Source: Candidatus Poribacteria bacterium
Lineage (GTDB): Bacteria; Poribacteria; WGA-4E; WGA-3G
Direction of reading: 5' to 3'
Assembly: GCA_022827225.1 (NCBI GenBank)
Contig: JAJDTJ010000104.1
Span: forward strand, 1 to 64,000
Length of the DNA stretch: 64,000 nucleotides
Below the pieces are notes generated by a model. The model searched no databases. It saw only the letters and a list, made by a program, of their open reading frames with translations, and was not told the origin of the DNA. Positions 1-64,000 of the stretch are shown one piece after another. Position 1 is the first letter of the stretch; every line of letters begins with the position of its first letter. The position numbers and the translations under genes are program-made.

Positions 1-59
1 CCGATTGAGATTAAAAGATCGTCACAAATCGTATAAAGTGCTACAATAGTCAAGTCCAT
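1..59 (-). CDS. Transposase, N-terminal fragment cut by window edge
   Basis: A reverse-strand reading frame starts with ATG at 59-57 and runs open off the left edge; 19 complete codons are visible, beginning MDLTIVALYTICDDLL. An AAGGAG ribosome site (complement of 66-71) sits six bases upstream of the ATG, which supports a real start. The N-terminus resembles a group of insertion-sequence transposases that begin with a short hydrophobic helix and a CDDLL motif; this is recognition from memory on few residues. Its divergent neighbour at 108 starts with a similar ATGGA(T/C)TT context. No terminal inverted repeat can be paired because the rest of the element is outside the window. It could instead be an unrelated small protein. 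Confidence 0.45.
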   Translation of the reverse strand, partial: MDLTIVALYTICDDLLISI

Positions 60-107
60 GGGGTTCTCCTTTTGTTTTTGCGTTAAAAACACTATAAAGG
101 ATATCCC

Positions 108-1232
108 ATGGATTTACAAGTGGCAACTTGGGTTATGATAAAGAGTGTTAAGGACGATCTGAAGGCTTTGTATGACATCAATCTGACTCAGACGAGTTCA
201 AAAGATGCTGTTATAAAGGTCAAGAAGTCTGTGGAATTGTCCGAAGAAATCAAGACGGCGTTGGCAGAGGTAGAGAAGCATCGCGAGAAGGTCGAAGACT
301 TGTGGCTTGATGCCTACGATGCCTGGCAAGTGTATCACAATGCTGTCGCGGCGTATAACTCTCACCCTCATGTGAGTCCCAGGCAACGTCTGGACGTTGA
401 AGGTTTGTATAAGTTCGTTGCAACTTCGTTGTATTCCTGTCATGGTCCGTGTGATTATCCTTTTGAGACAGACTCCTTAGCGCAGGTGTCGCATCAGGCG
501 TATTGTTCCGAGAAGCATGGCACATCTGGAACGACGAATATCATATATTGGACGTGTTTTGGTCGCACAACATGTGATCGCTTAAATAAACATTGGAAGG
601 AATGTCGTGCCACTAATTGCTCCGTGCTATTTCCGCCGCCGGAACATGAACATGAATATTATTACTATGATCACAAGATAAAATGTGAAAAATCGGTTTA
701 TAGTTTTTGGAATCCGAATGCAATATGTGGCACAGAGTATTACACGTGTCAACATTCGACCTGTCCAAAGAGCAATACGCACATACCAGATAGCACGAGC
801 AGTCCGGTTGTCTCGCCCACCCCAACACCAACGCCAACAGACAACACGCCGAATTGTCCGGACTGTACATCAGATTGTAGTTCACCGTGTAGTTGTACGA
901 ATTCAGGCACGTGTGGAGGGACTGTTGTAGACAACACGCCAGATTGTTCGTATTGTACGGACGGTTGTTCGGCGTGTCCGCCTCAGATGGTTGTCTGTGC
1001 GCATTCAAATTGCTCAGAAATGGTGAGTTCTCGGACCTCGCATCGGGCAGAGTGCGGGAGTCTGCAGCACTACTATTGGCCCGGGTGTCCGAACAATACG
1101 AACTGGTGGAGTCAAGACTCCACACATGCGTTAAAGTCGTGTCGGCGGAACGGCTGCACGAACACATGGCGCAGGTGCCTCACCAAAACACCGAACTGTC
1201 CGATTTCTGGCACGAAATGTTGGGCACAGTAG
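108..1232 (+). CDS. Cysteine-rich protein with helical N-terminus
   Basis: I do not recognise a named family. The 374-residue product has two parts. Residues 1-100 are charged and helical (coiled-coil like, rich in K, E and A) with no signal peptide. Residues 105-374 carry about 30 cysteines and many His, Tyr and Trp residues, often as C-x2-C, C-x3-C or C-x2-H pairs. A TPTPTPT linker near residue 235 and two copies of a DNTPxC-xx-C unit split the Cys-rich part. The last 60 residues are Trp- and Cys-rich and end in CWAQ. The Cys and His spacing suggests several small zinc ribbons or disulfide knots. AAGGA lies 8 bases before the ATG. The gene lies head to head with an IS transposase, so it may be a cargo or hitchhiker gene; that is inference. 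Confidence 0.75.
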   Translation: MDLQVATWVMIKSVKDDLKALYDINLTQTSSKDAVIKVKKSVELSEEIKTALAEVEKHREKVEDLWLDAYDAWQVYHNAVAAYNSHPHVSPRQRLDVEGLYKFVATSLYSCHGPCDYPFETDSLAQVSHQAYCSEKHGTSGTTNIIYWTCFGRTTCDRLNKHWKECRATNCSVLFPPPEHEHEYYYYDHKIKCEKSVYSFWNPNAICGTEYYTCQHSTCPKSNTHIPDSTSSPVVSPTPTPTPTDNTPNCPDCTSDCSSPCSCTNSGTCGGTVVDNTPDCSYCTDGCSACPPQMVVCAHSNCSEMVSSRTSHRAECGSLQHYYWPGCPNNTNWWSQDSTHALKSCRRNGCTNTWRRCLTKTPNCPISGTKCWAQ

Positions 1233-1273
1233 CCTGCTAAACAATGTCCGAAACACACTCACATTTTTCCATT

Positions 1274-1307
1274 GACGCGCTTGTAATCTTTTGATAGCAG
1301 GCGCGTC
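1274..1307 (+). terminator. Stem-loop terminator after the Cys-rich gene
   Basis: GACGCGCTTG pairs with CAGGCGCGTC (10 pairs, one T-G wobble) and is followed by TGTTTTA. It stands 41 bases after the stop codon at 1232, in the right orientation for a rho-independent terminator. The T tract is short. Confidence 0.55.
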
Positions 1308-1386
1308 TGTTTTATGACTCACGGTGTTGTTTTCGTTGTGTGTTTTGAGCCCTCTATAGGCAACTCTCGTGAGAGTCAAGGTCGTC

Positions 1387-1413
1387 CCCTATACCCTATA
1401 CCTATACCCTATA
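1387..1413. repeat. Short tandem CCCTATA repeat
   Basis: Four adjacent units, CCCTATA three times and CCTATA once, followed by the C-rich variant CCCCCTACCCTAC. It lies in the 308-base gap between the Cys-rich gene and the phosphoesterase. Such slippage-prone heptamers can vary in copy number between strains. Confidence 0.7.
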
Positions 1414-1449
1414 CCCCCTACCCTACACTATCAGGATTGAGTAAAAAGT

Positions 1450-1478
1450 TTGCAATTTGGCTAAATAGCTGCTACAAT
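1450..1478 (+). promoter_or_regulatory. Sigma-70-type promoter for the phosphoesterase
   Basis: TTGCAA, a 17-base spacer, then TACAAT. The predicted transcript start is about 55 bases before the GTG start at 1541. Confidence 0.5.
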
Positions 1479-1540
1479 TTTCTGAGTAGGTCAGTCGTAT
1501 TTTGAATTAAAGTATCAGACAGTGGGGCAACATATAAGGC

Positions 1541-2650
1541 GTGAAAAGACGAAAGGTTCTCATCCTCTGCATCGATGCCGGTAGCCACGACTACTTGGCA
1601 GCGAGCGACCTCCCAACCCTTCAAGAATTGGCGGAGTCCGGGTTTTATCGGCATGCCAATGCCGTTATCCCGTCTGTCACAAACGTCAATAATGTGAGTA
1701 TCGCCACCGGTACGTTTCCTGAGACGCACGGCATCACGACGAATTACCATGTAGACAGAGCAACGGGTAAAGGCGAATTTATTGAGGATGACCGTTTTCT
1801 TCTCGCACCTACGCTTTTTCAAACGGCAAAAGCGTCTAAGTTTGCAGACAAAACCGCACTGTTCGTGACAAAGAAAAAACTGTTGCGGATGTTGGCATCG
1901 GGGACTGACATCGCAGTCGCAGCCGAGGATCCACCCGATGAATATATTCAGATGGCGGGCCCGGTTGAACCGATTTATTCGGCAGAGATTAATTGGTGGT
2001 TGCTCCGTGCGGTACGAGAGACGTTGCGGCTGGAAGACCCCGAACTCGTCTACTGCTCGACAACGGATTGGGTTCAGCATAAATACGCACCGGATGCCGA
2101 ACACTCCCAACAGCATCTCGTTATGCTTGATGCAATCATCGGTGATATTGTCAATGAGGATCCGGAACGCGAAATCTACATCACGGCGGACCACGGAATG
2201 TTAGCGAAGACCGTTGCCCTTGATCCGGGACGTGTACTTACAGAACGCGGTATCCCTGCCAGTTCGATCCCGATTATTAAGGACCGGTACGTCGCACACC
2301 ACGGTAACTTGGGCGGTGCCGCTTATGTCTTTCTCAAGAACCGTGACGAGATACCAGAAGCAATTCGGCAATTGTTAGACACGTCCGGCGTTGAAGAGGC
2401 ATATAACACGGAAGAGGCGGCGCAGATATTTCGGCTACATCCTGAACGGATCGGGGACATCTTCGTATTGGCAGATGAAACGACTGTCTTCGGAGAATTG
2501 GAAACCGCAGTGGAACCGACAAATGTGCGTTCGCACGGCTCGCGACACGAAAGTTACGTGCCGATTATTGGGTATAACAGTCCGTGGGCGGCGACAGATT
2601 TTGAATATAATCTTGATGTCGGCAGACTATTTTTGGAGAGTTTGCGTTAA
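1541..2650 (+). CDS. Alkaline phosphatase superfamily phosphoesterase, phosphonoacetate hydrolase-like
   Basis: A 369-residue type I phosphodiesterase/nucleotide pyrophosphatase-fold enzyme that would cleave a phosphoester or C-P bond using two metal ions. Visible motifs: a metal-binding Asp in LCIDAG (residue 11); the nucleophile region PSVTNVNNVSIATG (Thr near 47), very like the PhnA-type phosphonoacetate hydrolases, followed by PETHGI; DWVQHKYAPD; TADHGM; and a late HGSRHESY with the last metal His. The length fits the family. Translation starts at GTG 1541, where the MKRRKVLIL strand begins; AAGG is very close upstream. No other phosphonate genes (phnW, phnY, phn cluster) are nearby, so the substrate could be another phosphonate or phosphoester. 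Confidence 0.82.
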   Translation: MKRRKVLILCIDAGSHDYLAASDLPTLQELAESGFYRHANAVIPSVTNVNNVSIATGTFPETHGITTNYHVDRATGKGEFIEDDRFLLAPTLFQTAKASKFADKTALFVTKKKLLRMLASGTDIAVAAEDPPDEYIQMAGPVEPIYSAEINWWLLRAVRETLRLEDPELVYCSTTDWVQHKYAPDAEHSQQHLVMLDAIIGDIVNEDPEREIYITADHGMLAKTVALDPGRVLTERGIPASSIPIIKDRYVAHHGNLGGAAYVFLKNRDEIPEAIRQLLDTSGVEEAYNTEEAAQIFRLHPERIGDIFVLADETTVFGELETAVEPTNVRSHGSRHESYVPIIGYNSPWAATDFEYNLDVGRLFLESLR

Positions 2651-2701
2651 GTAGTGGAATTCATTCACAGAGTCTCCAGGTTCTTATACCGACCTTCGCG
2701 T

Positions 2702-2804
2702 TATAGTAAATCCCAAAAATAAATACACACTTTCAACCCTCGGTAGGTGCGGTTTCCTAACCGCACCGATGCTAAGTGTATAAGTAATTACAGGATCTAC
2801 TATA
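2702..2804. repeat. Nested palindromic element (MITE/REP-like)
   Basis: The ends TATAGTAAATCC (2702-2713) and GGATCTACTATA (2793-2804) are inverted repeats with one mismatch. In the centre GGTGCGGTT-TCCT-AACCGCACC (2746-2767) forms a perfect 9-bp hairpin. It encodes nothing and lies just upstream of the SDR gene's ribosome site, so it supplies that gene's leader. The nested design suggests a small non-autonomous mobile or REP-like repeat. Confidence 0.65.
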
Positions 2805-2828
2805 AATTATTTTAGGAGAGAGATAACA

Positions 2829-3788
2829 ATGAGTAGAAGTAATGTATTATGGGTCGATCAAGAAACGCTTTCAAAAGACGTAAGCGGAAAAAATTATATC
2901 GTAACCGGAGCCAATTCCGGTGTTGGTCTCGAAACTACAAGACAATTGATCAAGCAAGGTGGTCATGTAATAATGGCATGTAGAAGGCCCGATGCAGCAG
3001 AGGAAGTGGCTAAAAGTTTTACCGGATTAAAAGGCAGTTATGAAGTCATGAGATTAGACCTTGCTGACCTACAGTCGGTGAGAGATTTTGCTGATGAATT
3101 CTTAAAGAGAGATGATAAGCTGGATGCTTTAGTGTGCAACGCAGGACTCGTGACCATGGGTAGTGAAGTCAAACGTACGAAAGACGGGTTTGAGATGGCC
3201 ATAGGTGTTAGCTATTTCGGGCATTTCCTTCTTACTGAATTGTTGCTTGATGTATTAAAGCAAAGTGCACCATCAAGAATGGTTATTGTCTCGTCCGTTG
3301 TTCATGCCGGAAGTAGACGAAACCGGCCGGATGTGCATTTGGAAGATTTGAATTTTAACACAAGGAAATTCAATAACTTCGCTGCTTATAGTGAGGCTAA
3401 AGTCGCTGTTATATTATATGCAATGGAACTTGCGAAAAGACTCGAAGGCACAGGCGTTACAACAGCTTCCGTTCACCCAGGTTGGGCACGATCAAACTTC
3501 GGAGGCAATGGCTTGCTTATGAGAATCATGAGGGTGGTGATGGCACCGCTGAATCCTTTTATCACCGACAGTAGTGAAGAAGCAGCCCAACCATCACTTC
3601 ACTGTTTGCTCTCCGATGATGCGGCAAAGCATTCAGGCGCGTATTTTAGCCAAAGTAGTGTGCTCTATAGAGACAAAGAATGTAGAGATGGCGGTTGGCC
3701 CATGACATCTCCAAATCCGAATGCCAGAAATATGGATACTGCAAAGAAATTAGTCGATCTAAGCTACAAATTGGTTGGATTAACGTAA
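2829..3788 (+). CDS. Short-chain dehydrogenase/reductase (SDR), retinol dehydrogenase-like
   Basis: A 319-residue NAD(P)-dependent oxidoreductase with a Rossmann fold. Seen: TGANSGVG cofactor loop near residues 26-33, CRRPD after beta-2 (an Arg suited to NADPH), DLADL near 75, CNAGL near 104, a catalytic Ser region IVSSV near 156, and Y-S-E-A-K as the catalytic YxxxK near 190. The PGWARSNF segment after the active site is typical of the retinol dehydrogenase/protochlorophyllide reductase branch. AGGAGAG precedes the ATG. The gene looks more A+T-rich than the phosphoesterase before it, and a palindromic element lies on each side of it, which would fit acquisition by transfer. The substrate cannot be told. 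Confidence 0.88.
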   Translation: MSRSNVLWVDQETLSKDVSGKNYIVTGANSGVGLETTRQLIKQGGHVIMACRRPDAAEEVAKSFTGLKGSYEVMRLDLADLQSVRDFADEFLKRDDKLDALVCNAGLVTMGSEVKRTKDGFEMAIGVSYFGHFLLTELLLDVLKQSAPSRMVIVSSVVHAGSRRNRPDVHLEDLNFNTRKFNNFAAYSEAKVAVILYAMELAKRLEGTGVTTASVHPGWARSNFGGNGLLMRIMRVVMAPLNPFITDSSEEAAQPSLHCLLSDDAAKHSGAYFSQSSVLYRDKECRDGGWPMTSPNPNARNMDTAKKLVDLSYKLVGLT

Positions 3789-3891
3789 GTGCGATAAATA
3801 AAGTTGTAGAAAACGCTCCGTGTCTGTTTTTCATAAAGCGCGAACCAATAGGTTGTGCTACAAATACAGAGCTCACGTTTAAATAAAATAG

Positions 3892-4010
3892 GACTTACGC
3901 AGATTGCTCTTTTGTACCATAGGAGACCGTTAGCCTGTGCCCTGAGAACGCCTCTGTTTTTGAGGGTTTATCCGCTAACAGAGCGTTATATTGTCAAAAT
4001 TGCGTAAGTC
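3892..4010. mobile_element. Putative MITE with GACTTACGCA terminal repeats
   Basis: A 119-bp element bounded by perfect 10-bp inverted repeats GACTTACGCA (3892-3901) and TGCGTAAGTC (4001-4010). It has no reading frame. The interior holds GTTAGCCTGT-CCCTGAGAACG, which recurs in modified form at 18615-18652. No clear target duplication is seen (left flank AATAG, right flank TTGTA). The right end lies 17 bases before the ATG of the DUF1080 gene, so the element supplies its upstream region. GGACTTACGCA-type termini remind me of small elements in cyanobacteria and sponge symbionts; that is memory, not a search. Confidence 0.65.
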
Positions 4011-4027
4011 TTGTAAAAGGAGAAATT

Positions 4028-4636
4028 ATGTTATCAGAAAAAGAGAAAGCTGAAGGATGGGTATCCCTCTTTGATGGTGAAACGCTCAACGGTTGGGGCG
4101 CTACAGGAAAAGCCGAAGGATGGGTCATTGACGATGGCAGTATCCTCTGCACTGTTCGAGGTGGTAACTATCTCTATACTGAAGAACAGTACGATAACTT
4201 CGTCTTATCCCTCGATTACAAGACCGAACCGAGGGTCAACAGCGGGATATTCATCCGTTGGGCCGACCTGAATAATCCTGTTCAGACCGGACTTGAAATT
4301 CAGATTTTAGACACACACGGCAAAGCACCGACGACGAATCACGACTGCGGCGCGCTTTACGATGCTCTGGGACCGACCCGGAATACTTGTAAACCTGCGG
4401 GTGAGTGGAATACGATGGTGATTACATGCGACGGTAGCATCGTTGCCGTGACGCTCAACGACGAAGAGATCGTCCGCGCCGATCTCGATGAGTGGGACAC
4501 ACCGCACAAAAATCCTGATGGCAGCAGAAATAAGTTCGGCATCGCCCTCAAGGATTTTCCGAGAAATGGACATATCGGCATCCAAGACCACGGTGGGAAG
4601 ATCTGGTGCAAGAACATTAAGGTCAAGCCACTATAG
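4028..4636 (+). CDS. DUF1080 / 3-keto-disaccharide hydrolase domain protein
   Basis: A 202-residue single-domain protein with a concanavalin/LamG-like jelly-roll. Family hallmarks seen: GWVSLFDGETLNGWG near residues 10-24, GGNYLYTEEQYDNFVLSLDYK in the first half, NSGIFIRW, LEIQILD, and the closing HGGKIWCKNIKVKPL. DUF1080 proteins are known to bind or hydrolyse 3-keto-glycosides and abound in Planctomycetes, Verrucomicrobia and Poribacteria. There is no signal peptide, so this copy looks cytoplasmic, unlike many secreted relatives. AAAGGAG gives a strong ribosome site. The partner 3-dehydrogenases (Gfo/Idh/MocA type) are not adjacent; the nearest are at 43.4-45.0 kb. Confidence 0.88.
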   Translation: MLSEKEKAEGWVSLFDGETLNGWGATGKAEGWVIDDGSILCTVRGGNYLYTEEQYDNFVLSLDYKTEPRVNSGIFIRWADLNNPVQTGLEIQILDTHGKAPTTNHDCGALYDALGPTRNTCKPAGEWNTMVITCDGSIVAVTLNDEEIVRADLDEWDTPHKNPDGSRNKFGIALKDFPRNGHIGIQDHGGKIWCKNIKVKPL

Positions 4637-4728
4637 GACTATCTATAAACTATTGCGTCCATGCGTGGTTCCCAGATGCCTCAATTGGGCGCAACCAAAA
4701 GAAAGGAAATTGATGACACAAACGGACA

Positions 4729-5124
4729 TCACTCATCTTTTGGGTTGCCTTCCAGACTTACTGTGTGTTTAGGAGGATTAGCACTGAAAAGTGCGGTTTT
4801 GATGCTAACGTTTGCATCTGCCTTACGTTGAGTCGGCAACTGACACTCAAAGGTATTTAATATAGTGTTGAGTATGTCTAACTGTGGGACATCCTCGTTA
4901 AAGAGGGTATCCGAGAGAATTTCAGCATCAATACCCGTTCTTTTAGAAAGTTCAGAAACGCCACCCTGTGATTCTATAAAAGTTCGGAGTCCTTTCAAAA
5001 AGAAAGGGAGATCACCATCAGCAAGGTATTCCTCCAATGTTAATTGGAGATAGTCAATTGCTGCTTCCTGATCATTCGCAAGCCTCTGCTTTTGGTACTC
5101 ACGCCAATTTCCGATTTCTCTCAT
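4729..5124 (-). CDS. HigA-type addiction-module antitoxin, intact copy
   Basis: A 131-residue protein with the layout of the putative addiction module antidote family: a helical N-terminus (WREYQKQRL, DYLQLTLEEYLADGD), a conserved LKGLRTFIESQGGVSELSKRTG segment, and a helix-turn-helix in residues 60-100 (Q-G-G-V-S-E-L, then a recognition helix and NTILNTFECQL). It would bind its operator and, normally, a HigB/Gp49-like toxin. GGAGG lies ahead of the ATG, which overlaps the stop of the upstream truncated antitoxin by ATGA, so the two are translationally coupled. The C-terminal tail of about 30 residues is not typical. Because the toxin upstream is truncated, this antitoxin may now act as an orphan regulator. 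Confidence 0.72.
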   Translation of the reverse strand: MREIGNWREYQKQRLANDQEAAIDYLQLTLEEYLADGDLPFFLKGLRTFIESQGGVSELSKRTGIDAEILSDTLFNEDVPQLDILNTILNTFECQLPTQRKADANVSIKTALFSANPPKHTVSLEGNPKDE

Positions 5125-5318
5125 GGGTGTGCCTCCTTCCCGCCTTGCGCCTCTACCACATCACGCAGTGCCATCCAGAGCGATGCTGTGTTGCCATCCT
5201 CCTTATAGTCAGTTAACGCTGCCTCCAGATAATACATCGCAAACTCTGTGTCTGTGAGGTCTTTTAAGAGGTCATCCCTGAAACTGGTAGTCTGTTCAAG
5301 TATAGTTTCTGTGTTCAT
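5121..5318 (-). CDS. Truncated antitoxin paralog
   Basis: 65 residues that match only the N-terminal half of the same antidote family (DTEFAMYYLEAALTDYKEDGN, then a WMALRDVVEAQGG segment) and then stop after KEAHP before the helix-turn-helix. It is therefore a paralog of the downstream antitoxin that has lost the DNA-binding domain. It starts 12 bases after the toxin remnant and overlaps the next gene by ATGA. It could still be made as a short peptide, or be a relic of recombination between two tandem antitoxin genes. Confidence 0.55.
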   Translation of the reverse strand: MNTETILEQTTSFRDDLLKDLTDTEFAMYYLEAALTDYKEDGNTASLWMALRDVVEAQGGKEAHP

Positions 5319-5330
5319 GGTCTCTGTCCC

Positions 5331-5486
5331 TTACTTTTTACCGAAGTTTCCCTCTTGTAGACGTGCAATTCGTCTCTGAATGTTTGCGCGTGTTCTTTTA
5401 TTTCCGAGTTGTGTCAACCACTGACGGAACGGGTTACGTCCTTCTGGTGTGATATAGTTTCTGACCTCTCGGGCAATGATTTGCAT
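5331..5486 (-). pseudogene. HigB/Gp49-like toxin, C-terminally truncated
   Basis: Reading from ATG 5486 (MQIIAREVRNYITPEGRNPF), the product matches the start of phage-derived Gp49-like/HigB RelE-fold toxins: REVRxYxTPxGRNPFRxWL, then ARANIQxRIARLxxGNFG. It stops at GNFGKK after about 51 residues. Family members continue for roughly 50 more residues carrying the catalytic strand and the ILLxGGDK region, absent here. An in-frame extension to 5582 exists but the extra residues look non-family. The order toxin, antitoxin, antitoxin on one strand fits a higBA operon with a disabled toxin. Confidence 0.6.
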
Positions 5487-5827
5487 ATTTTTAAGTATAA
5501 CACATTTGCACGGTATTTTCAAATGGGTGTGTAAAGTTTTTGGCTCGCGATTTTTTAGCATATCGTCTTTTGTAGCGTCCACTGTTACCTTGCACCCTAA
5601 CGAGCCTAACCACCTACAAAAACTTTCAATTATTTATCAAACTCACCGTAAATAAAAAATAAATTTGCACCTCTACATTATATATGTTATTATATACATA
5701 CTAATTAAATTATATTAATCAAGCAAAAAAATAAAAATAACCCTTCACCCACACAAAGGCGTACAAAACGTAGACTCGGTTAAAACGAAAACCCTTTTGC
5801 CTAACGACTCAGAGTCACCCCAAACGC

Positions 5828-5848
5828 AAATCGGAAATCGCAAATCGA
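5828..5848. repeat. Heptamer direct repeats AAATCGN x3
   Basis: Three consecutive 7-mers AAATCGG, AAATCGC, AAATCGA, followed by AAATGTT that leads into the AATGTTACAC half-site. Iteron-like, but very short. Confidence 0.55.
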
Positions 5849-5950
5849 AAATGTTACACTTTTCGCCTTTTTTTCAAATACGAACCTATAACACAATTGC
5901 CTCTGAACCCTTACAACGACTAAGTTTATCGCAATGGCACATCCATACCC

Positions 5951-5972
5951 AATGTTACACAGGTGTAACATT
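5951..5972. promoter_or_regulatory. Palindromic operator candidate AATGTTACAC-N2-GTGTAACATT
   Basis: A perfect 10-bp inverted repeat with a 2-base spacer; the same half-site occurs once more at 5850-5859, 101 bases upstream. No T tract follows, so it is not a terminator. The symmetry and size fit a dimeric repressor site controlling the genes at 6112 and 6469. Confidence 0.55.
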
Positions 5973-6111
5973 TTAAAGACAGGCGCACTGTCTCTTAAAG
6001 TCCCTGATAAGCGGACACTTGCGATCGCAACCCGAACCTGAACTGCCCTAACTCATCGCAGAAAAAAATATAACGCAGATTTTTGCGTACAAAAAAAATT
6101 AAAGTGTCTTT

Positions 6112-6459
6112 ATGACAAAAATCACAGCAGCCGAACGCGTCTTTCTAGCGCGCGCCGAAGCCGTTACCAAGAAGAAACGCACACGCGCCGCACACTACGA
6201 ACAGCAGCTGCTCGTCTTGATGGCAGAACTCCAGCCTGGAAACATGTCAAAGGTTTCCAAGCAGATTCTGAAAATCCTGACGCAACTCGAAAAAACGGAA
6301 GCCGAACAGGAGGCACACGCACAGAAAGTCAACGAATTACGGGCAAAGCAACAGACCGAACAAGCCTTAATCCGTCTCTGCGCCGAGGCGAACAAACTCG
6401 CCGGCACGGACGGAGCAAACTTCTTCACCAAAGCAGGTAAGATTTTTGACAATCAATAG
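6112..6459 (+). CDS. Small coiled-coil protein of unknown function
   Basis: 115 residues, basic at the N-terminus (EAVTKKKRTRAAHYEQQLL) and predicted almost wholly helical, with a heptad-like stretch QILKILTQLEKTEAEQEAHAQ near 60-80 and A/E/Q-rich helices after it. No membrane segment, signal peptide or recognised domain. The next gene starts 9 bases later, so they form one transcription unit. Ribosome-site match is weak (AAAGTG region); the ATG is chosen because no alternative lies in the conserved-looking stretch. In size and context it resembles small DNA-packaging or scaffold-like accessory proteins, but I cannot assign a role. Confidence 0.6.
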   Translation: MTKITAAERVFLARAEAVTKKKRTRAAHYEQQLLVLMAELQPGNMSKVSKQILKILTQLEKTEAEQEAHAQKVNELRAKQQTEQALIRLCAEANKLAGTDGANFFTKAGKIFDNQ

Positions 6460-6468
6460 GAGACCCAG

Positions 6469-7305
6469 ATGAACGAAACGATGACAGAACAGCAAACCAA
6501 ACAACAAGCGTTTGACGAAACCACGCAGGCGTATGTCTCTAAAGATGCCATGGAGAACAGCTATAGAGAAGAAAACGCCCTAAGATTAGACGTATCAAAC
6601 ACTGCCGACATTTTGCCCGATCAACGATGGGAATGGGCAACGCCGAACTGGAACGATACACTCACAGACGCGGAGATATTTAGAGCCTGCGGTGAAGTGT
6701 CAGACACACTCAAAAGCATGTTAGACACACTGCAACCCCATGACGTGATCCACGACATCAGCGACTTCTTAAATGCCTCCTTTTCTGAACGCATCAAGAC
6801 GCATATCGTGATGTTAGTCGCCGGCACCGAGACCGTAGAAGGCGCATGCCGACACTGCTTTGGTCTTTACGATACCGATAGCCAAGAACTCGGTCAGGAG
6901 ATGACGATATGGCGGACACTCACACACGTCTTAGATACCGTCTCCGTCTTTAACGCATTCCTTGAACGGGCATGGCACCTGAACCCGACAAGCCAGTATT
7001 TCCCTAAACGATACCAAGAGATCGCCGATGCCGTTCGCGAGGCACATTTGGATAACCACCTCCGCCAACGCACCGCGTATGCCGACCCTTACAACCAACT
7101 CGAATTATTGAACGAGACGCTGAAAAAACTCGCCTATCAATTCAAGCACTGCAACGACCCAGCCCAATCATGCAAACTTGCCAACGCAAAAGTCCGTGTG
7201 GTAGGGGCAATGCACATCATCAACGAGAAATTAGAACAGAAACATCACGCAGCGATTCAGGACGCAGTACACATCGCCCTGAACGCCCCAATGGAAATCG
7301 AGTGA
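6469..7305 (+). CDS. Hypothetical helical protein, second gene of the 6.1 kb unit
   Basis: 278 residues, not recognised. The first 30 residues are Gln/Thr-rich and probably disordered. The remainder is acidic and helical with scattered Trp (QRWEWATPNW near 45) and a CRHCFGLYDTD segment near 125. Later parts (PYNQLELLNETLKKLAYQFKH) look like a helical bundle. No transmembrane segment. AGGAGA precedes the ATG by 8 bases and the upstream coiled-coil gene ends 9 bases before. Codon choice (many C-ending codons, cgc and acg) differs in flavour from neighbours, and both genes follow a gene-free AT-rich leader, so this unit may be a transferred cassette. Confidence 0.6.
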   Translation: MNETMTEQQTKQQAFDETTQAYVSKDAMENSYREENALRLDVSNTADILPDQRWEWATPNWNDTLTDAEIFRACGEVSDTLKSMLDTLQPHDVIHDISDFLNASFSERIKTHIVMLVAGTETVEGACRHCFGLYDTDSQELGQEMTIWRTLTHVLDTVSVFNAFLERAWHLNPTSQYFPKRYQEIADAVREAHLDNHLRQRTAYADPYNQLELLNETLKKLAYQFKHCNDPAQSCKLANAKVRVVGAMHIINEKLEQKHHAAIQDAVHIALNAPMEIE

Positions 7306-7357
7306 AACCTAATAGTTTCTTAAAATTGAATGCCCCTCGGTTTTACCTAAAATTTTA

Positions 7358-7386
7358 TGGACAATCGGCAAAAATTGTGATATACT
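7358..7386 (+). promoter_or_regulatory. Promoter directly in front of lepA
   Basis: TGGACA, 17-base spacer, TATACT. The -10 box ends 9 bases before the lepA ATG, so transcription would begin at or only a few bases before the start codon; no ribosome site is present between them. This predicts a leaderless or nearly leaderless mRNA. Confidence 0.6.
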
Positions 7387-7395
7387 ATCTACACT

Positions 7396-9201
7396 ATGCC
7401 AACGAATCTTGAAAACATACGGAATTTCTGTATTTTAGGACACATCGACCACGGGAAAAGCACACTCAGCGACCGGCTTATTGAGCATACCAACACGCTC
7501 GCCGAGCGCGAGATGCGGGCACAAGTGCTTGATCTGATGGACCTGGAACGTGAACGCGGTATCACTATTAAAGCCACCGCTGTTAAACTCCACTATCCTG
7601 CGACCGACGGAAACCGTTACGAACTTAACTTGATTGATACGCCTGGACACGTCGATTTTACCTACGAGGTTTCACGTAGCCTTGCGGCGTGTGAAGGCGC
7701 AATTTTAATTGTCGATGCTGCGCAAGGCGTTGAAGCACAAACTTTGGCAAACGCCTATCTCGCTATCGACAACGATCTCGAAATTGTTCCTGTCATCAAT
7801 AAAATAGATTTACCGACGGCGCGTCCTGATGAAGCCAAACGACAGGTAGAAGAAGTTATCGGCATCCCCGCAGACGATGCACTCCTCGTGAGTGCGAAAA
7901 TGGGGATCGGTATCCCTGAGATATTGGAAGCGATCGTCAACCGTATCCCTGTCCCTGCCGGTGAAACGGAGGCGCCGTTGAAGGCACTTGTGTTGGATTC
8001 TGTTTACGATAACTATCGTGGTGTCATCATGTACACCCGAATTTTCGATGGCAGTGTCAAACCGGGTGATAAGATCCAACTCATGAAGACGAGACGCGCC
8101 TATGAGGTTGAAGAGGTCGGTATCTTTACACCAGAGATGCAGCCGACGACAGCGTTGGACACCGGTGCAGTCGGCTATCTTATCGCGGGTATCCGGGAGA
8201 TTGACAACGCGAAAATTGGGGATACAATCACACAGCAGAAAAAACCGACGGCTGAACCGCTGCCCGGCTATCGTGAAATGAAGCCGCTTGTGTTCAGCGG
8301 TCTGTATCCGGCAGATACGAACCAATTTCCGGCATTGCGAGAGGCACTTGATAAACTGCGCCTCAACGATTCCTCTTTCAATTTTGAACCCGAAACTTCT
8401 GTCGCACTCGGTTTCGGGTTTCGGTGCGGTTTTCTCGGATTGCTCCACATGGAGATTATCCATGAACGCCTTGAACGTGAATTTGGACTCGAACTCGTCC
8501 GGACGGCACCGAGTGTGATGTACCGCGTTTACTTAAAAACGGGTGAGTACGTGTCCGTTGATAACCCTGCCCACCTTCCAGAGCCGAATAATATCGAACA
8601 TATTGAGGAGCCGTATGTCAATATTGACATTATCGTGCCGCGCGAGTACATCGGCAATGCGATGGAACTTTGTCAGAAGCGGCGGGGTGTATATAAGCGG
8701 ATGAACCAATTGGACGCGAGCCGTGTACAATTGCTCTACGAACTCCCGCTCAGTGAAATGTTGACGGACTTCTATCCGAAACTTAAATCGCTGACTCGCG
8801 GATACGGTTCATTAGAATACGACATCGGTGATTACAAACCCGAAAAATTAGTGAAGTTGGATGTGCTGCTTAACGGCGACCCTGTGGATGCACTTTCGAC
8901 TATCCTACCTCGCGATACGGCAGAAACGCGTGGAAAAGCGTTGGTGACAAAATTAAAAGAATTAATTCCACGCCAAATGTTTGAGGTACCGGTTCAAGCG
9001 GCGATTGGGAACAAAATTGTCGCGCGCGAGACCGTTCGCGCCCTCCGAAAAAATGTTACAGCGAAATGCTATGGTGGTGATGTATCCCGAAAACGGAAGT
9101 TGTTGGAGAAGCAGAAAGAGGGTAAGAAACGTCTCAAGCAGATCGGTAGGGTTGACGTACCGCAAGAAGCGTTTACAGCGATGCTCTCAACCGATGAGTA
9201 A
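7396..9201 (+). CDS. lepA: Elongation factor 4 (back-translocating GTPase LepA)
   Basis: 601 residues, full family length. LepA is a ribosome-bound GTPase that acts during translation and 30S assembly under stress. Seen in order: P-loop GHIDHGKST (residues 15-23), switch I with [15 protein letters not shown] (near 80), NKID (near 135), SAK (near 165); then domain II, EF-G-like domains with FSGLYP and a [11 protein letters not shown] motif, and the LepA-specific C-terminal domain with [19 protein letters not shown] and RVDVPQEAF. The ATG at 7396 gives the canonical N-terminus; it has no Shine-Dalgarno sequence and sits directly behind a promoter. lepB follows by 30 bases, the usual lepA-lepB order. 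Confidence 0.97.
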
Positions 9202-9231
9202 TAATACCAAATCTGAATAACTATATAATGG

Positions 9232-10023
9232 ATGTGCCAGCGCATGAACAAAACAACACTATCTAAACAGCAAAAATTAAAAATTTGGTTCCGAGAGCAG
9301 GCACTACCTTTTGTCGTTTTACTGATTCTTATGTTCGGTTTTGTCCGTCCTTTTGTCGTTGAAGCGTATAGAATCCCCTCTGGCTCGATGGAGGATACAC
9401 TGCTCGTCGGTGACCATATTTTCGTGTGTAAGTTTATCTATGGCGTTAAGATCCCGGGCACAGATATAAGAATCTTTGATGTTCATCAACCTGCACGCGG
9501 CGATGTTTTCGTCTTTATTCCATCACATGACGAGCGAAATTTTATCAAGCGCATTGTAGCCATTGAAGGGGATACCGTTGAAACGCGTGGTGATACGCTT
9601 TATGTAAACGGTGAAGCCGTTGATGATAGCACCTACACAAAACATCTGAAATTCAGCCACTTTAAGAAAAAGAAAGATTTTCCACCGTTCCAGAATCCAG
9701 AATATATTCCAACTGGTGAGGGTTTCGACGATTATACTTTAACCGCGAGTCAATTTCGACGTCAATTTCCTGATGGCAAGCCGTTTACTGTTCCGAAAGG
9801 AATGGTTTTCGCGATGGGTGATAATCGTGACCTGAGCAGCGATAGTCGAACCTGGGGACCAGTGGCTGTAGATGCTATTAAGGGACAGGCTTTCATGATT
9901 TGGTGGTCGGTTGCTGATCGTCCTGTAAAGTTCTGGGAAATATGGAAATTAGTGGGCAATATCCGGTTTAACCGAATTGGTAAGTTGATCCGTTCCGAAC
10001 CAGATGCGTTCAGGTCAAACTAA
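9232..10023 (+). CDS. lepB: Signal peptidase I, first copy
   Basis: 263 residues, an inner-membrane serine protease that removes signal peptides. Seen: N-terminal membrane anchor (LPFVVLLILMFGFVRPFVV, residues 22-40), catalytic Ser in PSGSMEDTLLVGD (near 50), box RGDVFVF, catalytic Lys in NFIKRIVAIEGD (near 108), and the closing MGDNRDLSSDSRTWGPV box. An insert between the Lys box and the last box (FKKKKDFPPFQNPEYIP) is also present in the paralog. Start may be ATG 9232 or the internal ATG 9244; neither has a clear ribosome site. It lies 30 bases after lepA and 40 bases before a second lepB. Confidence 0.95.
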   Translation: MCQRMNKTTLSKQQKLKIWFREQALPFVVLLILMFGFVRPFVVEAYRIPSGSMEDTLLVGDHIFVCKFIYGVKIPGTDIRIFDVHQPARGDVFVFIPSHDERNFIKRIVAIEGDTVETRGDTLYVNGEAVDDSTYTKHLKFSHFKKKKDFPPFQNPEYIPTGEGFDDYTLTASQFRRQFPDGKPFTVPKGMVFAMGDNRDLSSDSRTWGPVAVDAIKGQAFMIWWSVADRPVKFWEIWKLVGNIRFNRIGKLIRSEPDAFRSN

Positions 10024-10063
10024 TCTAAAAAAGGAGAACAATTCATAAAGGCAATATACTATT

Positions 10064-10852
10064 ATGAGTGATAATGATACCCAATTATCCAAATGGCAAA
10101 AATTTCGGAAGACTGTTGTATGGGAATATGCGCAAGTCATCGTTGTGGCACTCATTCTCGTTTTCGGTTTTATACGTCCTTTCGTTGTTGAGGCGTTCAA
10201 AATTCCGTCTGGTTCGATGGAAGATACGCTCCTTGTTGGAGATAGGATTCTTGTCTGTAAGTTTATCTACGGCATTACGATTCCGGGTACCAACATCAAA
10301 GTTCTCGATTTCCATAAGCCTGCCCGCGGTGATGTTTTCGTCTTTATTCCGCCGCATGATCGGGAACGGAACTTCATCAAACGCATTGTAGCGGTAGAAG
10401 GGGATATGATTGAAACACGTGGCAATACACTCTATGTGAACGGTGAAGCCGTTGATGACAAGTACTATGCCAAACATGTAACTTTCGATCACTTCAGGAG
10501 GGGCGATTTTCCGCCGTTCCGTCAACCGGAGTACCTACCGGATACTGAGGAATTTTCTGATTATACCTTGACCTCAAGTCAATTTAAGCGCAAGTTTCCT
10601 GATGGTAAGCCGTTTAAGGTACCGAAAGATAAGGTTTTCGCGATGGGGGACAATCGCGATCAGAGTAGCGATAGCCGCTCTTGGGGGCCCGTAGATGTGA
10701 GCGATATCAAGGGGCAAGCGTTTATGGTATATTGGTCATTTGCCGTGCCACCAGCGAGTGACGCACACCCAGCGAAAATATGGGAAGTTTGGAAACTGAT
10801 AGGAAAGGTCAGATTTAAGCGAATTGGCAAACTCATTCATGCCCACCCGTAA
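10064..10852 (+). CDS. lepB: Signal peptidase I, second tandem copy
   Basis: 262 residues, clear paralog of the preceding gene with the same anchor, the same Ser box PSGSMEDTLLVGD, Lys box NFIKRIVAVEGD and MGDNRDQSSDSRSWGPV. The two share the inserted segment before the final box and align end to end, so they arose by tandem duplication; differences are spread along the length and the C-terminal halves differ in loops (this copy has PPASDAHP). Both keep all catalytic residues, so both should be active, perhaps with different substrate sets. AAGGAG lies about 27 bases upstream, too far to be ideal for the ATG at 10064. Confidence 0.95.
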   Translation: MSDNDTQLSKWQKFRKTVVWEYAQVIVVALILVFGFIRPFVVEAFKIPSGSMEDTLLVGDRILVCKFIYGITIPGTNIKVLDFHKPARGDVFVFIPPHDRERNFIKRIVAVEGDMIETRGNTLYVNGEAVDDKYYAKHVTFDHFRRGDFPPFRQPEYLPDTEEFSDYTLTSSQFKRKFPDGKPFKVPKDKVFAMGDNRDQSSDSRSWGPVDVSDIKGQAFMVYWSFAVPPASDAHPAKIWEVWKLIGKVRFKRIGKLIHAHP

Positions 10853-10891
10853 TGTGCAATTTATAGTGACTTCTAAAAAATGTATTGACCT

Positions 10892-12832
10892 ATGCATCAA
10901 GATCAACGACACGTTATCATCGGAACCGCAGGACATGTTGACCACGGGAAAACAGCACTCGTCGGCAGGCTCACCGGTATGGAGACGGACCGCCTCAAGG
11001 AAGAACGGGAGCGGGGCATGTCTATTGAGTTAGGTTTCGCCTATTTCGATTTACCGGATAACTCGCGCGCAGGTATTGTTGATGTACCCGGGCACGAAAA
11101 ATTTATCCGCAGCATGCTCTCGGGCGCCTACGGTATGGATGTTGTTCTGTTCGTTGTTGATGCGAAGGAGGGCGTGCAGGAACAGACGCTCGAACATCTG
11201 GCGATTTTGGACCTGCTCGGAATTTCAAACGGTATCCTCGTGATGACGAAATCCGACTTGGCGACCGCCGAGGAACTGGCTGAAGCGGCTGAAATGACAC
11301 AAGAGATGCTTGTTGGCACAAGTCTTGAAGGCATACCGACTGTGAGCGTTTCCGCGATAACCGGTGCTGGGATTGAAACGTTGAAGGAGACGATTGTTCA
11401 ACAGGTAGCACTCGCAACGAAATCGGAAGAAAATGACGGTATTCCGAGGCTATATATTGACCGCGTGTTTACTCTGCAAGGCTTCGGCGTTGTTGTAACA
11501 GGTACGCTTATCGGCGGCTCTATTAATCGAGAGCAGCGGATGGTGCTGCTGCCGCAAGGTGATGTTGTTCGGGTTCGCGGGATACAGGTACACAATGAAC
11601 CTGCATCGGTCGCTTATGCCGGTCAGAGAACCGCCTTGAATCTTTCTGGTACGTCTGCACAGGACATCCAGCGCGGTGATGTCCTCTGTCCTATTGATTA
11701 TTCACAAGTGACGGACAACATAGACGTGTCTTTACAGGTGTTATCTTCGTTTCCGCGAATTATTGAGCACTGGAGCCGTTTCCGCGCGTATCTCGGTACC
11801 CGTGAAATATTTTGTCGGTTGATTCTACTGGTTGATGAGGCGATCCTACCCGGCGACAAAGTGCAGGCACAACTCCGTTTAGAACACCCGATTTTGACGT
11901 TTAGGGGTGACCGAATTATTGTCCGTGATTTCTCGGCGCAACATACGATCGGCGGCGGCGAGGTCATCAATCCGTTTGCACCGAAGCATAAGCGGTTCAC
12001 GCCGGAAACGATCGCGACTTTATCACAGTGGGAGGAAGCCGATGATGCACAGGTCGTCAATATTGTATTGGCGAATAGCGAAAGGCTTTGCGTGTCAGAA
12101 TCGTTTCTTTATTACTATCTGCCGCATTCGCAAACGGATGTGAAAGCGATTTTAAGCAGTCTCGATGCTGAAGGAAAAATCATCCGTTGGGATGAATCTG
12201 GTAGGGAACCGCTCGTCTCCGATGCAGAACGGACAGCTGCAGTTAAAGCGAAAATGATAGACGGTCTTACAGCGTTTCACGAGGCGCAGCCGCTCCTTGC
12301 TGGTCAAAATACTTCGCAGCTTCGGCGCAATCTAAGTCTTGATGAACAGAGTTTTGAAAAACTCACAAACCAACTCATCAAGGAAGGCGAACTTATTAAA
12401 GAGGGAAATTTGCTCCGGTTAGCTTCTCACGAGATCCAGTTTTCTCAAGAAGAGGAGACGGCGAAAGAGAAGTTGGAACAACTGTTTTTGGAAGCCGGTA
12501 TGAATACGCCGACGCTCAGCGAACTCCAGACCCTGCTGCCAGAATATACACCGAAAGTCGTTGAATCTACCTTTTACGCGCTTTTAAACTTGGGGCGATT
12601 TGTTAAGATAGCGGAGAATTTTTTTATTCACAAAACGAGATTTGAAGAGATCAGCGACACATTAACTGCGTACCTACGTGAAAATGGGACGATAACCGTT
12701 GCGGAGTTCCGAGAAACCGCCGAGACTTCACGAAAATACGCCGTACCTTTTTTAGAGTACTGCGATACGCAGAATCTTACGGTTCGTGATGGGAACATCC
12801 GAAGGTTACATCCACGGCATTTGGAAACGTGA
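10892..12832 (+). CDS. selB: Selenocysteine-specific elongation factor SelB
   Basis: 646 residues. SelB is the EF-Tu-like GTPase that brings Sec-tRNA to UGA codons by binding the SECIS hairpin in mRNA. Seen: [12 protein letters not shown]-loop (residues 10-20), [15 protein letters not shown] switch region typical of SelB rather than EF-Tu, DVPGHEKF (near 65), TKSD (near 115), SAITG; then beta-barrel domains II and III ([21 protein letters not shown]-like IGGGEVINP); and a C-terminal half of about 270 residues with tandem winged helices (for example [20 protein letters not shown]). The full length argues for function. tRNA-Sec follows 21 bases after the stop, which confirms the role. Confidence 0.96.
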
Positions 12833-12853
12833 TTTGATGGTTTAAAAAATTAT

Positions 12854-12947
12854 GGGGGAGGATAGGGTCCGGTGGCCCTACCGGTCTTCAAAACCGGATA
12901 GTCCATACACGTGGATTGGTGGGTTCGACTCCCACCCTCTCCCGCCA
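12854..12947 (+). tRNA. selC: tRNA-Sec (anticodon TCA)
   Basis: 94 nt with every hallmark of bacterial tRNA-Sec. Acceptor stem of 8 bp (GGGGGAGG with CCTCTCCC, one G-T wobble), discriminator G and encoded CCA (12945-12947). D stem of 6 bp TAGGGT/GCCCTA. Anticodon stem CCGGT/ACCGG with loop CTTCAAA and anticodon TCA at 12888-12890. Long variable arm with a TCCA/TGGA stem. T stem GTGGG/CCCAC of 5 bp with loop TTCGACT. The 8+5 acceptor/T-arm geometry separates it from tRNA-Ser and from UGA suppressors. It lies directly downstream of selB. Confidence 0.97.
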
Positions 12948-13067
12948 TCGGCTGAGAAGTAACCTAAGTTGCTACAGATAAGGTTTAGTTATAAAATCTC
13001 TGGATTTTGAAAGGTTCGTGCCGTGCCGAGATCTGCCTGACAGTTCTCGTTAGGGCGAAATTAAAAA

Positions 13068-13967
13068 ATGCTGAAAACGCTCCCCATAGTTAACACAAAA
13101 ACAGCGCAGAACCGACATCCAGTGTGGATAAAGGCGCGCATTCCGGGCGGCGGTAACTACGCTGAACTTAAAAAACTGATGCGGGATTTGCAACTCCATA
13201 CCGTCTGTGAAGAGGCACGATGCCCGAATATCGGTGAATGCTGGAACAGTCGCACTGCCACCTTCATGATATTGGGTGATGTCTGTACGCGGCGGTGTAT
13301 GTTTTGTGCTGTCAAAAAAGGGAATCCTGATGGAAACGTTGATACCGATGAACCGCGCCGGCTTGGGGAGGCGGTCGGTTATCTAAAATTGAAACATATT
13401 GTTATTACGTCCGTCAACCGTGATGATCTTAGCGATGGCGGTGCAAGTGTCTTCGCTGAATGTATCGCTGAAGCTCGGAAACATCGTCCAGGATGTACAG
13501 TAGAGGTGCTTATCCCGGACCTTGAAGGGAATTGGGATGCACTTGCGGTTATCGTTCGAGCCCGCCCGGAGGTGCTGAACCACAATACGGAGACGGTCCC
13601 GCGCCTTTATCGTCGTGTCCGTCCGTACGCAAATTACCAGCAGACATTAACGCTCCTGCAAATCAGTAAACAGCTCGATACGCAGATGCTCACAAAATCC
13701 GGACTTATGGTCGGCTTAGGTGAAACCGTGACAGAACTCTTGGAGACAATGCAGGATATTCGTAGTACCGGTTGCGATATTCTTACGATTGGGCAATATC
13801 TTTCACCATCTCCGCGGCATCTGCCGATTCAACGCTATTATACCCCTGAAGAATTTGATGAGCTCAAAGAGGCTGGTATAGAAATAGGATTTCGACATGT
13901 AGAATCGGGTCCACTCGTTCGGAGTTCTTACCACGCGCGAGAGCAAGCGCGAATCGGGCAGCACTAA
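13068..13967 (+). CDS. lipA: Lipoyl synthase
   Basis: 299 residues. A radical SAM enzyme that inserts two sulfurs into octanoyl groups on lipoyl domains. Both Fe-S motifs are visible: the auxiliary cluster C-x4-C-x5-C as CEEARCPNIGECW (near 45-57) and the radical SAM C-x3-C-x2-C as CTRRCMFC (near 72-79). GGxSVFAECI, HNTETVPRLYRRVRP and the GLGET, YLSPS, RHVESGPLVRSSYHA blocks are typical of LipA, and the terminal RSSYHA serine ligand is present. The gene follows tRNA-Sec by 120 bases; that spacer has no recognised riboswitch. An 8-bp inverted repeat GCAGCACT/AGTGCTGC (13958-13991) spans the stop codon. No lipB is nearby. Confidence 0.96.
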   Translation: MLKTLPIVNTKTAQNRHPVWIKARIPGGGNYAELKKLMRDLQLHTVCEEARCPNIGECWNSRTATFMILGDVCTRRCMFCAVKKGNPDGNVDTDEPRRLGEAVGYLKLKHIVITSVNRDDLSDGGASVFAECIAEARKHRPGCTVEVLIPDLEGNWDALAVIVRARPEVLNHNTETVPRLYRRVRPYANYQQTLTLLQISKQLDTQMLTKSGLMVGLGETVTELLETMQDIRSTGCDILTIGQYLSPSPRHLPIQRYYTPEEFDELKEAGIEIGFRHVESGPLVRSSYHAREQARIGQH

Positions 13968-14136
13968 CAGGATTGCCTTTTTCAGTGCTGCGATCTCTGA
14001 TCGAAAATTTTCGGTGTTTACATAAAACCTGATTTTTGCTAAACTACTATTTTAGATGGCGAATTCATAGCAGATTGGGTATCTCTTTTCATAGGTGTGC
14101 ATGATAGGTGTGCATCTGTCTTTACCGAGGGAAATA

Positions 14137-14943
14137 ATGATCCGAGTAATAATTAATGGGGCATGTGGTCGTATGGGACGACTCATCATTCAAGGTGTGA
14201 CGCAACAAGATGACATGGAAATTGTTGGCGCGATTGAATACCCCGAACACCCACAAATTGGCAGTGATGCCGGTGTCGTCGCAGGTATCGGAGAGATTGG
14301 GGTTGCTGTCACAGGGGCACTTGAAGATGTCCTTGAGGATGCGGATGTTGTCATTGAGTTTTCAAAACCGGAAGTAACGGTCCAGCACCTCAAGCAGGTT
14401 GTTGATGCAGATAAAGCGATGATAATTGCGACAACCGGGTTTAACGCTGATGAACTCGCGACTGTTAAAGAACTCGCATCTCAAATTCGCTGCGTGATGG
14501 CGCCGAATATGAGTCTCGGTGTCAACGTAATGATTCAGGCACTTGAACTCATCGCCAAAGCACTCGGAGACGATTATGATATTGAGGTTATAGAGGCACA
14601 TCATAACCACAAAGCGGATTCGCCAAGCGGTACCGCGCTCCGTTTAGCCGAGACGGTCGCTGCGGCATTGGATCGAGACTTAGACGAGGTCGGTGTCTAC
14701 GGCAGACACGGCATTGTCGGTGCGAGACCGAAGAAGCAGATTGGCATTCATGCGGTGCGCGGCGGCGATATTGCCGGTGATCATACGGTGCTGTTTGCGA
14801 CTGAGGGTGAACAACTCAGTGTTGTCCATCGTGCGCACAGTCCCGAAGCGTTTGCGAAAGGTGCGATTCGTGCCGCGAGATGGGTCGTTGATGCCCCTAA
14901 GGGATTGCACGATGTCAGCGAAGTCCTTTTTCAGAAGTCGTAG
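14137..14943 (+). CDS. dapB: 4-hydroxy-tetrahydrodipicolinate reductase, copy 1
   Basis: 268 residues. DapB reduces the cyclic intermediate of the diaminopimelate/lysine pathway using NAD(P)H. Seen: dinucleotide loop GACGRMG (8-14), the glycine-rich GSDAGVVAGIG, EFSKP with the hydride pocket, TTGF, APNMSLGVNV, and the active-site block EAHHNHKADSPSGTA (near 155-169) with the catalytic His and Lys. The start is ATG 14137, with GAGG 7 bases upstream; an in-frame ATG at 14095 would add 14 non-family residues. A second dapB follows after 30 bases. The 3' third, from about 14698, is nearly identical in DNA to the same part of copy 2. Confidence 0.94.
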   Translation: MIRVIINGACGRMGRLIIQGVTQQDDMEIVGAIEYPEHPQIGSDAGVVAGIGEIGVAVTGALEDVLEDADVVIEFSKPEVTVQHLKQVVDADKAMIIATTGFNADELATVKELASQIRCVMAPNMSLGVNVMIQALELIAKALGDDYDIEVIEAHHNHKADSPSGTALRLAETVAAALDRDLDEVGVYGRHGIVGARPKKQIGIHAVRGGDIAGDHTVLFATEGEQLSVVHRAHSPEAFAKGAIRAARWVVDAPKGLHDVSEVLFQKS

Positions 14944-14973
14944 GAACTAACTATAGGTTCAAAGGAATCTCTG

Positions 14974-15780
14974 ATGATCCGTGTTGTTATTATTGGTGTT
15001 TGTGGTCGTATGGGACGATGTATCACGCGCTGCATTACTCAACAAACCGATATGCGACTCGTTGGGGCTATCCAATATCCATCGCATCCACACATCGGGA
15101 GTGATGCTGGTGTCGTCGCAGGTATTGGTGACATCGGTGTAGCGATCGCAGACGAACTTGACGATGTACTTGAAGATGCGGATGTTGTCATTGAGTTTTC
15201 AAAACCTAAAGCGACACTCGGATATCTTCGACAGATTGTTAATACAGATAAAGCTATCGTCATTGGCACAACTGGATTTATTGACGATGAACTCGCGACT
15301 CTCAAAGAACTCGCCTCACAGACTCGCTGCGTGATGGCACCGAATATGAGTCTCGGCGTTAATGTGATGATTCAGGCACTTGATTTAATTGCCAAAGCCC
15401 TTGGAGATGATTATAATATTGAAGTAATAGAGGCACATCATAATCATAAAGCAGATTCACCAAGTGGGACAGCATTCCGATTAACAGAGACGGTCACCAC
15501 GGCACTTGGACGAGATTTAGACGAGGTAGGCATTTACGGCAGACACGGCATTGTCGGTGCGAGACCGAAGAAGCAGATTGGCGTTCATGCGGTGCGCGGC
15601 GGCGATATTGCCGGTGATCATACGGTGCTGTTTGCGACTGAGGGCGAACAACTCAGTGTTATCCATCGCGCGCACAGTCCTGAAGCGTTTGCGAAAGGTG
15701 CGATTCGTGCCGCGAGATGGGTCGTTGATGCCCCTAAAGGATTGCACGATGTCAGCGAAGTCCTTTTTCACAAACACTAA
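14974..15780 (+). CDS. dapB: 4-hydroxy-tetrahydrodipicolinate reductase, tandem copy 2
   Basis: 268 residues, same length as copy 1, with GVCGRMG, EFSKP, TTGF, APNMSLGVNV and EAHHNHKADSPSGTA all kept, so catalysis should be intact. The N-terminal domain differs from copy 1 at many positions (for example GRCITRCITQQTDMRLVG against GRLIIQGVTQQDDMEIVG), while from about 15537 to 15772 I count only around six base changes. This mosaic pattern suggests duplication followed by gene conversion of the 3' part. AAGGA lies upstream of the ATG. The next gene starts inside its 3' end in another frame. Confidence 0.93.
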   Translation: MIRVVIIGVCGRMGRCITRCITQQTDMRLVGAIQYPSHPHIGSDAGVVAGIGDIGVAIADELDDVLEDADVVIEFSKPKATLGYLRQIVNTDKAIVIGTTGFIDDELATLKELASQTRCVMAPNMSLGVNVMIQALDLIAKALGDDYNIEVIEAHHNHKADSPSGTAFRLTETVTTALGRDLDEVGIYGRHGIVGARPKKQIGVHAVRGGDIAGDHTVLFATEGEQLSVIHRAHSPEAFAKGAIRAARWVVDAPKGLHDVSEVLFHKH

Positions 15781-17779
15781 TTGGAAGTCTCAATTTTTGA
15801 CGTTCCTATATCTTGTGTCTGTCGTTTTTCTGATTGGATGTGAAGACACAACGTCTAAGAAACAGGTCCGCTATGTATGGAAAACCGTTATGGAGGGGGA
15901 TTGGAGTTCTCACCTTTATGACGTGCATTTCATCTCTGAGACACACGGATGGGCAGTCGGTAATTCGGTTGAGGTAACACCGGAACACGACATTGGAGAA
16001 GGTGGAGAGAGTCTCATTATCCACACGAAAGATGGTGGAAACACATGGCACCGACAGAACAGTGGCGTTTTCGGTAAACCGCTGCGAAAGGTCTATTTCC
16101 GATCGGCATTGGAAGGTTGGTCTATTGGCGAAGAAGGCGTACTCATTCACACTTCTGATGGTGGGAAAACGTGGGAGTTGATTGAAACGTCTACAAAGAA
16201 TAATCTCAACGATTTTTTTATCGCGGAAACGGTAGGTTGGATCGTCGGAGATTGGGGGACACTGCTCAAGACAACCGATGGCGGACAGACATTTACTGAG
16301 CTTGACGGAAGCGTATTCGGTCGTAAGTCCTTGAAAAGTATACATTTCGCAAATGAAACCGATGGCTGGGTCGTTACCTATAATACACCGACATCAACGA
16401 CAGAAAAAAAAGCAGGTTATATCTATCAGACGACGGATGGCGGTGTTACTTGGAGCGAACAGTTCGCCACAGGAGCCGCGCTCTTCAGCGTTTATTTTAT
16501 TGATAATCAGACAGGTTGGGTTGTTGGCGATCGGCGGAGTGCCTTCGCGACGAGCGATGGTGGGGAGACGTGGCAATTTATTACAGATGGGAGTAACCAA
16601 CGTCATAAGACCAGTTATGGACAACCGGAATATCTTGGCAATGAACCGTTGCACACCTTTACACTCTATGATGTTGCGTTTGTAGATGCTCAGAACGGCT
16701 GGATTGTCGGGGATTTGGGAGTAATCCTCCATACGTCGTCGGGCGGGAAAGGAAAATGGAAACATCAACGCGGCGGACCCCGCTTTCACAACAGTGCTGA
16801 CGCTGTTTTGCTGGGTGTTCATTTCGTCAGTACCCGGCTCGGCTGGGTTGTTGGTGAAAACGGTACGATTCTACACACCCGCAACGGCGGCGTGACATGG
16901 GAGTCGCAGTCGAGTCCGAGTCATCTTTTGGTAGGGGTCTGTGCTGTTTCCCCCGAAGAAGGATACGCTGTTGGGGATCGCGGTGCTATCCTACGAACTG
17001 AGGATGGTGGTACCAAGTGGCAGGCGCAGGACAGTCGGACGACGGAGTGTTTCGGTGCCACACACTTTGTATCTGCAAAAAAAGGGTGGGCAGTCGCTGA
17101 AGCCGGTGTCGTTCTGCACACCGTAAACGGTGGAGTTGTGTGGGAACGCCAGACTTCCGGGACACAGCAGGACCTGCTCGGTCTTTTCTTTGTCGATGAA
17201 AAAACAGGATGGTGCGTCGGCAGTGCCGGTGAGATCATCCACACAAGTGACGGCGGAAAGACGTGGCAACAGCAGAAGAGCGGAACAGCTTGGCACCTCT
17301 TTGATGTCCATTTTACTTCAAAAAAAGAAGGGTGGGCAGTGGGTCTCTTCGGAACGGCATTACGTACCGTTGATGGGGGCGAAACATGGAGATCGTCGAA
17401 ACTGAGTCGCCAACTTTTAAAATTGGATAGCGGTGGCAATGTCTGGCTTGATGCTGTCTACTTTGTTTCACCAGACACCGGATGGATTGTCGGTATTGAT
17501 GGTCGGATATATCACACAAGTGATCGTGGGAACAGTTGGACTCGCCAGGAAAGTCATAGGGAAAATTTTCTTGACGATGTGTTTTTCATCTCTGAAACAG
17601 AAGGGTGGATTGTTGGAAAGCAGGGGTTAGTTCTGCATACAAAAGATGGTGGGCACAATTGGCGCCCTCAATGGACAGATACCCGAACGGATCTGAAGGC
17701 GATTTACATAAGTCGTGCGGATAGTGGATGGGTGGTTGGTCAAAACGGAACGATTCTCAAGTATGAGGCTGTTCCGTGA
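15749..17779 (+). CDS. YCF48/BNR-like beta-propeller lipoprotein
   Basis: 676 residues from ATG 15749, which lies inside the last codons of dapB2 in another frame. The longer in-frame opening back to 15551 is only a dapB shadow. The N-terminus is a lipoprotein signal (FLTFLYLVSVVFLIGC, lipobox Cys near residue 29). The rest is made of about a dozen units of the type GWAVG-x-G-x-ILHTxDGGxTW, the motif of photosystem II assembly factor YCF48/Hcf136 and BNR/sialidase-type propellers. It should sit in the periplasm or on the surface; in bacteria without photosystems these proteins have no fixed role. The following PhyH gene overlaps or nearly abuts its stop. Confidence 0.87.
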   Translation: MSAKSFFTNTNWKSQFLTFLYLVSVVFLIGCEDTTSKKQVRYVWKTVMEGDWSSHLYDVHFISETHGWAVGNSVEVTPEHDIGEGGESLIIHTKDGGNTWHRQNSGVFGKPLRKVYFRSALEGWSIGEEGVLIHTSDGGKTWELIETSTKNNLNDFFIAETVGWIVGDWGTLLKTTDGGQTFTELDGSVFGRKSLKSIHFANETDGWVVTYNTPTSTTEKKAGYIYQTTDGGVTWSEQFATGAALFSVYFIDNQTGWVVGDRRSAFATSDGGETWQFITDGSNQRHKTSYGQPEYLGNEPLHTFTLYDVAFVDAQNGWIVGDLGVILHTSSGGKGKWKHQRGGPRFHNSADAVLLGVHFVSTRLGWVVGENGTILHTRNGGVTWESQSSPSHLLVGVCAVSPEEGYAVGDRGAILRTEDGGTKWQAQDSRTTECFGATHFVSAKKGWAVAEAGVVLHTVNGGVVWERQTSGTQQDLLGLFFVDEKTGWCVGSAGEIIHTSDGGKTWQQQKSGTAWHLFDVHFTSKKEGWAVGLFGTALRTVDGGETWRSSKLSRQLLKLDSGGNVWLDAVYFVSPDTGWIVGIDGRIYHTSDRGNSWTRQESHRENFLDDVFFISETEGWIVGKQGLVLHTKDGGHNWRPQWTDTRTDLKAIYISRADSGWVVGQNGTILKYEAVP

Positions 17780-17811
17780 ACAAGTATTCCTATACCATAA
17801 GGAAAAAGAAA

Positions 17812-18555
17812 ATGACAGACGAACAAAAATACCTATTTGACTTACAAGGTTTCATCGTGTTAGAGGGCGTTATTCCAGAGTCAGTGATTGCTGCCTGTAA
17901 CACTGTGTTGGATACGTACGAGAATATGCCGCCTGAAGACTATCCGCCTCCACTGTGTCTCGGTACACAGCGAACGGAGAAGGAACTCTATATCTCCAAT
18001 ATTCTGGAGGCAGACAGTGTCTTTAACGCGCTCATTGACATTCCGGGGGTACTGGACGTAATTCAAGGCGTAACCGGTGGTCCCTATCGACTCAATCACA
18101 CTTACACGATTTACCGGTGGGGCGGCGGTTATACCGGGTTGCACATGCACGGAACACCCATTATCCCGAAATGCCAATACCACTGCAGAAACGGACAAAT
18201 GGTATCGACCTTGACGAAGGCGGTTTTTCCGATGTTGGATTGCGCCGTGGAAGATGGGTGTTTCGCTGTTATACCGGGCGCCCATAAGAGCAATTTCCCT
18301 AAGCCTTGGGGAGGTCATCCGGATGAAAATCCTGTGCTGACACCGATTCCAGCGAAAGCAGGGGACGCTATCATCTTTACGGAGGCACTAACACACGGGT
18401 CTGTCATCAATGTTTCTGGCAAATCGCGTCGGACGCTTTATTACTGTTACAGCATCGGTTATATGCCGGATTGGGGCGGTCAAGGTTTGCATTTTAGTCC
18501 AAACGTTATGGACGGACTCACTGAAACACAGCAATCGATCCTTCATCTGAAGTAA
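17812..18555 (+). CDS. Phytanoyl-CoA dioxygenase (PhyH) family oxygenase
   Basis: 247 residues from ATG 17812, which has AAGGA 9 bases upstream; a GTG at 17776 overlapping the previous stop is the alternative start. The family are Fe(II)/2-oxoglutarate oxygenases. Seen: N-terminal QKYLFDLQGFIVLEGVIP typical of the family, GLHMHGTPII as the first iron-ligand region (His present, but no HxD Asp next to it, as in several environmental PhyH branches), GCFAVIPGAHKSNFP, then GDAIIFTEALTHGS with the distal His and GKSRRTLYYCYS with the 2-oxoglutarate-binding Arg. Substrate unknown. It is probably cotranscribed with the propeller lipoprotein. Confidence 0.85.
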   Translation: MTDEQKYLFDLQGFIVLEGVIPESVIAACNTVLDTYENMPPEDYPPPLCLGTQRTEKELYISNILEADSVFNALIDIPGVLDVIQGVTGGPYRLNHTYTIYRWGGGYTGLHMHGTPIIPKCQYHCRNGQMVSTLTKAVFPMLDCAVEDGCFAVIPGAHKSNFPKPWGGHPDENPVLTPIPAKAGDAIIFTEALTHGSVINVSGKSRRTLYYCYSIGYMPDWGGQGLHFSPNVMDGLTETQQSILHLK

Positions 18556-18614
18556 GTAGTTAACAGTCTTCAGTTAACAGTTTTCAGTAACACGCGTTTT
18601 TGTAGAATAGGCTG

Positions 18615-18652
18615 TTAGCCTGTTCACTGAGAATTAGCCTGTTCACTGAGAA
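18615..18652. repeat. Tandem 19-bp repeat related to the MITE interior
   Basis: Two adjacent perfect copies of TTAGCCTGTTCACTGAGAA. With the preceding TTTTTGTAGAATAGG the unit resembles the interior of the putative MITE at 3892-4010 (TTTTGTACCATAGG, GTTAGCCTGTGCCCTGAGAA), but no GACTTACGCA ends are seen here. It lies in the gap between the PhyH gene and dapL. Confidence 0.7.
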
Positions 18653-18691
18653 CGTTAATGTGATTATTGATAGTTATTAAGGGAGAAAATT

Positions 18692-19867
18692 TTGATTTCA
18701 TTTTCGGAACGGTTACAAAAACTTCCACCCTATCTCTTTGTGGATTTACGTCAAAGGATGCAGGCTGCGAAAGCGCGAGGCGTTGACGTGATTAGCCTCG
18801 GCATCGGTGACCCTGATGTCTCGACCCCGGATCCGGTTGTTGAGGCGCTCGTGCAGTCGATCCAGAACCCTAAAGACCCAGACCGGCATCGCTACGGGTG
18901 TGACATCCCTGTTGAGGATTTTCCGCAAGCCGTGCTTGACTTCTATCAGAGGCGTTACGGGGTTACGCTCTCCGAAGATCAGGTCGCTACGACACTCGGC
19001 AGTAAAGATGCGATCGTCAAACTGTCACTCGGCATCCTTAACCCTGGTGATATTGGCATTGCGGCGAGTCCGGGGTACCCGACATATAATATCGGACACG
19101 TTTTTGCGAGTGCAACGACGTACTACGCGCCGATTCTGCGAGAAAACGATTTTTATGTTGACTTTGATGCGATTCCTGATGAAATCAAACGCCTCGCCAA
19201 AGTTCTCTGGATCAACTATCCGAACAACCCAACGACGGCTACCGCTGATCTGAATTTCTTTGAGCGTGCCGTGGAATTTGGGAGACAAAACGACATCCTA
19301 ATTGCGCACGACAATGCTTATAGCGAGAATACGTACGACGGCTATCGTTCTCCGAGCATCTTGCAGGTCGATGGTGCTGCTGAGGTTGCTGTCGAATTCT
19401 TCTCATTGAGTAAAGCGTTTAATATGACTGGATGGCGATTAGGGTTTGTTGTTGGTCATCCGACTGCTGTGAATGCTGTCAAGACAGTTAAGGACAACAT
19501 TGATAACGGCTCACTCCGCGCGCTTCAGTTCGCGGGTGCGAAGGCGCTTTCGATCGCTGAGAAGATTACGCCGCCGATAAACGCTGTGTACCAAAAACGG
19601 CGTGATGTTGTCGTAGATGCTTTGATGGAAAGCGGATGGGAAATAGAAAAACCGAAGGCGACAATATATGTGTGGGCACCCGTTCCACCGCGTTTCGAGG
19701 GGTCAAGTCGTGCTTTTGCAACAGCACTCCTTGAAGAAGTCGGCGTTGTCGTGACACCTGGGCTCGGATACGGGCAGTGGAGCGAAGGGTACTATCGAAT
19801 CTCACTGACTTATCCAGATGAAGTCATCGGTGAAGCGATTTCACGTATCCGTGATTTTGCACATTAA
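18692..19867 (+). CDS. dapL: LL-diaminopimelate aminotransferase-like class I/II aminotransferase
   Basis: 391 residues from a TTG start at 18692 with GGGAGAA 8 bases upstream. A PLP enzyme; DapL converts tetrahydrodipicolinate directly to LL-diaminopimelate. Seen: the N-terminal LPPYLFVDLRQRMQAAKARGVDVISLGIGDPD, the substrate-loop GYGCD-like HRYGCDIP, GSKDAI, NYPNNPTTA, AHDNAYSE, and the PLP lysine in FSLSKAFNMTGWRLGF (near 245). The C-terminal RISLT carries the carboxylate-binding Arg. The nearby dapB pair supports the lysine/peptidoglycan role over a general aspartate aminotransferase, though specificity cannot be proven from sequence. No dapA or dapF is in the window. Confidence 0.88.
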   Translation: MISFSERLQKLPPYLFVDLRQRMQAAKARGVDVISLGIGDPDVSTPDPVVEALVQSIQNPKDPDRHRYGCDIPVEDFPQAVLDFYQRRYGVTLSEDQVATTLGSKDAIVKLSLGILNPGDIGIAASPGYPTYNIGHVFASATTYYAPILRENDFYVDFDAIPDEIKRLAKVLWINYPNNPTTATADLNFFERAVEFGRQNDILIAHDNAYSENTYDGYRSPSILQVDGAAEVAVEFFSLSKAFNMTGWRLGFVVGHPTAVNAVKTVKDNIDNGSLRALQFAGAKALSIAEKITPPINAVYQKRRDVVVDALMESGWEIEKPKATIYVWAPVPPRFEGSSRAFATALLEEVGVVVTPGLGYGQWSEGYYRISLTYPDEVIGEAISRIRDFAH

Positions 19868-19959
19868 TGCCCAAAGCACCGATCCATTAACATTTCTGGT
19901 TGGTAATGTGTATAAGACTCTATACTAACTTCTGTTTAGAAAGTTTCAGACATATACAA

Positions 19960-22900
19960 ATGGCTCCTAAAAACCTTATTTTATTACTACTGAGTATAAT
20001 TTCCGCTGCAGTTCTCGTTTATAGCAGCGCAACGGCTGAGCAGGTTCAAACCTATACTGTCGCAGATGGCTTGGTGGGTCCTATTGTTCCGGTTATTTTC
20101 CAAGACAGTCGTGGTGCGCTTTGGTTCGGCTCTGATCGCGGCGGTGTGAGCCGGTTTTACGACAACACTTTTAAACCGTATGTTGGATCTCTGAACACTT
20201 ATGAGGACGTTGAGGCAGGTGCACTGCTTGGGCAGACGCAGCAAATCGTTGAAGATAAATGGGGACATATCTGGTTTCTTACACGTGTTCCTTCGGAAAA
20301 ATCGGGTAGAGTCAGTCGGTTTGACGGTAATTCGATCAGTTACATAGGGACCGGGAATTCAATTATCACGGACCGACACGGTGATGTATGGATCGGTAAA
20401 GATCATGTGTTAACGCAGTACGTGACACCGGGTGTCGACAGACTGCCGCAGCCGCAGCCGCACGAAATTATAGGCGAGGATCTAATCCGATCGACAACTT
20501 TGACGATAGATATTGTCTTTGAAAGCAAAGATGGAACGCTCTGGCTTGGCGGGAGTGAGGGTGAAGAGGTAAAGAACGGTGTCATTCTAAGTTTTCGTAG
20601 GAACCGTTGGGGACGCGTGGCGCTTGGTGATGGTGCCGATACCGACGATGAAACAGAGGTCAGCACACCGCGTATTCATCCGAATGCCGGGTTTACGCGA
20701 CACGATGTGTCCGATCTTAATGTGGTTAGCGCGGTTGAGGCGATCGCTGAAGATTCCACTGGCCACCTTTGGTTTGGCGGTGAAAATCTCCTCCTCCGGT
20801 TTGATGGAACAGATTTTCAACAGATTCTCCCGACTTGGTCTTACACTGGACGCAAATCTTCAGATGAAACGTCATTGAGAAGACCTGCTTCAATTAAAGT
20901 TGACACGAAGGGCGACGTGTGGTTTAGTGATGATAGACCAACGAGACGGTGGGATGGCTTCGGGTTACGGACACCACAAGATGTATACGGATTCCTTGAA
21001 ATTGAGGATAAAAGGCAGAGTCTATGGTTCATCAGCGAACCTCGTGGGGTCCGTCAATATGACGCTGACTTCAAACTGCTTTTAGATAACGCGAATAGTA
21101 GACTCGAAAACGATGAGATCCGAACAATATTTGAAGCCGTTGATGGTAAATTGTGGTTCGGACACAACAACGGTGTAACGATCCTTGACCCGACACCTGC
21201 TGTAATTACACATGCGAAACTTGGGACCAGTCGCGTACGCACGATGTATGAGGATAGTCGCGGCTACCTCTGGTTCAGTGTCCCAGGTGCTGTCGCGCGG
21301 TATGATGCAAAGATAGATGAAATCACAACATCTTCATTTAGGCTAAATCCTGAGCAAACCGCACCTGGTAGTGAACCGAATGTGAACCGTCGTTCTCAGT
21401 CTGAAATCTTAAAAATATTTGAAGTTGGCAAAGACATCTGGTTTATTAATGAACCGATATCTCGTAGTGCTTCAACTCGGTACACATTTTTCCGGTATGA
21501 GAGTGGAAACTACGGACCCCAGATTTCTATTTCTGTCCGCACAAAAATTGGACCCGGCGGCGACAGATCAGATAGCAACCCGGAGGTACTTCTCAGCGAA
21601 GGCGAACATGTTTGGATGGCTTTTGGGGGACATATTTTTAAAGCGGATGCTATGGGGCTTTTACGCATTACAGAAAGCGGTGTGCAAAGAATTTTATTTG
21701 AAAAAACATCTGAAGTAGATGTCGGGACACCAGCGTTTGAGATAGATCCGGGCCCAGTTCCGATTACAGACTTATACAAAGATTCGGAAGGTAGATTATG
21801 GGTGCATTTCGCCAACGGGAACATAAAACGCTATCCGAGGGCTTTCAATCTTGCAGCATCTACGACGCGTCCTATTCTGCCGGATGTGCTACAGTTCAAA
21901 GCAACTCACCTTGTAAAATCAACACTCGAAGATAAATGGTACTTCAATGCGGTGACAGGAAAATTAATACGCTGGAACGACACCGAATCTGAGAAGCCGA
22001 TTATTCTTGACGGCGGATCAAGTGCCGCGCCCCTTGCAGTGTGGCAAGATCCGACAACGGAGATCGACAGAATCACTTTCGTTTTTCCTGAGGCACTTAA
22101 GACCTATCACGGTAAAATGCTGAAAACTGTTGATTCTATTGGGCCGATTGATACTGTGAACGCTTCTCTGGTTACGAGAGATGGTGTTCTCTGGTTAGCG
22201 ACATCCCAAGGTGCTGTCCGATACGATGGAACAAGGCTGAGGACTTATACAAGGCAGGAAGATGGATTTCTTGTGGATAATGTACGCGATGTCATAGAGG
22301 ACAGCCGCGGGAATATATGGTTTGCGACGAGAGGTGGCGGCGCTATCCGCTATGATGGCGAAACTTTCCACAGTCGAACGACGAAGAACGGATGGGCACA
22401 CAACAACATTTCAAAAATCCTCGAATCTTCGGAGAAAGACATCTGGTTTGCGACTGAAGGTGGTGTTACGCAGTATACACCAGCACGGGGTGGGCTGCCG
22501 GAGTGTAGAATAATCAGTTTGGATGCTGATAAATCTTACAGCGATTTCTCGTCGAGTTTAGTTTTACCCGCGCGTGGCTCTAAAATTTTCAATATTCGAG
22601 GGTTGAGTTCGCTTCGCGAAGGTCTCTCCTATCAATTTAAATTGATAGGGTTGGATACGCCTACGTGGGTGAATGTCTCAGCGGACGACTTCGCGAAGCT
22701 GCCCGTCGTTTCTACGCCGCGCGCCGACGCATGGACACCCTTTGCCGGGTCTATTGCAACGGCGCAGCAGGAGCTCGACAGTAGCGGGGTTACGCAGGAG
22801 CTCCAGAACCAAAATGGTATCCTACGGATCCGATACACGGGGCTTAAGGCGGGGCATTATACTTTCCTTGTCAAGGCGTTCCGCAAAGATTGGTCCTACA

Positions 22901-23820
22901 CGGCACCGCCTGCAATTGTGGATTTTAATATTCCGCCCCCACTCTGGACACGTTGGCGGACGTACTTACCGACCTTCATCTTTATAACTGTTGTATTCGC
23001 GTTGGTGGGGCGGTTGGTGCTGAATCGGCGACACACGATCCAGCTGCGGAATGAGATGCGGGAAAAAGAAGAAGCCGAAATGCAGCGTATCCGTGCGGAA
23101 TTGAGCGAAGCACAAAATATTCAGATGGGGCTACTACCGACGGAATCACCGGATATGAAGGGTTTTGAAGTTGCAGGCATGTCTGTTCCTGCAACACAGG
23201 TAGGTGGCGATTTCTACGATTACCTTACTGTAGAGAACGGTCAGAACGCGATTGCAGTCGCGGACGCCGCCGGGAAAGGCTTACGAGGTGCGATGAATGC
23301 CGTGCTGACAAACGGTATGTTGTATGAAGTCTCGCGCTATAAATCTGAAGCCGCAGTCATTTTGAGTGAGCTCAACGCTGGATTAGCACCACGGATGTAC
23401 GGTCCCAGTTTCATCGCACTTAACTTAGCGATCCTTGATGAGACGAATAAACAGATCAATTATGCTAACGGTGGCCAACCTTATCCTATCCTCAAACGCG
23501 GCTCGGAGGTAATTGAGATTGAAAACAGTGATCTGCCGCTTGGTAGTATGAAAAAAGTGGTCTATGAGTCCAGCACTATTGCGTTGAGCGATGGTGATAC
23601 CCTGATTTTTCATACCGATGGCCTTATTGAGGCACTCAACGCAGAGGAAGAGATGTACGGGACGGAGCGTTTTAAGGAATCGGTCTCTCAGATGCCTGAT
23701 AATTTCAGTGCAGAAGAGACGATCCAGCATATTGTGGATGATGTCCATAAATTTGTCGGTGACGCGGAGCAGTATGACGATCTTACAATTGTTGTCATCA
23801 AACGGCGTTCGGAGGTATAA
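19960..23820 (+). CDS. Periplasmic two-component-regulator propeller with PP2C (SpoIIE) phosphatase
   Basis: 1286 residues from ATG 19960 (an upstream ATG at 19900 would add 20 non-signal residues). Order: signal peptide (NLILLLLSIISAAVLVYSS); regulator-propeller repeats of the type GxLWFGT-GGVSRFDG from about 30 to 850; a Y_Y_Y immunoglobulin-like domain about 870-1000; a membrane helix about 1003-1023; a coiled coil about 1028-1058; and a SpoIIE/RsbU PP2C phosphatase with VGGDFYDY, ADAAGKGLRGAM and a closing DDLTIVVIK. It replaces the usual histidine kinase output of HTCS-type sensors by a phosphatase, so it would sense an outside ligand and dephosphorylate a cytoplasmic target such as an anti-sigma antagonist. 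No partner is adjacent. Confidence 0.92.
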   Translation: MAPKNLILLLLSIISAAVLVYSSATAEQVQTYTVADGLVGPIVPVIFQDSRGALWFGSDRGGVSRFYDNTFKPYVGSLNTYEDVEAGALLGQTQQIVEDKWGHIWFLTRVPSEKSGRVSRFDGNSISYIGTGNSIITDRHGDVWIGKDHVLTQYVTPGVDRLPQPQPHEIIGEDLIRSTTLTIDIVFESKDGTLWLGGSEGEEVKNGVILSFRRNRWGRVALGDGADTDDETEVSTPRIHPNAGFTRHDVSDLNVVSAVEAIAEDSTGHLWFGGENLLLRFDGTDFQQILPTWSYTGRKSSDETSLRRPASIKVDTKGDVWFSDDRPTRRWDGFGLRTPQDVYGFLEIEDKRQSLWFISEPRGVRQYDADFKLLLDNANSRLENDEIRTIFEAVDGKLWFGHNNGVTILDPTPAVITHAKLGTSRVRTMYEDSRGYLWFSVPGAVARYDAKIDEITTSSFRLNPEQTAPGSEPNVNRRSQSEILKIFEVGKDIWFINEPISRSASTRYTFFRYESGNYGPQISISVRTKIGPGGDRSDSNPEVLLSEGEHVWMAFGGHIFKADAMGLLRITESGVQRILFEKTSEVDVGTPAFEIDPGPVPITDLYKDSEGRLWVHFANGNIKRYPRAFNLAASTTRPILPDVLQFKATHLVKSTLEDKWYFNAVTGKLIRWNDTESEKPIILDGGSSAAPLAVWQDPTTEIDRITFVFPEALKTYHGKMLKTVDSIGPIDTVNASLVTRDGVLWLATSQGAVRYDGTRLRTYTRQEDGFLVDNVRDVIEDSRGNIWFATRGGGAIRYDGETFHSRTTKNGWAHNNISKILESSEKDIWFATEGGVTQYTPARGGLPECRIISLDADKSYSDFSSSLVLPARGSKIFNIRGLSSLREGLSYQFKLIGLDTPTWVNVSADDFAKLPVVSTPRADAWTPFAGSIATAQQELDSSGVTQELQNQNGILRIRYTGLKAGHYTFLVKAFRKDWSYTAPPAIVDFNIPPPLWTRWRTYLPTFIFITVVFALVGRLVLNRRHTIQLRNEMREKEEAEMQRIRAELSEAQNIQMGLLPTESPDMKGFEVAGMSVPATQVGGDFYDYLTVENGQNAIAVADAAGKGLRGAMNAVLTNGMLYEVSRYKSEAAVILSELNAGLAPRMYGPSFIALNLAILDETNKQINYANGGQPYPILKRGSEVIEIENSDLPLGSMKKVVYESSTIALSDGDTLIFHTDGLIEALNAEEEMYGTERFKESVSQMPDNFSAEETIQHIVDDVHKFVGDAEQYDDLTIVVIKRRSEV

Positions 23821-23830
23821 GCGCGGTTCC

Positions 23831-25750
23831 CTAAGCGTTCCTAAACGCAATAACGGTTTCTCTATACTCTTCAGGGAGTCCAATATCAAACCGTCGTCCC
23901 TTAACAACATACCCCGAGAAGCCTTCTGCCTTCCGTAATTCGTCCAAACAAGAGGTGAGTTGAAATTCACCTCGTTCGCGTAGATTATGGGTGATGTTCT
24001 GTTCAAGGAACTCAAAAATCTGCGGTTGAATAACATAAATACCGAACACCGTCAAGAACTGATCCATATCCATCCCATCTACGTGTAAATGCTCCATTGC
24101 GTACTCTGGATCCGGTTTTTCATAAAACTCTGTTACGGAAAGCAGTGAATCTTCTTCTTTCCATACACCGGTAACGCACCCGAAGTTTGATAAGTGTTCA
24201 ATCGCTGTAACTTTGAGTCCGACGACACTGTGTCCTACTTGCTCATAAGCCTCTACGACTTGTCGCGCACAACACATCTCTTCATCCGAGCCGTAAAGAT
24301 GGTCTCCGAGCATCAGCAGAAAAGGTTCGTTACCGACCCACTCCTTTGCACAGTAGACAGCATGTCCGAACCCTTCTTGAACGTCTTGTGTGACGAATGT
24401 TACCTTGCTCCCTAACGCGAGTAGATAGTCGCAATATGCTTTATTTTCTTTGCTGAGTTTATTGTAATGCTCGATTCGGGGGGGTGTTTTGAAAAATGAT
24501 TCAAAGAGTTCCGTATCGCTACTCTGAATGATGAGGCATACTTCTTCAATGCCGGCATCAATCGCCTCCTCAACAATCGCCATGATTGCCGGTTTTGCGC
24601 GTCCGGATTTATCAATGACAGGGAAGAGTTCCTTCTTCATTGCTTTTGAAGCAGGGAATAACCGAGTGCCGAACCCCGCTGCTGGAATAACAGCCTTGCG
24701 GACATGTCTCCCTGCCTCAATGACGAGTTTCAGGCATGACATTTGCAAATCCTGCTCAATAATCTCTATGACCCGCTGCTGACTCTCTTCGTCTTTCACG
24801 ATGAATTGTGCTGACCCGTCTCCCTGGGATCCGACACCTTTGCCGCCCCAGATATACGGTTGAATCGGTTCATAGTTGAGAACTTTATGGAGCACCGGTG
24901 CTGTCAGTTGCGATGGACAGGCAGGTATGAGGTGTTTGTCGAACTCCGTCTGGGCACGGTTCATTAACTTACCCACTGCTTCTGCATCTCCGTCTCGGAG
25001 TGCTTGGTGTGCTTCTTGTGTGATCTGCGCGCTAAGGGGACCGAGGTAGTGTTGCACATTCTTTTCTAATTCGCTTTCCGCGAATGGATAACAGTGATTT
25101 AATTGATTCAATATAAGGAGTGTGTCTTTACCTGCACCGAGATCAACGATGACAAAGTACATATTTTCTGGGACACTGAGCTCTGTAACATCGACACGAT
25201 CGCCATCAAACGTCATGAGGATAGGACGTTGGTATGCGCAGCCTTGGTCCATCCGTCCACAGCGTGAAGGCGTTGTAATCTCGCCGCGGTAGGCATATTC
25301 CATTTCTCCGCGCGTTGTCATTTTAAGGTCGTAGGTGCGATTGAAAGCGCGAGCGACCAAGACGCTGATAGCAGCACTTGAAGATAGCCCTTTTTTAACG
25401 GGCAGATCCGTGAGATAATTGTCTATTTCGAGTCCTTGTACCTGGTAGTTCGTTAGTATCTGATATGCGACACCGGCGGCGTAACTAAAAAATCCACCTT
25501 TTTCAGCTTCGGCAAGAAGAGCGTCCCCTTCCATAGGGAGGCTGTAGGGACCGTGACGGGTACCATCGCTGAGGGTCGTCTTCAGAATTAGACGCGTCGG
25601 ATGCGGCTTAACTTCGGCGTAAACGCCTTGGTTTGTACTCGCTATTAAGGTATAACCCTTTTCAAGTTCTGAGTTATTCAGCCGGTACCTTGCTGCCCAA
25701 TCGCTATGTTCTCCGAACAGACAAATTCTTCCCGGCACAAAAAGTTTCAT
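23831..25750 (-). CDS. Fused GHMP sugar kinase / sugar nucleotidylyltransferase
   Basis: 639 residues from ATG 25750 (GAGGAG 7 bases upstream; an upstream ATG at 25771 adds 7 residues). Residues 1-350 form a GHMP kinase: PGRICLFGEHSDW like galactokinase PGRxNLIGEHxDY, the ATP loop PVKKGLSSSAA (near 118-128), and GVGSQGDGSAQF as the third GHMP motif. Residues 358-639 form a UTP-glucose-1-phosphate uridylyltransferase-like domain: VIPAAGFGTRLFPASKAMKKELFPVID, GFGHAVYCA, LGDHLY with the metal Asp, and GVxKGRRFDIGLPE. The protein could phosphorylate a free sugar at C1 and then activate it to a nucleotide sugar. The FKGP enzyme of plants and Bacteroides uses the same logic in reverse domain order. 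Sugar unknown. Confidence 0.88.
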   Translation of the reverse strand: MKLFVPGRICLFGEHSDWAARYRLNNSELEKGYTLIASTNQGVYAEVKPHPTRLILKTTLSDGTRHGPYSLPMEGDALLAEAEKGGFFSYAAGVAYQILTNYQVQGLEIDNYLTDLPVKKGLSSSAAISVLVARAFNRTYDLKMTTRGEMEYAYRGEITTPSRCGRMDQGCAYQRPILMTFDGDRVDVTELSVPENMYFVIVDLGAGKDTLLILNQLNHCYPFAESELEKNVQHYLGPLSAQITQEAHQALRDGDAEAVGKLMNRAQTEFDKHLIPACPSQLTAPVLHKVLNYEPIQPYIWGGKGVGSQGDGSAQFIVKDEESQQRVIEIIEQDLQMSCLKLVIEAGRHVRKAVIPAAGFGTRLFPASKAMKKELFPVIDKSGRAKPAIMAIVEEAIDAGIEEVCLIIQSSDTELFESFFKTPPRIEHYNKLSKENKAYCDYLLALGSKVTFVTQDVQEGFGHAVYCAKEWVGNEPFLLMLGDHLYGSDEEMCCARQVVEAYEQVGHSVVGLKVTAIEHLSNFGCVTGVWKEEDSLLSVTEFYEKPDPEYAMEHLHVDGMDMDQFLTVFGIYVIQPQIFEFLEQNITHNLRERGEFQLTSCLDELRKAEGFSGYVVKGRRFDIGLPEEYRETVIAFRNA

Positions 25751-25805
25751 AGAGGCTCCTCGTTTTGACAATCGAAATCCAGTTCAAAGACCTTAATCAA
25801 GTCGT

Positions 25806-28214
25806 TCAAGGCAACGGATTTATGAGACGTTGACGATGCAGTTGTGCCCAACGACACCGCTGCTGCCATTCTTCTGCTTTTAGTATGGTTCCGAGCGGTA
25901 ATGCTTCATTTTTCGCAATCGCAGAGAATGCGTTTAGCGCAGTCTCGTAATCTTGTTGATGATATGCGTTGATGCCTATTAATCTTCGACCCTCTAAGGC
26001 AAGGTCCTTGTATTGTTGTTGTGTCAGCGGTGTTGGTGTTGATGCTTCAGCGGAAACCGCTAACTTTTCCAATTGCGTCACAGCGCTGTGAAGGTATTGA
26101 TTGCTGAGCTGCCACGCTTTTTCTCTGTGAAGCAGTTCGCCAGCTAAGAGAGATGCCAACCAGATATCGGGTTCTGCTTGAAGGCATATTGACAAAGCTG
26201 CCATCTTTTCTGCTGCGTCTTTAGGCTCAACGAGGACTGAGCGGAACAACTCACGAACGGATTTCCGAGTTTGAGCCGTCGCGTTCGGTGGTGTCTGTGT
26301 GACCCCTTGGTAAGAGAGAGCTGCGATTCGTTTGCTCCGTCTACGCGCCATCGTTTCGTATTCAGTTCTAATCGAACCGTAGGTGTAGATTGCTTGTTTG
26401 TGCTCATTCCTTCGCCAATGAATATCGCCTTTCAACAGTATCGCTTCCGGACTGAATAGCGGGTCTTTTTTGCTAGCGATGCGGTCTGCTAAGGAGAGTG
26501 CTTTATCATACGCCTGACTACGATACGCGCTGTACATTAAGCCCCGCAGTGTGCTTGGGTTGTCGGGTTCATCTGATAACATCGTCTCGAAAGTTTCCGT
26601 GGCGGTGACAAAATCTTTTCGGTAGAATGCTTGCCATGCGGTATTCCGTAGTACCGCCATCTCATGCGCACAGACCCGTTCAAAAACACTTCGTTGTTTT
26701 AGACGGTAATTCGCGTAGGCTATATCCTCGTCTCGTAGAGGGATACTGTCCAAAAAAGTGAGCCATTCCTGTTCAAGTGCAGGCAAATCCTTTGCATAGT
26801 GCCGCATAAAATTACCGGTAGGAAAGACGCGTTTAAATTTTTCTATGCCGTAGGTGTCAACAAGGAACCGGACGAAGGAGCCTGCCAGCAGATAACTTCG
26901 AGAACCTGCATGTCCCCAGAACCCGATTCCCATGATGGCAGATAACGGTGGCGCGATCTCCATCTGGCGCATCGCCTTTGCCCACTGGTGTGCTGTAAGC
27001 TTGCCTTCGTCCCAGTCTGCGGCAACGGCGATCCCTTCGTGGAGCCCTATCTTCAGACTTACCTTCAGTGGAGACCATGGAACGGTAAAGACGTGTGCCA
27101 ATTCGTGCTTCAGAACGGGATGCGGAAAACCTTGCACATGAATGTGGAACCCGTGTCCAAATGGGTCTTCTACAGATGTGTTGCCTGCCCCGGTTAACTT
27201 CTTCTTCTGATCTGTCGATGCATAGATATATGCTTGGACTTTTCGCGAGAGTTTTCTATCTTCGGGTGTGAGATAGTCTACCAATTGCGCGTACTGAAAT
27301 TCGCAATCCTCGGCAATCTGATCAATCTGCGTTTGGAGTTCGCGAGCATAAAAGATTTCAAAATGTGCGGTTTCACGAAAACCGCCGAGTGCTTCGGCAA
27401 TATCATTGCGGGTCGGACGAATTCCCAATGCTCCGGCATAGAACTGGAAACCGATTAGGCAGACAATTAGCAGGTATAAACCTACATGTTTCGCCAGTGG
27501 ACTCAGGAGTTTGCGCCCCCTTAGTTGGGGCATCAATTCGGTGTCTCGACTGATTTCGCACATACTGAAGGTAAGTCCGAGAAACAGGACTGTCCAGAGT
27601 AATGTTTCTGCGCGGGCGATGAGCAGTGTGCTTGTTATCGGGATGACGAAATCGTAAATCGGTCCAGGAAAATATCCGAATGTCGCGTGATACGCGAACA
27701 CCGGCGGGTGAAATATCAGATTGATAACCACGGGTACACAAGAGACCGCGAGAAACCCGAGATATGCCAAGTATCCTAACCATCGCCTCTTAATCCAGAA
27801 CCCGAAGAATACGCCTGCTGCGGTTGCGTATAGGCAACTGATTATCGGTAGTAGAAAAAAAAAGAGAAATCCTTCCGCAAAGTTGCAATTTTTGACACGG
27901 AGTGCGTTCAGCAGGATGATACTGAGCGGTAGCACGAGTAAACTCAAGTTAAAGGTCAAGGCACTCCAGAAACACCGGCTGATGATTTGTCCGGGTGAGC
28001 CGGATAGCACTTCAGGGTGCCGCTTCATCTGCCGGACTACAGTGAGCGTTACATGTGCTCCAACCAAAGAGATGCTGAGTGCTAACACCGCGCAAAACTC
28101 AAAAGCGAGGATGTTAAACAGCGGCACATTGGCGAGTATGAGTCCTAATACGCCGAACGTGATAAGCCAGAGCCAGTATGAAAAGGTCTTGTGTATTGTC
28201 GGTTGTATACGCAT
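25806..28214 (-). CDS. Membrane protein with gluzincin (peptidase MA-like) and TPR domains
   Basis: 802 residues. The first 265 form about seven membrane helices (for example YWLWLITFGVLGLILANVPLF). A zinc peptidase domain follows: HELAH (HExxH) near 370-374 and GLHEGIAVAADWD near 392-404, whose Glu gives the third ligand, as in gluzincins of the peptidase MA type. Residues 500-790 are TPR-like (RKDFVTATETFETMLSDEPDNP; QDYETALNAFSAI). The domain order membrane, protease, TPR suggests a membrane-tethered periplasmic peptidase or chaperone. It sits 55 bases upstream of the kinase fusion on the same strand. Specificity unknown. Confidence 0.78.
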   Translation of the reverse strand: MRIQPTIHKTFSYWLWLITFGVLGLILANVPLFNILAFEFCAVLALSISLVGAHVTLTVVRQMKRHPEVLSGSPGQIISRCFWSALTFNLSLLVLPLSIILLNALRVKNCNFAEGFLFFFLLPIISCLYATAAGVFFGFWIKRRWLGYLAYLGFLAVSCVPVVINLIFHPPVFAYHATFGYFPGPIYDFVIPITSTLLIARAETLLWTVLFLGLTFSMCEISRDTELMPQLRGRKLLSPLAKHVGLYLLIVCLIGFQFYAGALGIRPTRNDIAEALGGFRETAHFEIFYARELQTQIDQIAEDCEFQYAQLVDYLTPEDRKLSRKVQAYIYASTDQKKKLTGAGNTSVEDPFGHGFHIHVQGFPHPVLKHELAHVFTVPWSPLKVSLKIGLHEGIAVAADWDEGKLTAHQWAKAMRQMEIAPPLSAIMGIGFWGHAGSRSYLLAGSFVRFLVDTYGIEKFKRVFPTGNFMRHYAKDLPALEQEWLTFLDSIPLRDEDIAYANYRLKQRSVFERVCAHEMAVLRNTAWQAFYRKDFVTATETFETMLSDEPDNPSTLRGLMYSAYRSQAYDKALSLADRIASKKDPLFSPEAILLKGDIHWRRNEHKQAIYTYGSIRTEYETMARRRSKRIAALSYQGVTQTPPNATAQTRKSVRELFRSVLVEPKDAAEKMAALSICLQAEPDIWLASLLAGELLHREKAWQLSNQYLHSAVTQLEKLAVSAEASTPTPLTQQQYKDLALEGRRLIGINAYHQQDYETALNAFSAIAKNEALPLGTILKAEEWQQRCRWAQLHRQRLINPLP

Positions 28215-28270
28215 CTTTTGAAGATCGAAAGTTGTATTTGTTTTCTATTTTATTCAGATATCCGCTCTAT

Positions 28271-28302
28271 GTCAAGCAGAATTTAGGTCAAGCAGAATTT
28301 AG
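28271..28302. repeat. Perfect 16-bp tandem repeat
   Basis: GTCAAGCAGAATTTAG occurs twice without a gap. It lies about 55 bases upstream of the -35 box of the WD40 promoter and could be a regulator site or simple slippage. Confidence 0.75.
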
Positions 28303-28356
28303 CGTGCTTTAGCGATGTTCAATTGTTAGCAGGCAGCGAAGCATCTAATAAAGGCA

Positions 28357-28386
28357 TTGACAAACAATAGGTATGTGCTGTATAAT
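28357..28386 (+). promoter_or_regulatory. Near-consensus sigma-70 promoter of the WD40 array
   Basis: TTGACA, an 18-base spacer and TATAAT, both boxes perfect. It is the strongest promoter match noticed in the window and faces the WD40 genes. Confidence 0.75.
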
Positions 28387-28555
28387 TAGAATAGTTGATT
28401 TGGCGAATCATTAAAACTTTCGCATCCTTTCTTTATTAGTTACCACACGATTATCCCCTTTAATCTTATCAATTTTCAACACTACACACGCGGACTTTGC
28501 CTTGAGAGGCACCTAAATTTCAAAAGCCTCCCAGCAATAAAAGGAGACATTTTTT

Positions 28556-30589
28556 ATGGAAAACGGGCGCACCACGATCCCCGCGCTGAGACCGGTTGAA
28601 GACACGGATGTAACAACTTGGGAACTCCCTGAAGGTGCAATCGGTAGATTGGGACAGGGGGTACTACTTGGTGTTGAGTATTCGAGCGATGGGGCATATC
28701 TTGCCGTTGCAACCAAAATCGGATTCTGGATATATGACACGGCAACAATGATCCCGCGTGCTTTGTGGGGTACCGAACGCGGGATGTTCAATGTCGCTAC
28801 CTTCTCACATGATATGCAATGGATCGCTACCGGCGATCAAGATGGTATTGTTAAAATATGGGACACACAAAACGGACAGTGCGTTACCAAAATAGATTGG
28901 GGAAGCACTCGAAACTTTAATAGCCTTTTACATCTCCACTTTTCGTCGGACGGACAACATCTCGCTACATCAGGCTTCGCACATAGTGCCGTCTACAAAT
29001 GGGGGACAAACATTGACACGCCTATCATGAGCTGCACCATTGAAGATGCAGAAAAAAAGGATTACCGAAGGGGATATTACGGCGACAGGTGCTTTCCTAT
29101 CTCATTTTCACCCGTCAGCAACCAACTTGCGTATGTGACTGCGATAGGCACTATCACGCTTTCAGATATAGACACCGGCAAACAGATTGCTCATCTCACT
29201 GGACACGCGGCACCGGTGCATTCCGCCATCTTTTCTCCTTGCGGACAGTACCTTGCCACCGCGACCTTAGACAACGAAGTACGAGTCTGGGATATTCACA
29301 ACGAATCCCTTGTAATGGCACCCACTACTTATGAAGGAGATCGAGTCAGACTGGCTTATACTTCCGATGGAGTGATGAGGATTGCCAACATCCATGAGGA
29401 CGAGGTGCAGATTTGGAATGCATCGCAGAAAGAAAAGTTAGACACCTTTGATTCTCGTGGAACGACGACTACTGCGGCGCGTTTTTCAACCGATGGAACC
29501 CAATTCGCAATTGCCAATACACGCGGCAATCTGCAGCTATGGAAAGCTGAAAGCCCTTCTACAATAGCATTATTTCCCGAATATAAACCAAGTGCTTATT
29601 CGGTGATATTCTCACAGGACAGCAAGACATTGGTAAGCAGCTACTGGGGAACAACAGGTAAGGTCTTCTGGGATGTTGAGAGCAGGAAAACTCAGCGGAT
29701 ATTTCCATCCCTGACTGAACGATCCTCTTTACGGAGGACAGTGGCACTCTCTCCACGCAATGAACTGTTAGCAGCTGAAACAGGGGACGCGAACATCAAA
29801 GTCTGGAACATTGATTCCGAAACATTGGTCGCTGAACTCACTGAACATGAGAATCATGTAATTTCGTTTAGTTTTTCACCCATCGGTAAATATCTTGTCA
29901 GTGCTGGAACAAAAGGCGAACTCTTTGTATGGGATGTCGAGCATTGGGAAAAACAGTATTCGCTTACGCCAAATGAAAATGAACGCGTAGTAGAAGCGAG
30001 ATGGCGAATGGGAGATAAGAGAGTAGCGTTTCACCCTGATGGTAAGCAGGTCGCCGCTATTTCTTACAATGATAAAGCTCGCATCTGGGATGTTGAAAGT
30101 GGTAAACATCTGGCAACACTTCCCTTGCCAGAAAGTTTAGACGTTCCACCTCTGTACAGAGGTGAGCCAAAAGGAACCGAGGAAGTGGAAGATCCTAAGC
30201 GTCAGCGACATCTGGAACCAGTTCTTGATGTTATTGCATTTTCTCCGTGCGGGACCGTTATTGCCTGTGGGCGCGAAGGTGAAGCTATATTGTGGGACAC
30301 AAATACCTCACAAATACGTATGGTAATACGGCTGCCTGAGACCAGTAGGAGACCTTTCGCACTTGCTTTTTCGCCTGACAGTGATTATCTCGCTGTCGGT
30401 TCATGGTGGTGCGGGACAGATAGAGTGCCTATCCAGTTGTGGGGGGTCGCCACTGGTGAAAACATCCACACCTTCTGGGGACACGCCTCTGATGTTCAAG
30501 ATGTTGTCTTCTCACCGGACGGCACGCTCTTAGCAAGTGGAAGTTTTGATGGCACCGTTCTCCTTTGGGATATGAAACCTTATCTGTAG
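28556..30589 (+). CDS. WD40 repeat protein 1 of 4
   Basis: 677 residues, no signal peptide, no membrane segment, no kinase or NTPase domain. After a short tail comes the motif DVTTWELPEGAIGRLGQG (residues 17-34) shared by all four paralogs, then WD40 blades throughout (SPDGxxLA...VWD type; IWDTQNGQC near 105, VRVWDIHNES near 245, LFVWDVEHWE near 460, LLWDMKPYL at the end), enough for about two seven-blade propellers. AAGGAG lies 9 bases before the ATG. WD40 propellers are protein-interaction platforms. This copy is closest to paralog 4: the first 100 residues and the last 30 are nearly the same. Confidence 0.9.
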   Translation: MENGRTTIPALRPVEDTDVTTWELPEGAIGRLGQGVLLGVEYSSDGAYLAVATKIGFWIYDTATMIPRALWGTERGMFNVATFSHDMQWIATGDQDGIVKIWDTQNGQCVTKIDWGSTRNFNSLLHLHFSSDGQHLATSGFAHSAVYKWGTNIDTPIMSCTIEDAEKKDYRRGYYGDRCFPISFSPVSNQLAYVTAIGTITLSDIDTGKQIAHLTGHAAPVHSAIFSPCGQYLATATLDNEVRVWDIHNESLVMAPTTYEGDRVRLAYTSDGVMRIANIHEDEVQIWNASQKEKLDTFDSRGTTTTAARFSTDGTQFAIANTRGNLQLWKAESPSTIALFPEYKPSAYSVIFSQDSKTLVSSYWGTTGKVFWDVESRKTQRIFPSLTERSSLRRTVALSPRNELLAAETGDANIKVWNIDSETLVAELTEHENHVISFSFSPIGKYLVSAGTKGELFVWDVEHWEKQYSLTPNENERVVEARWRMGDKRVAFHPDGKQVAAISYNDKARIWDVESGKHLATLPLPESLDVPPLYRGEPKGTEEVEDPKRQRHLEPVLDVIAFSPCGTVIACGREGEAILWDTNTSQIRMVIRLPETSRRPFALAFSPDSDYLAVGSWWCGTDRVPIQLWGVATGENIHTFWGHASDVQDVVFSPDGTLLASGSFDGTVLLWDMKPYL

Positions 30590-30694
30590 ATTTCAGAAAA
30601 TTCAATGATGTAATATCTCTGGCATTGCGAAAAAGTGAAGGTTTTGCGTGATTTACATTTCCTTCTCGTTATAATAAATAAGGAGACAACTTTG

Positions 30695-32842
30695 ATGTAC
30701 ACAAATCAGACTGATGGTATAGATATAACGACTTGGAATCTCCCAGAGGGTGCTACTGCCCGTTTAGGCACGGGTTGGATAAGCGGGGGTATGACATTTT
30801 CACCAGATGGTGAGTCTCTTGTTGTAGCAACGACTATCGGCTGCTGGTGGTATGACCTAAATACAATGAAACTTAGCAAATGGTGGAATACGGATCAAGG
30901 TGTGCTATTTGACATCGCCTTTTCACAAGATGGCAAATGGATTGCTACTGGAAACTGGAATGGTACCGTAAAAGTTTGGGATACACAAAACTTACAGTGT
31001 GTTGCTTTCATAGATTTACCTAAAAATCCGGAAGGTGTACTGGGATTATCCCGAGATCTACTCTTTTCACAAGATGGGAAATACATTACGCGTTCTAACT
31101 TAATATCACGAGATTATGGTAGCGGTCAACATTTTACTGTTTACGATTGGCAGGCAGATACTGATACTCCCTTTAAGAGTCTTCCTGTTCAACCGGAACC
31201 AGGTAATATAAACATTCGTCCAATAGCTCTTTCATCAGATGGAAGTCTAATCGCATATACTTCTGAAGCAAATATAACATCAGTTGTGGATATAGAGACA
31301 GCGGAACTGGTTGCAAAACTACGTGATGATTATTCCGACACTTCAAAAGTTGGATGTGATCAATTAGTCTTTTCTCCGTGTGGACAATACCTTGCTGCTT
31401 CCAATCACGGTAACAAAGTTCACATCTGGAATGTTAAAAACGGCACTCTGGCAATGGATCCAACAGTCTATGACGACAAACGACAGTTAGATAGAAGTGT
31501 TCCATCCTATACATCTAATGGAAACTTACAAGTTGCTGGTTTCTCAAGCAATGAGGTGGTAATCTGGGATGCAACGCAGCAAGAAACGGTGGGCTCCTTT
31601 GAATTTCCAAGACCATTTGGTAGTTTTTCACGAGATGGAACTCGATTCGCCGCTCGAAATAGATGTGGCGAACTGCAGGTGTGGACACGGGAGAGCCCAT
31701 CATCGGTTCAGTCTCTTCCGACGCATATATCAAGAGGCGTAACTGCTGTTAAATTTTCCAAAGACTCTCGTAAACTACTGAGTGCTAATGATTTTTCCGG
31801 ATATAGGCTATGGGATGTTACGAACCGACAAGTGAAACAAAAAATCTATATTGCATATCCCAATTTACCTTGGACGATTTCTATTTCCAGAAGTAAGGAA
31901 TTCCTCGCTGCCTTAGTAGATAATCGACTTATTAGAGTCTGGAATCTTGTATCAGATAAACAGATCGCCGAACTTACTGAAAAATATAGAGGAGTGACTC
32001 GGATGACGTTTTCACCGACAGCAGAATACCTTGTCACCACCAATATTCGAAAAAAAATAAATATATGGCACGTTGCATCCAGTACGCATATAGCTGAACT
32101 TTCACAAAATCCATCAAGGATCAGTAGAATGAAATTCTCATCAACAGGTGAATATTTTGTCAGTTTCTATGGAGATAGCTTCACAATCTGGGATACTACT
32201 GTCTGGGAAAAACGACATGACATACCATATTCAGTGGTGCAAAGATCTAAAAATTTCCAACTATTGTTACCTCGAACCAACAAACATGTAATCATTGCAC
32301 CGCGCGAAGGTTCAATTTTTGTATGGGATCTGAATAGCGGAGAGCAAGTCGGTTCACTGGATACATCAATATGTTCTGATCAATCATTGTATAAAGGTAC
32401 ATCACAAGATATTCAACGTTTTCACGAACAACCAGATTCTGAAACGCAACGACTCTGGGGTAACCTCAAGTTATCTCCTTGCGGCACACGCATTGCTGGT
32501 GTGATTAGAAGGGCGGGGAGAAACGAAATCCGATTATGGGATTCAACTACCTTAGAAAACTGTATGGTCATAATTCCGCCTACAGGATGTCAGAGACCAC
32601 AGTCCTATACGTTTTCACCTTGTGGCAAATACCTTGCTGTAGGTGCACAATGGCAAGAAGGACAAGAAAGGATACCGATCTGTCTGTTGGATTTTAATAC
32701 AGGAGAAAATATACATACCTTCTTGGGACATCCTACAGATGTTTGGGCACTCGATTTTTCGCCGGATGGTAAACTTCTGGCAAGTGGCAGTTATGATGGC
32801 ACTATACTGTTATGGAACATAAAGCCATTTATAAGCACTTAA
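30695..32842 (+). CDS. WD40 repeat protein 2 of 4
   Basis: 715 residues from ATG 30695 (AAGGAGA 11 bases upstream; an in-frame GTG/ATG at 30635 would add 20 residues of doubtful value). It has the paralog motif DITTWNLPEGATARLGTG at residues 9-26 and WD40 blades to the end (WNIKPFIST). It is the most divergent of the four, both in protein and in being visibly more A+T-rich, which suggests it is either older or has a separate history. The gap of 105 bases from paralog 1 holds a TATAAT near 30687 but no good -35, so readthrough from the first promoter is likely. Confidence 0.88.
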   Translation: MYTNQTDGIDITTWNLPEGATARLGTGWISGGMTFSPDGESLVVATTIGCWWYDLNTMKLSKWWNTDQGVLFDIAFSQDGKWIATGNWNGTVKVWDTQNLQCVAFIDLPKNPEGVLGLSRDLLFSQDGKYITRSNLISRDYGSGQHFTVYDWQADTDTPFKSLPVQPEPGNINIRPIALSSDGSLIAYTSEANITSVVDIETAELVAKLRDDYSDTSKVGCDQLVFSPCGQYLAASNHGNKVHIWNVKNGTLAMDPTVYDDKRQLDRSVPSYTSNGNLQVAGFSSNEVVIWDATQQETVGSFEFPRPFGSFSRDGTRFAARNRCGELQVWTRESPSSVQSLPTHISRGVTAVKFSKDSRKLLSANDFSGYRLWDVTNRQVKQKIYIAYPNLPWTISISRSKEFLAALVDNRLIRVWNLVSDKQIAELTEKYRGVTRMTFSPTAEYLVTTNIRKKINIWHVASSTHIAELSQNPSRISRMKFSSTGEYFVSFYGDSFTIWDTTVWEKRHDIPYSVVQRSKNFQLLLPRTNKHVIIAPREGSIFVWDLNSGEQVGSLDTSICSDQSLYKGTSQDIQRFHEQPDSETQRLWGNLKLSPCGTRIAGVIRRAGRNEIRLWDSTTLENCMVIIPPTGCQRPQSYTFSPCGKYLAVGAQWQEGQERIPICLLDFNTGENIHTFLGHPTDVWALDFSPDGKLLASGSYDGTILLWNIKPFIST

Positions 32843-32876
32843 GACGTCTCACGTCACAACATATTTGAAGGATTTT

Positions 32877-34871
32877 ATGGACAATAGACAATTACAGACA
32901 AGCACACAATCTACCCAGACAAATAGCGACGTGACAACTTGGGAACTCCCCGAAGGGGCAATTGCCCGATTCGGACAAGGACTCATATTTGGCATGGCGT
33001 TTTCACCGGATAACGCGTCTCTTGCTGTTGGAACGCGCGTCGGGGTATGGATGTATGAACTCGATACGATGCAGCCCGTCACACTCTTTGAAACCGAACG
33101 CGGTATGATTTCTAACGTTGTGTTTTCACCCGATGGAAAATGGGTCGCCACCAGTAACGCGGACGGTATCATCAATGTCCGAGAAATAGAGAGCCAGCGG
33201 CGTGTCGCGAAGATACAAGGCTGGCACGGCGGCACCTCCCGACTTGCCTTTTCACCGGATAGCCAATACATAGCTGCATCTGGTCACGGATACGGCGATG
33301 TTTACATCTGGAGCGCGAAAAACGGCCACCACGTTACAAGTTTTGAAATAACAGGTAAACCGAAGGAAGATGAACAGCCCCCTGCCCGTTTGCCAATCTG
33401 CTTTTCACCCGATGGGCAGCTGCTCGCTTATTCTACTGGCCCGTGCACCCTTACCGTCCAAAACCTAAAAACGAAAGAACGTTTCGCTTGGCTGGTTTTA
33501 GACCGTCATCTGTGCAAGTCAGGACATGTGTATGATCTCGTCTTTTCACCCTGTCGTCAGTTTCTTGCTGCGAGTCTTCAGGATTCAACGACACGTGAGA
33601 ACCTTGAGATACAAGTATGGAATATTGATAAAGAGACTTTAGAGACGACTTACACAGACTACGGCGGAACTCGGGTGCTTCTCGCTTATTCCCCTGATGG
33701 TGCCTTACGGGTTGCTGATGTTTATGAAGACAAGGTAGTGATGTGGAATGCGTCCCGGGGTGAAAAACTTGATACCATTGAACATCAAGGAAAAGGTAGG
33801 ACGGAAAAACAATGTATCTCGACAGATGGACAGCAGTTTGCAATTCTCACCAACCGCAATATCCATGTGTGGCGCGCAAGCTCCCCTGTCACAATAGCAC
33901 CGCTCACAGTGCCGCACCATGTGCCCGACTCTCTGTTTTTTTCTCAATCGGGCAAGATGTTGGTTTGCAAATACTGGGTTGAAGATATCGTTTTCTGGGA
34001 TGTTGTTCAGAAACAGGTGGTCCCTCCTCCGATCCCTCCAAAAAGCAATGGCAAAAGGTGTGCGCTGTCTGCCTGTGAAGAATTGTTGGCTCTTATCGGA
34101 GAAAGTGGACAAACGCTTGAAGTCTGGAACATCATATCTGGGACCCGAATAACAGAACTCACTGAACACCAAAGTCTCGTTACCACCGTGGTGTTTTCGC
34201 CATCGGGGGAACACCTCGTCAGCGGAGATGTAGATGGAAAACTTGTTGTGTGGCGTGTCCACCGTTGGGAAAAGCAGCATGCATTTATAGCACATGCAAG
34301 GTCGTTTCTGACAGCAGCCTTTCACCCCAACGGACAGCAATTCGCTACTACTGACGGGGGCAGTATACTTCTTTGGGACGTTACGAGTGGTGAACAGCTG
34401 GGTTCACCTTCTGTAGATTCCACCTTTGTTGCCCTATATAAAGGCGATATGCGACAAATCCAGAAACAGATGCGGTCACCTCACAAACCTTCAATATGTC
34501 TCCATTCAATTACATTTTCACCTTGCGGCACTTTGTTGGCTGGTGGATTGAGAGGTGGGATTCATCTGTGGGACGCTGCAACTTTAGAGCCGCACATGGG
34601 GATGATTCTACCTGAGAGATGCTCGCATATTGGTGTCGTTGTGTTTTCACCATGTGGTCGGTATCTCGCCTCCGGTTCTTGGTGGAACAAAACAGACAAG
34701 GTCTCTGTCCGTTTATGGGAGGCCGCCACTGGGGAAAACATCCACACCTTCTGGGGGCATACCTCGGATGTTCAAAACCTCGCTTTTTCAAAGGATGGCG
34801 CCCTCTTAGCAAGTAGCAGTTATGACGGCACCGTTCTTCTCTGGAATATGAAACCGTTTATAAGTGCTTAA
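32877..34871 (+). CDS. WD40 repeat protein 3 of 4
   Basis: 664 residues from ATG 32877, which has AAGGA at a good distance (an in-frame TTG at 32865 is less likely). The paralog motif DVTTWELPEGAIARFGQG is at residues 17-34. Blades of the FSPDG-x-WVATS / VWD type follow, with FSPCGRYLASGSWW and FWGHTSDVQNLAFSKDG near the end, and LLWNMKPFISA as the last strand. It starts 34 bases after paralog 2, so the two are surely cotranscribed. No enzymatic domain is seen. Confidence 0.9.
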   Translation: MDNRQLQTSTQSTQTNSDVTTWELPEGAIARFGQGLIFGMAFSPDNASLAVGTRVGVWMYELDTMQPVTLFETERGMISNVVFSPDGKWVATSNADGIINVREIESQRRVAKIQGWHGGTSRLAFSPDSQYIAASGHGYGDVYIWSAKNGHHVTSFEITGKPKEDEQPPARLPICFSPDGQLLAYSTGPCTLTVQNLKTKERFAWLVLDRHLCKSGHVYDLVFSPCRQFLAASLQDSTTRENLEIQVWNIDKETLETTYTDYGGTRVLLAYSPDGALRVADVYEDKVVMWNASRGEKLDTIEHQGKGRTEKQCISTDGQQFAILTNRNIHVWRASSPVTIAPLTVPHHVPDSLFFSQSGKMLVCKYWVEDIVFWDVVQKQVVPPPIPPKSNGKRCALSACEELLALIGESGQTLEVWNIISGTRITELTEHQSLVTTVVFSPSGEHLVSGDVDGKLVVWRVHRWEKQHAFIAHARSFLTAAFHPNGQQFATTDGGSILLWDVTSGEQLGSPSVDSTFVALYKGDMRQIQKQMRSPHKPSICLHSITFSPCGTLLAGGLRGGIHLWDAATLEPHMGMILPERCSHIGVVVFSPCGRYLASGSWWNKTDKVSVRLWEAATGENIHTFWGHTSDVQNLAFSKDGALLASSSYDGTVLLWNMKPFISA

Positions 34872-35009
34872 AGCCATTCATGTCGATTCACTGATAGCAT
34901 ATCGCCTGCCGCTGACATCGTGAATCCTCTCAGTTAATTGCGCATAACACCTCAGCGTGCAAAATATTCAAACATCAAACATCCTTTGCCAATAACAGGA
35001 GACATTTTT

Positions 35010-37049
35010 ATGGAAAACAGAAAACCGTTAGAACAAGCCCTGAGACCGGTTGAAGATACGGATATAACAACTTGGGAACTGCCTGAGGGGGCAATTGGTA
35101 GGTTGGGACAGGGAGGGCTCCGTGGTGTAGAATTTTCACCTGATGGTGTCTATCTTGCCGTTGCAACTGAAATCGGGTTTTGGCTGTATGATACAGCAAC
35201 AATGGCACCCCGAGCATTGTGGGGCACCGAACGTGGGATGTTTAATGTTGTGACCTTTTCGCATGATATGCACTGGATTGCCACCGGCGACCAAGACGGC
35301 ATTGTTAAGGTATGGGATACACAAAACGGACAATGTATTACAAAAATAGACTGGGGAAGTACTCGGAGGCACGATGATGTCTTTCATGTCCACTTCTCAT
35401 CGGACGGTCAACATCTCGCTGCATCTGGTTTTGGACACAGTGCCGTTTATGCTTGGCGCACAAACAGTGAAACGCCTCTCGTGAGTTTTACCCTTGAAGA
35501 TCCAAAATTAGATGACTATAGGAAAAAGGATACTGACTATGACAGACACTTTCCCATCGCTTTTTCATCGGAGGGCAATCTATTTGCGTCCGTGTCTGCT
35601 CCAGACACCGTTACGATTTCAGACCTAAGTACCGGTGAAGACGTTACTAACCTGACTGGACACACCGCACCCGTGCATACCCTCCTTTTTTCACCTTGTG
35701 GGAAGTACCTCGCCGGTGCGAACCTTGGTGCCACCGTTCAGGTTTGGGATATTCAGAACGAATCCCTTGTAATGGAACCTACCACATACGATGGAGGTCG
35801 GGTGAGACTCGCTTATACCACTGATGGGGTGCTGCGGGTTGCGGACATTCATCACAATAAAGTAGTGGTTTCAGATGCGTTACAGGAAGAAAAGTTAGAT
35901 GTGTTTGAAACTGTCGGATACATAGGCCGAGCCTCACGTTTTTCAAATGACGGAACGCAATTCGCAGTCTGTAGTACACCAGATGATATTGAAGTCTGGA
36001 AAGTAGGAAGAACCTCCACAGTAGCACCACTTTCTGGATTTAAAAGTGCTGCTTATTCAGTCGCATTTTTGGAGGAAGGGCAGACATTGGTCAGTAATCA
36101 TTGGGGAACAATGGGTAAGGTATTCTGGGATGTTGCAAGCAGGAAAACACAGCGGGCACTCCCACCGCTAACTGAGCGTAACGCTTTACAAAGAGATATG
36201 GCATTGTCTCCGTGCGAGGGACTGTTGGCGGTTGATACGGGTGACGCGAACATCGAAATTTGGCATATTGCGTCTGAAACATTAGCTGCGGAGCTCACCG
36301 AACATGAGAGGCGTGGAATTACATTGGCATTCTCGCCTACAGGAAAATACCTTGTCAGTAGTGGATCAAATGAATCCTATGTATGGGATGTCGCGCTTTG
36401 GGAAAAACGGCACTCGCTCACAGAACAGACAGGTTCGGTTGTAGACATCGCATTTCACCCCGATGGACAACGCTTTGTTACTTCCTCCAGAGACGGAACT
36501 GCTCGGCTTTGGAACGTTGAAACCGGCGAACAGGTCGCTCCACTCCCTTTACCGGATGTTTTAGAGGATACTACCCGATATAGAGGTGAACCCGAGGAAA
36601 TTGAGCGAGTCAGCAACGGCGGGAATCTACGATGGAAGCGAAATCAACACATGGAGTCCATTGTATTTTCGCCGTGTGGCACCCTGATTGCTGGCGGTCT
36701 CGGCACTTGGTACGCCGCTGGATTGACTAACGAAATCCGATTGTGGGACACAGAGACGTTAGAAACACGGATGATAATACTACCGTCTCAAGGGACTATT
36801 CGTCCGTGGGCACTGACATTTTCGCCTTGTGGACGCTATCTTGTCTCTGGGGCTTGGTGGTGTTCAGGGCTGGATAAAGCTCCTATCCGAATATGGGAAG
36901 TTGCTACCGGTGAGCACATCCACACCTTCTGGGCACATTCCACAGACGTTCAAGATGTTGTCTTCTCACCGGACGGCACGCTCTTAGCGAGTGGTAGTTT
37001 TGACGGCACCGTTCTCCTCTGGGATATGAAACCTGTTATAGATGTCTAA
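35010..37049 (+). CDS. WD40 repeat protein 4 of 4
   Basis: 679 residues from ATG 35010; the leader GGAGACATTTTTATGGAAAAC is almost the same as that of paralog 1, so leader and gene were duplicated together. Motif DITTWELPEGAIGRLGQG at residues 18-35, then two sets of WD40 blades ending FSPDGTLLASGSFDGTVLLWDMKP, the same as in paralog 1. It lies 138 bases after paralog 3 and 203 bases before pspA. An in-frame start at 34938 would add 24 residues unlike the paralogs and is rejected. Confidence 0.9.
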   Translation: MENRKPLEQALRPVEDTDITTWELPEGAIGRLGQGGLRGVEFSPDGVYLAVATEIGFWLYDTATMAPRALWGTERGMFNVVTFSHDMHWIATGDQDGIVKVWDTQNGQCITKIDWGSTRRHDDVFHVHFSSDGQHLAASGFGHSAVYAWRTNSETPLVSFTLEDPKLDDYRKKDTDYDRHFPIAFSSEGNLFASVSAPDTVTISDLSTGEDVTNLTGHTAPVHTLLFSPCGKYLAGANLGATVQVWDIQNESLVMEPTTYDGGRVRLAYTTDGVLRVADIHHNKVVVSDALQEEKLDVFETVGYIGRASRFSNDGTQFAVCSTPDDIEVWKVGRTSTVAPLSGFKSAAYSVAFLEEGQTLVSNHWGTMGKVFWDVASRKTQRALPPLTERNALQRDMALSPCEGLLAVDTGDANIEIWHIASETLAAELTEHERRGITLAFSPTGKYLVSSGSNESYVWDVALWEKRHSLTEQTGSVVDIAFHPDGQRFVTSSRDGTARLWNVETGEQVAPLPLPDVLEDTTRYRGEPEEIERVSNGGNLRWKRNQHMESIVFSPCGTLIAGGLGTWYAAGLTNEIRLWDTETLETRMIILPSQGTIRPWALTFSPCGRYLVSGAWWCSGLDKAPIRIWEVATGEHIHTFWAHSTDVQDVVFSPDGTLLASGSFDGTVLLWDMKPVIDV

Positions 37050-37108
37050 AACTGCCTACCCCGATTTACTTGCAGTAGATACCTATGAAAGCTCTATGCA
37101 GAATTTTC

Positions 37109-37137
37109 TTGCAGTTTAAAGGAAAATGTGTTAAAAT
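37109..37137 (+). promoter_or_regulatory. Promoter of pspA
   Basis: TTGCAG, 17-base spacer, TAAAAT. The predicted start gives a leader of about 108 bases to the ATG at 37253, so pspA need not depend on the WD40 promoter. Confidence 0.55.
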
Positions 37138-37252
37138 ACGATGTGATGAGTTTTGCAGTGCGGTGCAAAACCGTGCAAACAGACATCGGCATAGCTCACG
37201 AAACACTACAGAAAGGTCGCGCCTATACGGCGTGCCAACAGGAGGAAATGAC

Positions 37253-38089
37253 ATGGCAAATGGATTCACACGATTTTTTAAGGCGATTTGGTATACATTG
37301 ACGGGTCGCGCACATGAAACAGCGGATCGAATGATGGAAAACCCGGAAGCCATTAGAGGGGCTTATGAAGAGATCATCGCCGATAAGAAGGGGAATATTA
37401 ACCGCTATAAGGCGGCAATCGGCCAACTGATTGCCCTTGTTGAGCAGAAAAGGTCCTCGGTAAAGAGTCTTACCGACGAAGTCACTAATTTGGAAGAGCT
37501 AAAGGAAGGGGCAATCGCTAAGGCACAGCAGACTGCTGCTGATTTGCAAAAAGAAGGCATGGCAGCAGAAGAGGTTAAGCAACACCCCGAATACACGCGA
37601 TGTGTTACGGCTTACCAAGGGTTCAATTCTAATCTGGAAGAGAAAAATGCGCGCATTACGGAACTGGAAGGCGAGATTGAAAATGCGCAGGCTGATATCG
37701 ACACTCACAAAATCCAGATTACGGGTCTTCATCGCGATTTAGAAAAGATTAAGAGTGAACAGTCTGAGGCGGTTGCGGATCTGATTACTGCGAAAGAGCA
37801 AGAAGAGATCGCCGATATGCTTTCCGGCATTAGTATGGACGGGACCTCTGCAGAATTGTCGCGGATGCGAGAAATCCGTGAAAAAGCGAAAGGACGTTCA
37901 AAAGTCGCTCAGGAATTGGCGGGTACCGATTCACGGAGCGAAGAGCAGGAATTCCTTGCTGCAGCGCGGTCATCTTCAGCCTCTGACGAGTTTGATGCGT
38001 TGATCTTCGGGGCACAGCAGACCGACACAACAACGGAGACAGAACCCGCTAAGAAGACAGAAGACTCCGATTCTGAGCTGCCGCTCTAA
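37253..38089 (+). CDS. pspA: PspA/IM30 family membrane-stress protein
   Basis: 278 residues from ATG 37253, with AGGAGG 8 bases upstream; the in-frame start at 37085 is not supported. PspA/Vipp1 proteins are ESCRT-III-like: they polymerise on the inner face of damaged membranes. Seen: a short amphipathic N-terminus (ANGFTRFFKAIWYTLTG), then long charged helices with heptads (residues 30-200), of the family type Y-x-E-x-I-A-D-x-K..., and an acidic, probably disordered tail of about 50 residues rich in T, E and D that is not in E. coli PspA. The AAA+ gene follows by 112 bases; PspA with a AAA+ partner is a known arrangement in several phyla. Confidence 0.85.
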   Translation: MANGFTRFFKAIWYTLTGRAHETADRMMENPEAIRGAYEEIIADKKGNINRYKAAIGQLIALVEQKRSSVKSLTDEVTNLEELKEGAIAKAQQTAADLQKEGMAAEEVKQHPEYTRCVTAYQGFNSNLEEKNARITELEGEIENAQADIDTHKIQITGLHRDLEKIKSEQSEAVADLITAKEQEEIADMLSGISMDGTSAELSRMREIREKAKGRSKVAQELAGTDSRSEEQEFLAAARSSSASDEFDALIFGAQQTDTTTETEPAKKTEDSDSELPL

Positions 38090-38201
38090 GATGTTGCTTA
38101 CAAGTGTCTTGCAGCGACGCAAGTTTGCTATCTAAAATAGAAGGGGGCGAGAACTCATAGCCGTCAAAAGCCCAGCCTATACATTCCGTACAGAAGCCGG
38201 G

Positions 38202-40013
38202 ATGCTCATTAACTCTGGGACATCTCGAAGTCTCGTCCTGTCTGGAAATATCCACGATCTTTTTTTTATCAAGGAAGAAGATACCACGGATTATATTCCA
38301 CTCGTCCCCTTTTTAACGCGCAGTTGGGATATACCTGGGTTCATCTTGGTTGTTTATGAACTCAACGGTCCCATACGCTTTGTGCAGGAATCGGAACGCG
38401 AAAGGGTTAAACATGCGTTTAACAGATGGCGAGGCACCACCGAGCCTGACTCTGATATAGATGCACGTCCGAGCGTCTCGCCTATGGTCGGATCACTTGA
38501 TTCTGCTATAGAATCTTCTAACGCTTCTTTCTCGCAGTACATGACGGATGCGATCGGCAGCTCGACACTCGCTCTGGAGCTCCTCCGTCAGTTTTGCCTA
38601 CTCTCTCGTAGCACAAGCGCCGACGGCGAAAAATTTCTCTCTGAAAGACTGATTATCCTGATAGAAGCAGCCGATATGTTGCTGCCTGAAGGTGAGATTC
38701 GGAGTTTGTCAGTTCAAGATAGACATCGGGTCAGCATCATTCAGGACTGGATATCTGATTCCAATTTCATGAACGGCAATGATACGGTCATCTTCATCAC
38801 AGAATCGCCGAGTCTATTGAACTCGCGGATTATCAGGTTGCCGCAAGTCGTCACTGTTGAAATTCCGGCACCCGGAATGGTAGAACGCCAACATTTCATT
38901 TCATGGTTTAACAACACACCTAAATTGATTGAGAAACCGTTAAACCTCTGGGGTACACAAGCACAACTCGCAATGCTGACAGCCGGATTATCCATACAGG
39001 CACTCCGACAGATGTTGCTCTCTGCCTGCTATTCCGGTGAGAAACTTCAACCCGAAGATGTCATTGAGAGAGTCTCTGAATTCATTCAGACGCAGTTGGG
39101 TGAAGATGTCGTCGAGTTTAAGAAGCCTGCACATAGCTTAGAAGATATCGTCGGCAATCGCAAGTTAGTCGATTTTCTAAAAATGCACCTAATTCCACGT
39201 ATCACCTCAACCGGTCCCGATGCGATTCCGGGGATGAGCGTCTGTGGTCCCATCGGCAGCGGAAAAACTTTTATCTTTGAGGGACTCGCCGGTCAACTCG
39301 ATATTCCGGTCCTCGTCCTCAAGAACATCCGTAGTATGTGGTTCGGACAGACGGATGTCATCTTTGAACGGCTCCGACGGTTGCTGATGGCATTGGTGAA
39401 GGTGCTTATCTTCGTTGATGAAGCGGATACGCAATTCGGAGGTGTCGGAAGAGAGGCGCACAGCACAGAACGGCGTTTGACAGGAAAGATACAAGCGATG
39501 ATGTCAGACCCGCAGCTGCGTGGCAACATCACATGGCTTCTGATGACTGCCCGCATCTATAACCTCTCACCCGATCTCCGACGCGAAGGCAGAGTCGGGG
39601 ATATGGTGGTTCCGGTCCTGGATCCGAGTGGTGAAGACCGTGAAGATTTTCTCCGTTGGACGGTTGCGAAGGTTTCCTCCAGCCCGTTTTCTGAGGAAGA
39701 TACCGAACGACTCCTGAAAATAACCGAGGACTATTCTGCGGCGAGTTTCGCCTCGCTCCGTTCCGACCTTGGAGCCGCCAGCCTTATCAAGGCAAATTCA
39801 GAAACGACAGGTGAACTCACGGTCGATGAAATCATCGCCGTCGCCGAAGATCGGATCCTACCCAATATCGGAGCGATAAGACAGTACCAAACCTTACAAG
39901 CACTCCTCAACTGCACACGAAAATCGCTACTTCCCATGGACTATTCCGCAGAGATCCGAGAATCGTGGGTGAAAGAGATCGCGAGCCTCGAAGCGATAGG
40001 GGTTAGAGGGTAG
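38202..40013 (+). CDS. AAA+ ATPase next to pspA
   Basis: 603 residues. The N-terminal 300 residues (GTSRSLVLSGNIHDLFFI... LTRSWDIPGFILVVYEL) look like a regulatory P-loop-like fold without a P-loop. The AAA+ core is in the second half: Walker A CGPIGSGKT (near 347-355), Walker B KVLIFVDEAD (near 400-409), sensor 1 region WLLMTARIYNLSPDLRREGR with likely Arg fingers, then a helical lid with FRWTVAKV-type helices. Proteins of this class accompany PspA in other bacteria and may remodel PspA polymers. No TM segment. No good ribosome site at 38202; no earlier ATG, GTG or TTG exists in frame after the upstream stop. Confidence 0.82.
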   Translation: MLINSGTSRSLVLSGNIHDLFFIKEEDTTDYIPLVPFLTRSWDIPGFILVVYELNGPIRFVQESERERVKHAFNRWRGTTEPDSDIDARPSVSPMVGSLDSAIESSNASFSQYMTDAIGSSTLALELLRQFCLLSRSTSADGEKFLSERLIILIEAADMLLPEGEIRSLSVQDRHRVSIIQDWISDSNFMNGNDTVIFITESPSLLNSRIIRLPQVVTVEIPAPGMVERQHFISWFNNTPKLIEKPLNLWGTQAQLAMLTAGLSIQALRQMLLSACYSGEKLQPEDVIERVSEFIQTQLGEDVVEFKKPAHSLEDIVGNRKLVDFLKMHLIPRITSTGPDAIPGMSVCGPIGSGKTFIFEGLAGQLDIPVLVLKNIRSMWFGQTDVIFERLRRLLMALVKVLIFVDEADTQFGGVGREAHSTERRLTGKIQAMMSDPQLRGNITWLLMTARIYNLSPDLRREGRVGDMVVPVLDPSGEDREDFLRWTVAKVSSSPFSEEDTERLLKITEDYSAASFASLRSDLGAASLIKANSETTGELTVDEIIAVAEDRILPNIGAIRQYQTLQALLNCTRKSLLPMDYSAEIRESWVKEIASLEAIGVRG

Positions 40014-40118
40014 CAAAAAAATGCTGCATTCGCACGCGACCTAATTTTCCGTTATAATGTTAATGTGTAATGAACACAGTGTGGTGTTTTATAACAACAT
40101 TTCAGAAGGAGAATTACC

Positions 40119-40331
40119 ATGTCATATTCTGATGCTACCTCTGAAACCATCGCCGCCCGCGGTGAAGAAATCTATCAGCAGCGAATATGTGACGAAGTCG
40201 ATCCAAAATACAAAGGCATGTTTCTTGTGCTTGACATTGAAACAGAGGCCTATGAGATCGCCGATGAGGATTTGAAAGCTACAGACCGACTCCTTGCCAA
40301 ACACCCGAATGCTATCATTTACGGTGTGTGA
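40119..40331 (+). CDS. Small conserved protein with premature or recoded TGA
   Basis: 70 residues, AAGGAG before the ATG. The sequence (ARGEEIYQQRICDEVDPKYKG, then VLDIETEAYEIADEDLKATDRLLAKHPNAIIYGV) matches a family of short proteins that in other bacteria continue YGVRVGxRAAYRIG. Here the codon after YGV is TGA (40329-40331), and the same frame runs on as VGFRAAYGIGFSFVEC to a TAA at 40410-40412. So the real product may be 97 residues with TGA either a CGA-to-TGA nonsense mutation (Arg is expected there) or a recoded codon. The genome has SelB and tRNA-Sec, but I see no convincing SECIS hairpin. A related family often pairs with an aspartyl-protease-like gene; none is intact here. Confidence 0.65.
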   Translation: MSYSDATSETIAARGEEIYQQRICDEVDPKYKGMFLVLDIETEAYEIADEDLKATDRLLAKHPNAIIYGV

Positions 40332-40440
40332 GTCGGGTTCCGTGCGGCCTATGGCATCGGCTTTAGCTTCGTGGAATGTAATGTGGAATACTATAATGAT
40401 TATAGAAAATAAAGAAGCTATCATCAAGGAGATACTTTTT

Positions 40441-40588
40441 ATGTCTTTTTTGATTTTGAAGGGGCCCTGTGCGGTCTGATGGGTATGACTATGACGGTGA
40501 CTATCAGGCATTTTATGCTGACTTTTTCTGTGATCGTTGTGCTCAGAGTCGTGTTGATTGTTGTAGCATGTATACAACATCGCAATAG
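40441..40588 (+). pseudogene. Possible frameshifted remnant of a small gene
   Basis: After AAGGAG, ATG 40441 opens a 12-codon frame (MSFLILKGPCAV) that hits TGA. In the next frame GTG 40469 to TAG 40586-40588 reads VRSDGYDYDGDYQAFYADFF and ends CDRCAQSRVDCC-, a protein-like acidic then Cys-rich stretch. Joining the ribosome site to this stretch needs one or two frameshifts around the T6 run. The stop abuts the methyltransferase stop on the other strand. Confidence 0.25.
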
Positions 40589-42211
40589 TTATTCCTTTAT
40601 CTCTAACAATTTCATCTGTTGTGCTGTGAAACCCCGCTCTAAACCCAACAGCGTCGAAAATAGGTTGCCAACAGAAACATTAGCCAGTTCTTTAGGCTCA
40701 ATTTTATAGAGCCCGTCACCGTAAACTCGCGCTTCACTTACTAAATCCAGCGATGTGATTGCGTTTAAAGCTTCCCACGCTGTATGAATTAGTTCCGGAT
40801 CCGTTCTAAATGTCTCTTCCAAACAAGGAGTCGGATATAACATTAAATATCCGTTCGCAGCAACTGCTTTAGAGTGATTTAAAATAAAACGGAAAGGTTT
40901 TGGGTTTTTAACAGATTCCCGTCCCATATATGTGCAGAGAAATAGACTCGGTTCACGTTTCTCCTGTGAGTACCATGGTGAACGGTGCTGACAGAGATAA
41001 CGCTCGTGAATTCCAATCTGAGTTCCCCATTGTAGATATTCCCAAAGTGACGGATAATTACATCGGATGATGTGCTCCGGTAAAGAACAATTCAGCAAAA
41101 ACAGAGACTGTTTCAGGATAGGATTTTTTGCATCATCAGATTGAATTTCATTGGATGATAAGTATCGTGGACTTGGTAATATTGGCGTTAGAAATTCAGT
41201 AGGTAGATTATATTCAGAAATCTGGGCGGGAGAAAGTATAAAAAACTTGTTCGCACCAGTCACTAAACCGCGCCTTACGTGAAAGAAGTCAGATAATTTT
41301 GGACCCTCAGATTTACTAATAGTATTAGTATTAGAAATTCTTACAACAGTTGACAAATGGTTCCACTTTCTCATATTCCGCAGTGAATTAATAGACAAAA
41401 TACAATGCTTTTTGGGTTTCCTTATCGTGCCGCCATAAGTAAATTCAACTTCACAATTCGTTGATGGTTTACTCTTTTGAAACCAGATTACAGATGAAGA
41501 AACAAGAGCGTCTCCGAACTGTAATTCTTTAGGTGAAAAGCGGTGAATGCGTCGCAAAGTTACGTGTGTTGTTAGGTATTTTTTCAGTTGTTGACCGTAG
41601 TTTACATCCATAAATTCACTTGGGACCAGCCAACATGCCAAGCCATCATCTGCCAACCAACCATGTGAAATAAGCATGAAGTAGCAGTATAAACCTGATA
41701 ACTGACTTATCTTTATACCGGTCATTTGGTTGGTAAGTCTTTGCAATCTTAACTTCTCATCAGAGACTAAGTGGTGATGTCTTGAATAAGGAGGATTACA
41801 AATTAGAAAATTGGCTCTATCTTGCTCAATACTTGGTGGATTAGATTTTGTAAAATCAGCGATTCTTAGGTCAAGTCCGGTATTATTCCATAGTTTGGCA
41901 GTCTCGTTTCCGCAATGAGGATCTATTTCATACCCGCGTGCCCAATCAAGGTGTGAATCCGAAAAACATTTCAATAAAGAAAAATAGAATGCTCCGCTCC
42001 CAAACGCTGGGTCAAGAAAACGGATCCCTTCGGAAGGTCTAATTAATCCCTTTGATACTTCCATAATGTCCATCGCGAGTTTCGGCGGAGTCGCAAATTG
42101 ACCTAATATATTGCGTTCTTCTTGGGATTTTTTTATATTTAACCGAGCTTGAAGTTTTAAACGTTCTGACTCGATTCGATGAATTTTTGCAAGTCGCTTG
42201 TCTACAGACAT
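40589..42211 (-). CDS. N6-adenine DNA methyltransferase of type II R-M system
   Basis: 540 residues. Motif I LDPAFGSGAF (66-75) for SAM, the catalytic NPPY (139-142) for adenine N6 methylation, and a preceding NILGQFATPPKLAMDIM segment typical of gamma-class (Eco57I/TaqI-like) enzymes. A C-terminal target-recognition region begins near HVRRGLVTGANKFFIL (about 310). It lies 3 bases after the restriction endonuclease on the same strand, so the pair is one operon with the nuclease first. Both genes are more A+T-rich than the surroundings, which fits horizontal transfer of an R-M cassette. Confidence 0.9.
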   Translation of the reverse strand: MSVDKRLAKIHRIESERLKLQARLNIKKSQEERNILGQFATPPKLAMDIMEVSKGLIRPSEGIRFLDPAFGSGAFYFSLLKCFSDSHLDWARGYEIDPHCGNETAKLWNNTGLDLRIADFTKSNPPSIEQDRANFLICNPPYSRHHHLVSDEKLRLQRLTNQMTGIKISQLSGLYCYFMLISHGWLADDGLACWLVPSEFMDVNYGQQLKKYLTTHVTLRRIHRFSPKELQFGDALVSSSVIWFQKSKPSTNCEVEFTYGGTIRKPKKHCILSINSLRNMRKWNHLSTVVRISNTNTISKSEGPKLSDFFHVRRGLVTGANKFFILSPAQISEYNLPTEFLTPILPSPRYLSSNEIQSDDAKNPILKQSLFLLNCSLPEHIIRCNYPSLWEYLQWGTQIGIHERYLCQHRSPWYSQEKREPSLFLCTYMGRESVKNPKPFRFILNHSKAVAANGYLMLYPTPCLEETFRTDPELIHTAWEALNAITSLDLVSEARVYGDGLYKIEPKELANVSVGNLFSTLLGLERGFTAQQMKLLEIKE

Positions 42212-42214
42212 ACT

Positions 42215-43177
42215 TTATAATCCAAACTCTGTGAGGTCATTAACACGATGTTCCCAGACCCAATCTATGCCCTCACCCGACTCATATTCAAGGTAATTAC
42301 TATCGAAATAACCAGATAAGAAAAGTATGAAGCGTATACTGTCCCCATAAGTGCCGCGCAATTGAGAAACTTTAGTTGCCTCTTCCTTTCTTCGTTTATT
42401 CGTATTAGTGAAATCGCCTGCTGACTTCGCCTCAATCAACAAAGGAAAATCATCTAACTGTGCTGTACGGGGCATAACAACAACATCAATAGGCATTTTT
42501 ATTTCCCTGTTTGTAGTTGCCCTGCGTACTGGAATGTTAAGATGAAACGTAAATGTGCCTGGAGAAAGTGCGTCAAATTTTCTGCTACCAGTCCCTTCAT
42601 CAAATGTGTAGCCACGTTCTTGGAGCCAATGTTGGATAGATGTTAACTGACGTTTCTCTTGAGCATTTCTAAGAATTGGATTCGCTTCAGCACCACAAAG
42701 TCTGTCGGCAATAATCGTTGCAGCACGGCGAATTTCTTCCGCCTCTCCTTCATCGTCTCGATCAAGCCAAACGAAAATATCAAAGTCAATTAACTCAAGG
42801 ATAACTTTTTCAATTTGCTCTAGGTTTTCTTGAAGTTGTGTAGATTCCATACGCGGAGGCACGCGTTTATCTTCCTCCATAGTTTTTACAAGGTTACGCG
42901 GAACTCCAGCGAGCCCTATTAATCTATCGCGTGCTATTGGAGGACAAGTTGCCATCCGCAGTACAGGTAGAATATATGGGTATTCCTGCAAAACTTCAGA
43001 ATTCAGTCGTGTGAAATTGGCTGTTAATTTCAGGACTTGTTCAACCTGCTCGCTAGTTTTTAACCGTGTCTCCTTGAAAACCTGCGGCGCGGATTGCAAA
43101 AACCAGTCATTATAAAAATCAACAGACTTAGCAATATCTATTTTCCATCTATCTGGTTTATCCTTATTAACGCCCAA
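42215..43177 (-). CDS. XamI-like type II restriction endonuclease
   Basis: 320 residues. The N-terminal KPDRWKIDIAKSVDFYNDWF, VLRMATCPPIARDRLIGLAG and NLVKTMEE segments match what I remember of the XamI family (which cuts GTCGAC); this is recognition, not a search. A PD-(D/E)xK site is visible as PIDVVVMPRTAQLDDFPLLIEAKSAG, where Asp near 230 and E-x-K near 246-248 would bind Mg2+. The methyltransferase starts 3 bases after its stop. No separate controller protein is encoded; how the nuclease-first operon avoids self-cutting on entry is not evident. Confidence 0.8.
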   Translation of the reverse strand: MGVNKDKPDRWKIDIAKSVDFYNDWFLQSAPQVFKETRLKTSEQVEQVLKLTANFTRLNSEVLQEYPYILPVLRMATCPPIARDRLIGLAGVPRNLVKTMEEDKRVPPRMESTQLQENLEQIEKVILELIDFDIFVWLDRDDEGEAEEIRRAATIIADRLCGAEANPILRNAQEKRQLTSIQHWLQERGYTFDEGTGSRKFDALSPGTFTFHLNIPVRRATTNREIKMPIDVVVMPRTAQLDDFPLLIEAKSAGDFTNTNKRRKEEATKVSQLRGTYGDSIRFILFLSGYFDSNYLEYESGEGIDWVWEHRVNDLTEFGL

Positions 43178-43385
43178 TCCATGACCTCCGCAGTTTCGTC
43201 TGCTCTTTTTCGCTTATTGACTTCCGTTTTAGCCTGAACATGTCTTATCCGTTTCTATTCCAAGGTGAAATTATGTTTCATGGACTACCTTTTAGTGTAT
43301 CATACTCTGATCCTAAAATCCAAATTATTTTCTGGGTTGATAAGTGTTTTCTGCTATCCAATAGGTAAAACCTACAGAAGAGGAG

Positions 43386-43406
43386 AACAAGATTGTAAAT
43401 CTTGTT
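43386..43406. repeat. Perfect 9-bp inverted repeat
   Basis: AACAAGATT-GTA-AATCTTGTT in the 270-base gap between the R-M genes and the Gfo/Idh/MocA gene. There is no T tract, so it may be a protein-binding dyad or a small hairpin. Nothing else is seen in this gap. Confidence 0.6.
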
Positions 43407-43447
43407 AGTGCAAAGGAAAATAGAAATTTTATGGTCAGGAATATTTG

Positions 43448-44593
43448 CTACAGAGCGATAACCTCTCCAGTTGCAGCGGAACGGTACCCTGCACAGATGA
43501 TTTCCACAGAGTGCGCCGCAAATTCGGCGTTCATTTCACTCTCTACACCGTTCTCAATACAATCCACAAACGCACTGAATTCCCGGGGACCGTCGTCTCC
43601 GCTTCCGACATCTATCCATTGCTGTTTCGGTCGTATTCCGCTCTCTGCTTGTGTGCTACTCCACATCCCCATCGGATCGAGCGGGTGCGGTGTCGGTGGT
43701 TCAAACGCCGGTTCAGCAGCAAAAACTTCCAGACGGTTCGCTGATGCATCGAATGTCAATGTTCCCGCGGTGCCGACAAGATGTACTTTCCGAACGCCGC
43801 CTTGTGCGTGACTTTGCCAACCGTAGCGTCCACTGGTAATAGTTGCTGTCGTGCCATCTTCTAACGTCAGCACCAATGCCCCGAAATCTTCGAGGTCACA
43901 GTCGAGATGCTCTTTGAAGAAATAGTTCGCTGTTCCGCCGAACACGCGCTGCACGCGTTTCTGCGTCAACCAATTCACCATGGACACTGCATAGACCCCG
44001 ACATCGAACATCTCAGGTTTCGCTTCAACGAAACTGTAGCGTTCGAGTGTAGGTTTCTGGAGTCTTTTTTGCCCGACAGGTGCGGTGCCGGGATGACCTT
44101 TAGAAAAGAGGACATCGCAATGGATTGCCTGAAGTTCGCCGATGCGTCCACTTGTCAATGCTCGCTGAACGGTACGTGCCCAAGTACTATGGATATTACT
44201 GAACATCTGTGTTCGTACACCGCTCTTCGCGACTGCCCCAACAATCCTGTTCGCATCTTCCGGGTTGAGTGCCATCGGTTTATCGAGGTAGACGTGTTTG
44301 CCGGCTTCAGCACATTTTTCACCGACACGTCCACGACGTTCCACCTCCGTGCAGAGGCTGACGATATGTACGTCCTCGCGTGCCAAAGCGTCATCGAGAT
44401 CACGGATGAAGGGTAGATTTAACGATTCTGCAAGTGCGCGTGCCAAAGCAACCCGTTCGGGTGGTGCATCGAGTTCATCGGCAAAGGCAATCAATCGGCA
44501 GCGTCCATCTTGTGCAAAAAGTGAGGCATAATTCTCTTGATGTGTGCGGTGTCCACCGAGTAGAAGCACACCATATTTTCCATTTTGCTGCAT
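43448..44593 (-). CDS. Gfo/Idh/MocA family oxidoreductase
   Basis: 381 residues, an NAD(P)-dependent sugar or cyclitol dehydrogenase type. Seen: N-terminal strand GVLLLGGHRTHQENY, a nucleotide-binding fold with VHIVSLCTEVERRG, the catalytic-lysine motif as YLDKPMALNPEDANRIV (near 94-110, usual EKP is DKP here), and the C-terminal substrate domain with LEDGTTATITSGRYG. GGAGG overlaps the end of the preceding gene. With that gene it forms a two-gene operon. Substrate unknown; such enzymes may work with DUF1080 proteins on 3-keto sugars. Confidence 0.87.
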   Translation of the reverse strand: MQQNGKYGVLLLGGHRTHQENYASLFAQDGRCRLIAFADELDAPPERVALARALAESLNLPFIRDLDDALAREDVHIVSLCTEVERRGRVGEKCAEAGKHVYLDKPMALNPEDANRIVGAVAKSGVRTQMFSNIHSTWARTVQRALTSGRIGELQAIHCDVLFSKGHPGTAPVGQKRLQKPTLERYSFVEAKPEMFDVGVYAVSMVNWLTQKRVQRVFGGTANYFFKEHLDCDLEDFGALVLTLEDGTTATITSGRYGWQSHAQGGVRKVHLVGTAGTLTFDASANRLEVFAAEPAFEPPTPHPLDPMGMWSSTQAESGIRPKQQWIDVGSGDDGPREFSAFVDCIENGVESEMNAEFAAHSVEIICAGYRSAATGEVIAL

Positions 44594-44595
44594 GT

Positions 44596-45039
44596 TTAAA
44601 CCTCCAATTCAACAGGCTGCCCGCTTTCGAGCGATTGCGCGATAGCCGCTGTTAACTCGCCAATTCCATCGAGTTCGGGTAGAATGGCGTTTTGATAATG
44701 TCTACCAACCGGTGTTTCGTGATAGATAACGCCTCTATTTCCGACCAACATCATGTCAATTGCTGTTTCAGTATCAACCCGATTGACGCTCAAGGTTGCC
44801 ATCTGCCCTGCGGCATAGTGAAGCATTACTGTGACGTGTGGGCTTTCCACGTGTCCCTGTGCATAAACACGTTCCGGTGACGACGCGATCCATTCATTTG
44901 CGAGTGCCGTCACTACACCGACCGACGACAGCAAATCCACACTTTCGTCCGCCACGTGCAGGACACAGCGTAGGAACACTGGACTCCCAATCCGATCTTT
45001 TTCAAGCACAGATTGAACCGATTTTTTTAGTAACTCCAT
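44596..45039 (-). CDS. Stand-alone Gfo/Idh/MocA C-terminal-like domain
   Basis: 147 residues. ESPHVTVMLHYAAGQMATLSVNR and AIDMMLVGNRGVIYHETP resemble the C-terminal beta-sheet domain of Gfo/Idh/MocA oxidoreductases, but the N-terminal Rossmann domain is missing. AAGGAGAA precedes the ATG and the stop lies 2 bases before the ATG of the full-length enzyme, so it is translated as its own protein. It may be a subunit of that enzyme or the remnant of a truncated duplicate. The residues VFLRCVLHVADESVDLL are compatible with a short helical lead-in. Confidence 0.6.
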   Translation of the reverse strand: MELLKKSVQSVLEKDRIGSPVFLRCVLHVADESVDLLSSVGVVTALANEWIASSPERVYAQGHVESPHVTVMLHYAAGQMATLSVNRVDTETAIDMMLVGNRGVIYHETPVGRHYQNAILPELDGIGELTAAIAQSLESGQPVELEV

Positions 45040-45073
45040 GTCTTCTCCTTTTTAAACTGCTGCCCAAAAATTG

Positions 45074-45103
45074 TTGACGAATCTGCGGACCTTATGCTAT
45101 ATT
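45074..45103 (+). promoter_or_regulatory. Promoter for the rhodanese gene
   Basis: TTGACG, 18-base spacer, TATATT, lying between divergent genes. The transcript would start about 75 bases before the ATG at 45186. Confidence 0.5.
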
Positions 45104-45185
45104 TATAACGATAAATTTGGTTTGCAACTACATCCGAATGCCTGCGGATTTAATCAGCAGTCTTCAACCTTTTTGGAGGAAAACT

Positions 45186-45551
45186 ATGCCATTGAAAACT
45201 CTTGAACAATTGGTTACCGAAGCGAGGGAAAATGTTGGACACATATCTCCCGATGAACTCACAGAAGCGACAGCGTCAATTATCCTCTTAGATGTTCGGG
45301 ATGAACCGGATTACGACGAAGAACATCTACCGAATGCTGTATCTCTGCCGCGTGGTTACCTTGAACTTGATATTGATGAGGTCGTCCCTGACGCGGACAC
45401 ACACATCGTTACGTACTGCGGTGGTGGCACCCGTGCGACACTCTCCGCACACACTCTAAAAAATATGGGTTATGAAAACGTTTCAGTGCTAACCGGCGGT
45501 TTCCGAGGTTGGAAATCCGAAGGATTACCCACCGAAAAATCTGACGCATAA
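45186..45551 (+). CDS. Rhodanese-like sulfurtransferase
   Basis: 121 residues from ATG 45186 (GGAGGA 8 bases upstream; an in-frame ATG at 45138 and GTG-like earlier starts add unlikely residues). A single rhodanese domain: LLDVRDEPDYDEEHLPNAVSLPRG, then the active-site loop YCGGGTRAT with the catalytic Cys, and VLTGGFRGWKSEGLP at the end. All the elements of a persulfide-carrying rhodanese are present. Probable sulfur transfer or cyanide detoxification in the cytoplasm; the partner is unknown. It is transcribed alone. Confidence 0.9.
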   Translation: MPLKTLEQLVTEARENVGHISPDELTEATASIILLDVRDEPDYDEEHLPNAVSLPRGYLELDIDEVVPDADTHIVTYCGGGTRATLSAHTLKNMGYENVSVLTGGFRGWKSEGLPTEKSDA

Positions 45552-45601
45552 GTAATAGCATCAGATTAGCATAGATAGCAGATTTTGTCAATCCGTGTTA
45601 C

Positions 45602-45630
45602 TTGACAAAAGATTAGGGGGCTGCTAAAAT
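45602..45630 (+). promoter_or_regulatory. Promoter for the Uma2 gene
   Basis: TTGACA, 17-base spacer, TAAAAT. Start about 90 bases before the ATG at 45726. Confidence 0.6.
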
Positions 45631-45725
45631 TATGATGAACGTCTCGGAAACTTTCAAAAACGGTTGATGAGGCTTCGCGCTTTTATGCAAGTGGAGAACA
45701 TTCCGACACTGATACGGAGGCGATC

Positions 45726-46532
45726 ATGGATACCCTAAGAGACTTCGAGTTCAAGCAAAGAAAGTATATGCCTACCTTTCCGAAAGCGAGCGGAAAACCC
45801 ACTATTTATATTCAAGGATACCCTTGTGAGGACGATGAGCCTATGGCCGCAACAGGTTTTCACGCAGACCAGATTTCTATTTTTTCTGAGCAACTCTTTC
45901 GATACTTTGCACTGCATCCGCATATCTACATCGGTGTTGATAATTTTGTCTATTACCGTGAAGGCGACATTACAAGATTCGTCGCTCCAGATATTTACGT
46001 TGTTCTCGGTGTTGATAAATATCCACAGCGGCGCAGTTTTTATACGTGGTCAGAGGGGGCGGTGCCGACAACCATTTTCGAGTTCCTTTCTGATTCAACA
46101 GCGGATCAGGATCGGCATGAAAAAGTCCGACGCTATCTGATAGATATGGGTGCCCAAGAGTACTTCATCCATCAACCTGAAATGGAGAAACCTTCAGAAT
46201 TTCGGGGGTGGCGGCGAAATCCATCAGGTGGTGTCGTAGAACTGTCCCCGGATACAGACGGAGGTTTGTTCAGTGAAGCGTTAAATCTCTATTTTCGGTG
46301 GCAGGATCAGCTTGATACTCATGTCAGACTTTTGCGCCCGTATTTACCTGACGGTACTCCGATTACAACTTCGATGGAGGAGCATCAGCTTCGGATAGAA
46401 GAGCGTCAGCTTCGGATGGAGGAGCATCAGCTTCGGATAGAAGCGGAAGCGCGCGCAGCGGAGGAAGCACAACGGCGCCGGGAAGTAGAAGTTGAGCTGG
46501 AGCATCTCCGTCGGCAACTCTCAGATCGCTAA
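45726..46532 (+). CDS. Uma2 family (DUF820) putative endonuclease
   Basis: 268 residues. The fold is the PD-(D/E)xK nuclease of the Uma2/DUF820 family, very common in cyanobacteria and sponge symbionts. Seen: VAPDIYVVLGVDK (catalytic Asp), FEFLSDSTADQDRHEKVRRYL (family motif E-x-x-S-xx-T with helix), GAQEYFIHQP. The last 60 residues are a coiled coil containing three 7-residue units EEHQLRI/EERQLRM/EEHQLRI, encoded by 21-bp direct repeats (46380-46442). GGAGG-like GGAGGCG precedes the ATG. Real substrates of this family are not known. Confidence 0.85.
   Translation: MDTLRDFEFKQRKYMPTFPKASGKPTIYIQGYPCEDDEPMAATGFHADQISIFSEQLFRYFALHPHIYIGVDNFVYYREGDITRFVAPDIYVVLGVDKYPQRRSFYTWSEGAVPTTIFEFLSDSTADQDRHEKVRRYLIDMGAQEYFIHQPEMEKPSEFRGWRRNPSGGVVELSPDTDGGLFSEALNLYFRWQDQLDTHVRLLRPYLPDGTPITTSMEEHQLRIEERQLRMEEHQLRIEAEARAAEEAQRRREVEVELEHLRRQLSDR
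46380..46442. repeat. Three 21-bp repeats in the Uma2 coiled-coil tail
   Basis: GAGCATCAGCTTCGGATAG-type units at 46380-46400, 46401-46421 and 46422-46442, with a few changes in the middle unit. In-frame, so copy-number change lengthens the coiled coil by seven residues at a time. Confidence 0.8.
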
Positions 46533-46583
46533 GATAACGGTATTTAACGAGTGTATCTTCCATCCATTAACAACGGAGAAAAC

Positions 46584-47609
46584 ATGCGCAACAAATATAT
46601 CTTCTTAGTACTTATACTCCTCACATTTTTTGTCGGTTGCAATAGAGAAAAGAAACAATTAAATGTCTTTACATGGGCAGGCTACGTCAGCGATGACATC
46701 CGTGAGGGGTTTGAAAAGGAGTTCGGGGTTACCATCCTCGTTGATACCTTCGCCAGCAACGAAGATCTTCTCACGAAGTTGATGGCGGGTGCAACAGGAT
46801 ACGACATCATCATGCCGTCCGACTACATGGTATCCATCCTAATCAAGCAAAACCTGTTAGCCGAATTAAATCGCGACAATATCCCGAACTTTCAGAACAT
46901 CAGTCCGCTGTTCCTCGGTAAATACTTTGACTCGGAAAATCAATATTCTATCCCTTATACGTTCGGTACAGCAGGTATCGCTTACGACTCGGCTGTTATC
47001 TCGCCAGCGCCGGAGAGTTGGGCAGTACTATGGGACGACCAATACAAGAATCAGTTCAGTATGTTAGACGACCAGCGCGAGACGATCGGTGCTGCCCTTA
47101 AGCTGCTCGGATATAGTCTCAATAGCACCGATCCGGAGGAGATCAGAGCGGCGAAAGAGAAACTAATAGCCCAGGCACCGCTTGTGAAACAGTATAAGAG
47201 TGAGGCGGAAGAGCTTCTCATTGCCGGTGATGTGGTTATGGCGCATTGTTGGAGTGGCGATGCGTTCCGTGCGATTGAAACACGTCCGACGATCCGGTAC
47301 GTCATTCCAAAGGAAGGGTCGAGCCAGTTTATTGATGCCGTCTGCATACCGAAATCCGCACCGCATAAGGCACTCGCGGAGCAGTTTATTGACTACCTCC
47401 TCCGTCCTGAAGTCAACGCTAAGATTACCGCCTTCACGAAATATGGGACCTGCGTACCGACCGCGAAAGAATTCTTACCGGAAAATCTACGGGAACACAA
47501 ATTCATCTACCCGCCGAAAGCGGTATTGGAATCCCTTGAATGGTTGAGAGATCCAGGCGATTTTACGAGGCACTACGACCGCGCATGGGAGGAAATTAAG
47601 GCGAAATAG
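46584..47609 (+). CDS. PotD-like polyamine ABC transporter substrate-binding lipoprotein
   Basis: 341 residues from ATG 46584 (GGAGA upstream; the earlier ATG 46551 lies before the signal). Signal with lipobox: YIFLVLILLTFFVGC, lipid-anchored Cys near 18. Then the periplasmic-binding fold of the spermidine/putrescine class: NVFTWAGYVSDDIREGFEKEFG, GYDIIMPSDYMV, YSIPYTFGTAGIAYDS, and EAFRAIE-type helices. It would capture a polyamine or similar small cation for an ABC importer. The permease and ATPase genes (potABC) are not in the window; a stem-loop terminator lies just after the stop. Confidence 0.88.
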   Translation: MRNKYIFLVLILLTFFVGCNREKKQLNVFTWAGYVSDDIREGFEKEFGVTILVDTFASNEDLLTKLMAGATGYDIIMPSDYMVSILIKQNLLAELNRDNIPNFQNISPLFLGKYFDSENQYSIPYTFGTAGIAYDSAVISPAPESWAVLWDDQYKNQFSMLDDQRETIGAALKLLGYSLNSTDPEEIRAAKEKLIAQAPLVKQYKSEAEELLIAGDVVMAHCWSGDAFRAIETRPTIRYVIPKEGSSQFIDAVCIPKSAPHKALAEQFIDYLLRPEVNAKITAFTKYGTCVPTAKEFLPENLREHKFIYPPKAVLESLEWLRDPGDFTRHYDRAWEEIKAK

Positions 47610-47629
47610 ATGTTCGCCCCATCGTTGCA

Positions 47630-47650
47630 GGCGAGGTTTCTAACCTCGCC
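47630..47650 (+). terminator. Stem-loop terminator after the PotD-like gene
   Basis: GGCGAGGTT-TCT-AACCTCGCC, a perfect 9-bp stem followed by ATTTTTAATTT. It is also a member of the same GAGGTT-TCT-AACCTC palindrome class as the hairpin core at 2746-2767. Confidence 0.7.
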
Positions 47651-47847
47651 ATTTTTAATTTCGCCTTTGGAACACCAACGTTCGACTTCTCAAAATCGTT
47701 CAACCCGACCTGCAACCTGTCCTTGTTCTACAGAGATAATTAGCTACCTGTGTGACTTCGATTCTTTTGAAGAAAACCGGAGGAGTTGCAACTAAAAATA
47801 AAAATCTCTCCATAACGCCTAAAGTTTGCATGTGAGGTGGTAATGTC

Positions 47848-48627
47848 ATGAAGGTCTTAGAAACGCTGTTATTCATGTTTCGGAACCCCGTCCCTTTCAT
47901 CGTTCATTTAACGTGTTGGTTTTTGTTTGCCGCTTGGGGAATCGTGTCGGACGATCCATTCGTCATAGAGACGTGGCCCTACATTGTCAAAATTGTGGAA
48001 CCGCCTGCGTCTATCGGAAATTTTCTAAAAGCTGCCTCAATTATTTGGGACGAAATTATAAAAGATTTAGCGGGAAACGGATTTTGGGTTCTTGTTGTCA
48101 TGCCGCCTTTTCTTATCTCTTACCGGGAGGCAGTCGGCAACCTAAAAGGTATTACCAGCGAACATCAAACATGGATGGCGTGGTACCGGCGACGACAAGA
48201 AGCAGGAACAGAAGGCGATAATTTCGTTGACGCCTCACCACCAGTGAAGGACATACGAGTCAACTCCTATTTCAGGAAAGCGCAAAAAACGCTTTTATCC
48301 ATGATTCGCAACCCGAAAATACTTCTCATTCATTTCTTATCCTGGATTCCTACTTACTTTTTACTAATCCTCATGACGGAATTCCCAGACCTTGCTGGTA
48401 TAGTTCGGACAGCGTCCGGCTTCATTGGTGATTTTTTCCGAGCTGTAGTTTATCTTTCGATAATTGCTGTTATATTCGGGCTCATTTCCAGCTACCAAGA
48501 GACAAGAGGCACCGTGAAAGGGGTAGCCAAAGTCCAACAGGTGTGGACAGAATGGTATCACCGACAACAAGAAACGAAAGGCCGAGAAACCTCTTTTGAC
48601 GTATCACCATCATTTAACACTTTCTAA
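47848..48627 (+). CDS. Modular membrane protein, two repeat units
   Basis: 259 residues, not a family I know. Two tandem units of about 125 residues, each with LLFM-x-RNP then two hydrophobic stretches (IVHLTCWFLFAAWG; FWVLVVMPPFLI) and closing SYREA-x-GNLKGI-x-E-x-x-x-W-x-x-WY-x-R-QQ-E-A. Each unit should contribute two membrane helices and a cytoplasmic loop with an amphipathic WxxWYxRQQ helix. The next gene at 48649 is a paralog with four units. GAGGTGG precedes the ATG. No catalytic motif seen. The loop suggests binding of a ligand or protein at the membrane surface. Confidence 0.65.
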   Translation: MKVLETLLFMFRNPVPFIVHLTCWFLFAAWGIVSDDPFVIETWPYIVKIVEPPASIGNFLKAASIIWDEIIKDLAGNGFWVLVVMPPFLISYREAVGNLKGITSEHQTWMAWYRRRQEAGTEGDNFVDASPPVKDIRVNSYFRKAQKTLLSMIRNPKILLIHFLSWIPTYFLLILMTEFPDLAGIVRTASGFIGDFFRAVVYLSIIAVIFGLISSYQETRGTVKGVAKVQQVWTEWYHRQQETKGRETSFDVSPSFNTF

Positions 48628-48648
48628 CTTTACGGCAATAAATCCGTT

Positions 48649-50070
48649 ATGAAAATCCAACGAACACTGTTGTTCATGCTTCGGAACCCGATACCTATTA
48701 TTGTCTATTTTCTCGTATGCTGGATTTTGCTATCTGCCTCAATTACTATGTCAGATGATCCGTTCGTACACGGGGCATTGCCAGATGCAGCTGAAGCGGC
48801 AGAAGGTGCTTTTGCGAATTTGCCTGGGTCCCTCTGGAAATTAGTTACAGCCCTCTCGATTATCACTGAAGAAATCTCCCGAGATTTTACATTTACATAT
48901 TTGGTGTGGCCACTTGTGATCCCTCCTGCTCTCATATTGGGTTACCGAGAGGCGAGGAGCCTTCGGAATGGTATTGCTACAGAACGAAAAGCGTGGGTAC
49001 AGTGGCTTGAGCGACAACAGTTAGTAAAGGCGGAACGAGGGATTTATGAAACACCGCCATTATCAGAACATATCGCGGGCGGCATCTATTTCATATCTGC
49101 CCGCGAAACAGGGCTATTTATGTTTGGGCACCCGACACTCCCTTCTGGTCATTTCGTATGTTGGTTTACACTGTTCGCGCTTCCTATTCTATTTGACGGA
49201 AGCGACTTCGTGCGGTCCCTTCCCGGAGTCGTTATCGCTGCCGCTATATTTACGCTCATATTGAGTTACCGAGAGGCGAGAAGCAACCTCAAAGGAATCG
49301 CGATAGAGAAAGATATTTGGGCGAAGTGGTACCACCGGCAAAGCAAAGCGGTTGCTCACGGAAATCCATTTGAAGAACCGCCATCATCGGAAAATATGGA
49401 AGCGTATTCTTATTATGGGGAAATCCAAGAAACATTGATTTTCATGCTGCGTAACATCGGGACGTTTGTTGTTCACCTTATGTGCTGGGTTTTCGCGATT
49501 GCGCTATTATTCTGTCTGACACTCTCACCAGAGAAATATCCTGTTGGTATGTTGGATTTAATAGATATCATCGGACTATTTGGACAACTCCTTCCTTGGA
49601 TTGCTATAATTGTATTCATCATCAGTTACCGAGAAGCAAAAGGGAACCTTAAAGGTATTGCCAATGAGCAACGGGTATGGATGCAATGGTATCATCAACA
49701 ACAGGAAACAATAAGGCTGGGGAACGCTTTTGAGGATTCTCCACCATCTGAAAATAGACAAATCGGTTCGTATTTCAAGATCGCACAACAGGCTGTCTTA
49801 TTCATGATACGCAATCCGCTATCTATTATCGTCCACTTGACATGCTGGTTTGCCGGATTTATTTTCTTGTTCTATGAAATTTCGGATTCCGAGTTGTCCC
49901 TCATTGTGATTATATCGGCTCTGATCTCCAGTTATCAAGAGGCGAGGGGCACTGTAAAAGGCACTGATAGAGAAACGGAAGTCTGGACAAAATGGTATCA
50001 AAGGCAAACCGGAGCGGAAGCACAAGGCTATACACTCGCCGAGGTGCCCCCGGCGATAAAAATGGGATAA
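48649..50070 (+). CDS. Modular membrane protein, four repeat units
   Basis: 473 residues with four tandem copies of the unit seen in the previous gene: LLFMLRNP- hydrophobic pair -SYREA-x-NLKGI-xE-x-x-W-x-x-WY-x-x-QQ. Units begin near residues 1, 140, 260 and 365 (FMLRNPIPIIVYFLVC, LFMFGHPTLPSG, LIFMLRNIGTFVVHLMCW, LFMIRNPLSIIVHLTCW). The 21-base gap after the first gene and the shared module make a clear two-gene operon. About eight membrane helices are expected. Neither start nor stop shows frameshifts; both proteins look under selection. Confidence 0.65.
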   Translation: MKIQRTLLFMLRNPIPIIVYFLVCWILLSASITMSDDPFVHGALPDAAEAAEGAFANLPGSLWKLVTALSIITEEISRDFTFTYLVWPLVIPPALILGYREARSLRNGIATERKAWVQWLERQQLVKAERGIYETPPLSEHIAGGIYFISARETGLFMFGHPTLPSGHFVCWFTLFALPILFDGSDFVRSLPGVVIAAAIFTLILSYREARSNLKGIAIEKDIWAKWYHRQSKAVAHGNPFEEPPSSENMEAYSYYGEIQETLIFMLRNIGTFVVHLMCWVFAIALLFCLTLSPEKYPVGMLDLIDIIGLFGQLLPWIAIIVFIISYREAKGNLKGIANEQRVWMQWYHQQQETIRLGNAFEDSPPSENRQIGSYFKIAQQAVLFMIRNPLSIIVHLTCWFAGFIFLFYEISDSELSLIVIISALISSYQEARGTVKGTDRETEVWTKWYQRQTGAEAQGYTLAEVPPAIKMG

Positions 50071-50216
50071 CGACTTTACCAAGAAGCATCGTAAGCACAG
50101 ATATTGCTATTTCCAATCGCACGCACCCGATTAATTTCTGGTGCGTTTGTTTTGTTAATATCCTGACAGTTGAAAGGTTTTTGCCGAAAGCCCCTCTGAT
50201 AACTTCTGAAAAAAGA

Positions 50217-50245
50217 TTGACTTCTTGTGTAGAATAGGATATGAT
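50217..50245 (+). promoter_or_regulatory. Promoter of the sulfatase gene
   Basis: TTGACT, 17-base spacer, TATGAT (50240-50245). The apparent ATG at 50241 lies inside this -10 box, so translation more likely begins at the TTG 50277. Confidence 0.6.
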
Positions 50246-50276
50246 ATGGCAAATCGTAAATTCAAAGGAGCCACAC

Positions 50277-51674
50277 TTGAGCAGACCAAATATCCTATTT
50301 ATTATGTCTGACGACCACGCTTCGCACGCTATCAGCAGCTACGGAAGTCGGATTAATCAAACACCGCACCTTGATCGTATCGCCGATGGCGGTATGGTTC
50401 TGCAGAACTGTTTCTGCGTTAACTCCATCTGTACACCGAGCCGTGCGAACATTTTGACGGGCAAACATAGCCATCTCAACGGTGTCAAGACGTTAGGCGA
50501 TAATTTTGATGGCAGAAGACCGAGCGTCGCGAAGATGCTACAGGCAGATGGCTATCAAACCGCGATGGTCGGCAAATGGCATCTCGGACACGGTGGAAAT
50601 GCCGATCCGACAGGTTTTGACTACTGGAACGTGCTACCCGGACAGGGACTCTATCACGATCCGGTGATGATTGAACCGCACGGTAGAACGACGCATAAAG
50701 GCTACGCTACCGACATCATCACCGATTTCTCGTTGGAATGGCTGCAGCATCGCGACCGGGAGCGTCCGTTCTTCATGATGTGCCATCACAAGGCACCGCA
50801 TCGTCCGTGGGATTCCGATGAAAAGCATGCGCAGATGTTTGAGGATGGCGATGTCCCGATGCCGGACAATTTTTTCGACGACTACGCGAACCGTTCAAAC
50901 GCCGCGAAGGAAGCGAAGATGCGTGTCTTTGACCACATGACCGAGCGGGACCTCAAGATTGATAAACTCGGTCCGCCGCCAGAGGGGTTATCTGATAAGG
51001 AGCGGGCAAACTGGAATTATCAGCGATATATCAAAGAATATCTCCGCTGCGTCGCCTCAATTGATGACAATGTGGGACGGATGCTCGACTATCTTGACGA
51101 AGACGGCATCGCCGATGATACAATGGTTATCTATACCTCTGACCAAGGGTTTTTCTTAGGCGACCACGGGTGGTATGACAAACGGTTCATGTACGAAGAA
51201 TCGTTGCGGATGCCGTTCCTTATTCGCTATCCGCGCGAGATTCAACCTGGCAGTTCATCCGAGGCGATGGCACTAAATATCGACTTCGCAGAGACTTGGC
51301 TCGACTACGCTGGCGTACCAATTCCTGATGACATGCAAGGCACGAGTTTACGTCCAATCCTCAATGGCGAAACACCTGATGACTGGCGTACGTCCATGTA
51401 CTACCGTTATTGGATGCACCTCGCCCACCACTATGTCGCTGCCCACTATGGGATACGGACGGATCGCTATAAACTGATTTATTACTACGGCGAGGCACTC
51501 GGCACATCTGGGTCCCTTGATGAATCGAAAGAACCGGAATGGGAGCTTTTTGATCTGGAGAAAGACCCTAATGAGATGTGCAGTGTCTACGACGAGCCGG
51601 CTTACGCGGATATTGTTACCGAATTGACGGAAGAGTTATATCGACTCAAAGCAGAAGCAAGAGACGAAGAGTAG
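50277..51674 (+). CDS. Type I sulfatase (arylsulfatase family)
   Basis: 465 residues from TTG 50277, which has AAAGGAG 6 bases upstream; the longer ATG at 50241 falls in the promoter. Family order: RPNILFIMSDDHASHA with two metal Asp, CTPSRANILTGKHSH where Cys becomes formylglycine, GKWHLGH, HKAPHRPW, DQGFFLGDHGWYDKRFMYEESLRMP with metal and sulfate residues, and a C-terminal sub-domain. No signal peptide is seen from this start, so export is uncertain. Such enzymes remove sulfate from host glycans or aryl sulfates. The maturation enzyme in the window (56824) lacks one key Cys, so a separate FGE may be needed. Confidence 0.92.
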   Translation: MSRPNILFIMSDDHASHAISSYGSRINQTPHLDRIADGGMVLQNCFCVNSICTPSRANILTGKHSHLNGVKTLGDNFDGRRPSVAKMLQADGYQTAMVGKWHLGHGGNADPTGFDYWNVLPGQGLYHDPVMIEPHGRTTHKGYATDIITDFSLEWLQHRDRERPFFMMCHHKAPHRPWDSDEKHAQMFEDGDVPMPDNFFDDYANRSNAAKEAKMRVFDHMTERDLKIDKLGPPPEGLSDKERANWNYQRYIKEYLRCVASIDDNVGRMLDYLDEDGIADDTMVIYTSDQGFFLGDHGWYDKRFMYEESLRMPFLIRYPREIQPGSSSEAMALNIDFAETWLDYAGVPIPDDMQGTSLRPILNGETPDDWRTSMYYRYWMHLAHHYVAAHYGIRTDRYKLIYYYGEALGTSGSLDESKEPEWELFDLEKDPNEMCSVYDEPAYADIVTELTEELYRLKAEARDEE

Positions 51675-51700
51675 TGTTTTGTCCACATTTTCTTGTAGGA

Positions 51701-51715
51701 GCGAGCTGCGCTCGC
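51701..51715. repeat. Short GCGAGC-TGC-GCTCGC palindrome
   Basis: A perfect 6-bp stem in the context TGTAGGAGCGAGCTGCGCTCGCGA, 27 bases after the sulfatase stop. It resembles REP-type extragenic palindromes. No full T tract follows, so termination is possible but weak. Confidence 0.45.
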
Positions 51716-51904
51716 GACTTCTATACTTTCGACCTTGCTGTGACAAAACAGTAATTAGCGTCTATGTTTTCAGTATTGGCAAAGTAAACAACCATCGAAT
51801 TTCAGGTGTCGGCTGTCGGTTGCAAGGACACTACCCGCTACAAAGATATCTTACCTGACCGCTGGCTGCCGATTGCTGATGGCTATGAAAAATGGAGGCA
51901 GAAA

Positions 51905-52924
51905 ATGGCAAATCAGAGTCCACTCCGCAATATTGAACCCGGCATGAAAGTTACGGCACAGATGTCGCCGGAACCGAGTGAGGCGGACTTACAGTTCGCT
52001 AAACAGATGGATGTTGACTATGTCGTTCTCTGGACGAATGGTCAGAATGCGAACTATGACTATTTCATGAGCCGCCGCGAGATTTTCGAGAACGCAGGAC
52101 TCAAAATCTACGGGTTCGGCAACAGCGATGTCCACAATCAGGACGCGATTGTGCTGAACTTGGAGAACCGCGATGCGAAGGTCGAACAGTACAAGCGTTA
52201 CATCCGCGACCTCGGTAGAGCAGGCATCCCGTATACCACTTATGCCCACATGGGCAACGGTATCTGGAGCACTGAACGCGAGACGACCCGCGGTGGGGCG
52301 AGCGCGAGGGGTTTCAACCTTGAAACTGCCCAAGAAGGCCATTGGGGTGGCAACAAATACAAAGTGCCGCTCTCACACGGTCGCGAATACTCCGAAGAGG
52401 AACTCTGGGACAATTACACCTACTTCATCAAGCAGGCAGCACCCGTCGCTGAGGAGGCAGGTGTTATGATCGGCATCCATCCGGACGATCCACCGGCACT
52501 GAATCTCGCTGGAATTCCGAGGTGTATCTTCAGCAGTTTTGAAGGTTACAAACGCGCACTTGAGATCGCTGATAGTCCAAACGTCGGGATGTGTTTCTGT
52601 GTCGGTTGCTGGTTAGAAGGCGGCGACCTGATGGGTAAGGATGTCATCGAATCCATCCAATATTTCGGCGAACGAGACAAGATTTTCAAGGTCCATTTCC
52701 GCAACGTTGACCAACCGTTACCGCATTTCGTTGAGACGTTCGTTGATAACGGTTATCAGGATATGTACCAGGTGGCGAAAGCACTGCGTGAGGTGGATTT
52801 CAACGGTGTGCTGATCCCTGATCATATTCCGAGCATGGCGGGTGATCACCGCGTTGGTACGGCTTATACGATCGCCTACATGAACGCTCTCGTGAAACGC
52901 GCCAATGAGGAGGTCGCTGCGTGA
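51905..52924 (+). CDS. Mannonate dehydratase family enzyme
   Basis: 339 residues from ATG 51905 (GGAGG 7 bases upstream; the open frame back to 51806 adds 33 unlikely residues). A TIM-barrel enzyme of the xylose-isomerase-like/UxuA type, which dehydrates D-mannonate to 2-keto-3-deoxygluconate. Seen: metal and substrate motifs HPDDPP (near 220), GMCFCVGCWLEGG, KVHFRNV and DHIPSMAGDH. Several family residues match UxuA, but the first 30 residues are shorter than in E. coli UxuA and the substrate could be a related sugar acid. A fused or overlapping PQQ gene follows with a 4-base GTGA overlap. Confidence 0.82.
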   Translation: MANQSPLRNIEPGMKVTAQMSPEPSEADLQFAKQMDVDYVVLWTNGQNANYDYFMSRREIFENAGLKIYGFGNSDVHNQDAIVLNLENRDAKVEQYKRYIRDLGRAGIPYTTYAHMGNGIWSTERETTRGGASARGFNLETAQEGHWGGNKYKVPLSHGREYSEEELWDNYTYFIKQAAPVAEEAGVMIGIHPDDPPALNLAGIPRCIFSSFEGYKRALEIADSPNVGMCFCVGCWLEGGDLMGKDVIESIQYFGERDKIFKVHFRNVDQPLPHFVETFVDNGYQDMYQVAKALREVDFNGVLIPDHIPSMAGDHRVGTAYTIAYMNALVKRANEEVAA

Positions 52925-54261
52925 GAGTATTCGCGCGCGTTTTCTTAGTGCCCTTGGTCCTCCTGTTGATTGGATTGGTAGCGGCGTCCGCTGCTGACTG
53001 GAACGACTTCCTCGGTCCAGAACGGAACGGCAAATCGTTGGAAAAGATAGGTATCCTTCCGTGGGATAAAACGGGTCCGCGGATCGTCTGGCACAAGCAG
53101 ATTGGGACGAGTTACGGGGCACCCACTGTTGCCAATGGACGGGTGTTTATCTTCGCGCGTCACGGTGGTAAAGCGCGGCTCACCTGCCTCGAAAGCGCGA
53201 CCGGCGATGAACGCTGGCGGTTTGAGTACCAGACAGACTACGAAGATATGTACGGTTATAACAACGGTCCCCGGTGCTGTCCTGTTGTTGATGGAGACCG
53301 CGTCTATATCTTCGGAGCTGAGGGGATGCTACACTGCGTCCGAGTCTCAGACGGTAAAGGCTTGTGGAAGATTGACACCACAGCGCAGTTTAACGTCATA
53401 CAAAATTTTTTCGGTGTCGCTTCGACCCCTGCAGTTGAAGGTGAGCTGCTTATCGTCCAGATAGGCGGCTCGCCCCCGGGTAGCCCGAAGGATATTTGGG
53501 CGGCAAACGGCAGCCCCGATCCAAACGGGAGTGGCATCGTCGCTTTTAACAAGTATACCGGTGAGGTTGTATACCAGATCGCCGATGAACTCGCGAGTTA
53601 TGCAAGTCCCGTTTTTAGCACCATCGAAGGACGACGGTGGGGATTCGCGTTTCTCCGTGGTGGACTTGTCGGATTTGAACCTGCATCGGGTAAAATAGAT
53701 TTCCACTATCCATGGCGGCACCCTAAGATCGAATCTGTCAACGCATCGAGTCCGGTTGTCGCTGGGGACCACGTCTTTATCAGCGAGTCTTATGGAATTG
53801 GGAGTTCAGTAGTCAAGGTGCGTCCCGATGGCTATGAGGTCGTTTGGAAAGATCGCACCTCGCGCCGGAAGAAGTCAATGGAATTGCACTGGAACACAGC
53901 AATCCACCATGAGGGTTACCTCTACGCTTGTAGTGGACAACATCCCAACGGTGCCGAACTCCGCTGTGTAGACCTCAAAACGGGCAGCGTTATGTGGTCG
54001 CAACGCGTTGACGAGCGCGCCTCGCTGCTCTGGGTGAACGACTATTTTATCTATCTCGGCGAGTACGGACGTTTGATGCTCCTTAAATGCACGCCTGAAA
54101 AATTAGAGGTAATTTCAGAGGTCTCCTCGCTGAGAGACGAAAATAGTAGGTTGTTAGTGAAATATCCGGCTTGGGCGGCACCGGTATTGGCAGACGGTTA
54201 CCTCTACATCCGCGGTAAGGATCGCCTCATGTGCTTTGACTTGCGTTTAAGAACTCAATGA
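52921..54261 (+). CDS. PQQ-binding-like beta-propeller secreted protein
   Basis: 446 residues from GTG 52921, overlapping the mannonate dehydratase stop by GTGA. An N-terminal signal peptide (FLVPLVLLLIGLVAASAA) is followed by WNDFLGPERNGKS, the typical start of PQQ-like (WD40-like) outer-membrane-assembly or quinoprotein-type propellers. Blades of the type LTCLESATGDERW-x-F, GLWKIDTTA, YTGEVVYQ, LRCVDLKTGSVMWSQRV continue to the end. No MxaF-type catalytic or PQQ residues can be confirmed, so it may simply be a periplasmic binding propeller. The convergent neighbour on the other strand ends at the next base. Confidence 0.85.
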   Translation: MRVFARVFLVPLVLLLIGLVAASAADWNDFLGPERNGKSLEKIGILPWDKTGPRIVWHKQIGTSYGAPTVANGRVFIFARHGGKARLTCLESATGDERWRFEYQTDYEDMYGYNNGPRCCPVVDGDRVYIFGAEGMLHCVRVSDGKGLWKIDTTAQFNVIQNFFGVASTPAVEGELLIVQIGGSPPGSPKDIWAANGSPDPNGSGIVAFNKYTGEVVYQIADELASYASPVFSTIEGRRWGFAFLRGGLVGFEPASGKIDFHYPWRHPKIESVNASSPVVAGDHVFISESYGIGSSVVKVRPDGYEVVWKDRTSRRKKSMELHWNTAIHHEGYLYACSGQHPNGAELRCVDLKTGSVMWSQRVDERASLLWVNDYFIYLGEYGRLMLLKCTPEKLEVISEVSSLRDENSRLLVKYPAWAAPVLADGYLYIRGKDRLMCFDLRLRTQ

Positions 54262-55350
54262 TTACGGTTTCCACAGTGTTGCCTCAATGAATCGTTCACC
54301 GTCCGGTTCCTCATCAAAATAGTATGCCGTTACCACGGTTCCGTCGGGACGTTGGACGGTGCGCGGGTACCCGATGTCGTGGTCGCCGCCGTTATCGCGT
54401 AAGATGATTTCCGCGCCCCAAGTCTTGCCGGCATCGCTACTCAACTTCGCACAGATCCGATGCGGCGCATCCCGATATCCGTAGATTAGACACAACCTAC
54501 CGTCGTGCAGGAGGGTCAGCGTTGGTGGATTCCCGCCACGTCCGGTATTTTCTACAGGTCGGTTCATGTACTTCCACGTTTGTCCGTTATCATTTGAGCT
54601 ATAAAGATCAATCCAGTTTTGTCGCTCTTCCCAGTCTGAACCTGAATCGTTGCCTCTGCCGCGGCACCGGACGGCGACTAAAATCTGCGAATCCGATAAC
54701 CGAACGCTTGCTGGCATAATCGCGAAGCCTTCAGGTTCTGGTCCGATCTGAGACAAGAGCGCGAACGATTCGCCGCCATCGGTTGTATTCGCGCAGAATA
54801 TTAAGCCTTCTTCACCGTTTGATTTTGAGGCAGTCAGGAATACCAAACATTCGTCTGAATTTGAAACAAGGTAGTCGGTTCTTGCTGCGATGCCGGTGTA
54901 TCCGAACATCGGCAGTTTGAAGGGGCCGTTCCAACTTTTGCACCGATCTGTAGAGGTATAGAACCATGAGTAGGCACCGGCTCTCAGTCCGGACCTGCTG
55001 CACATCATCGCGAAATCTGGGTGCGTAAAATCGACACGGTTCGGAGTCTCAAATGCAGCCGCCGCTTCCAACCGATGCCGTTCTTCGACGTGTTCATCCG
55101 CGGAGAGTGTGCCTCTCGCCGGTAGATGACACGGTGTTTCGGAGACCTGCCACGTCTCGCCGCCATCTAAACTGCGTCCTTGCATCCCTACAAAGGGTTT
55201 ATCCCGATCGCGGCGATGGAACCCCGCATCGGATTTGTGATATCCAACAGTAAACCCGACAACGATTTCGTTATCCCATGTCCAAATGCCGTAGTTCGCT
55301 GGCCAGCCAGCGTATCTGCCTCGTTCACGATAGATTGTAACGTGTCGCAT
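54262..55350 (-). CDS. Sialidase/BNR-repeat family protein
   Basis: 362 residues, no signal peptide at this start. Bacterial neuraminidase (BNR) boxes S-x-D-x-G-x-T-W are visible (SLDGGETWQVSETPC near 60, SSDAGKTWGAE near 300, SNDNGQTWKYM near 250). The N-terminal RERGRYAGWPANYGIW is typical of a family of sialidase-like proteins of Planctomycetes and Poribacteria. Arg triad residues cannot be assigned with confidence, so true sialidase activity is unproved; it may cleave or bind other exo-sugars. Stop codons of this and the PQQ gene are adjacent, with no terminator between. Confidence 0.8.
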   Translation of the reverse strand: MRHVTIYRERGRYAGWPANYGIWTWDNEIVVGFTVGYHKSDAGFHRRDRDKPFVGMQGRSLDGGETWQVSETPCHLPARGTLSADEHVEERHRLEAAAAFETPNRVDFTHPDFAMMCSRSGLRAGAYSWFYTSTDRCKSWNGPFKLPMFGYTGIAARTDYLVSNSDECLVFLTASKSNGEEGLIFCANTTDGGESFALLSQIGPEPEGFAIMPASVRLSDSQILVAVRCRGRGNDSGSDWEERQNWIDLYSSNDNGQTWKYMNRPVENTGRGGNPPTLTLLHDGRLCLIYGYRDAPHRICAKLSSDAGKTWGAEIILRDNGGDHDIGYPRTVQRPDGTVVTAYYFDEEPDGERFIEATLWKP

Positions 55351-55429
55351 ACTTGTTTCGATTCCTCATTTCTGACTTAATGATTTCTGCACAGTATACC
55401 ATCAATCTGTGTTTTCGGCTATGAAAAAC

Positions 55430-55458
55430 TTGACAATTTTCGGGAGTAGCGTTAACAT
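55430..55458 (+). promoter_or_regulatory. Promoter for the TPR gene
   Basis: TTGACA, 17-base spacer, TAACAT, about 65 bases before the ATG at 55525. Confidence 0.55.
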
Positions 55459-55524
55459 TTAAACAACCTTCCCGATTCGCGGGATTTGAGATTTGATCTT
55501 AACACGAAATTTTTGGATAACCCA

Positions 55525-56703
55525 ATGCGAAATTTGTTAATGATTGTCCTCGTTCTTTGGCTCTGTGTGCCATTTTTCAGTGTTGTAGAAGAAAACAGTG
55601 GTGACCATAGTAGATATGTCCAGCATGTAGAACAGGGATTCGGCTTCATGTTTGAAGGTAATAACCAGAAAGCTATCTCTGAATTTGAAGCTGCGCTGGT
55701 GCTTGAACCCGATCACGCTGAAGTGCTGCACTACCTCGGTATGGCATACACGCAAGAACAGTTCTGGAACCGAGCTGTCGAGAGTTATCAACGCTCTTTA
55801 GCGTTAATGCCGGACAACATTGAGGCGCTTTACTCGCTCGGTGTTGTGTATTTCAGACTTGATCAATGGGCGGATGCAGTGCCGGTATTACAACGGGTTG
55901 TCGAACTTTCACCGCAACACGCGCGCGGTTATGAAGTCCTCGGCAAGTCGTTTGTAAAACTCCGTCAGTATGCAGAGGCGGTCCCGGTTTTGACAAAGGC
56001 ACTTGAATTGAAACCACAGGCAGCAGGGACGTATTATGAACTCGGCACGGCGCAACTTAATTTAAAAGAATACACAGCAGCGATTGAGAACTTCAAACTC
56101 GCGCTTACATACGGACCGGGACGTTACGCGGAACCGCACTACGGACTTGGTATGGTGTATCTCCGCTTGGGTGACCGTGAGAAAAGCAGAGCCGAGATGC
56201 AAATTTATCAGCAGTTACAAAAGGAGTTCGCTGAATACGAACGACTCACGCGTCTGACCCGCGCGGAACCGAGCAATCTCGAAGCGTGGACAGGTTTAGC
56301 CACCGTGTTGATGAACCAACAGAACTATGGCAAAGCCGTTCAAGTGTTTCAGAGGTGTATTGAACTCGCGCCGAACGATGCCACCTTTCATCACGGTCTC
56401 AGTCGCGCGTTTATGAATTTGAACTATCCTAAACACGCCGCGCAAGCCGCCAAAAAAGCCGTCCAGTTGCGTCCGAATGAAGCGATCCACTATAATACCC
56501 TCGGGAGTGCGTATGCGATGCAAGGGGACCAGAAAAACGCACTTATAGCCTTCCAAAAAGCCGTTGAACTCGACGGTGAACAACCGTATTATCATCTTAA
56601 CCTTTCAAAATTATATCAGAGTCTCGGTAACCGGAAGCTCGCGCAGGAGCATTACCGCGCTTATGAACACTTTTTGTCGGAACAGAAATCGAAACAGAAA
56701 TAG
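55525..56703 (+). CDS. TPR-repeat protein with N-terminal signal or anchor
   Basis: 392 residues from ATG 55525; an upstream in-frame start at 55486 would lie before the hydrophobic segment. Residues 2-18 (RNLLMIVLVLWLCVPFF) form a signal or anchor. About ten tetratricopeptide repeats of the form ALxLxPDxAEVLHYLGxAYxxQxxWxxA follow through to the end, so the protein is a binding scaffold outside the cytoplasm. A double palindromic element follows the stop. No other domain is seen. Confidence 0.88.
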   Translation: MRNLLMIVLVLWLCVPFFSVVEENSGDHSRYVQHVEQGFGFMFEGNNQKAISEFEAALVLEPDHAEVLHYLGMAYTQEQFWNRAVESYQRSLALMPDNIEALYSLGVVYFRLDQWADAVPVLQRVVELSPQHARGYEVLGKSFVKLRQYAEAVPVLTKALELKPQAAGTYYELGTAQLNLKEYTAAIENFKLALTYGPGRYAEPHYGLGMVYLRLGDREKSRAEMQIYQQLQKEFAEYERLTRLTRAEPSNLEAWTGLATVLMNQQNYGKAVQVFQRCIELAPNDATFHHGLSRAFMNLNYPKHAAQAAKKAVQLRPNEAIHYNTLGSAYAMQGDQKNALIAFQKAVELDGEQPYYHLNLSKLYQSLGNRKLAQEHYRAYEHFLSEQKSKQK

Positions 56704-56797
56704 CTCGTAGGGGTTTTTGCTTAAAAGAAACACCCAAGCAAAAACGGTGTTTCTTATAGGGTTACCCGGCCCCTACGGTTACCCAACCCCTACGAGC
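56703..56797. repeat. Nested inverted-repeat element between TPR and FGE-like genes
   Basis: Outer arms GCTCGTAGGGGTT (56703-56715) and AACCCCTACGAGC (56785-56797) are perfect 13-bp inverted repeats; inside them AAGAAACACC (56725-56734) and GGTGTTTCTT (56746-56755) form a perfect 10-bp hairpin. Also CCGGCCCCTACGG lies between. The outer arm begins in the stop codon of the TPR gene. It looks like a mobile or REP-type element, and the 3' arm may serve as a terminator. Confidence 0.7.
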
Positions 56798-56823
56798 GTT
56801 GAAATAATTATGGATTTTACTAT

Positions 56824-57624
56824 ATGATCCGGTATCCCACAATTTTGCTTCTTAGTTTTCTGATTTGTGCGTCTGCAGGAGCTGCGACGGATATGATCTT
56901 AATCCCTGCTGGCACATTTACGATGGGCAGCGACACCCGCGCCGCCGATGAGAAACCGATGCATAAGGTTTATCTTGATGCTTACTATATCGGCAAATAT
57001 GAGGTCACAAACGCTGAATATTACGAATTTTGGAAGCAGCAAACCGATTCTGCCCGGACACCTGAGAGTTTCTCACATCTCCCACAAATTGGTGACTGGC
57101 CCGCACGCGCGGAACAATTCCCGAACCACCCAGTTGTCGGTGTTTCGTGGTACGATGCGAAGGCTTATGCGGCATGGAAAGGGATGCGTCTCCCAACGGA
57201 AGCGGAATGGGAGAAAGCGGCGCGCGGTTACACCAATAGAGTGTGGCCCTGGGGCAACGCCATCGAACCTTATGCAAATACTGATGCCGACGATGACGGC
57301 TACCAGAATCGGCTTGCACCGGTCGGCAGTTTTCCGAAAGGTAAAAGTTACTACGGCGTAATGGATATGGCAGGGAACGTTTGGGAATGGACATCGGATT
57401 GGTATAGTGATGTTTATTACGGGTATAGTTCACGATCGGCGAAACGTCCGAAGAAGAACCCGACGGGCCCGGATGTCGGGAGTTGGCGCGTTATCCGTGG
57501 CGGCTCTTGGATAGACAAAATCGCTCGATGCAGCACGACGTTCCGGTTCTACTTCTATCCGAACCTGAAGACCTCCTTTGTCGGTTTTCGATTGGCAAAA
57601 ACGGTAGAAAAAACAGCGAAATAA
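56824..57624 (+). CDS. Formylglycine-generating enzyme (SUMF1/FGE) domain protein
   Basis: 266 residues with an N-terminal signal (ILLLSFLICASAGA), so it is exported. The FGE-sulfatase fold: MILIPAGTFTMGSD, GKYEVTNAEYYEF, HPVVGVSWYDAKAYAAWKGMRLPTEAEWEKAARG, VWPWGN, GVMDMAGNVWEWTSDWY, RVIRGGSW, SFVGFRLAK. In true FGEs the segment after GGS carries two cysteines that bind copper; here it reads GGSWIDKIARC, keeping the second Cys but having Asp in place of the first. So it is probably not a sulfatase-maturing enzyme; related secreted domains are used as binding modules. The CRTAC1 gene starts 9 bases after its stop. Confidence 0.83.
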   Translation: MIRYPTILLLSFLICASAGAATDMILIPAGTFTMGSDTRAADEKPMHKVYLDAYYIGKYEVTNAEYYEFWKQQTDSARTPESFSHLPQIGDWPARAEQFPNHPVVGVSWYDAKAYAAWKGMRLPTEAEWEKAARGYTNRVWPWGNAIEPYANTDADDDGYQNRLAPVGSFPKGKSYYGVMDMAGNVWEWTSDWYSDVYYGYSSRSAKRPKKNPTGPDVGSWRVIRGGSWIDKIARCSTTFRFYFYPNLKTSFVGFRLAKTVEKTAK

Positions 57625-57632
57625 TCTATACG

Positions 57633-59285
57633 ATGCTTCCTAAGCCTCTCCTACAGTTCCATCTGTTTTTTTCTCTCATACTTATCGGTAGTGCTGCCGC
57701 GCAATCGCCTATCTTCGTGGACGTTACCGAAGAAGTAGGCATCCGTTTCAAACACAACAGCGGTAAAACGGATCATAAGCATATCATTGAGACGATGGGT
57801 TCCGGTGTTGTCTTTTTCGATTACGACAGCGATGGTGATGCCGATCTCTATTTTGTGAACAGCGGGAATATTCAGCAAGAGGGTCAAGGCACGGGGCAGG
57901 CGCAACAGGGAAATATCCTCTACCGAAATGATGGGGATGGAGGATTCGTAGATGTGACGGCGGTATCAGGCACAGGAGATATCGGGTACGGAATGGCAGC
58001 CGCCGCTGGCGATATCGACAATGACGGCGATGCCGATCTCTATGTCGCAAACTTCGGCGGTGATGTGCTTTACCGTAACAACGGCGACGGCACTTTTACT
58101 GATATTACTGAGGCTGCTGGCATTGATAACGACCTTTGGGGGATAGCAGCTGTCTATCTCGATTTCGATATGGATGGTGATCTGGACATCTTTGTTGTCA
58201 ACTATTTGGTGTATGAATTGTCCATGCCGGTCACAACTTTTAAAGGTATTATTGGTTATGGACATCCGCGCAGCTATGAGGGAACACCGGATGTGCTTTA
58301 CCGTAACAACGGCGACGGCACTTTTACCAATATTGCAGAGACAGCAGGGGTCATAAATCCAACTGAGGGGAGAGGTATGGCTGCTGTCGCTTGTGACTAC
58401 GACAACGATGGGTTTCCAGATATTTACGTCACCAACGATACCAATCGTAATTTCTTATATCGGAACAACGGTGACGGTACATTTACTGACGAAAGCCTGT
58501 TTATTGGTGTCGGCTATGACGAAGGCGGCGTCGCTGAAGGTTCTATGGGTGTAGATTGCGGGGATTATAACGGCGACGGATGGTTCGACCTGATCGTTGC
58601 GAATTCTGAGAAGGCGACCCTCTATAAGAATGAGGAGGGACTGCTTTTTGTCGATGCGACGGTGGATAGTGGATTGCGACAACCGACTTTACCGTTCGTC
58701 GGTTTTAGTCCGATCTTTCTCGATTATGATAACGATGGAGATCTCGACCTGTTCTGTGCAAACGGACATCCGCAGGATGTTATCGAAACCTTGATGGATC
58801 ACGAGACCTACGCCCAACGCGACCAGATATTTCAAAACCGTGGCGACGGTACTTACAGAGATATATCAGGAACCGCCGGGGATTATTTCACTAAAGCACT
58901 CGTCGGCAGAGCCGCTGCGACTGCGGACTATGACAACGACGGTGATACCGATATTGTCATCATGAATTCCAATCAGCGTGCCGTTTTGCTTCGGAATGAT
59001 GGTGGGAACACACAGAATTGGATCGGTATTAAACTCGTCGGTAACCGAAGTAATCGAGATGCGATTGGTGCGAAAGTTACAGTTGTAGCAGGTGAGAGGA
59101 AGCAGCTGAAAGCGGTGAAAAGCGGTTCAAGTTATGCCTCAGGGAGCGACACGCGCTTGCTGTTCGGTTTAGGAGAGAACCAACGTGTTGAGAGGATTAC
59201 GATTGTGTGGAAAGGTGGCGCGACACAAGAGCTGAAAGATGTTTCTATCAATCGGTATTTGACGATTATAGAATCGGAAGAGTAG
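57633..59285 (+). CDS. CRTAC1/FG-GAP repeat secreted protein with ASPIC/UnbV domain
   Basis: 550 residues from ATG 57633. Signal peptide HLFFSLILIGSAAAQS. About seven FG-GAP-type repeats with calcium-binding DxDxDGDxD loops (FFDYDSDGDADLYFVNSG, DNDGDADLYVANFGG, DFDMDGDLDIFVVNYL, and others) and LYRNNGDGTFTDI strands make an integrin-alpha-like beta-propeller. The C-terminal 120 residues (GIKLVGNRSNRDAIGAKV, SGSSYASGSDTRLLFGLG) are the ASPIC/UnbV domain. Secreted or surface Ca2+-dependent adhesion or glycan-binding protein. Directly follows the FGE-like gene, so the two may be cotranscribed. Confidence 0.9.
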   Translation: MLPKPLLQFHLFFSLILIGSAAAQSPIFVDVTEEVGIRFKHNSGKTDHKHIIETMGSGVVFFDYDSDGDADLYFVNSGNIQQEGQGTGQAQQGNILYRNDGDGGFVDVTAVSGTGDIGYGMAAAAGDIDNDGDADLYVANFGGDVLYRNNGDGTFTDITEAAGIDNDLWGIAAVYLDFDMDGDLDIFVVNYLVYELSMPVTTFKGIIGYGHPRSYEGTPDVLYRNNGDGTFTNIAETAGVINPTEGRGMAAVACDYDNDGFPDIYVTNDTNRNFLYRNNGDGTFTDESLFIGVGYDEGGVAEGSMGVDCGDYNGDGWFDLIVANSEKATLYKNEEGLLFVDATVDSGLRQPTLPFVGFSPIFLDYDNDGDLDLFCANGHPQDVIETLMDHETYAQRDQIFQNRGDGTYRDISGTAGDYFTKALVGRAAATADYDNDGDTDIVIMNSNQRAVLLRNDGGNTQNWIGIKLVGNRSNRDAIGAKVTVVAGERKQLKAVKSGSSYASGSDTRLLFGLGENQRVERITIVWKGGATQELKDVSINRYLTIIESEE

Positions 59286-59316
59286 TGTCAAAGTGGGTGA
59301 AACAGTAGCAGACAAC

Positions 59317-59352
59317 AAAAAACCCGTATCCGGTCTGGGATACGGGTTTTTT
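59317..59352. terminator. Bidirectional rho-independent terminator
   Basis: AAAAAACCCGTATCC and GGATACGGGTTTTTT form a perfect 15-bp stem with a 6-base loop, with A and T tracts on the two sides. It ends the CRTAC1 transcript on + and the secreted protein gene (-) whose stop is at 59366. Confidence 0.9.
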
Positions 59353-59365
59353 ATTAACATTAGAA

Positions 59366-60088
59366 CTATTGCCGCTTGAGGTCTGCCCATTGTGTTGCAA
59401 GTTTACCTTTCGGTTCAACCGGCGTAAGGATATCCAGGAAGCGGTTATCCAACGTTGGTGCGATGAGAAGGTCATCGTCCGTGGCTTCAAAGCGGAGGTT
59501 GACATAATCTCCGCCACCGCCTTCACCGCACTTGAAGTGCAAGAAGTTTTCACCCTTATGGAGTTGAATCTCTGTCGGTGTTGTGACGGATTGTACGCCG
59601 CCTGTCCAGTCCGGGATATCGTACACCATATCACCATTGACCCAGATCTGTGCGTGATCATCGTGTGCTGGATGCATCGTGGTTGTCCGGTCATCGGGTG
59701 AAATGATGGCGATGATACCGTGCCAGGTAATATTGTTTATATCCACAAACCCGTGGCTTGAGGACATGTTGTTCTGGTCCTCAATATCAAGTGTAATAAC
59801 GGACCAGCCGAGTAAAGCACCGTTCGATACTGATTTAACAACGAAATTCGCTGTTTGTCCTGCTCCCTCGCGTGTAGAAACGGAGGCGTTTGTAATCGCA
59901 CCATTGGTGCCCTCGGAGAGGTAGTCAATTCCTGCGGAGTTGGCGAAACCGCCCGTCTCCATTACCAGGTCAAGCCCCCACCATTTTTCAAGCCAGTTAT
60001 CACCTGCCGGTTGCCAGTTTTGTGCAAGTGCTACTGGTGAGATCATGACCACAAAGGCAAGTGTGATAAAGATTGCGAATTTTTTCAT
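59366..60088 (-). CDS. Secreted protein with carbohydrate-binding-like C-terminus
   Basis: 240 residues with a clear signal peptide (KKFAIFITLAFVVMISPVALAQ). Its middle has GLDLVMETGGFANSAG and GWSVITLDIEDQNNMSSSHGFVDINN; the second half has HAQIWVNGDMVYD, TEIQLHKGENFLHFKCGEGGGG, and YVNLRFEATDDDLLIAP, similar to jelly-roll PA14/NPCBM-like modules found in secreted proteins of sponge symbionts. No catalytic motif. Not assigned to a named family. It ends at the 15-bp terminator and its start is 404 bases from the TolB fragment on the other strand. Confidence 0.6.
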   Translation of the reverse strand: MKKFAIFITLAFVVMISPVALAQNWQPAGDNWLEKWWGLDLVMETGGFANSAGIDYLSEGTNGAITNASVSTREGAGQTANFVVKSVSNGALLGWSVITLDIEDQNNMSSSHGFVDINNITWHGIIAIISPDDRTTTMHPAHDDHAQIWVNGDMVYDIPDWTGGVQSVTTPTEIQLHKGENFLHFKCGEGGGGDYVNLRFEATDDDLLIAPTLDNRFLDILTPVEPKGKLATQWADLKRQ

Positions 60089-60243
60089 AGCTATGAATCT
60101 CCTTGTTCAATATACTTTTCATTTCATTAATAGACACAAGGTTCCAGGCTTTGAGTAAGAAGCGCGCTTCCCAAAACCGTGCGACCCTGCAGAATTTATC
60201 TTCAGTGATAGCAGTACTGCGATACAAATCACGTATTTAAATA

Positions 60244-60282
60244 CTGACATTTCACCGGTAAACCGATGTCGGTTTCTGTCAG
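60244..60282. repeat. Nested inverted repeat
   Basis: Outer CTGACA...TGTCAG and inner AAACCGA-TG-TCGGTTT. Could be an operator or a REP-type hairpin. Confidence 0.55.
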
Positions 60283-60451
60283 CAGTGCGATCCCGTAGTC
60301 CTTCGCGGTGTTGTATACGGCACCGCGAGAGGAAAAAGAATACACTTTTGCAAATTATAACACTTTTTAGATATAAATTTCAAGAAAAAAGTGTAGTGTC
60401 AACGGGATTGATAAAAATATATCAGAAAGAACAAAATTTATCAAGTTTAAT

Positions 60452-60481
60452 TTGAACAACGCCGCTTTTTCATGCTATAAT
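60452..60481 (+). promoter_or_regulatory. Promoter placed almost at the start codon of the TolB fragment
   Basis: TTGAAC, 18-base spacer, TATAAT (60476-60481). The ATG at 60493 is 11 bases after the -10 box, so the leader would be very short. No ribosome site. Confidence 0.55.
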
Positions 60482-60492
60482 AACGTGAGTTT

Positions 60493-60894
60493 ATGTTTAA
60501 GGATTCAGAGGAACTGACACAACATATTACTTGGAATAAAAATCCACCGCCGCCGCTCGCGGATGGTGAACCTGCCCCGAAAGCATGGGCGGATAAACAG
60601 ACCATCTACATTGTGAACCGCGATGGCACTGGGCTTCAGCAGATTGTCGATGAAGCCGGTCCTCGGGCAACGAATCCGGAATTATCACCAAGTGGAGGCG
60701 CAGTCCTTTATACGCAGAAGATTGATGGACATCTACAAATCTTTAAAGTCAATATAAACGGTGGAGCTCCGACGCAATTGACGGATATTAAGCAGAATTC
60801 TGGAGGAGATTGGTTCGATCCAGCGTATCCGTTGTCGGTTTCGCCACAACCACAATTGCTAACTACTACATGGGGAGCGGTGAAAAGGAGATAG
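60493..60894 (+). CDS. TolB-like propeller fragment
   Basis: 133 residues with no signal peptide. The segment KQTIYIVNRDGTGLQQIVDEAG, NPELSPSGGAVLYTQ and LQIFKVNINGGAPTQLTD is a TolB/WD40-type blade (D-G-T-x-L ... SPxGxxIxF), about two blades only, and the C-terminus ends in PVSPQPQLLTTTWGxVK-like residues. A complete TolB-like propeller has about five to six blades, so this is either a truncated relative or a short single-domain form. Directly behind a promoter, with no Shine-Dalgarno site. Confidence 0.55.
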   Translation: MFKDSEELTQHITWNKNPPPPLADGEPAPKAWADKQTIYIVNRDGTGLQQIVDEAGPRATNPELSPSGGAVLYTQKIDGHLQIFKVNINGGAPTQLTDIKQNSGGDWFDPAYPLSVSPQPQLLTTTWGAVKRR

Positions 60895-61019
60895 GCTCTT
60901 TTATGCCAGATTTCGTGCAAGCGTAAATAAAAAATGCACTATTTGGGGCAGTGCGGGCACTGGGTTTTGTAGGGAACTCGCCCGGGCAGTACTGCTCAGA
61001 TTGGCACGGAAATTGCTTG

Positions 61020-61048
61020 TTGACTTGCATACAGGGTCAATGTATAGA
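61020..61048 (+). promoter_or_regulatory. Promoter for the VWA gene
   Basis: TTGACT, 17-base spacer, TATAGA (61043-61048), about 45 bases before GTG 61094. Confidence 0.5.
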
Positions 61049-61093
61049 TAGGTCTGCTACCAGTTAGATTAGATAAAATGGAGAAAAAAAAAC

Positions 61094-63298
61094 GTGAATC
61101 GTTCTTATAGACGACACCGCTCAATGCGGGCACTTCTCTTTTCAGGTGTTATTCATCTTTGCCTCATCATCGTTTTTACGTTTTCGTTCTATATCCAGAG
61201 ACCAGCGGGTATCAAAGACGTGATTGCGGTGGATCTGATAACTTCGAAGGATACGCCGCAACGTCCGCGCAGGCTCAAACCACCGCCCCCTAAAAAGTTA
61301 CGGGTGCCACAACAGACCGACCCGTCTACCGAATCAAATCAGCGATATTTGGATGTGGCTGCCTCGGCGAATTTAATCAATGAAACCATACAGCGATCAG
61401 AGGTAGAGCTTCTACATAACGCGACAAAATCTGTGTCGGATACGGAGACCGCACTCCCAGATGTGATGACAGAAGCGCGTCCTTTCAATAGTCGGACTGC
61501 ACCGATCCATGAATCGGTGGCGAGTCCATTTCAAACCACAGCGGGTGAAGGTGTCGAGAGTGTACGTCAACGCGTGAAAGGTGACGGCAGAACCGGCTTT
61601 CACAAACTTGAATCGACGGGTGCTGCTGAAATTGGAGCTATCGGTGATGGGGATGGAGATGACGAAGGTGAGGGAACCGGCAAAGGAGATAGCACCAACC
61701 CGTTTGCCGAGGCACTCGAAAACATCGCCAGCCATATCGTCGCGACACGGGAATTGGACAAGGTGAATGTCGTCTTTGTCGTGGATACGAGCGCGAGTAT
61801 GCGCGATAATATCCAGCAGGTCGCAGCGAACCTGTATAGCCTCACCGATGCGTTTGATTTTGTCAATCTGGAGTATCACCTCGGTATGTCCGAATTCAGT
61901 GTGCGGCACGAGGGACAGAATCTCGAAGTCCGGAGCTTGTTACCGGAGGTCGGTGTGTTGCGCAGACGGATGCAACAAGTCACACTTAGCGGCAATGAAC
62001 ACGCACTTGACGCTTTATTAGATACGCTTCATCGGATCGATTTTCACGCCGATGCGGATAAGTTTATCATTCTTGTAACCGACGAACCTGCAACGAGTGC
62101 TTTTCGCCAAGAAGATTCTAATACACAGATGCGGGAGAAGGTCATTAAGGAATACCAACTTCAGGAGATCCATGTTAACGTTCTCGGTTACCCGGAACAG
62201 TTTCAGCAAAAGTTAGCAGAAACGACAGGCGGATTGTGGCAGCAGATTCCGGGGGACTTCAGCGGTGCTACCTCGCTCCCGAGCACGCGCGCCGGCAACA
62301 GTGCATTTATCAAGGTCTTTCGGGACATCGTCACCGACATCCGTCGAAGCGGCGGTCAATTGCTATTCAGCATGGAGTCTCAATTCGAGGTTGAACTTGA
62401 AGACGGTGATATACCGGCAAAGAAATTGGAACGTGAATTCAAGCGAAACGGTGTCTCTCTGTCCAACGATGGCAGCCTGTTTAATAGTGCTAAGGTCTGG
62501 GAAAAAGGGGAAGGCGATCTGTGGGTGATTACCGACTACGCAAACAAGCAAACCTATACAATCCGTAAAGTAGGGGACAAGTTGAACGTTTATGCCGGTA
62601 TCTATCCTGAAACTTGGAACCTCTCTGATAATCTCACTGCCTTGACGCAACAGCGCGGTAACAGATGGCTTATCAACGACCGTAGAGGCAATCGCATGTA
62701 CACCGTCCGCAACGAGAAAGATCGCTTGAACGTCTATGCCGGTGGAACGCCGGGTGCATCGCCTGAAAAGGGTTTTGGAACTGTCGTAGACATCGTTGTG
62801 ATGCTGGATTACAGTCGGAGTATGGGTGGAAAATCTGAAGCCGTCATGCTCGGTTTAAGCACGCTCATTGGTCGGTTAGACATCCTACCGATCAAGTATC
62901 GGATCGGTCTCATCCGTTTCGCGGAGGCGAAAGATGCGATTAAGGTCATCAACGGTGCGGTCGTCACGCAGATGCCGTTGAACGAATCTATGTTGAGAAG
63001 TTATATGGAGGATCCGTTCGGTGGCGATGAACACCTTATTGATGCGATTGTAGAGGGTCTTCCAAAGGTGAAGTTTAGTCCGTTCGCGAGCCGACTCCTG
63101 CTGATCTTAACAGACGAGCCAACGACTGGGAAGTATCCGCCCGAACGTGCACTCAGCGTGTGTCAGTCGTTAGGTGTCCGCGCTTATGTGATTGGTCATC
63201 CCGGACCAACAGATTTTCAGAAGACGCTCGCGGAACAGACGGGTGGCATCTTTTTCACAATGCCGAAGCATCTAAACAAAACCTATCCGAACCAGTAA
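61094..63298 (+). CDS. Membrane-anchored protein with two VWA domains
   Basis: 734 residues from GTG 61094. A membrane helix at residues 14-34 (LLFSGVIHLCLIIVFTFSFY), then a proline/lysine-rich periplasmic linker (RRLKPPPPKKLRVPQ) like the TonB N-terminus. The first VWA domain (about 221-400) has the MIDAS DTSASM and the second (about 565-734) DYSRSM; both share TDEP or equivalent. Between them lie two short repeated segments, (D)LWVITD...TYTIRKVGDKLNVYAG and RWLINDRRGNRMYTVRNEKDRLNVYAG. MIDAS domains bind Mg2+ and protein partners. Role unknown; may sense or assemble surface structures. GGAGAA lies upstream. Confidence 0.82.
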   Translation: MNRSYRRHRSMRALLFSGVIHLCLIIVFTFSFYIQRPAGIKDVIAVDLITSKDTPQRPRRLKPPPPKKLRVPQQTDPSTESNQRYLDVAASANLINETIQRSEVELLHNATKSVSDTETALPDVMTEARPFNSRTAPIHESVASPFQTTAGEGVESVRQRVKGDGRTGFHKLESTGAAEIGAIGDGDGDDEGEGTGKGDSTNPFAEALENIASHIVATRELDKVNVVFVVDTSASMRDNIQQVAANLYSLTDAFDFVNLEYHLGMSEFSVRHEGQNLEVRSLLPEVGVLRRRMQQVTLSGNEHALDALLDTLHRIDFHADADKFIILVTDEPATSAFRQEDSNTQMREKVIKEYQLQEIHVNVLGYPEQFQQKLAETTGGLWQQIPGDFSGATSLPSTRAGNSAFIKVFRDIVTDIRRSGGQLLFSMESQFEVELEDGDIPAKKLEREFKRNGVSLSNDGSLFNSAKVWEKGEGDLWVITDYANKQTYTIRKVGDKLNVYAGIYPETWNLSDNLTALTQQRGNRWLINDRRGNRMYTVRNEKDRLNVYAGGTPGASPEKGFGTVVDIVVMLDYSRSMGGKSEAVMLGLSTLIGRLDILPIKYRIGLIRFAEAKDAIKVINGAVVTQMPLNESMLRSYMEDPFGGDEHLIDAIVEGLPKVKFSPFASRLLLILTDEPTTGKYPPERALSVCQSLGVRAYVIGHPGPTDFQKTLAEQTGGIFFTMPKHLNKTYPNQ

Positions 63299-63364
63299 CT
63301 TAGTTGTCAGGACTCAGTTGTCAGAGGAAGGGTTGTCGGTTGCCGAATGTGGGAGTTTGTCAGT

Positions 63365-64000
63365 ATGGACGTGGGACTTCAATCTCATATGGAGCGTCTA
63401 TTCACGATTTTAGCGAAGAGACGTGGTCTTCAACTTGATCGTGATCGGTTGAAAGAAGTGCTTTTTGATGTGCCGCGCCATCTCTTTATCGAACAATATT
63501 ACGATCACAAGGCACCGGACGGGATTGTTCAGGTTGCATCACCAAAACCGACAGAAAAGCAACTTGAAACAATTTATTCCGATAGAGGCTTGATGATTCG
63601 AGAGGAACCGCATAGTGCAGCGTCTCAACCCGGTCTTATTTTTGAGATGCTGGCTGACCTCGAATTGGCTCGCGGGCTTAAGGTTTTGGAAGTAGGGACG
63701 GGAAGCGGATGGAATGCTGGACTGATTGCATCCAGCGTGGGAGACGATAGGCTTGTCTACTCTATTGATCTCCAAACGGATTTGGTAGAAAAAGCCCGAA
63801 ATCATCTGTGTTCTGCTGGGTTCAATCGTGTCAATCTGAGAGCGGGCGATGGTGGGTTTGGGTGGCACGGGGAAACCTTTGATCGGATCATCGTTACAGT
63901 CGGTGCGCCTGATATTCCGCCGACGTGGGGGCAGTCATTGACAGAAAGCGGGGTTTTAGTGATGCCGCTTAAGACAGGCGGCGTAGGAGACCCAATTCTC
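63365..64000 (+). CDS. Protein-L-isoaspartate O-methyltransferase-like (partial, right edge)
   Basis: 212 codons to the window edge, start at ATG 63365 (a second in-frame ATG lies 24 bases later). Motif I LEVGTGSGWNAGLIASSVG (near 100-118) binds SAM; the preceding REEPHSAASQPGLIFEML, with SxPxxxxxM-like order, is typical of PCMT, which repairs isoaspartate in aged proteins. GGFGWHGETFDRIIVTVGAPDIPPTW is the usual motif after it. It is cut by the window edge, so C-terminal completeness cannot be seen. It follows the VWA gene by 66 bases. Confidence 0.85.
   Translation, partial: MDVGLQSHMERLFTILAKRRGLQLDRDRLKEVLFDVPRHLFIEQYYDHKAPDGIVQVASPKPTEKQLETIYSDRGLMIREEPHSAASQPGLIFEMLADLELARGLKVLEVGTGSGWNAGLIASSVGDDRLVYSIDLQTDLVEKARNHLCSAGFNRVNLRAGDGGFGWHGETFDRIIVTVGAPDIPPTWGQSLTESGVLVMPLKTGGVGDPIL

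Follow-up and report, generated by a model that had tools for sequence, protein, structure and literature searches.

Repeated two-helix membrane units in Poribacteria: position-specific copies, turnover at one gene site, and a possible docking scaffold

Introduction

Besides its two membrane helices, SLATT has a cytosolic helix. The bare topology of SLATT/Saf_2TM proteins (PF18303), a hairpin plus a cytosolic helix, is shared by the units of the two poribacterial genes described here. The SLATT hairpin and its role as a two-transmembrane, pore-forming effector are set out in part of PMC7159879. A second precedent is provided by membrane proteins that grew by internal duplication, among them the SWEET and SemiSWEET sugar transporters, whose three-helix unit stands alone or is fused in tandem (part of PMC5742349), whereas each poribacterial unit is a two-helix hairpin, charge gives all units the same orientation, and their best kept part is soluble. 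The host cell is itself a matter of discussion, its compartmentation being treated as debated in parts of PMC3909097 and PMC5087111.

The two genes, A and B, lie on a 64,000-nucleotide stretch of DNA from a Candidatus Poribacteria bacterium (assembly GCA_022827225.1, contig JAJDTJ010000104.1, positions 1 to 64,000; hereafter the window). An original prediction described them as adjacent genes with two and four copies of one unit, without a named family, in which a strictly conserved loop helix was held to be under selection. By examining the units, their relatives and their neighbourhood across 84 genomes of the phylum, we arrive at a tentative reading of what such proteins may do.

Results and discussion

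Two adjacent genes built from one unit

Gene A (47848..48627; an open reading frame of 259 aa, with four predicted membrane helices by hydropathy) and gene B (48649..50070; 473 aa, at least eight predicted membrane helices by hydropathy) are both on the plus strand with 21 bases between them. Alignment and the unit profile divide A into two units (47848..48270 and 48271..48624) and B into four (48649..49089, 49090..49413, 49414..49773 and 49774..50067), all on the plus strand, and the first unit of A carries the SDDPF insert that characterises first units. Once cut, the copies align over unit length and are diverged; for all 15 unit pairs the local alignment score (93-221; z 9.3-19.4) is higher than that of any of 200 locally shuffled controls (best 56-87), and the repeat is therefore more than shared hydrophobicity. 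The two-copy and four-copy architecture of the original prediction is thus borne out, while its unit length of about 120 residues becomes a range of 98-147 aa, and of the two motifs that it placed in every unit, LLFM-x-RNP is literal in two of the six (A1, B1) and degenerate in the other four, and SYREA-x-(G/S)NLKGI is literal in three (A1, B2, B3) and degenerate in A2, B1 and B4. In each unit a two-helix membrane hairpin without charges leads into a predicted cytosolic helix that is positively charged; this helix has G-xxx-G and W-xx-W-Y features, and an acidic-proline tail comes after it.

As had been proposed, neither protein could be placed in a named family: A and B fall below every curated cut-off of Pfam and NCBIfam, those of transporter and receptor families included, have no match in PHROGs or PADLOC, and find nothing better than sub-cut-off matches among PDB sequences, and none of the papers listed by searches on Poribacteria in an open-access library names the family in its title or abstract start. 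DUF2304 (PF10066) of Pfam has a weak likeness to the membrane part of A unit 2 (E 1.6e-4); A scores 22.3 bits against a cut-off of 25.5, the match (149-219) ends before the WxxWY helix, and seven of 22 relatives match at E<=0.5 (best E 3.7e-5; E-values only). The two proteins might alternatively be effectors like SLATT or Saf_2TM, with hairpins that open a pore once the cytosolic helix is triggered. This we regard as highly improbable: the two share the bare arrangement of two membrane helices and a cytosolic helix, and A has a single weak match to Saf_2TM (E 0.046), but that match scores 14.0 bits where the cut-off asks for 29.5, only one of 22 relatives matches at E<=0.5, and PADLOC matches neither A nor B. 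The eight neighbours scanned in the window are metabolic; none of them matches a model of a nucleotide sensor or a nuclease, and conflict-system neighbours such as would suit Saf_2TM proteins were not seen there.

A two-unit model of A (22 alignment rows; pLDDT 76.7, pTM 0.71) predicts, for each unit, a short helix, a membrane helix and a long helix (80-121 and 182-243), the long helices spanning the second membrane segment together with the conserved part. The four-unit model of B (10 alignment rows) is weak (pTM 0.46), too poor for any arrangement of arms to be claimed from it. When the two-unit model was searched against the PDB, Foldseek gave 47 matches with a best E of 1.3, none significant; a VIA search of the PDB gave nothing significant either (best 4u9n, which we take to be MgtE; Z 5.5, rmsd 4.3, 126 residues), nor did a search of viral models (best E 1.3). 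Rows naming ABC exporters, MgtE, FLVCR1 and TatBC were set aside, as such match levels are common for helical models.

Conservation, charge and topology

Across 141 units (rows with fewer than 70 of 117 columns being left out), the helix is the most conserved region, with a mean pairwise identity of 55% within positions and 40% between them. It is followed by the N-terminal stretch (49% and 32%), the two membrane segments (47% and 46% within; 26% and 24% between), the tail after the helix (37% and 23%) and the outer loop (33% and 14%). W92 and W95 co-occur in 130 of the 141 units and G80 and G84 in 119, and conservation along the helix peaks about every four residues (p 0.006 at 90 degrees, one of eight angles tried, and marginal once these are counted). 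In all 14 gene pairs tried, dN/dS lies between 0.18 and 0.44 (Nei-Gojobori), so that the genes are under purifying selection. Selection on the conserved helix, as originally suggested, is supported by these values, and conservation persists among homologues; "strict" was too strong a word for it. The placing of that helix in a loop between membrane segments did not survive, since the two-unit model makes it a continuation of the second membrane helix and charge puts it inside.

The membrane segments are nearly without charge (0.05 and 0.03 K/R per unit), and the counts of K+R and D+E per unit are 2.5 and 0.4 in the N-terminal flank, 1.1 and 3.3 in the outer loop, and 4.9 and 3.0 in the helix. 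By the positive-inside rule, which is well established, the basic flanks and the acidic outer loop argue that both ends of a unit are inside (N-in/C-in), and the conserved helix is accordingly predicted to face the cytosol. The first membrane helix has a partly conserved His (67%) and Trp (90%).

Unit numbers and the relationships of the units

The unit profile, run over the fetched loci, found 56 open reading frames, 17 with four units, 34 with two and five with one; no frame has exactly three complete units or exceeds four, and two of the two-unit frames are apparent halves of one split four-unit gene (G072). Proteins with varying unit numbers, for which the original prediction had suggested a profile search, thus do occur, with one, two or four units. 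That these numbers reflect a tetramer was considered and dropped, because five two-unit proteins of the sister genus (L065, L067, L070, L074 and L075; 284-291 aa) continue after unit 2. A partial third profile match is found in L065 (E 1e-6), L067 (E 4e-6) and L070 (E 2) and none in L074 or L075, and the two extensions that were read, those of L070 and L075, are hydrophobic and have no WxxWY helix motif.

In a unit tree with few columns and many open forks, the units group by position rather than by protein, the 14 position groups needing 19 tree changes where shuffles need 100. First units of two-unit and four-unit proteins, A unit 1 among them, group together in both genera (43 rows, support 93), and second units of two-unit proteins, including A unit 2, group with the last units of four-unit proteins (45 rows, support 78). 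Judged by sequence, then, units are position-specific, with those of A resembling B's first and last ones. Either A has the look of a four-unit protein minus its middle pair, or B that of A plus an inserted pair. In G011 a relic has the beginning of a first unit and the final part of a last unit, in shifted frames and within some 340 bases, a pattern that fits internal deletion. Pairwise scores are insufficient as proof that A equals B1 plus B4: A1 scores best with B1 (221), but A2 favours B3 (175) over B4 (166). First units of A-type proteins have a mean identity of 37% to B1 and 39% to B3. The claim rests on the tree.

Two further variants were noted. In a two-unit subgroup (L093, L094, L097, L098 and L099), an insert in the unit-2 helix seems to duplicate part of the W..WY stretch. 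One-unit members of the sister genus (121-128 aa; L065 11327-11689, L066 8585-8947, L068 8170-8532 and L180 3142-3525) end in CPxCG, possibly a zinc knuckle, and their genes are near a four-unit gene or are the sole occupant of the site.

Distribution among genomes

When contigs were scanned with relatives of A, 24 loci were recovered, each of them from Candidatus or uncultured Poribacteria. Full units were found in 35 of the 84 genomes of the phylum and in none of 302 sampled outside it (386 relatives less the 84), which suggests a lineage-specific family. With A as the query, 36 of the 84 match at E<=1e-3, G050 and G051 in the tail only; a profile of the two-unit proteins matches 36 of the 386 genomes at E<=1e-5, none of them outside the phylum, and 34 with full units remain once these two tail-only genomes are removed. 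The total of 35 includes G070, whose one-unit gene escaped the other searches and came to light when the unit profile was run on fetched DNA. In the other 49 genomes of the phylum unit genes were not found. An origin in phages or plasmids was rejected, B being unmatched in viral contigs and phages and one single-hairpin relative unmatched in plasmids.

One gene site and its neighbours

Two conserved neighbours from outside the unit family flank the pair on the plus strand: upstream, a gene for a PotD-like solute-binding protein (46551..47609; SBP_bac_8, E 9.7e-37), whose best NCBIfam match is PotD, below the cut-off, and downstream a sulfatase gene (50241..51674; Sulfatase, E 1e-56). In 26 genomes units lie between these two genes on one contig (positions judged by eye), and in nine more they lie beside one flanking gene or the site is split at contig ends, which accounts for all 35; the binding-protein gene of G023 and G032 lies elsewhere, in the middle of a contig. 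Neighbour clustering over 35 loci from 34 genomes places the sulfatase and a sugar-isomerase-like gene in 32, and a rhodanese and the binding protein in 28. Pfam assigns the eight window neighbours to oxidoreductases, a rhodanese, the binding protein, the sulfatase, a UxuA-like protein and PQQ_2 proteins, with one unmatched.

Adjoining the binding-protein gene is an open reading frame at 45726-46532 (268 aa, with glutamate-rich repeats near its end) that has no Pfam or NCBIfam match; a Uma2 identity for it was rejected, as it has no Pfam match and is absent from the 28 Uma2-family matches of the genome (G000, 5.6 Mb). The same genome has 49 PotA-type ATPase matches.

The setting raises the possibility that A and B serve as the membrane component of a transporter or channel, working with the PotD-like binding protein, on polyamines, or with sulfatase products. 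The four and at least eight predicted membrane helices, the position between binding protein and sulfatase in 26 genomes, and the PotD match, though below its cut-off, speak for such a role. It is nonetheless distinctly unlikely in our view. The binding-protein and sulfatase genes remain neighbours on one contig in 11 genomes in which no unit gene was detected in between, so that neither seems to need the units; the membrane segments are almost uncharged; and of the PotA-type matches in the genome (at E<=1e-20), one is over the cut-off and none is on the window's contig. A terminator-like hairpin (47630..47650, plus strand; nine pairs followed by a T-rich stretch) also separates the binding-protein gene from A. 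Its exact 21-mer occurs once in the genome, and the count of such hairpins, one against a shuffle mean of 3.3, is itself no evidence.

Units have repeatedly shrunk and been lost at this one conserved site. At eight of the 11 unit-less sites the flanking matches end 11 to 111 bases apart, and the gaps in G068 and G079 hold a relic of a one-unit gene (23-26 residues; E 6e-6 and 2e-8 at best, in a search of ten short stretches only). The gap in G034 holds a kelch-repeat protein (Pfam) and that in G027 a similar frame by eye (L177 2359-3447, by Pfam; L178 2358-3563), and in G081 there is 1.1 kb without a recognisable gene. A and B might accordingly be fast-turnover lineage orphans at a permissive site, selected for membrane folding only, in which the tail serves stability or targeting as a tag and is not a docking surface. 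The truncated genes, the relics and the empty sites agree with this, as do the kelch-type occupants and the identities to the nearest genomes, at which A keeps 68-73% and B 63-68% while the binding protein keeps 91-92% and the sulfatase 92-94%. Against it stand the dN/dS values, the retention of position-specific units across two genera, and the fact that conservation is strongest in the cytosolic helix and not in the membrane part, and we consider it somewhat unlikely.

A helix-and-tail module shared with single-hairpin proteins

A profile built from 14 tails matches the helix and tail of every unit on the plus strand, at 48127..48243 (E 5.3e-15) and 48499..48612 (E 1.3e-15) in A, and at 48949..49068 (E 5.4e-8), 49273..49392 (E 3.6e-21), 49633..49752 (E 1.3e-21) and 49939..50055 (E 1.0e-14) in B. 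Beyond these six it finds four other places in the same genome; tail matches occur in 59 of the 84 genomes of the phylum, all from one order, and in none of the 302 sampled outside. Among 98 distinct open reading frames with a tail (fetched DNA, overlapping loci), 27 lack a full unit and have a single tail, reduced to 23 after removal of near-copies; among the 23, L113 is a truncated part of gene A itself, and the L067 entry is a fragment of a one-unit gene that is broken. Several of the single-tail frames are fragments, or have one helix only above the hydropathy cut-off, and most of the longer ones have a two-helix hairpin, xxEG repeats and WxxWxxRRxxAxxxGxPFxEPPP at most 11 residues from the end.

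These AEGK-repeat single-hairpin proteins of the same phylum (G000:C81, C6 and others) resemble the units in bearing a C-terminal WxxWxxRxxxAxxxGxxFxEPPP after a hairpin, and differ in having one hairpin, a variable number of xxEG tetrapeptides and hairpins that cannot be aligned to those of the units. By hhalign, the modules of the two groups align over 39 columns (probability 98, E 9e-14), and the hairpins alone give a probability of 3 (12 single-hairpin sequences). As far as sequence comparison can tell, the helix-and-tail is thus not private to the unit and also ends single-hairpin proteins, a new finding. Several AEGK-repeat single-hairpin tail genes lie within about 3 kb in L183 (G083:C1:196500-203000; 1771-5175), and pairs of such genes occur in L184, L185 and L186.

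Conclusions

What A and B do is best explained, in our tentative view, by a lineage-specific, membrane-anchored and multivalent docking scaffold, which is quite possible if short of probable; the transporter and effector readings are less supported. Each unit would be a two-helix hairpin with both termini inside that presents a long cytosolic helix, and the helix, with its Gly-xxx-Gly strip, Trp-xx-Trp-Tyr patch and acidic-proline tail, would be the working docking surface. The shared module on single-hairpin proteins whose hairpins cannot be aligned may point to a common partner or to tail-to-tail assembly, and fusion of two or four units would raise the number of docking arms per anchor. Helix conservation, the charge pattern, the model of A, the module alignment, helix periodicity and purifying selection all support the docking scaffold. 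Several observations count against it. Unit genes were not found in 49 of the 84 genomes and are missing at the known site in 11, and the job is therefore dispensable; tails are much weakened in some members, such as G073, which has no tail match at 1e-4; the extra hydrophobic segments of the sister genus would not be needed by a pure multiplier of arms; and the His and Trp of the first helix could function within the membrane instead.

A wider proposal, which we hold to be possible but doubtful, is that the helix-and-tail is an assembly tag specific to Poribacteria, and that a set of anchors whose hairpins are unrelated, each bearing one, two or four tags, would build a lineage-specific membrane scaffold in these sponge symbionts, the number of tags being tuned by gain and loss of units at one site. 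An unnamed membrane protein family with variation in unit number is now defined, and its short, portable module offers clear residues to mutate. If the tag does not assemble, the family nevertheless illustrates clearly how units are gained and lost at a single site; if it does, it would provide a handle on how Poribacteria organise their membranes.
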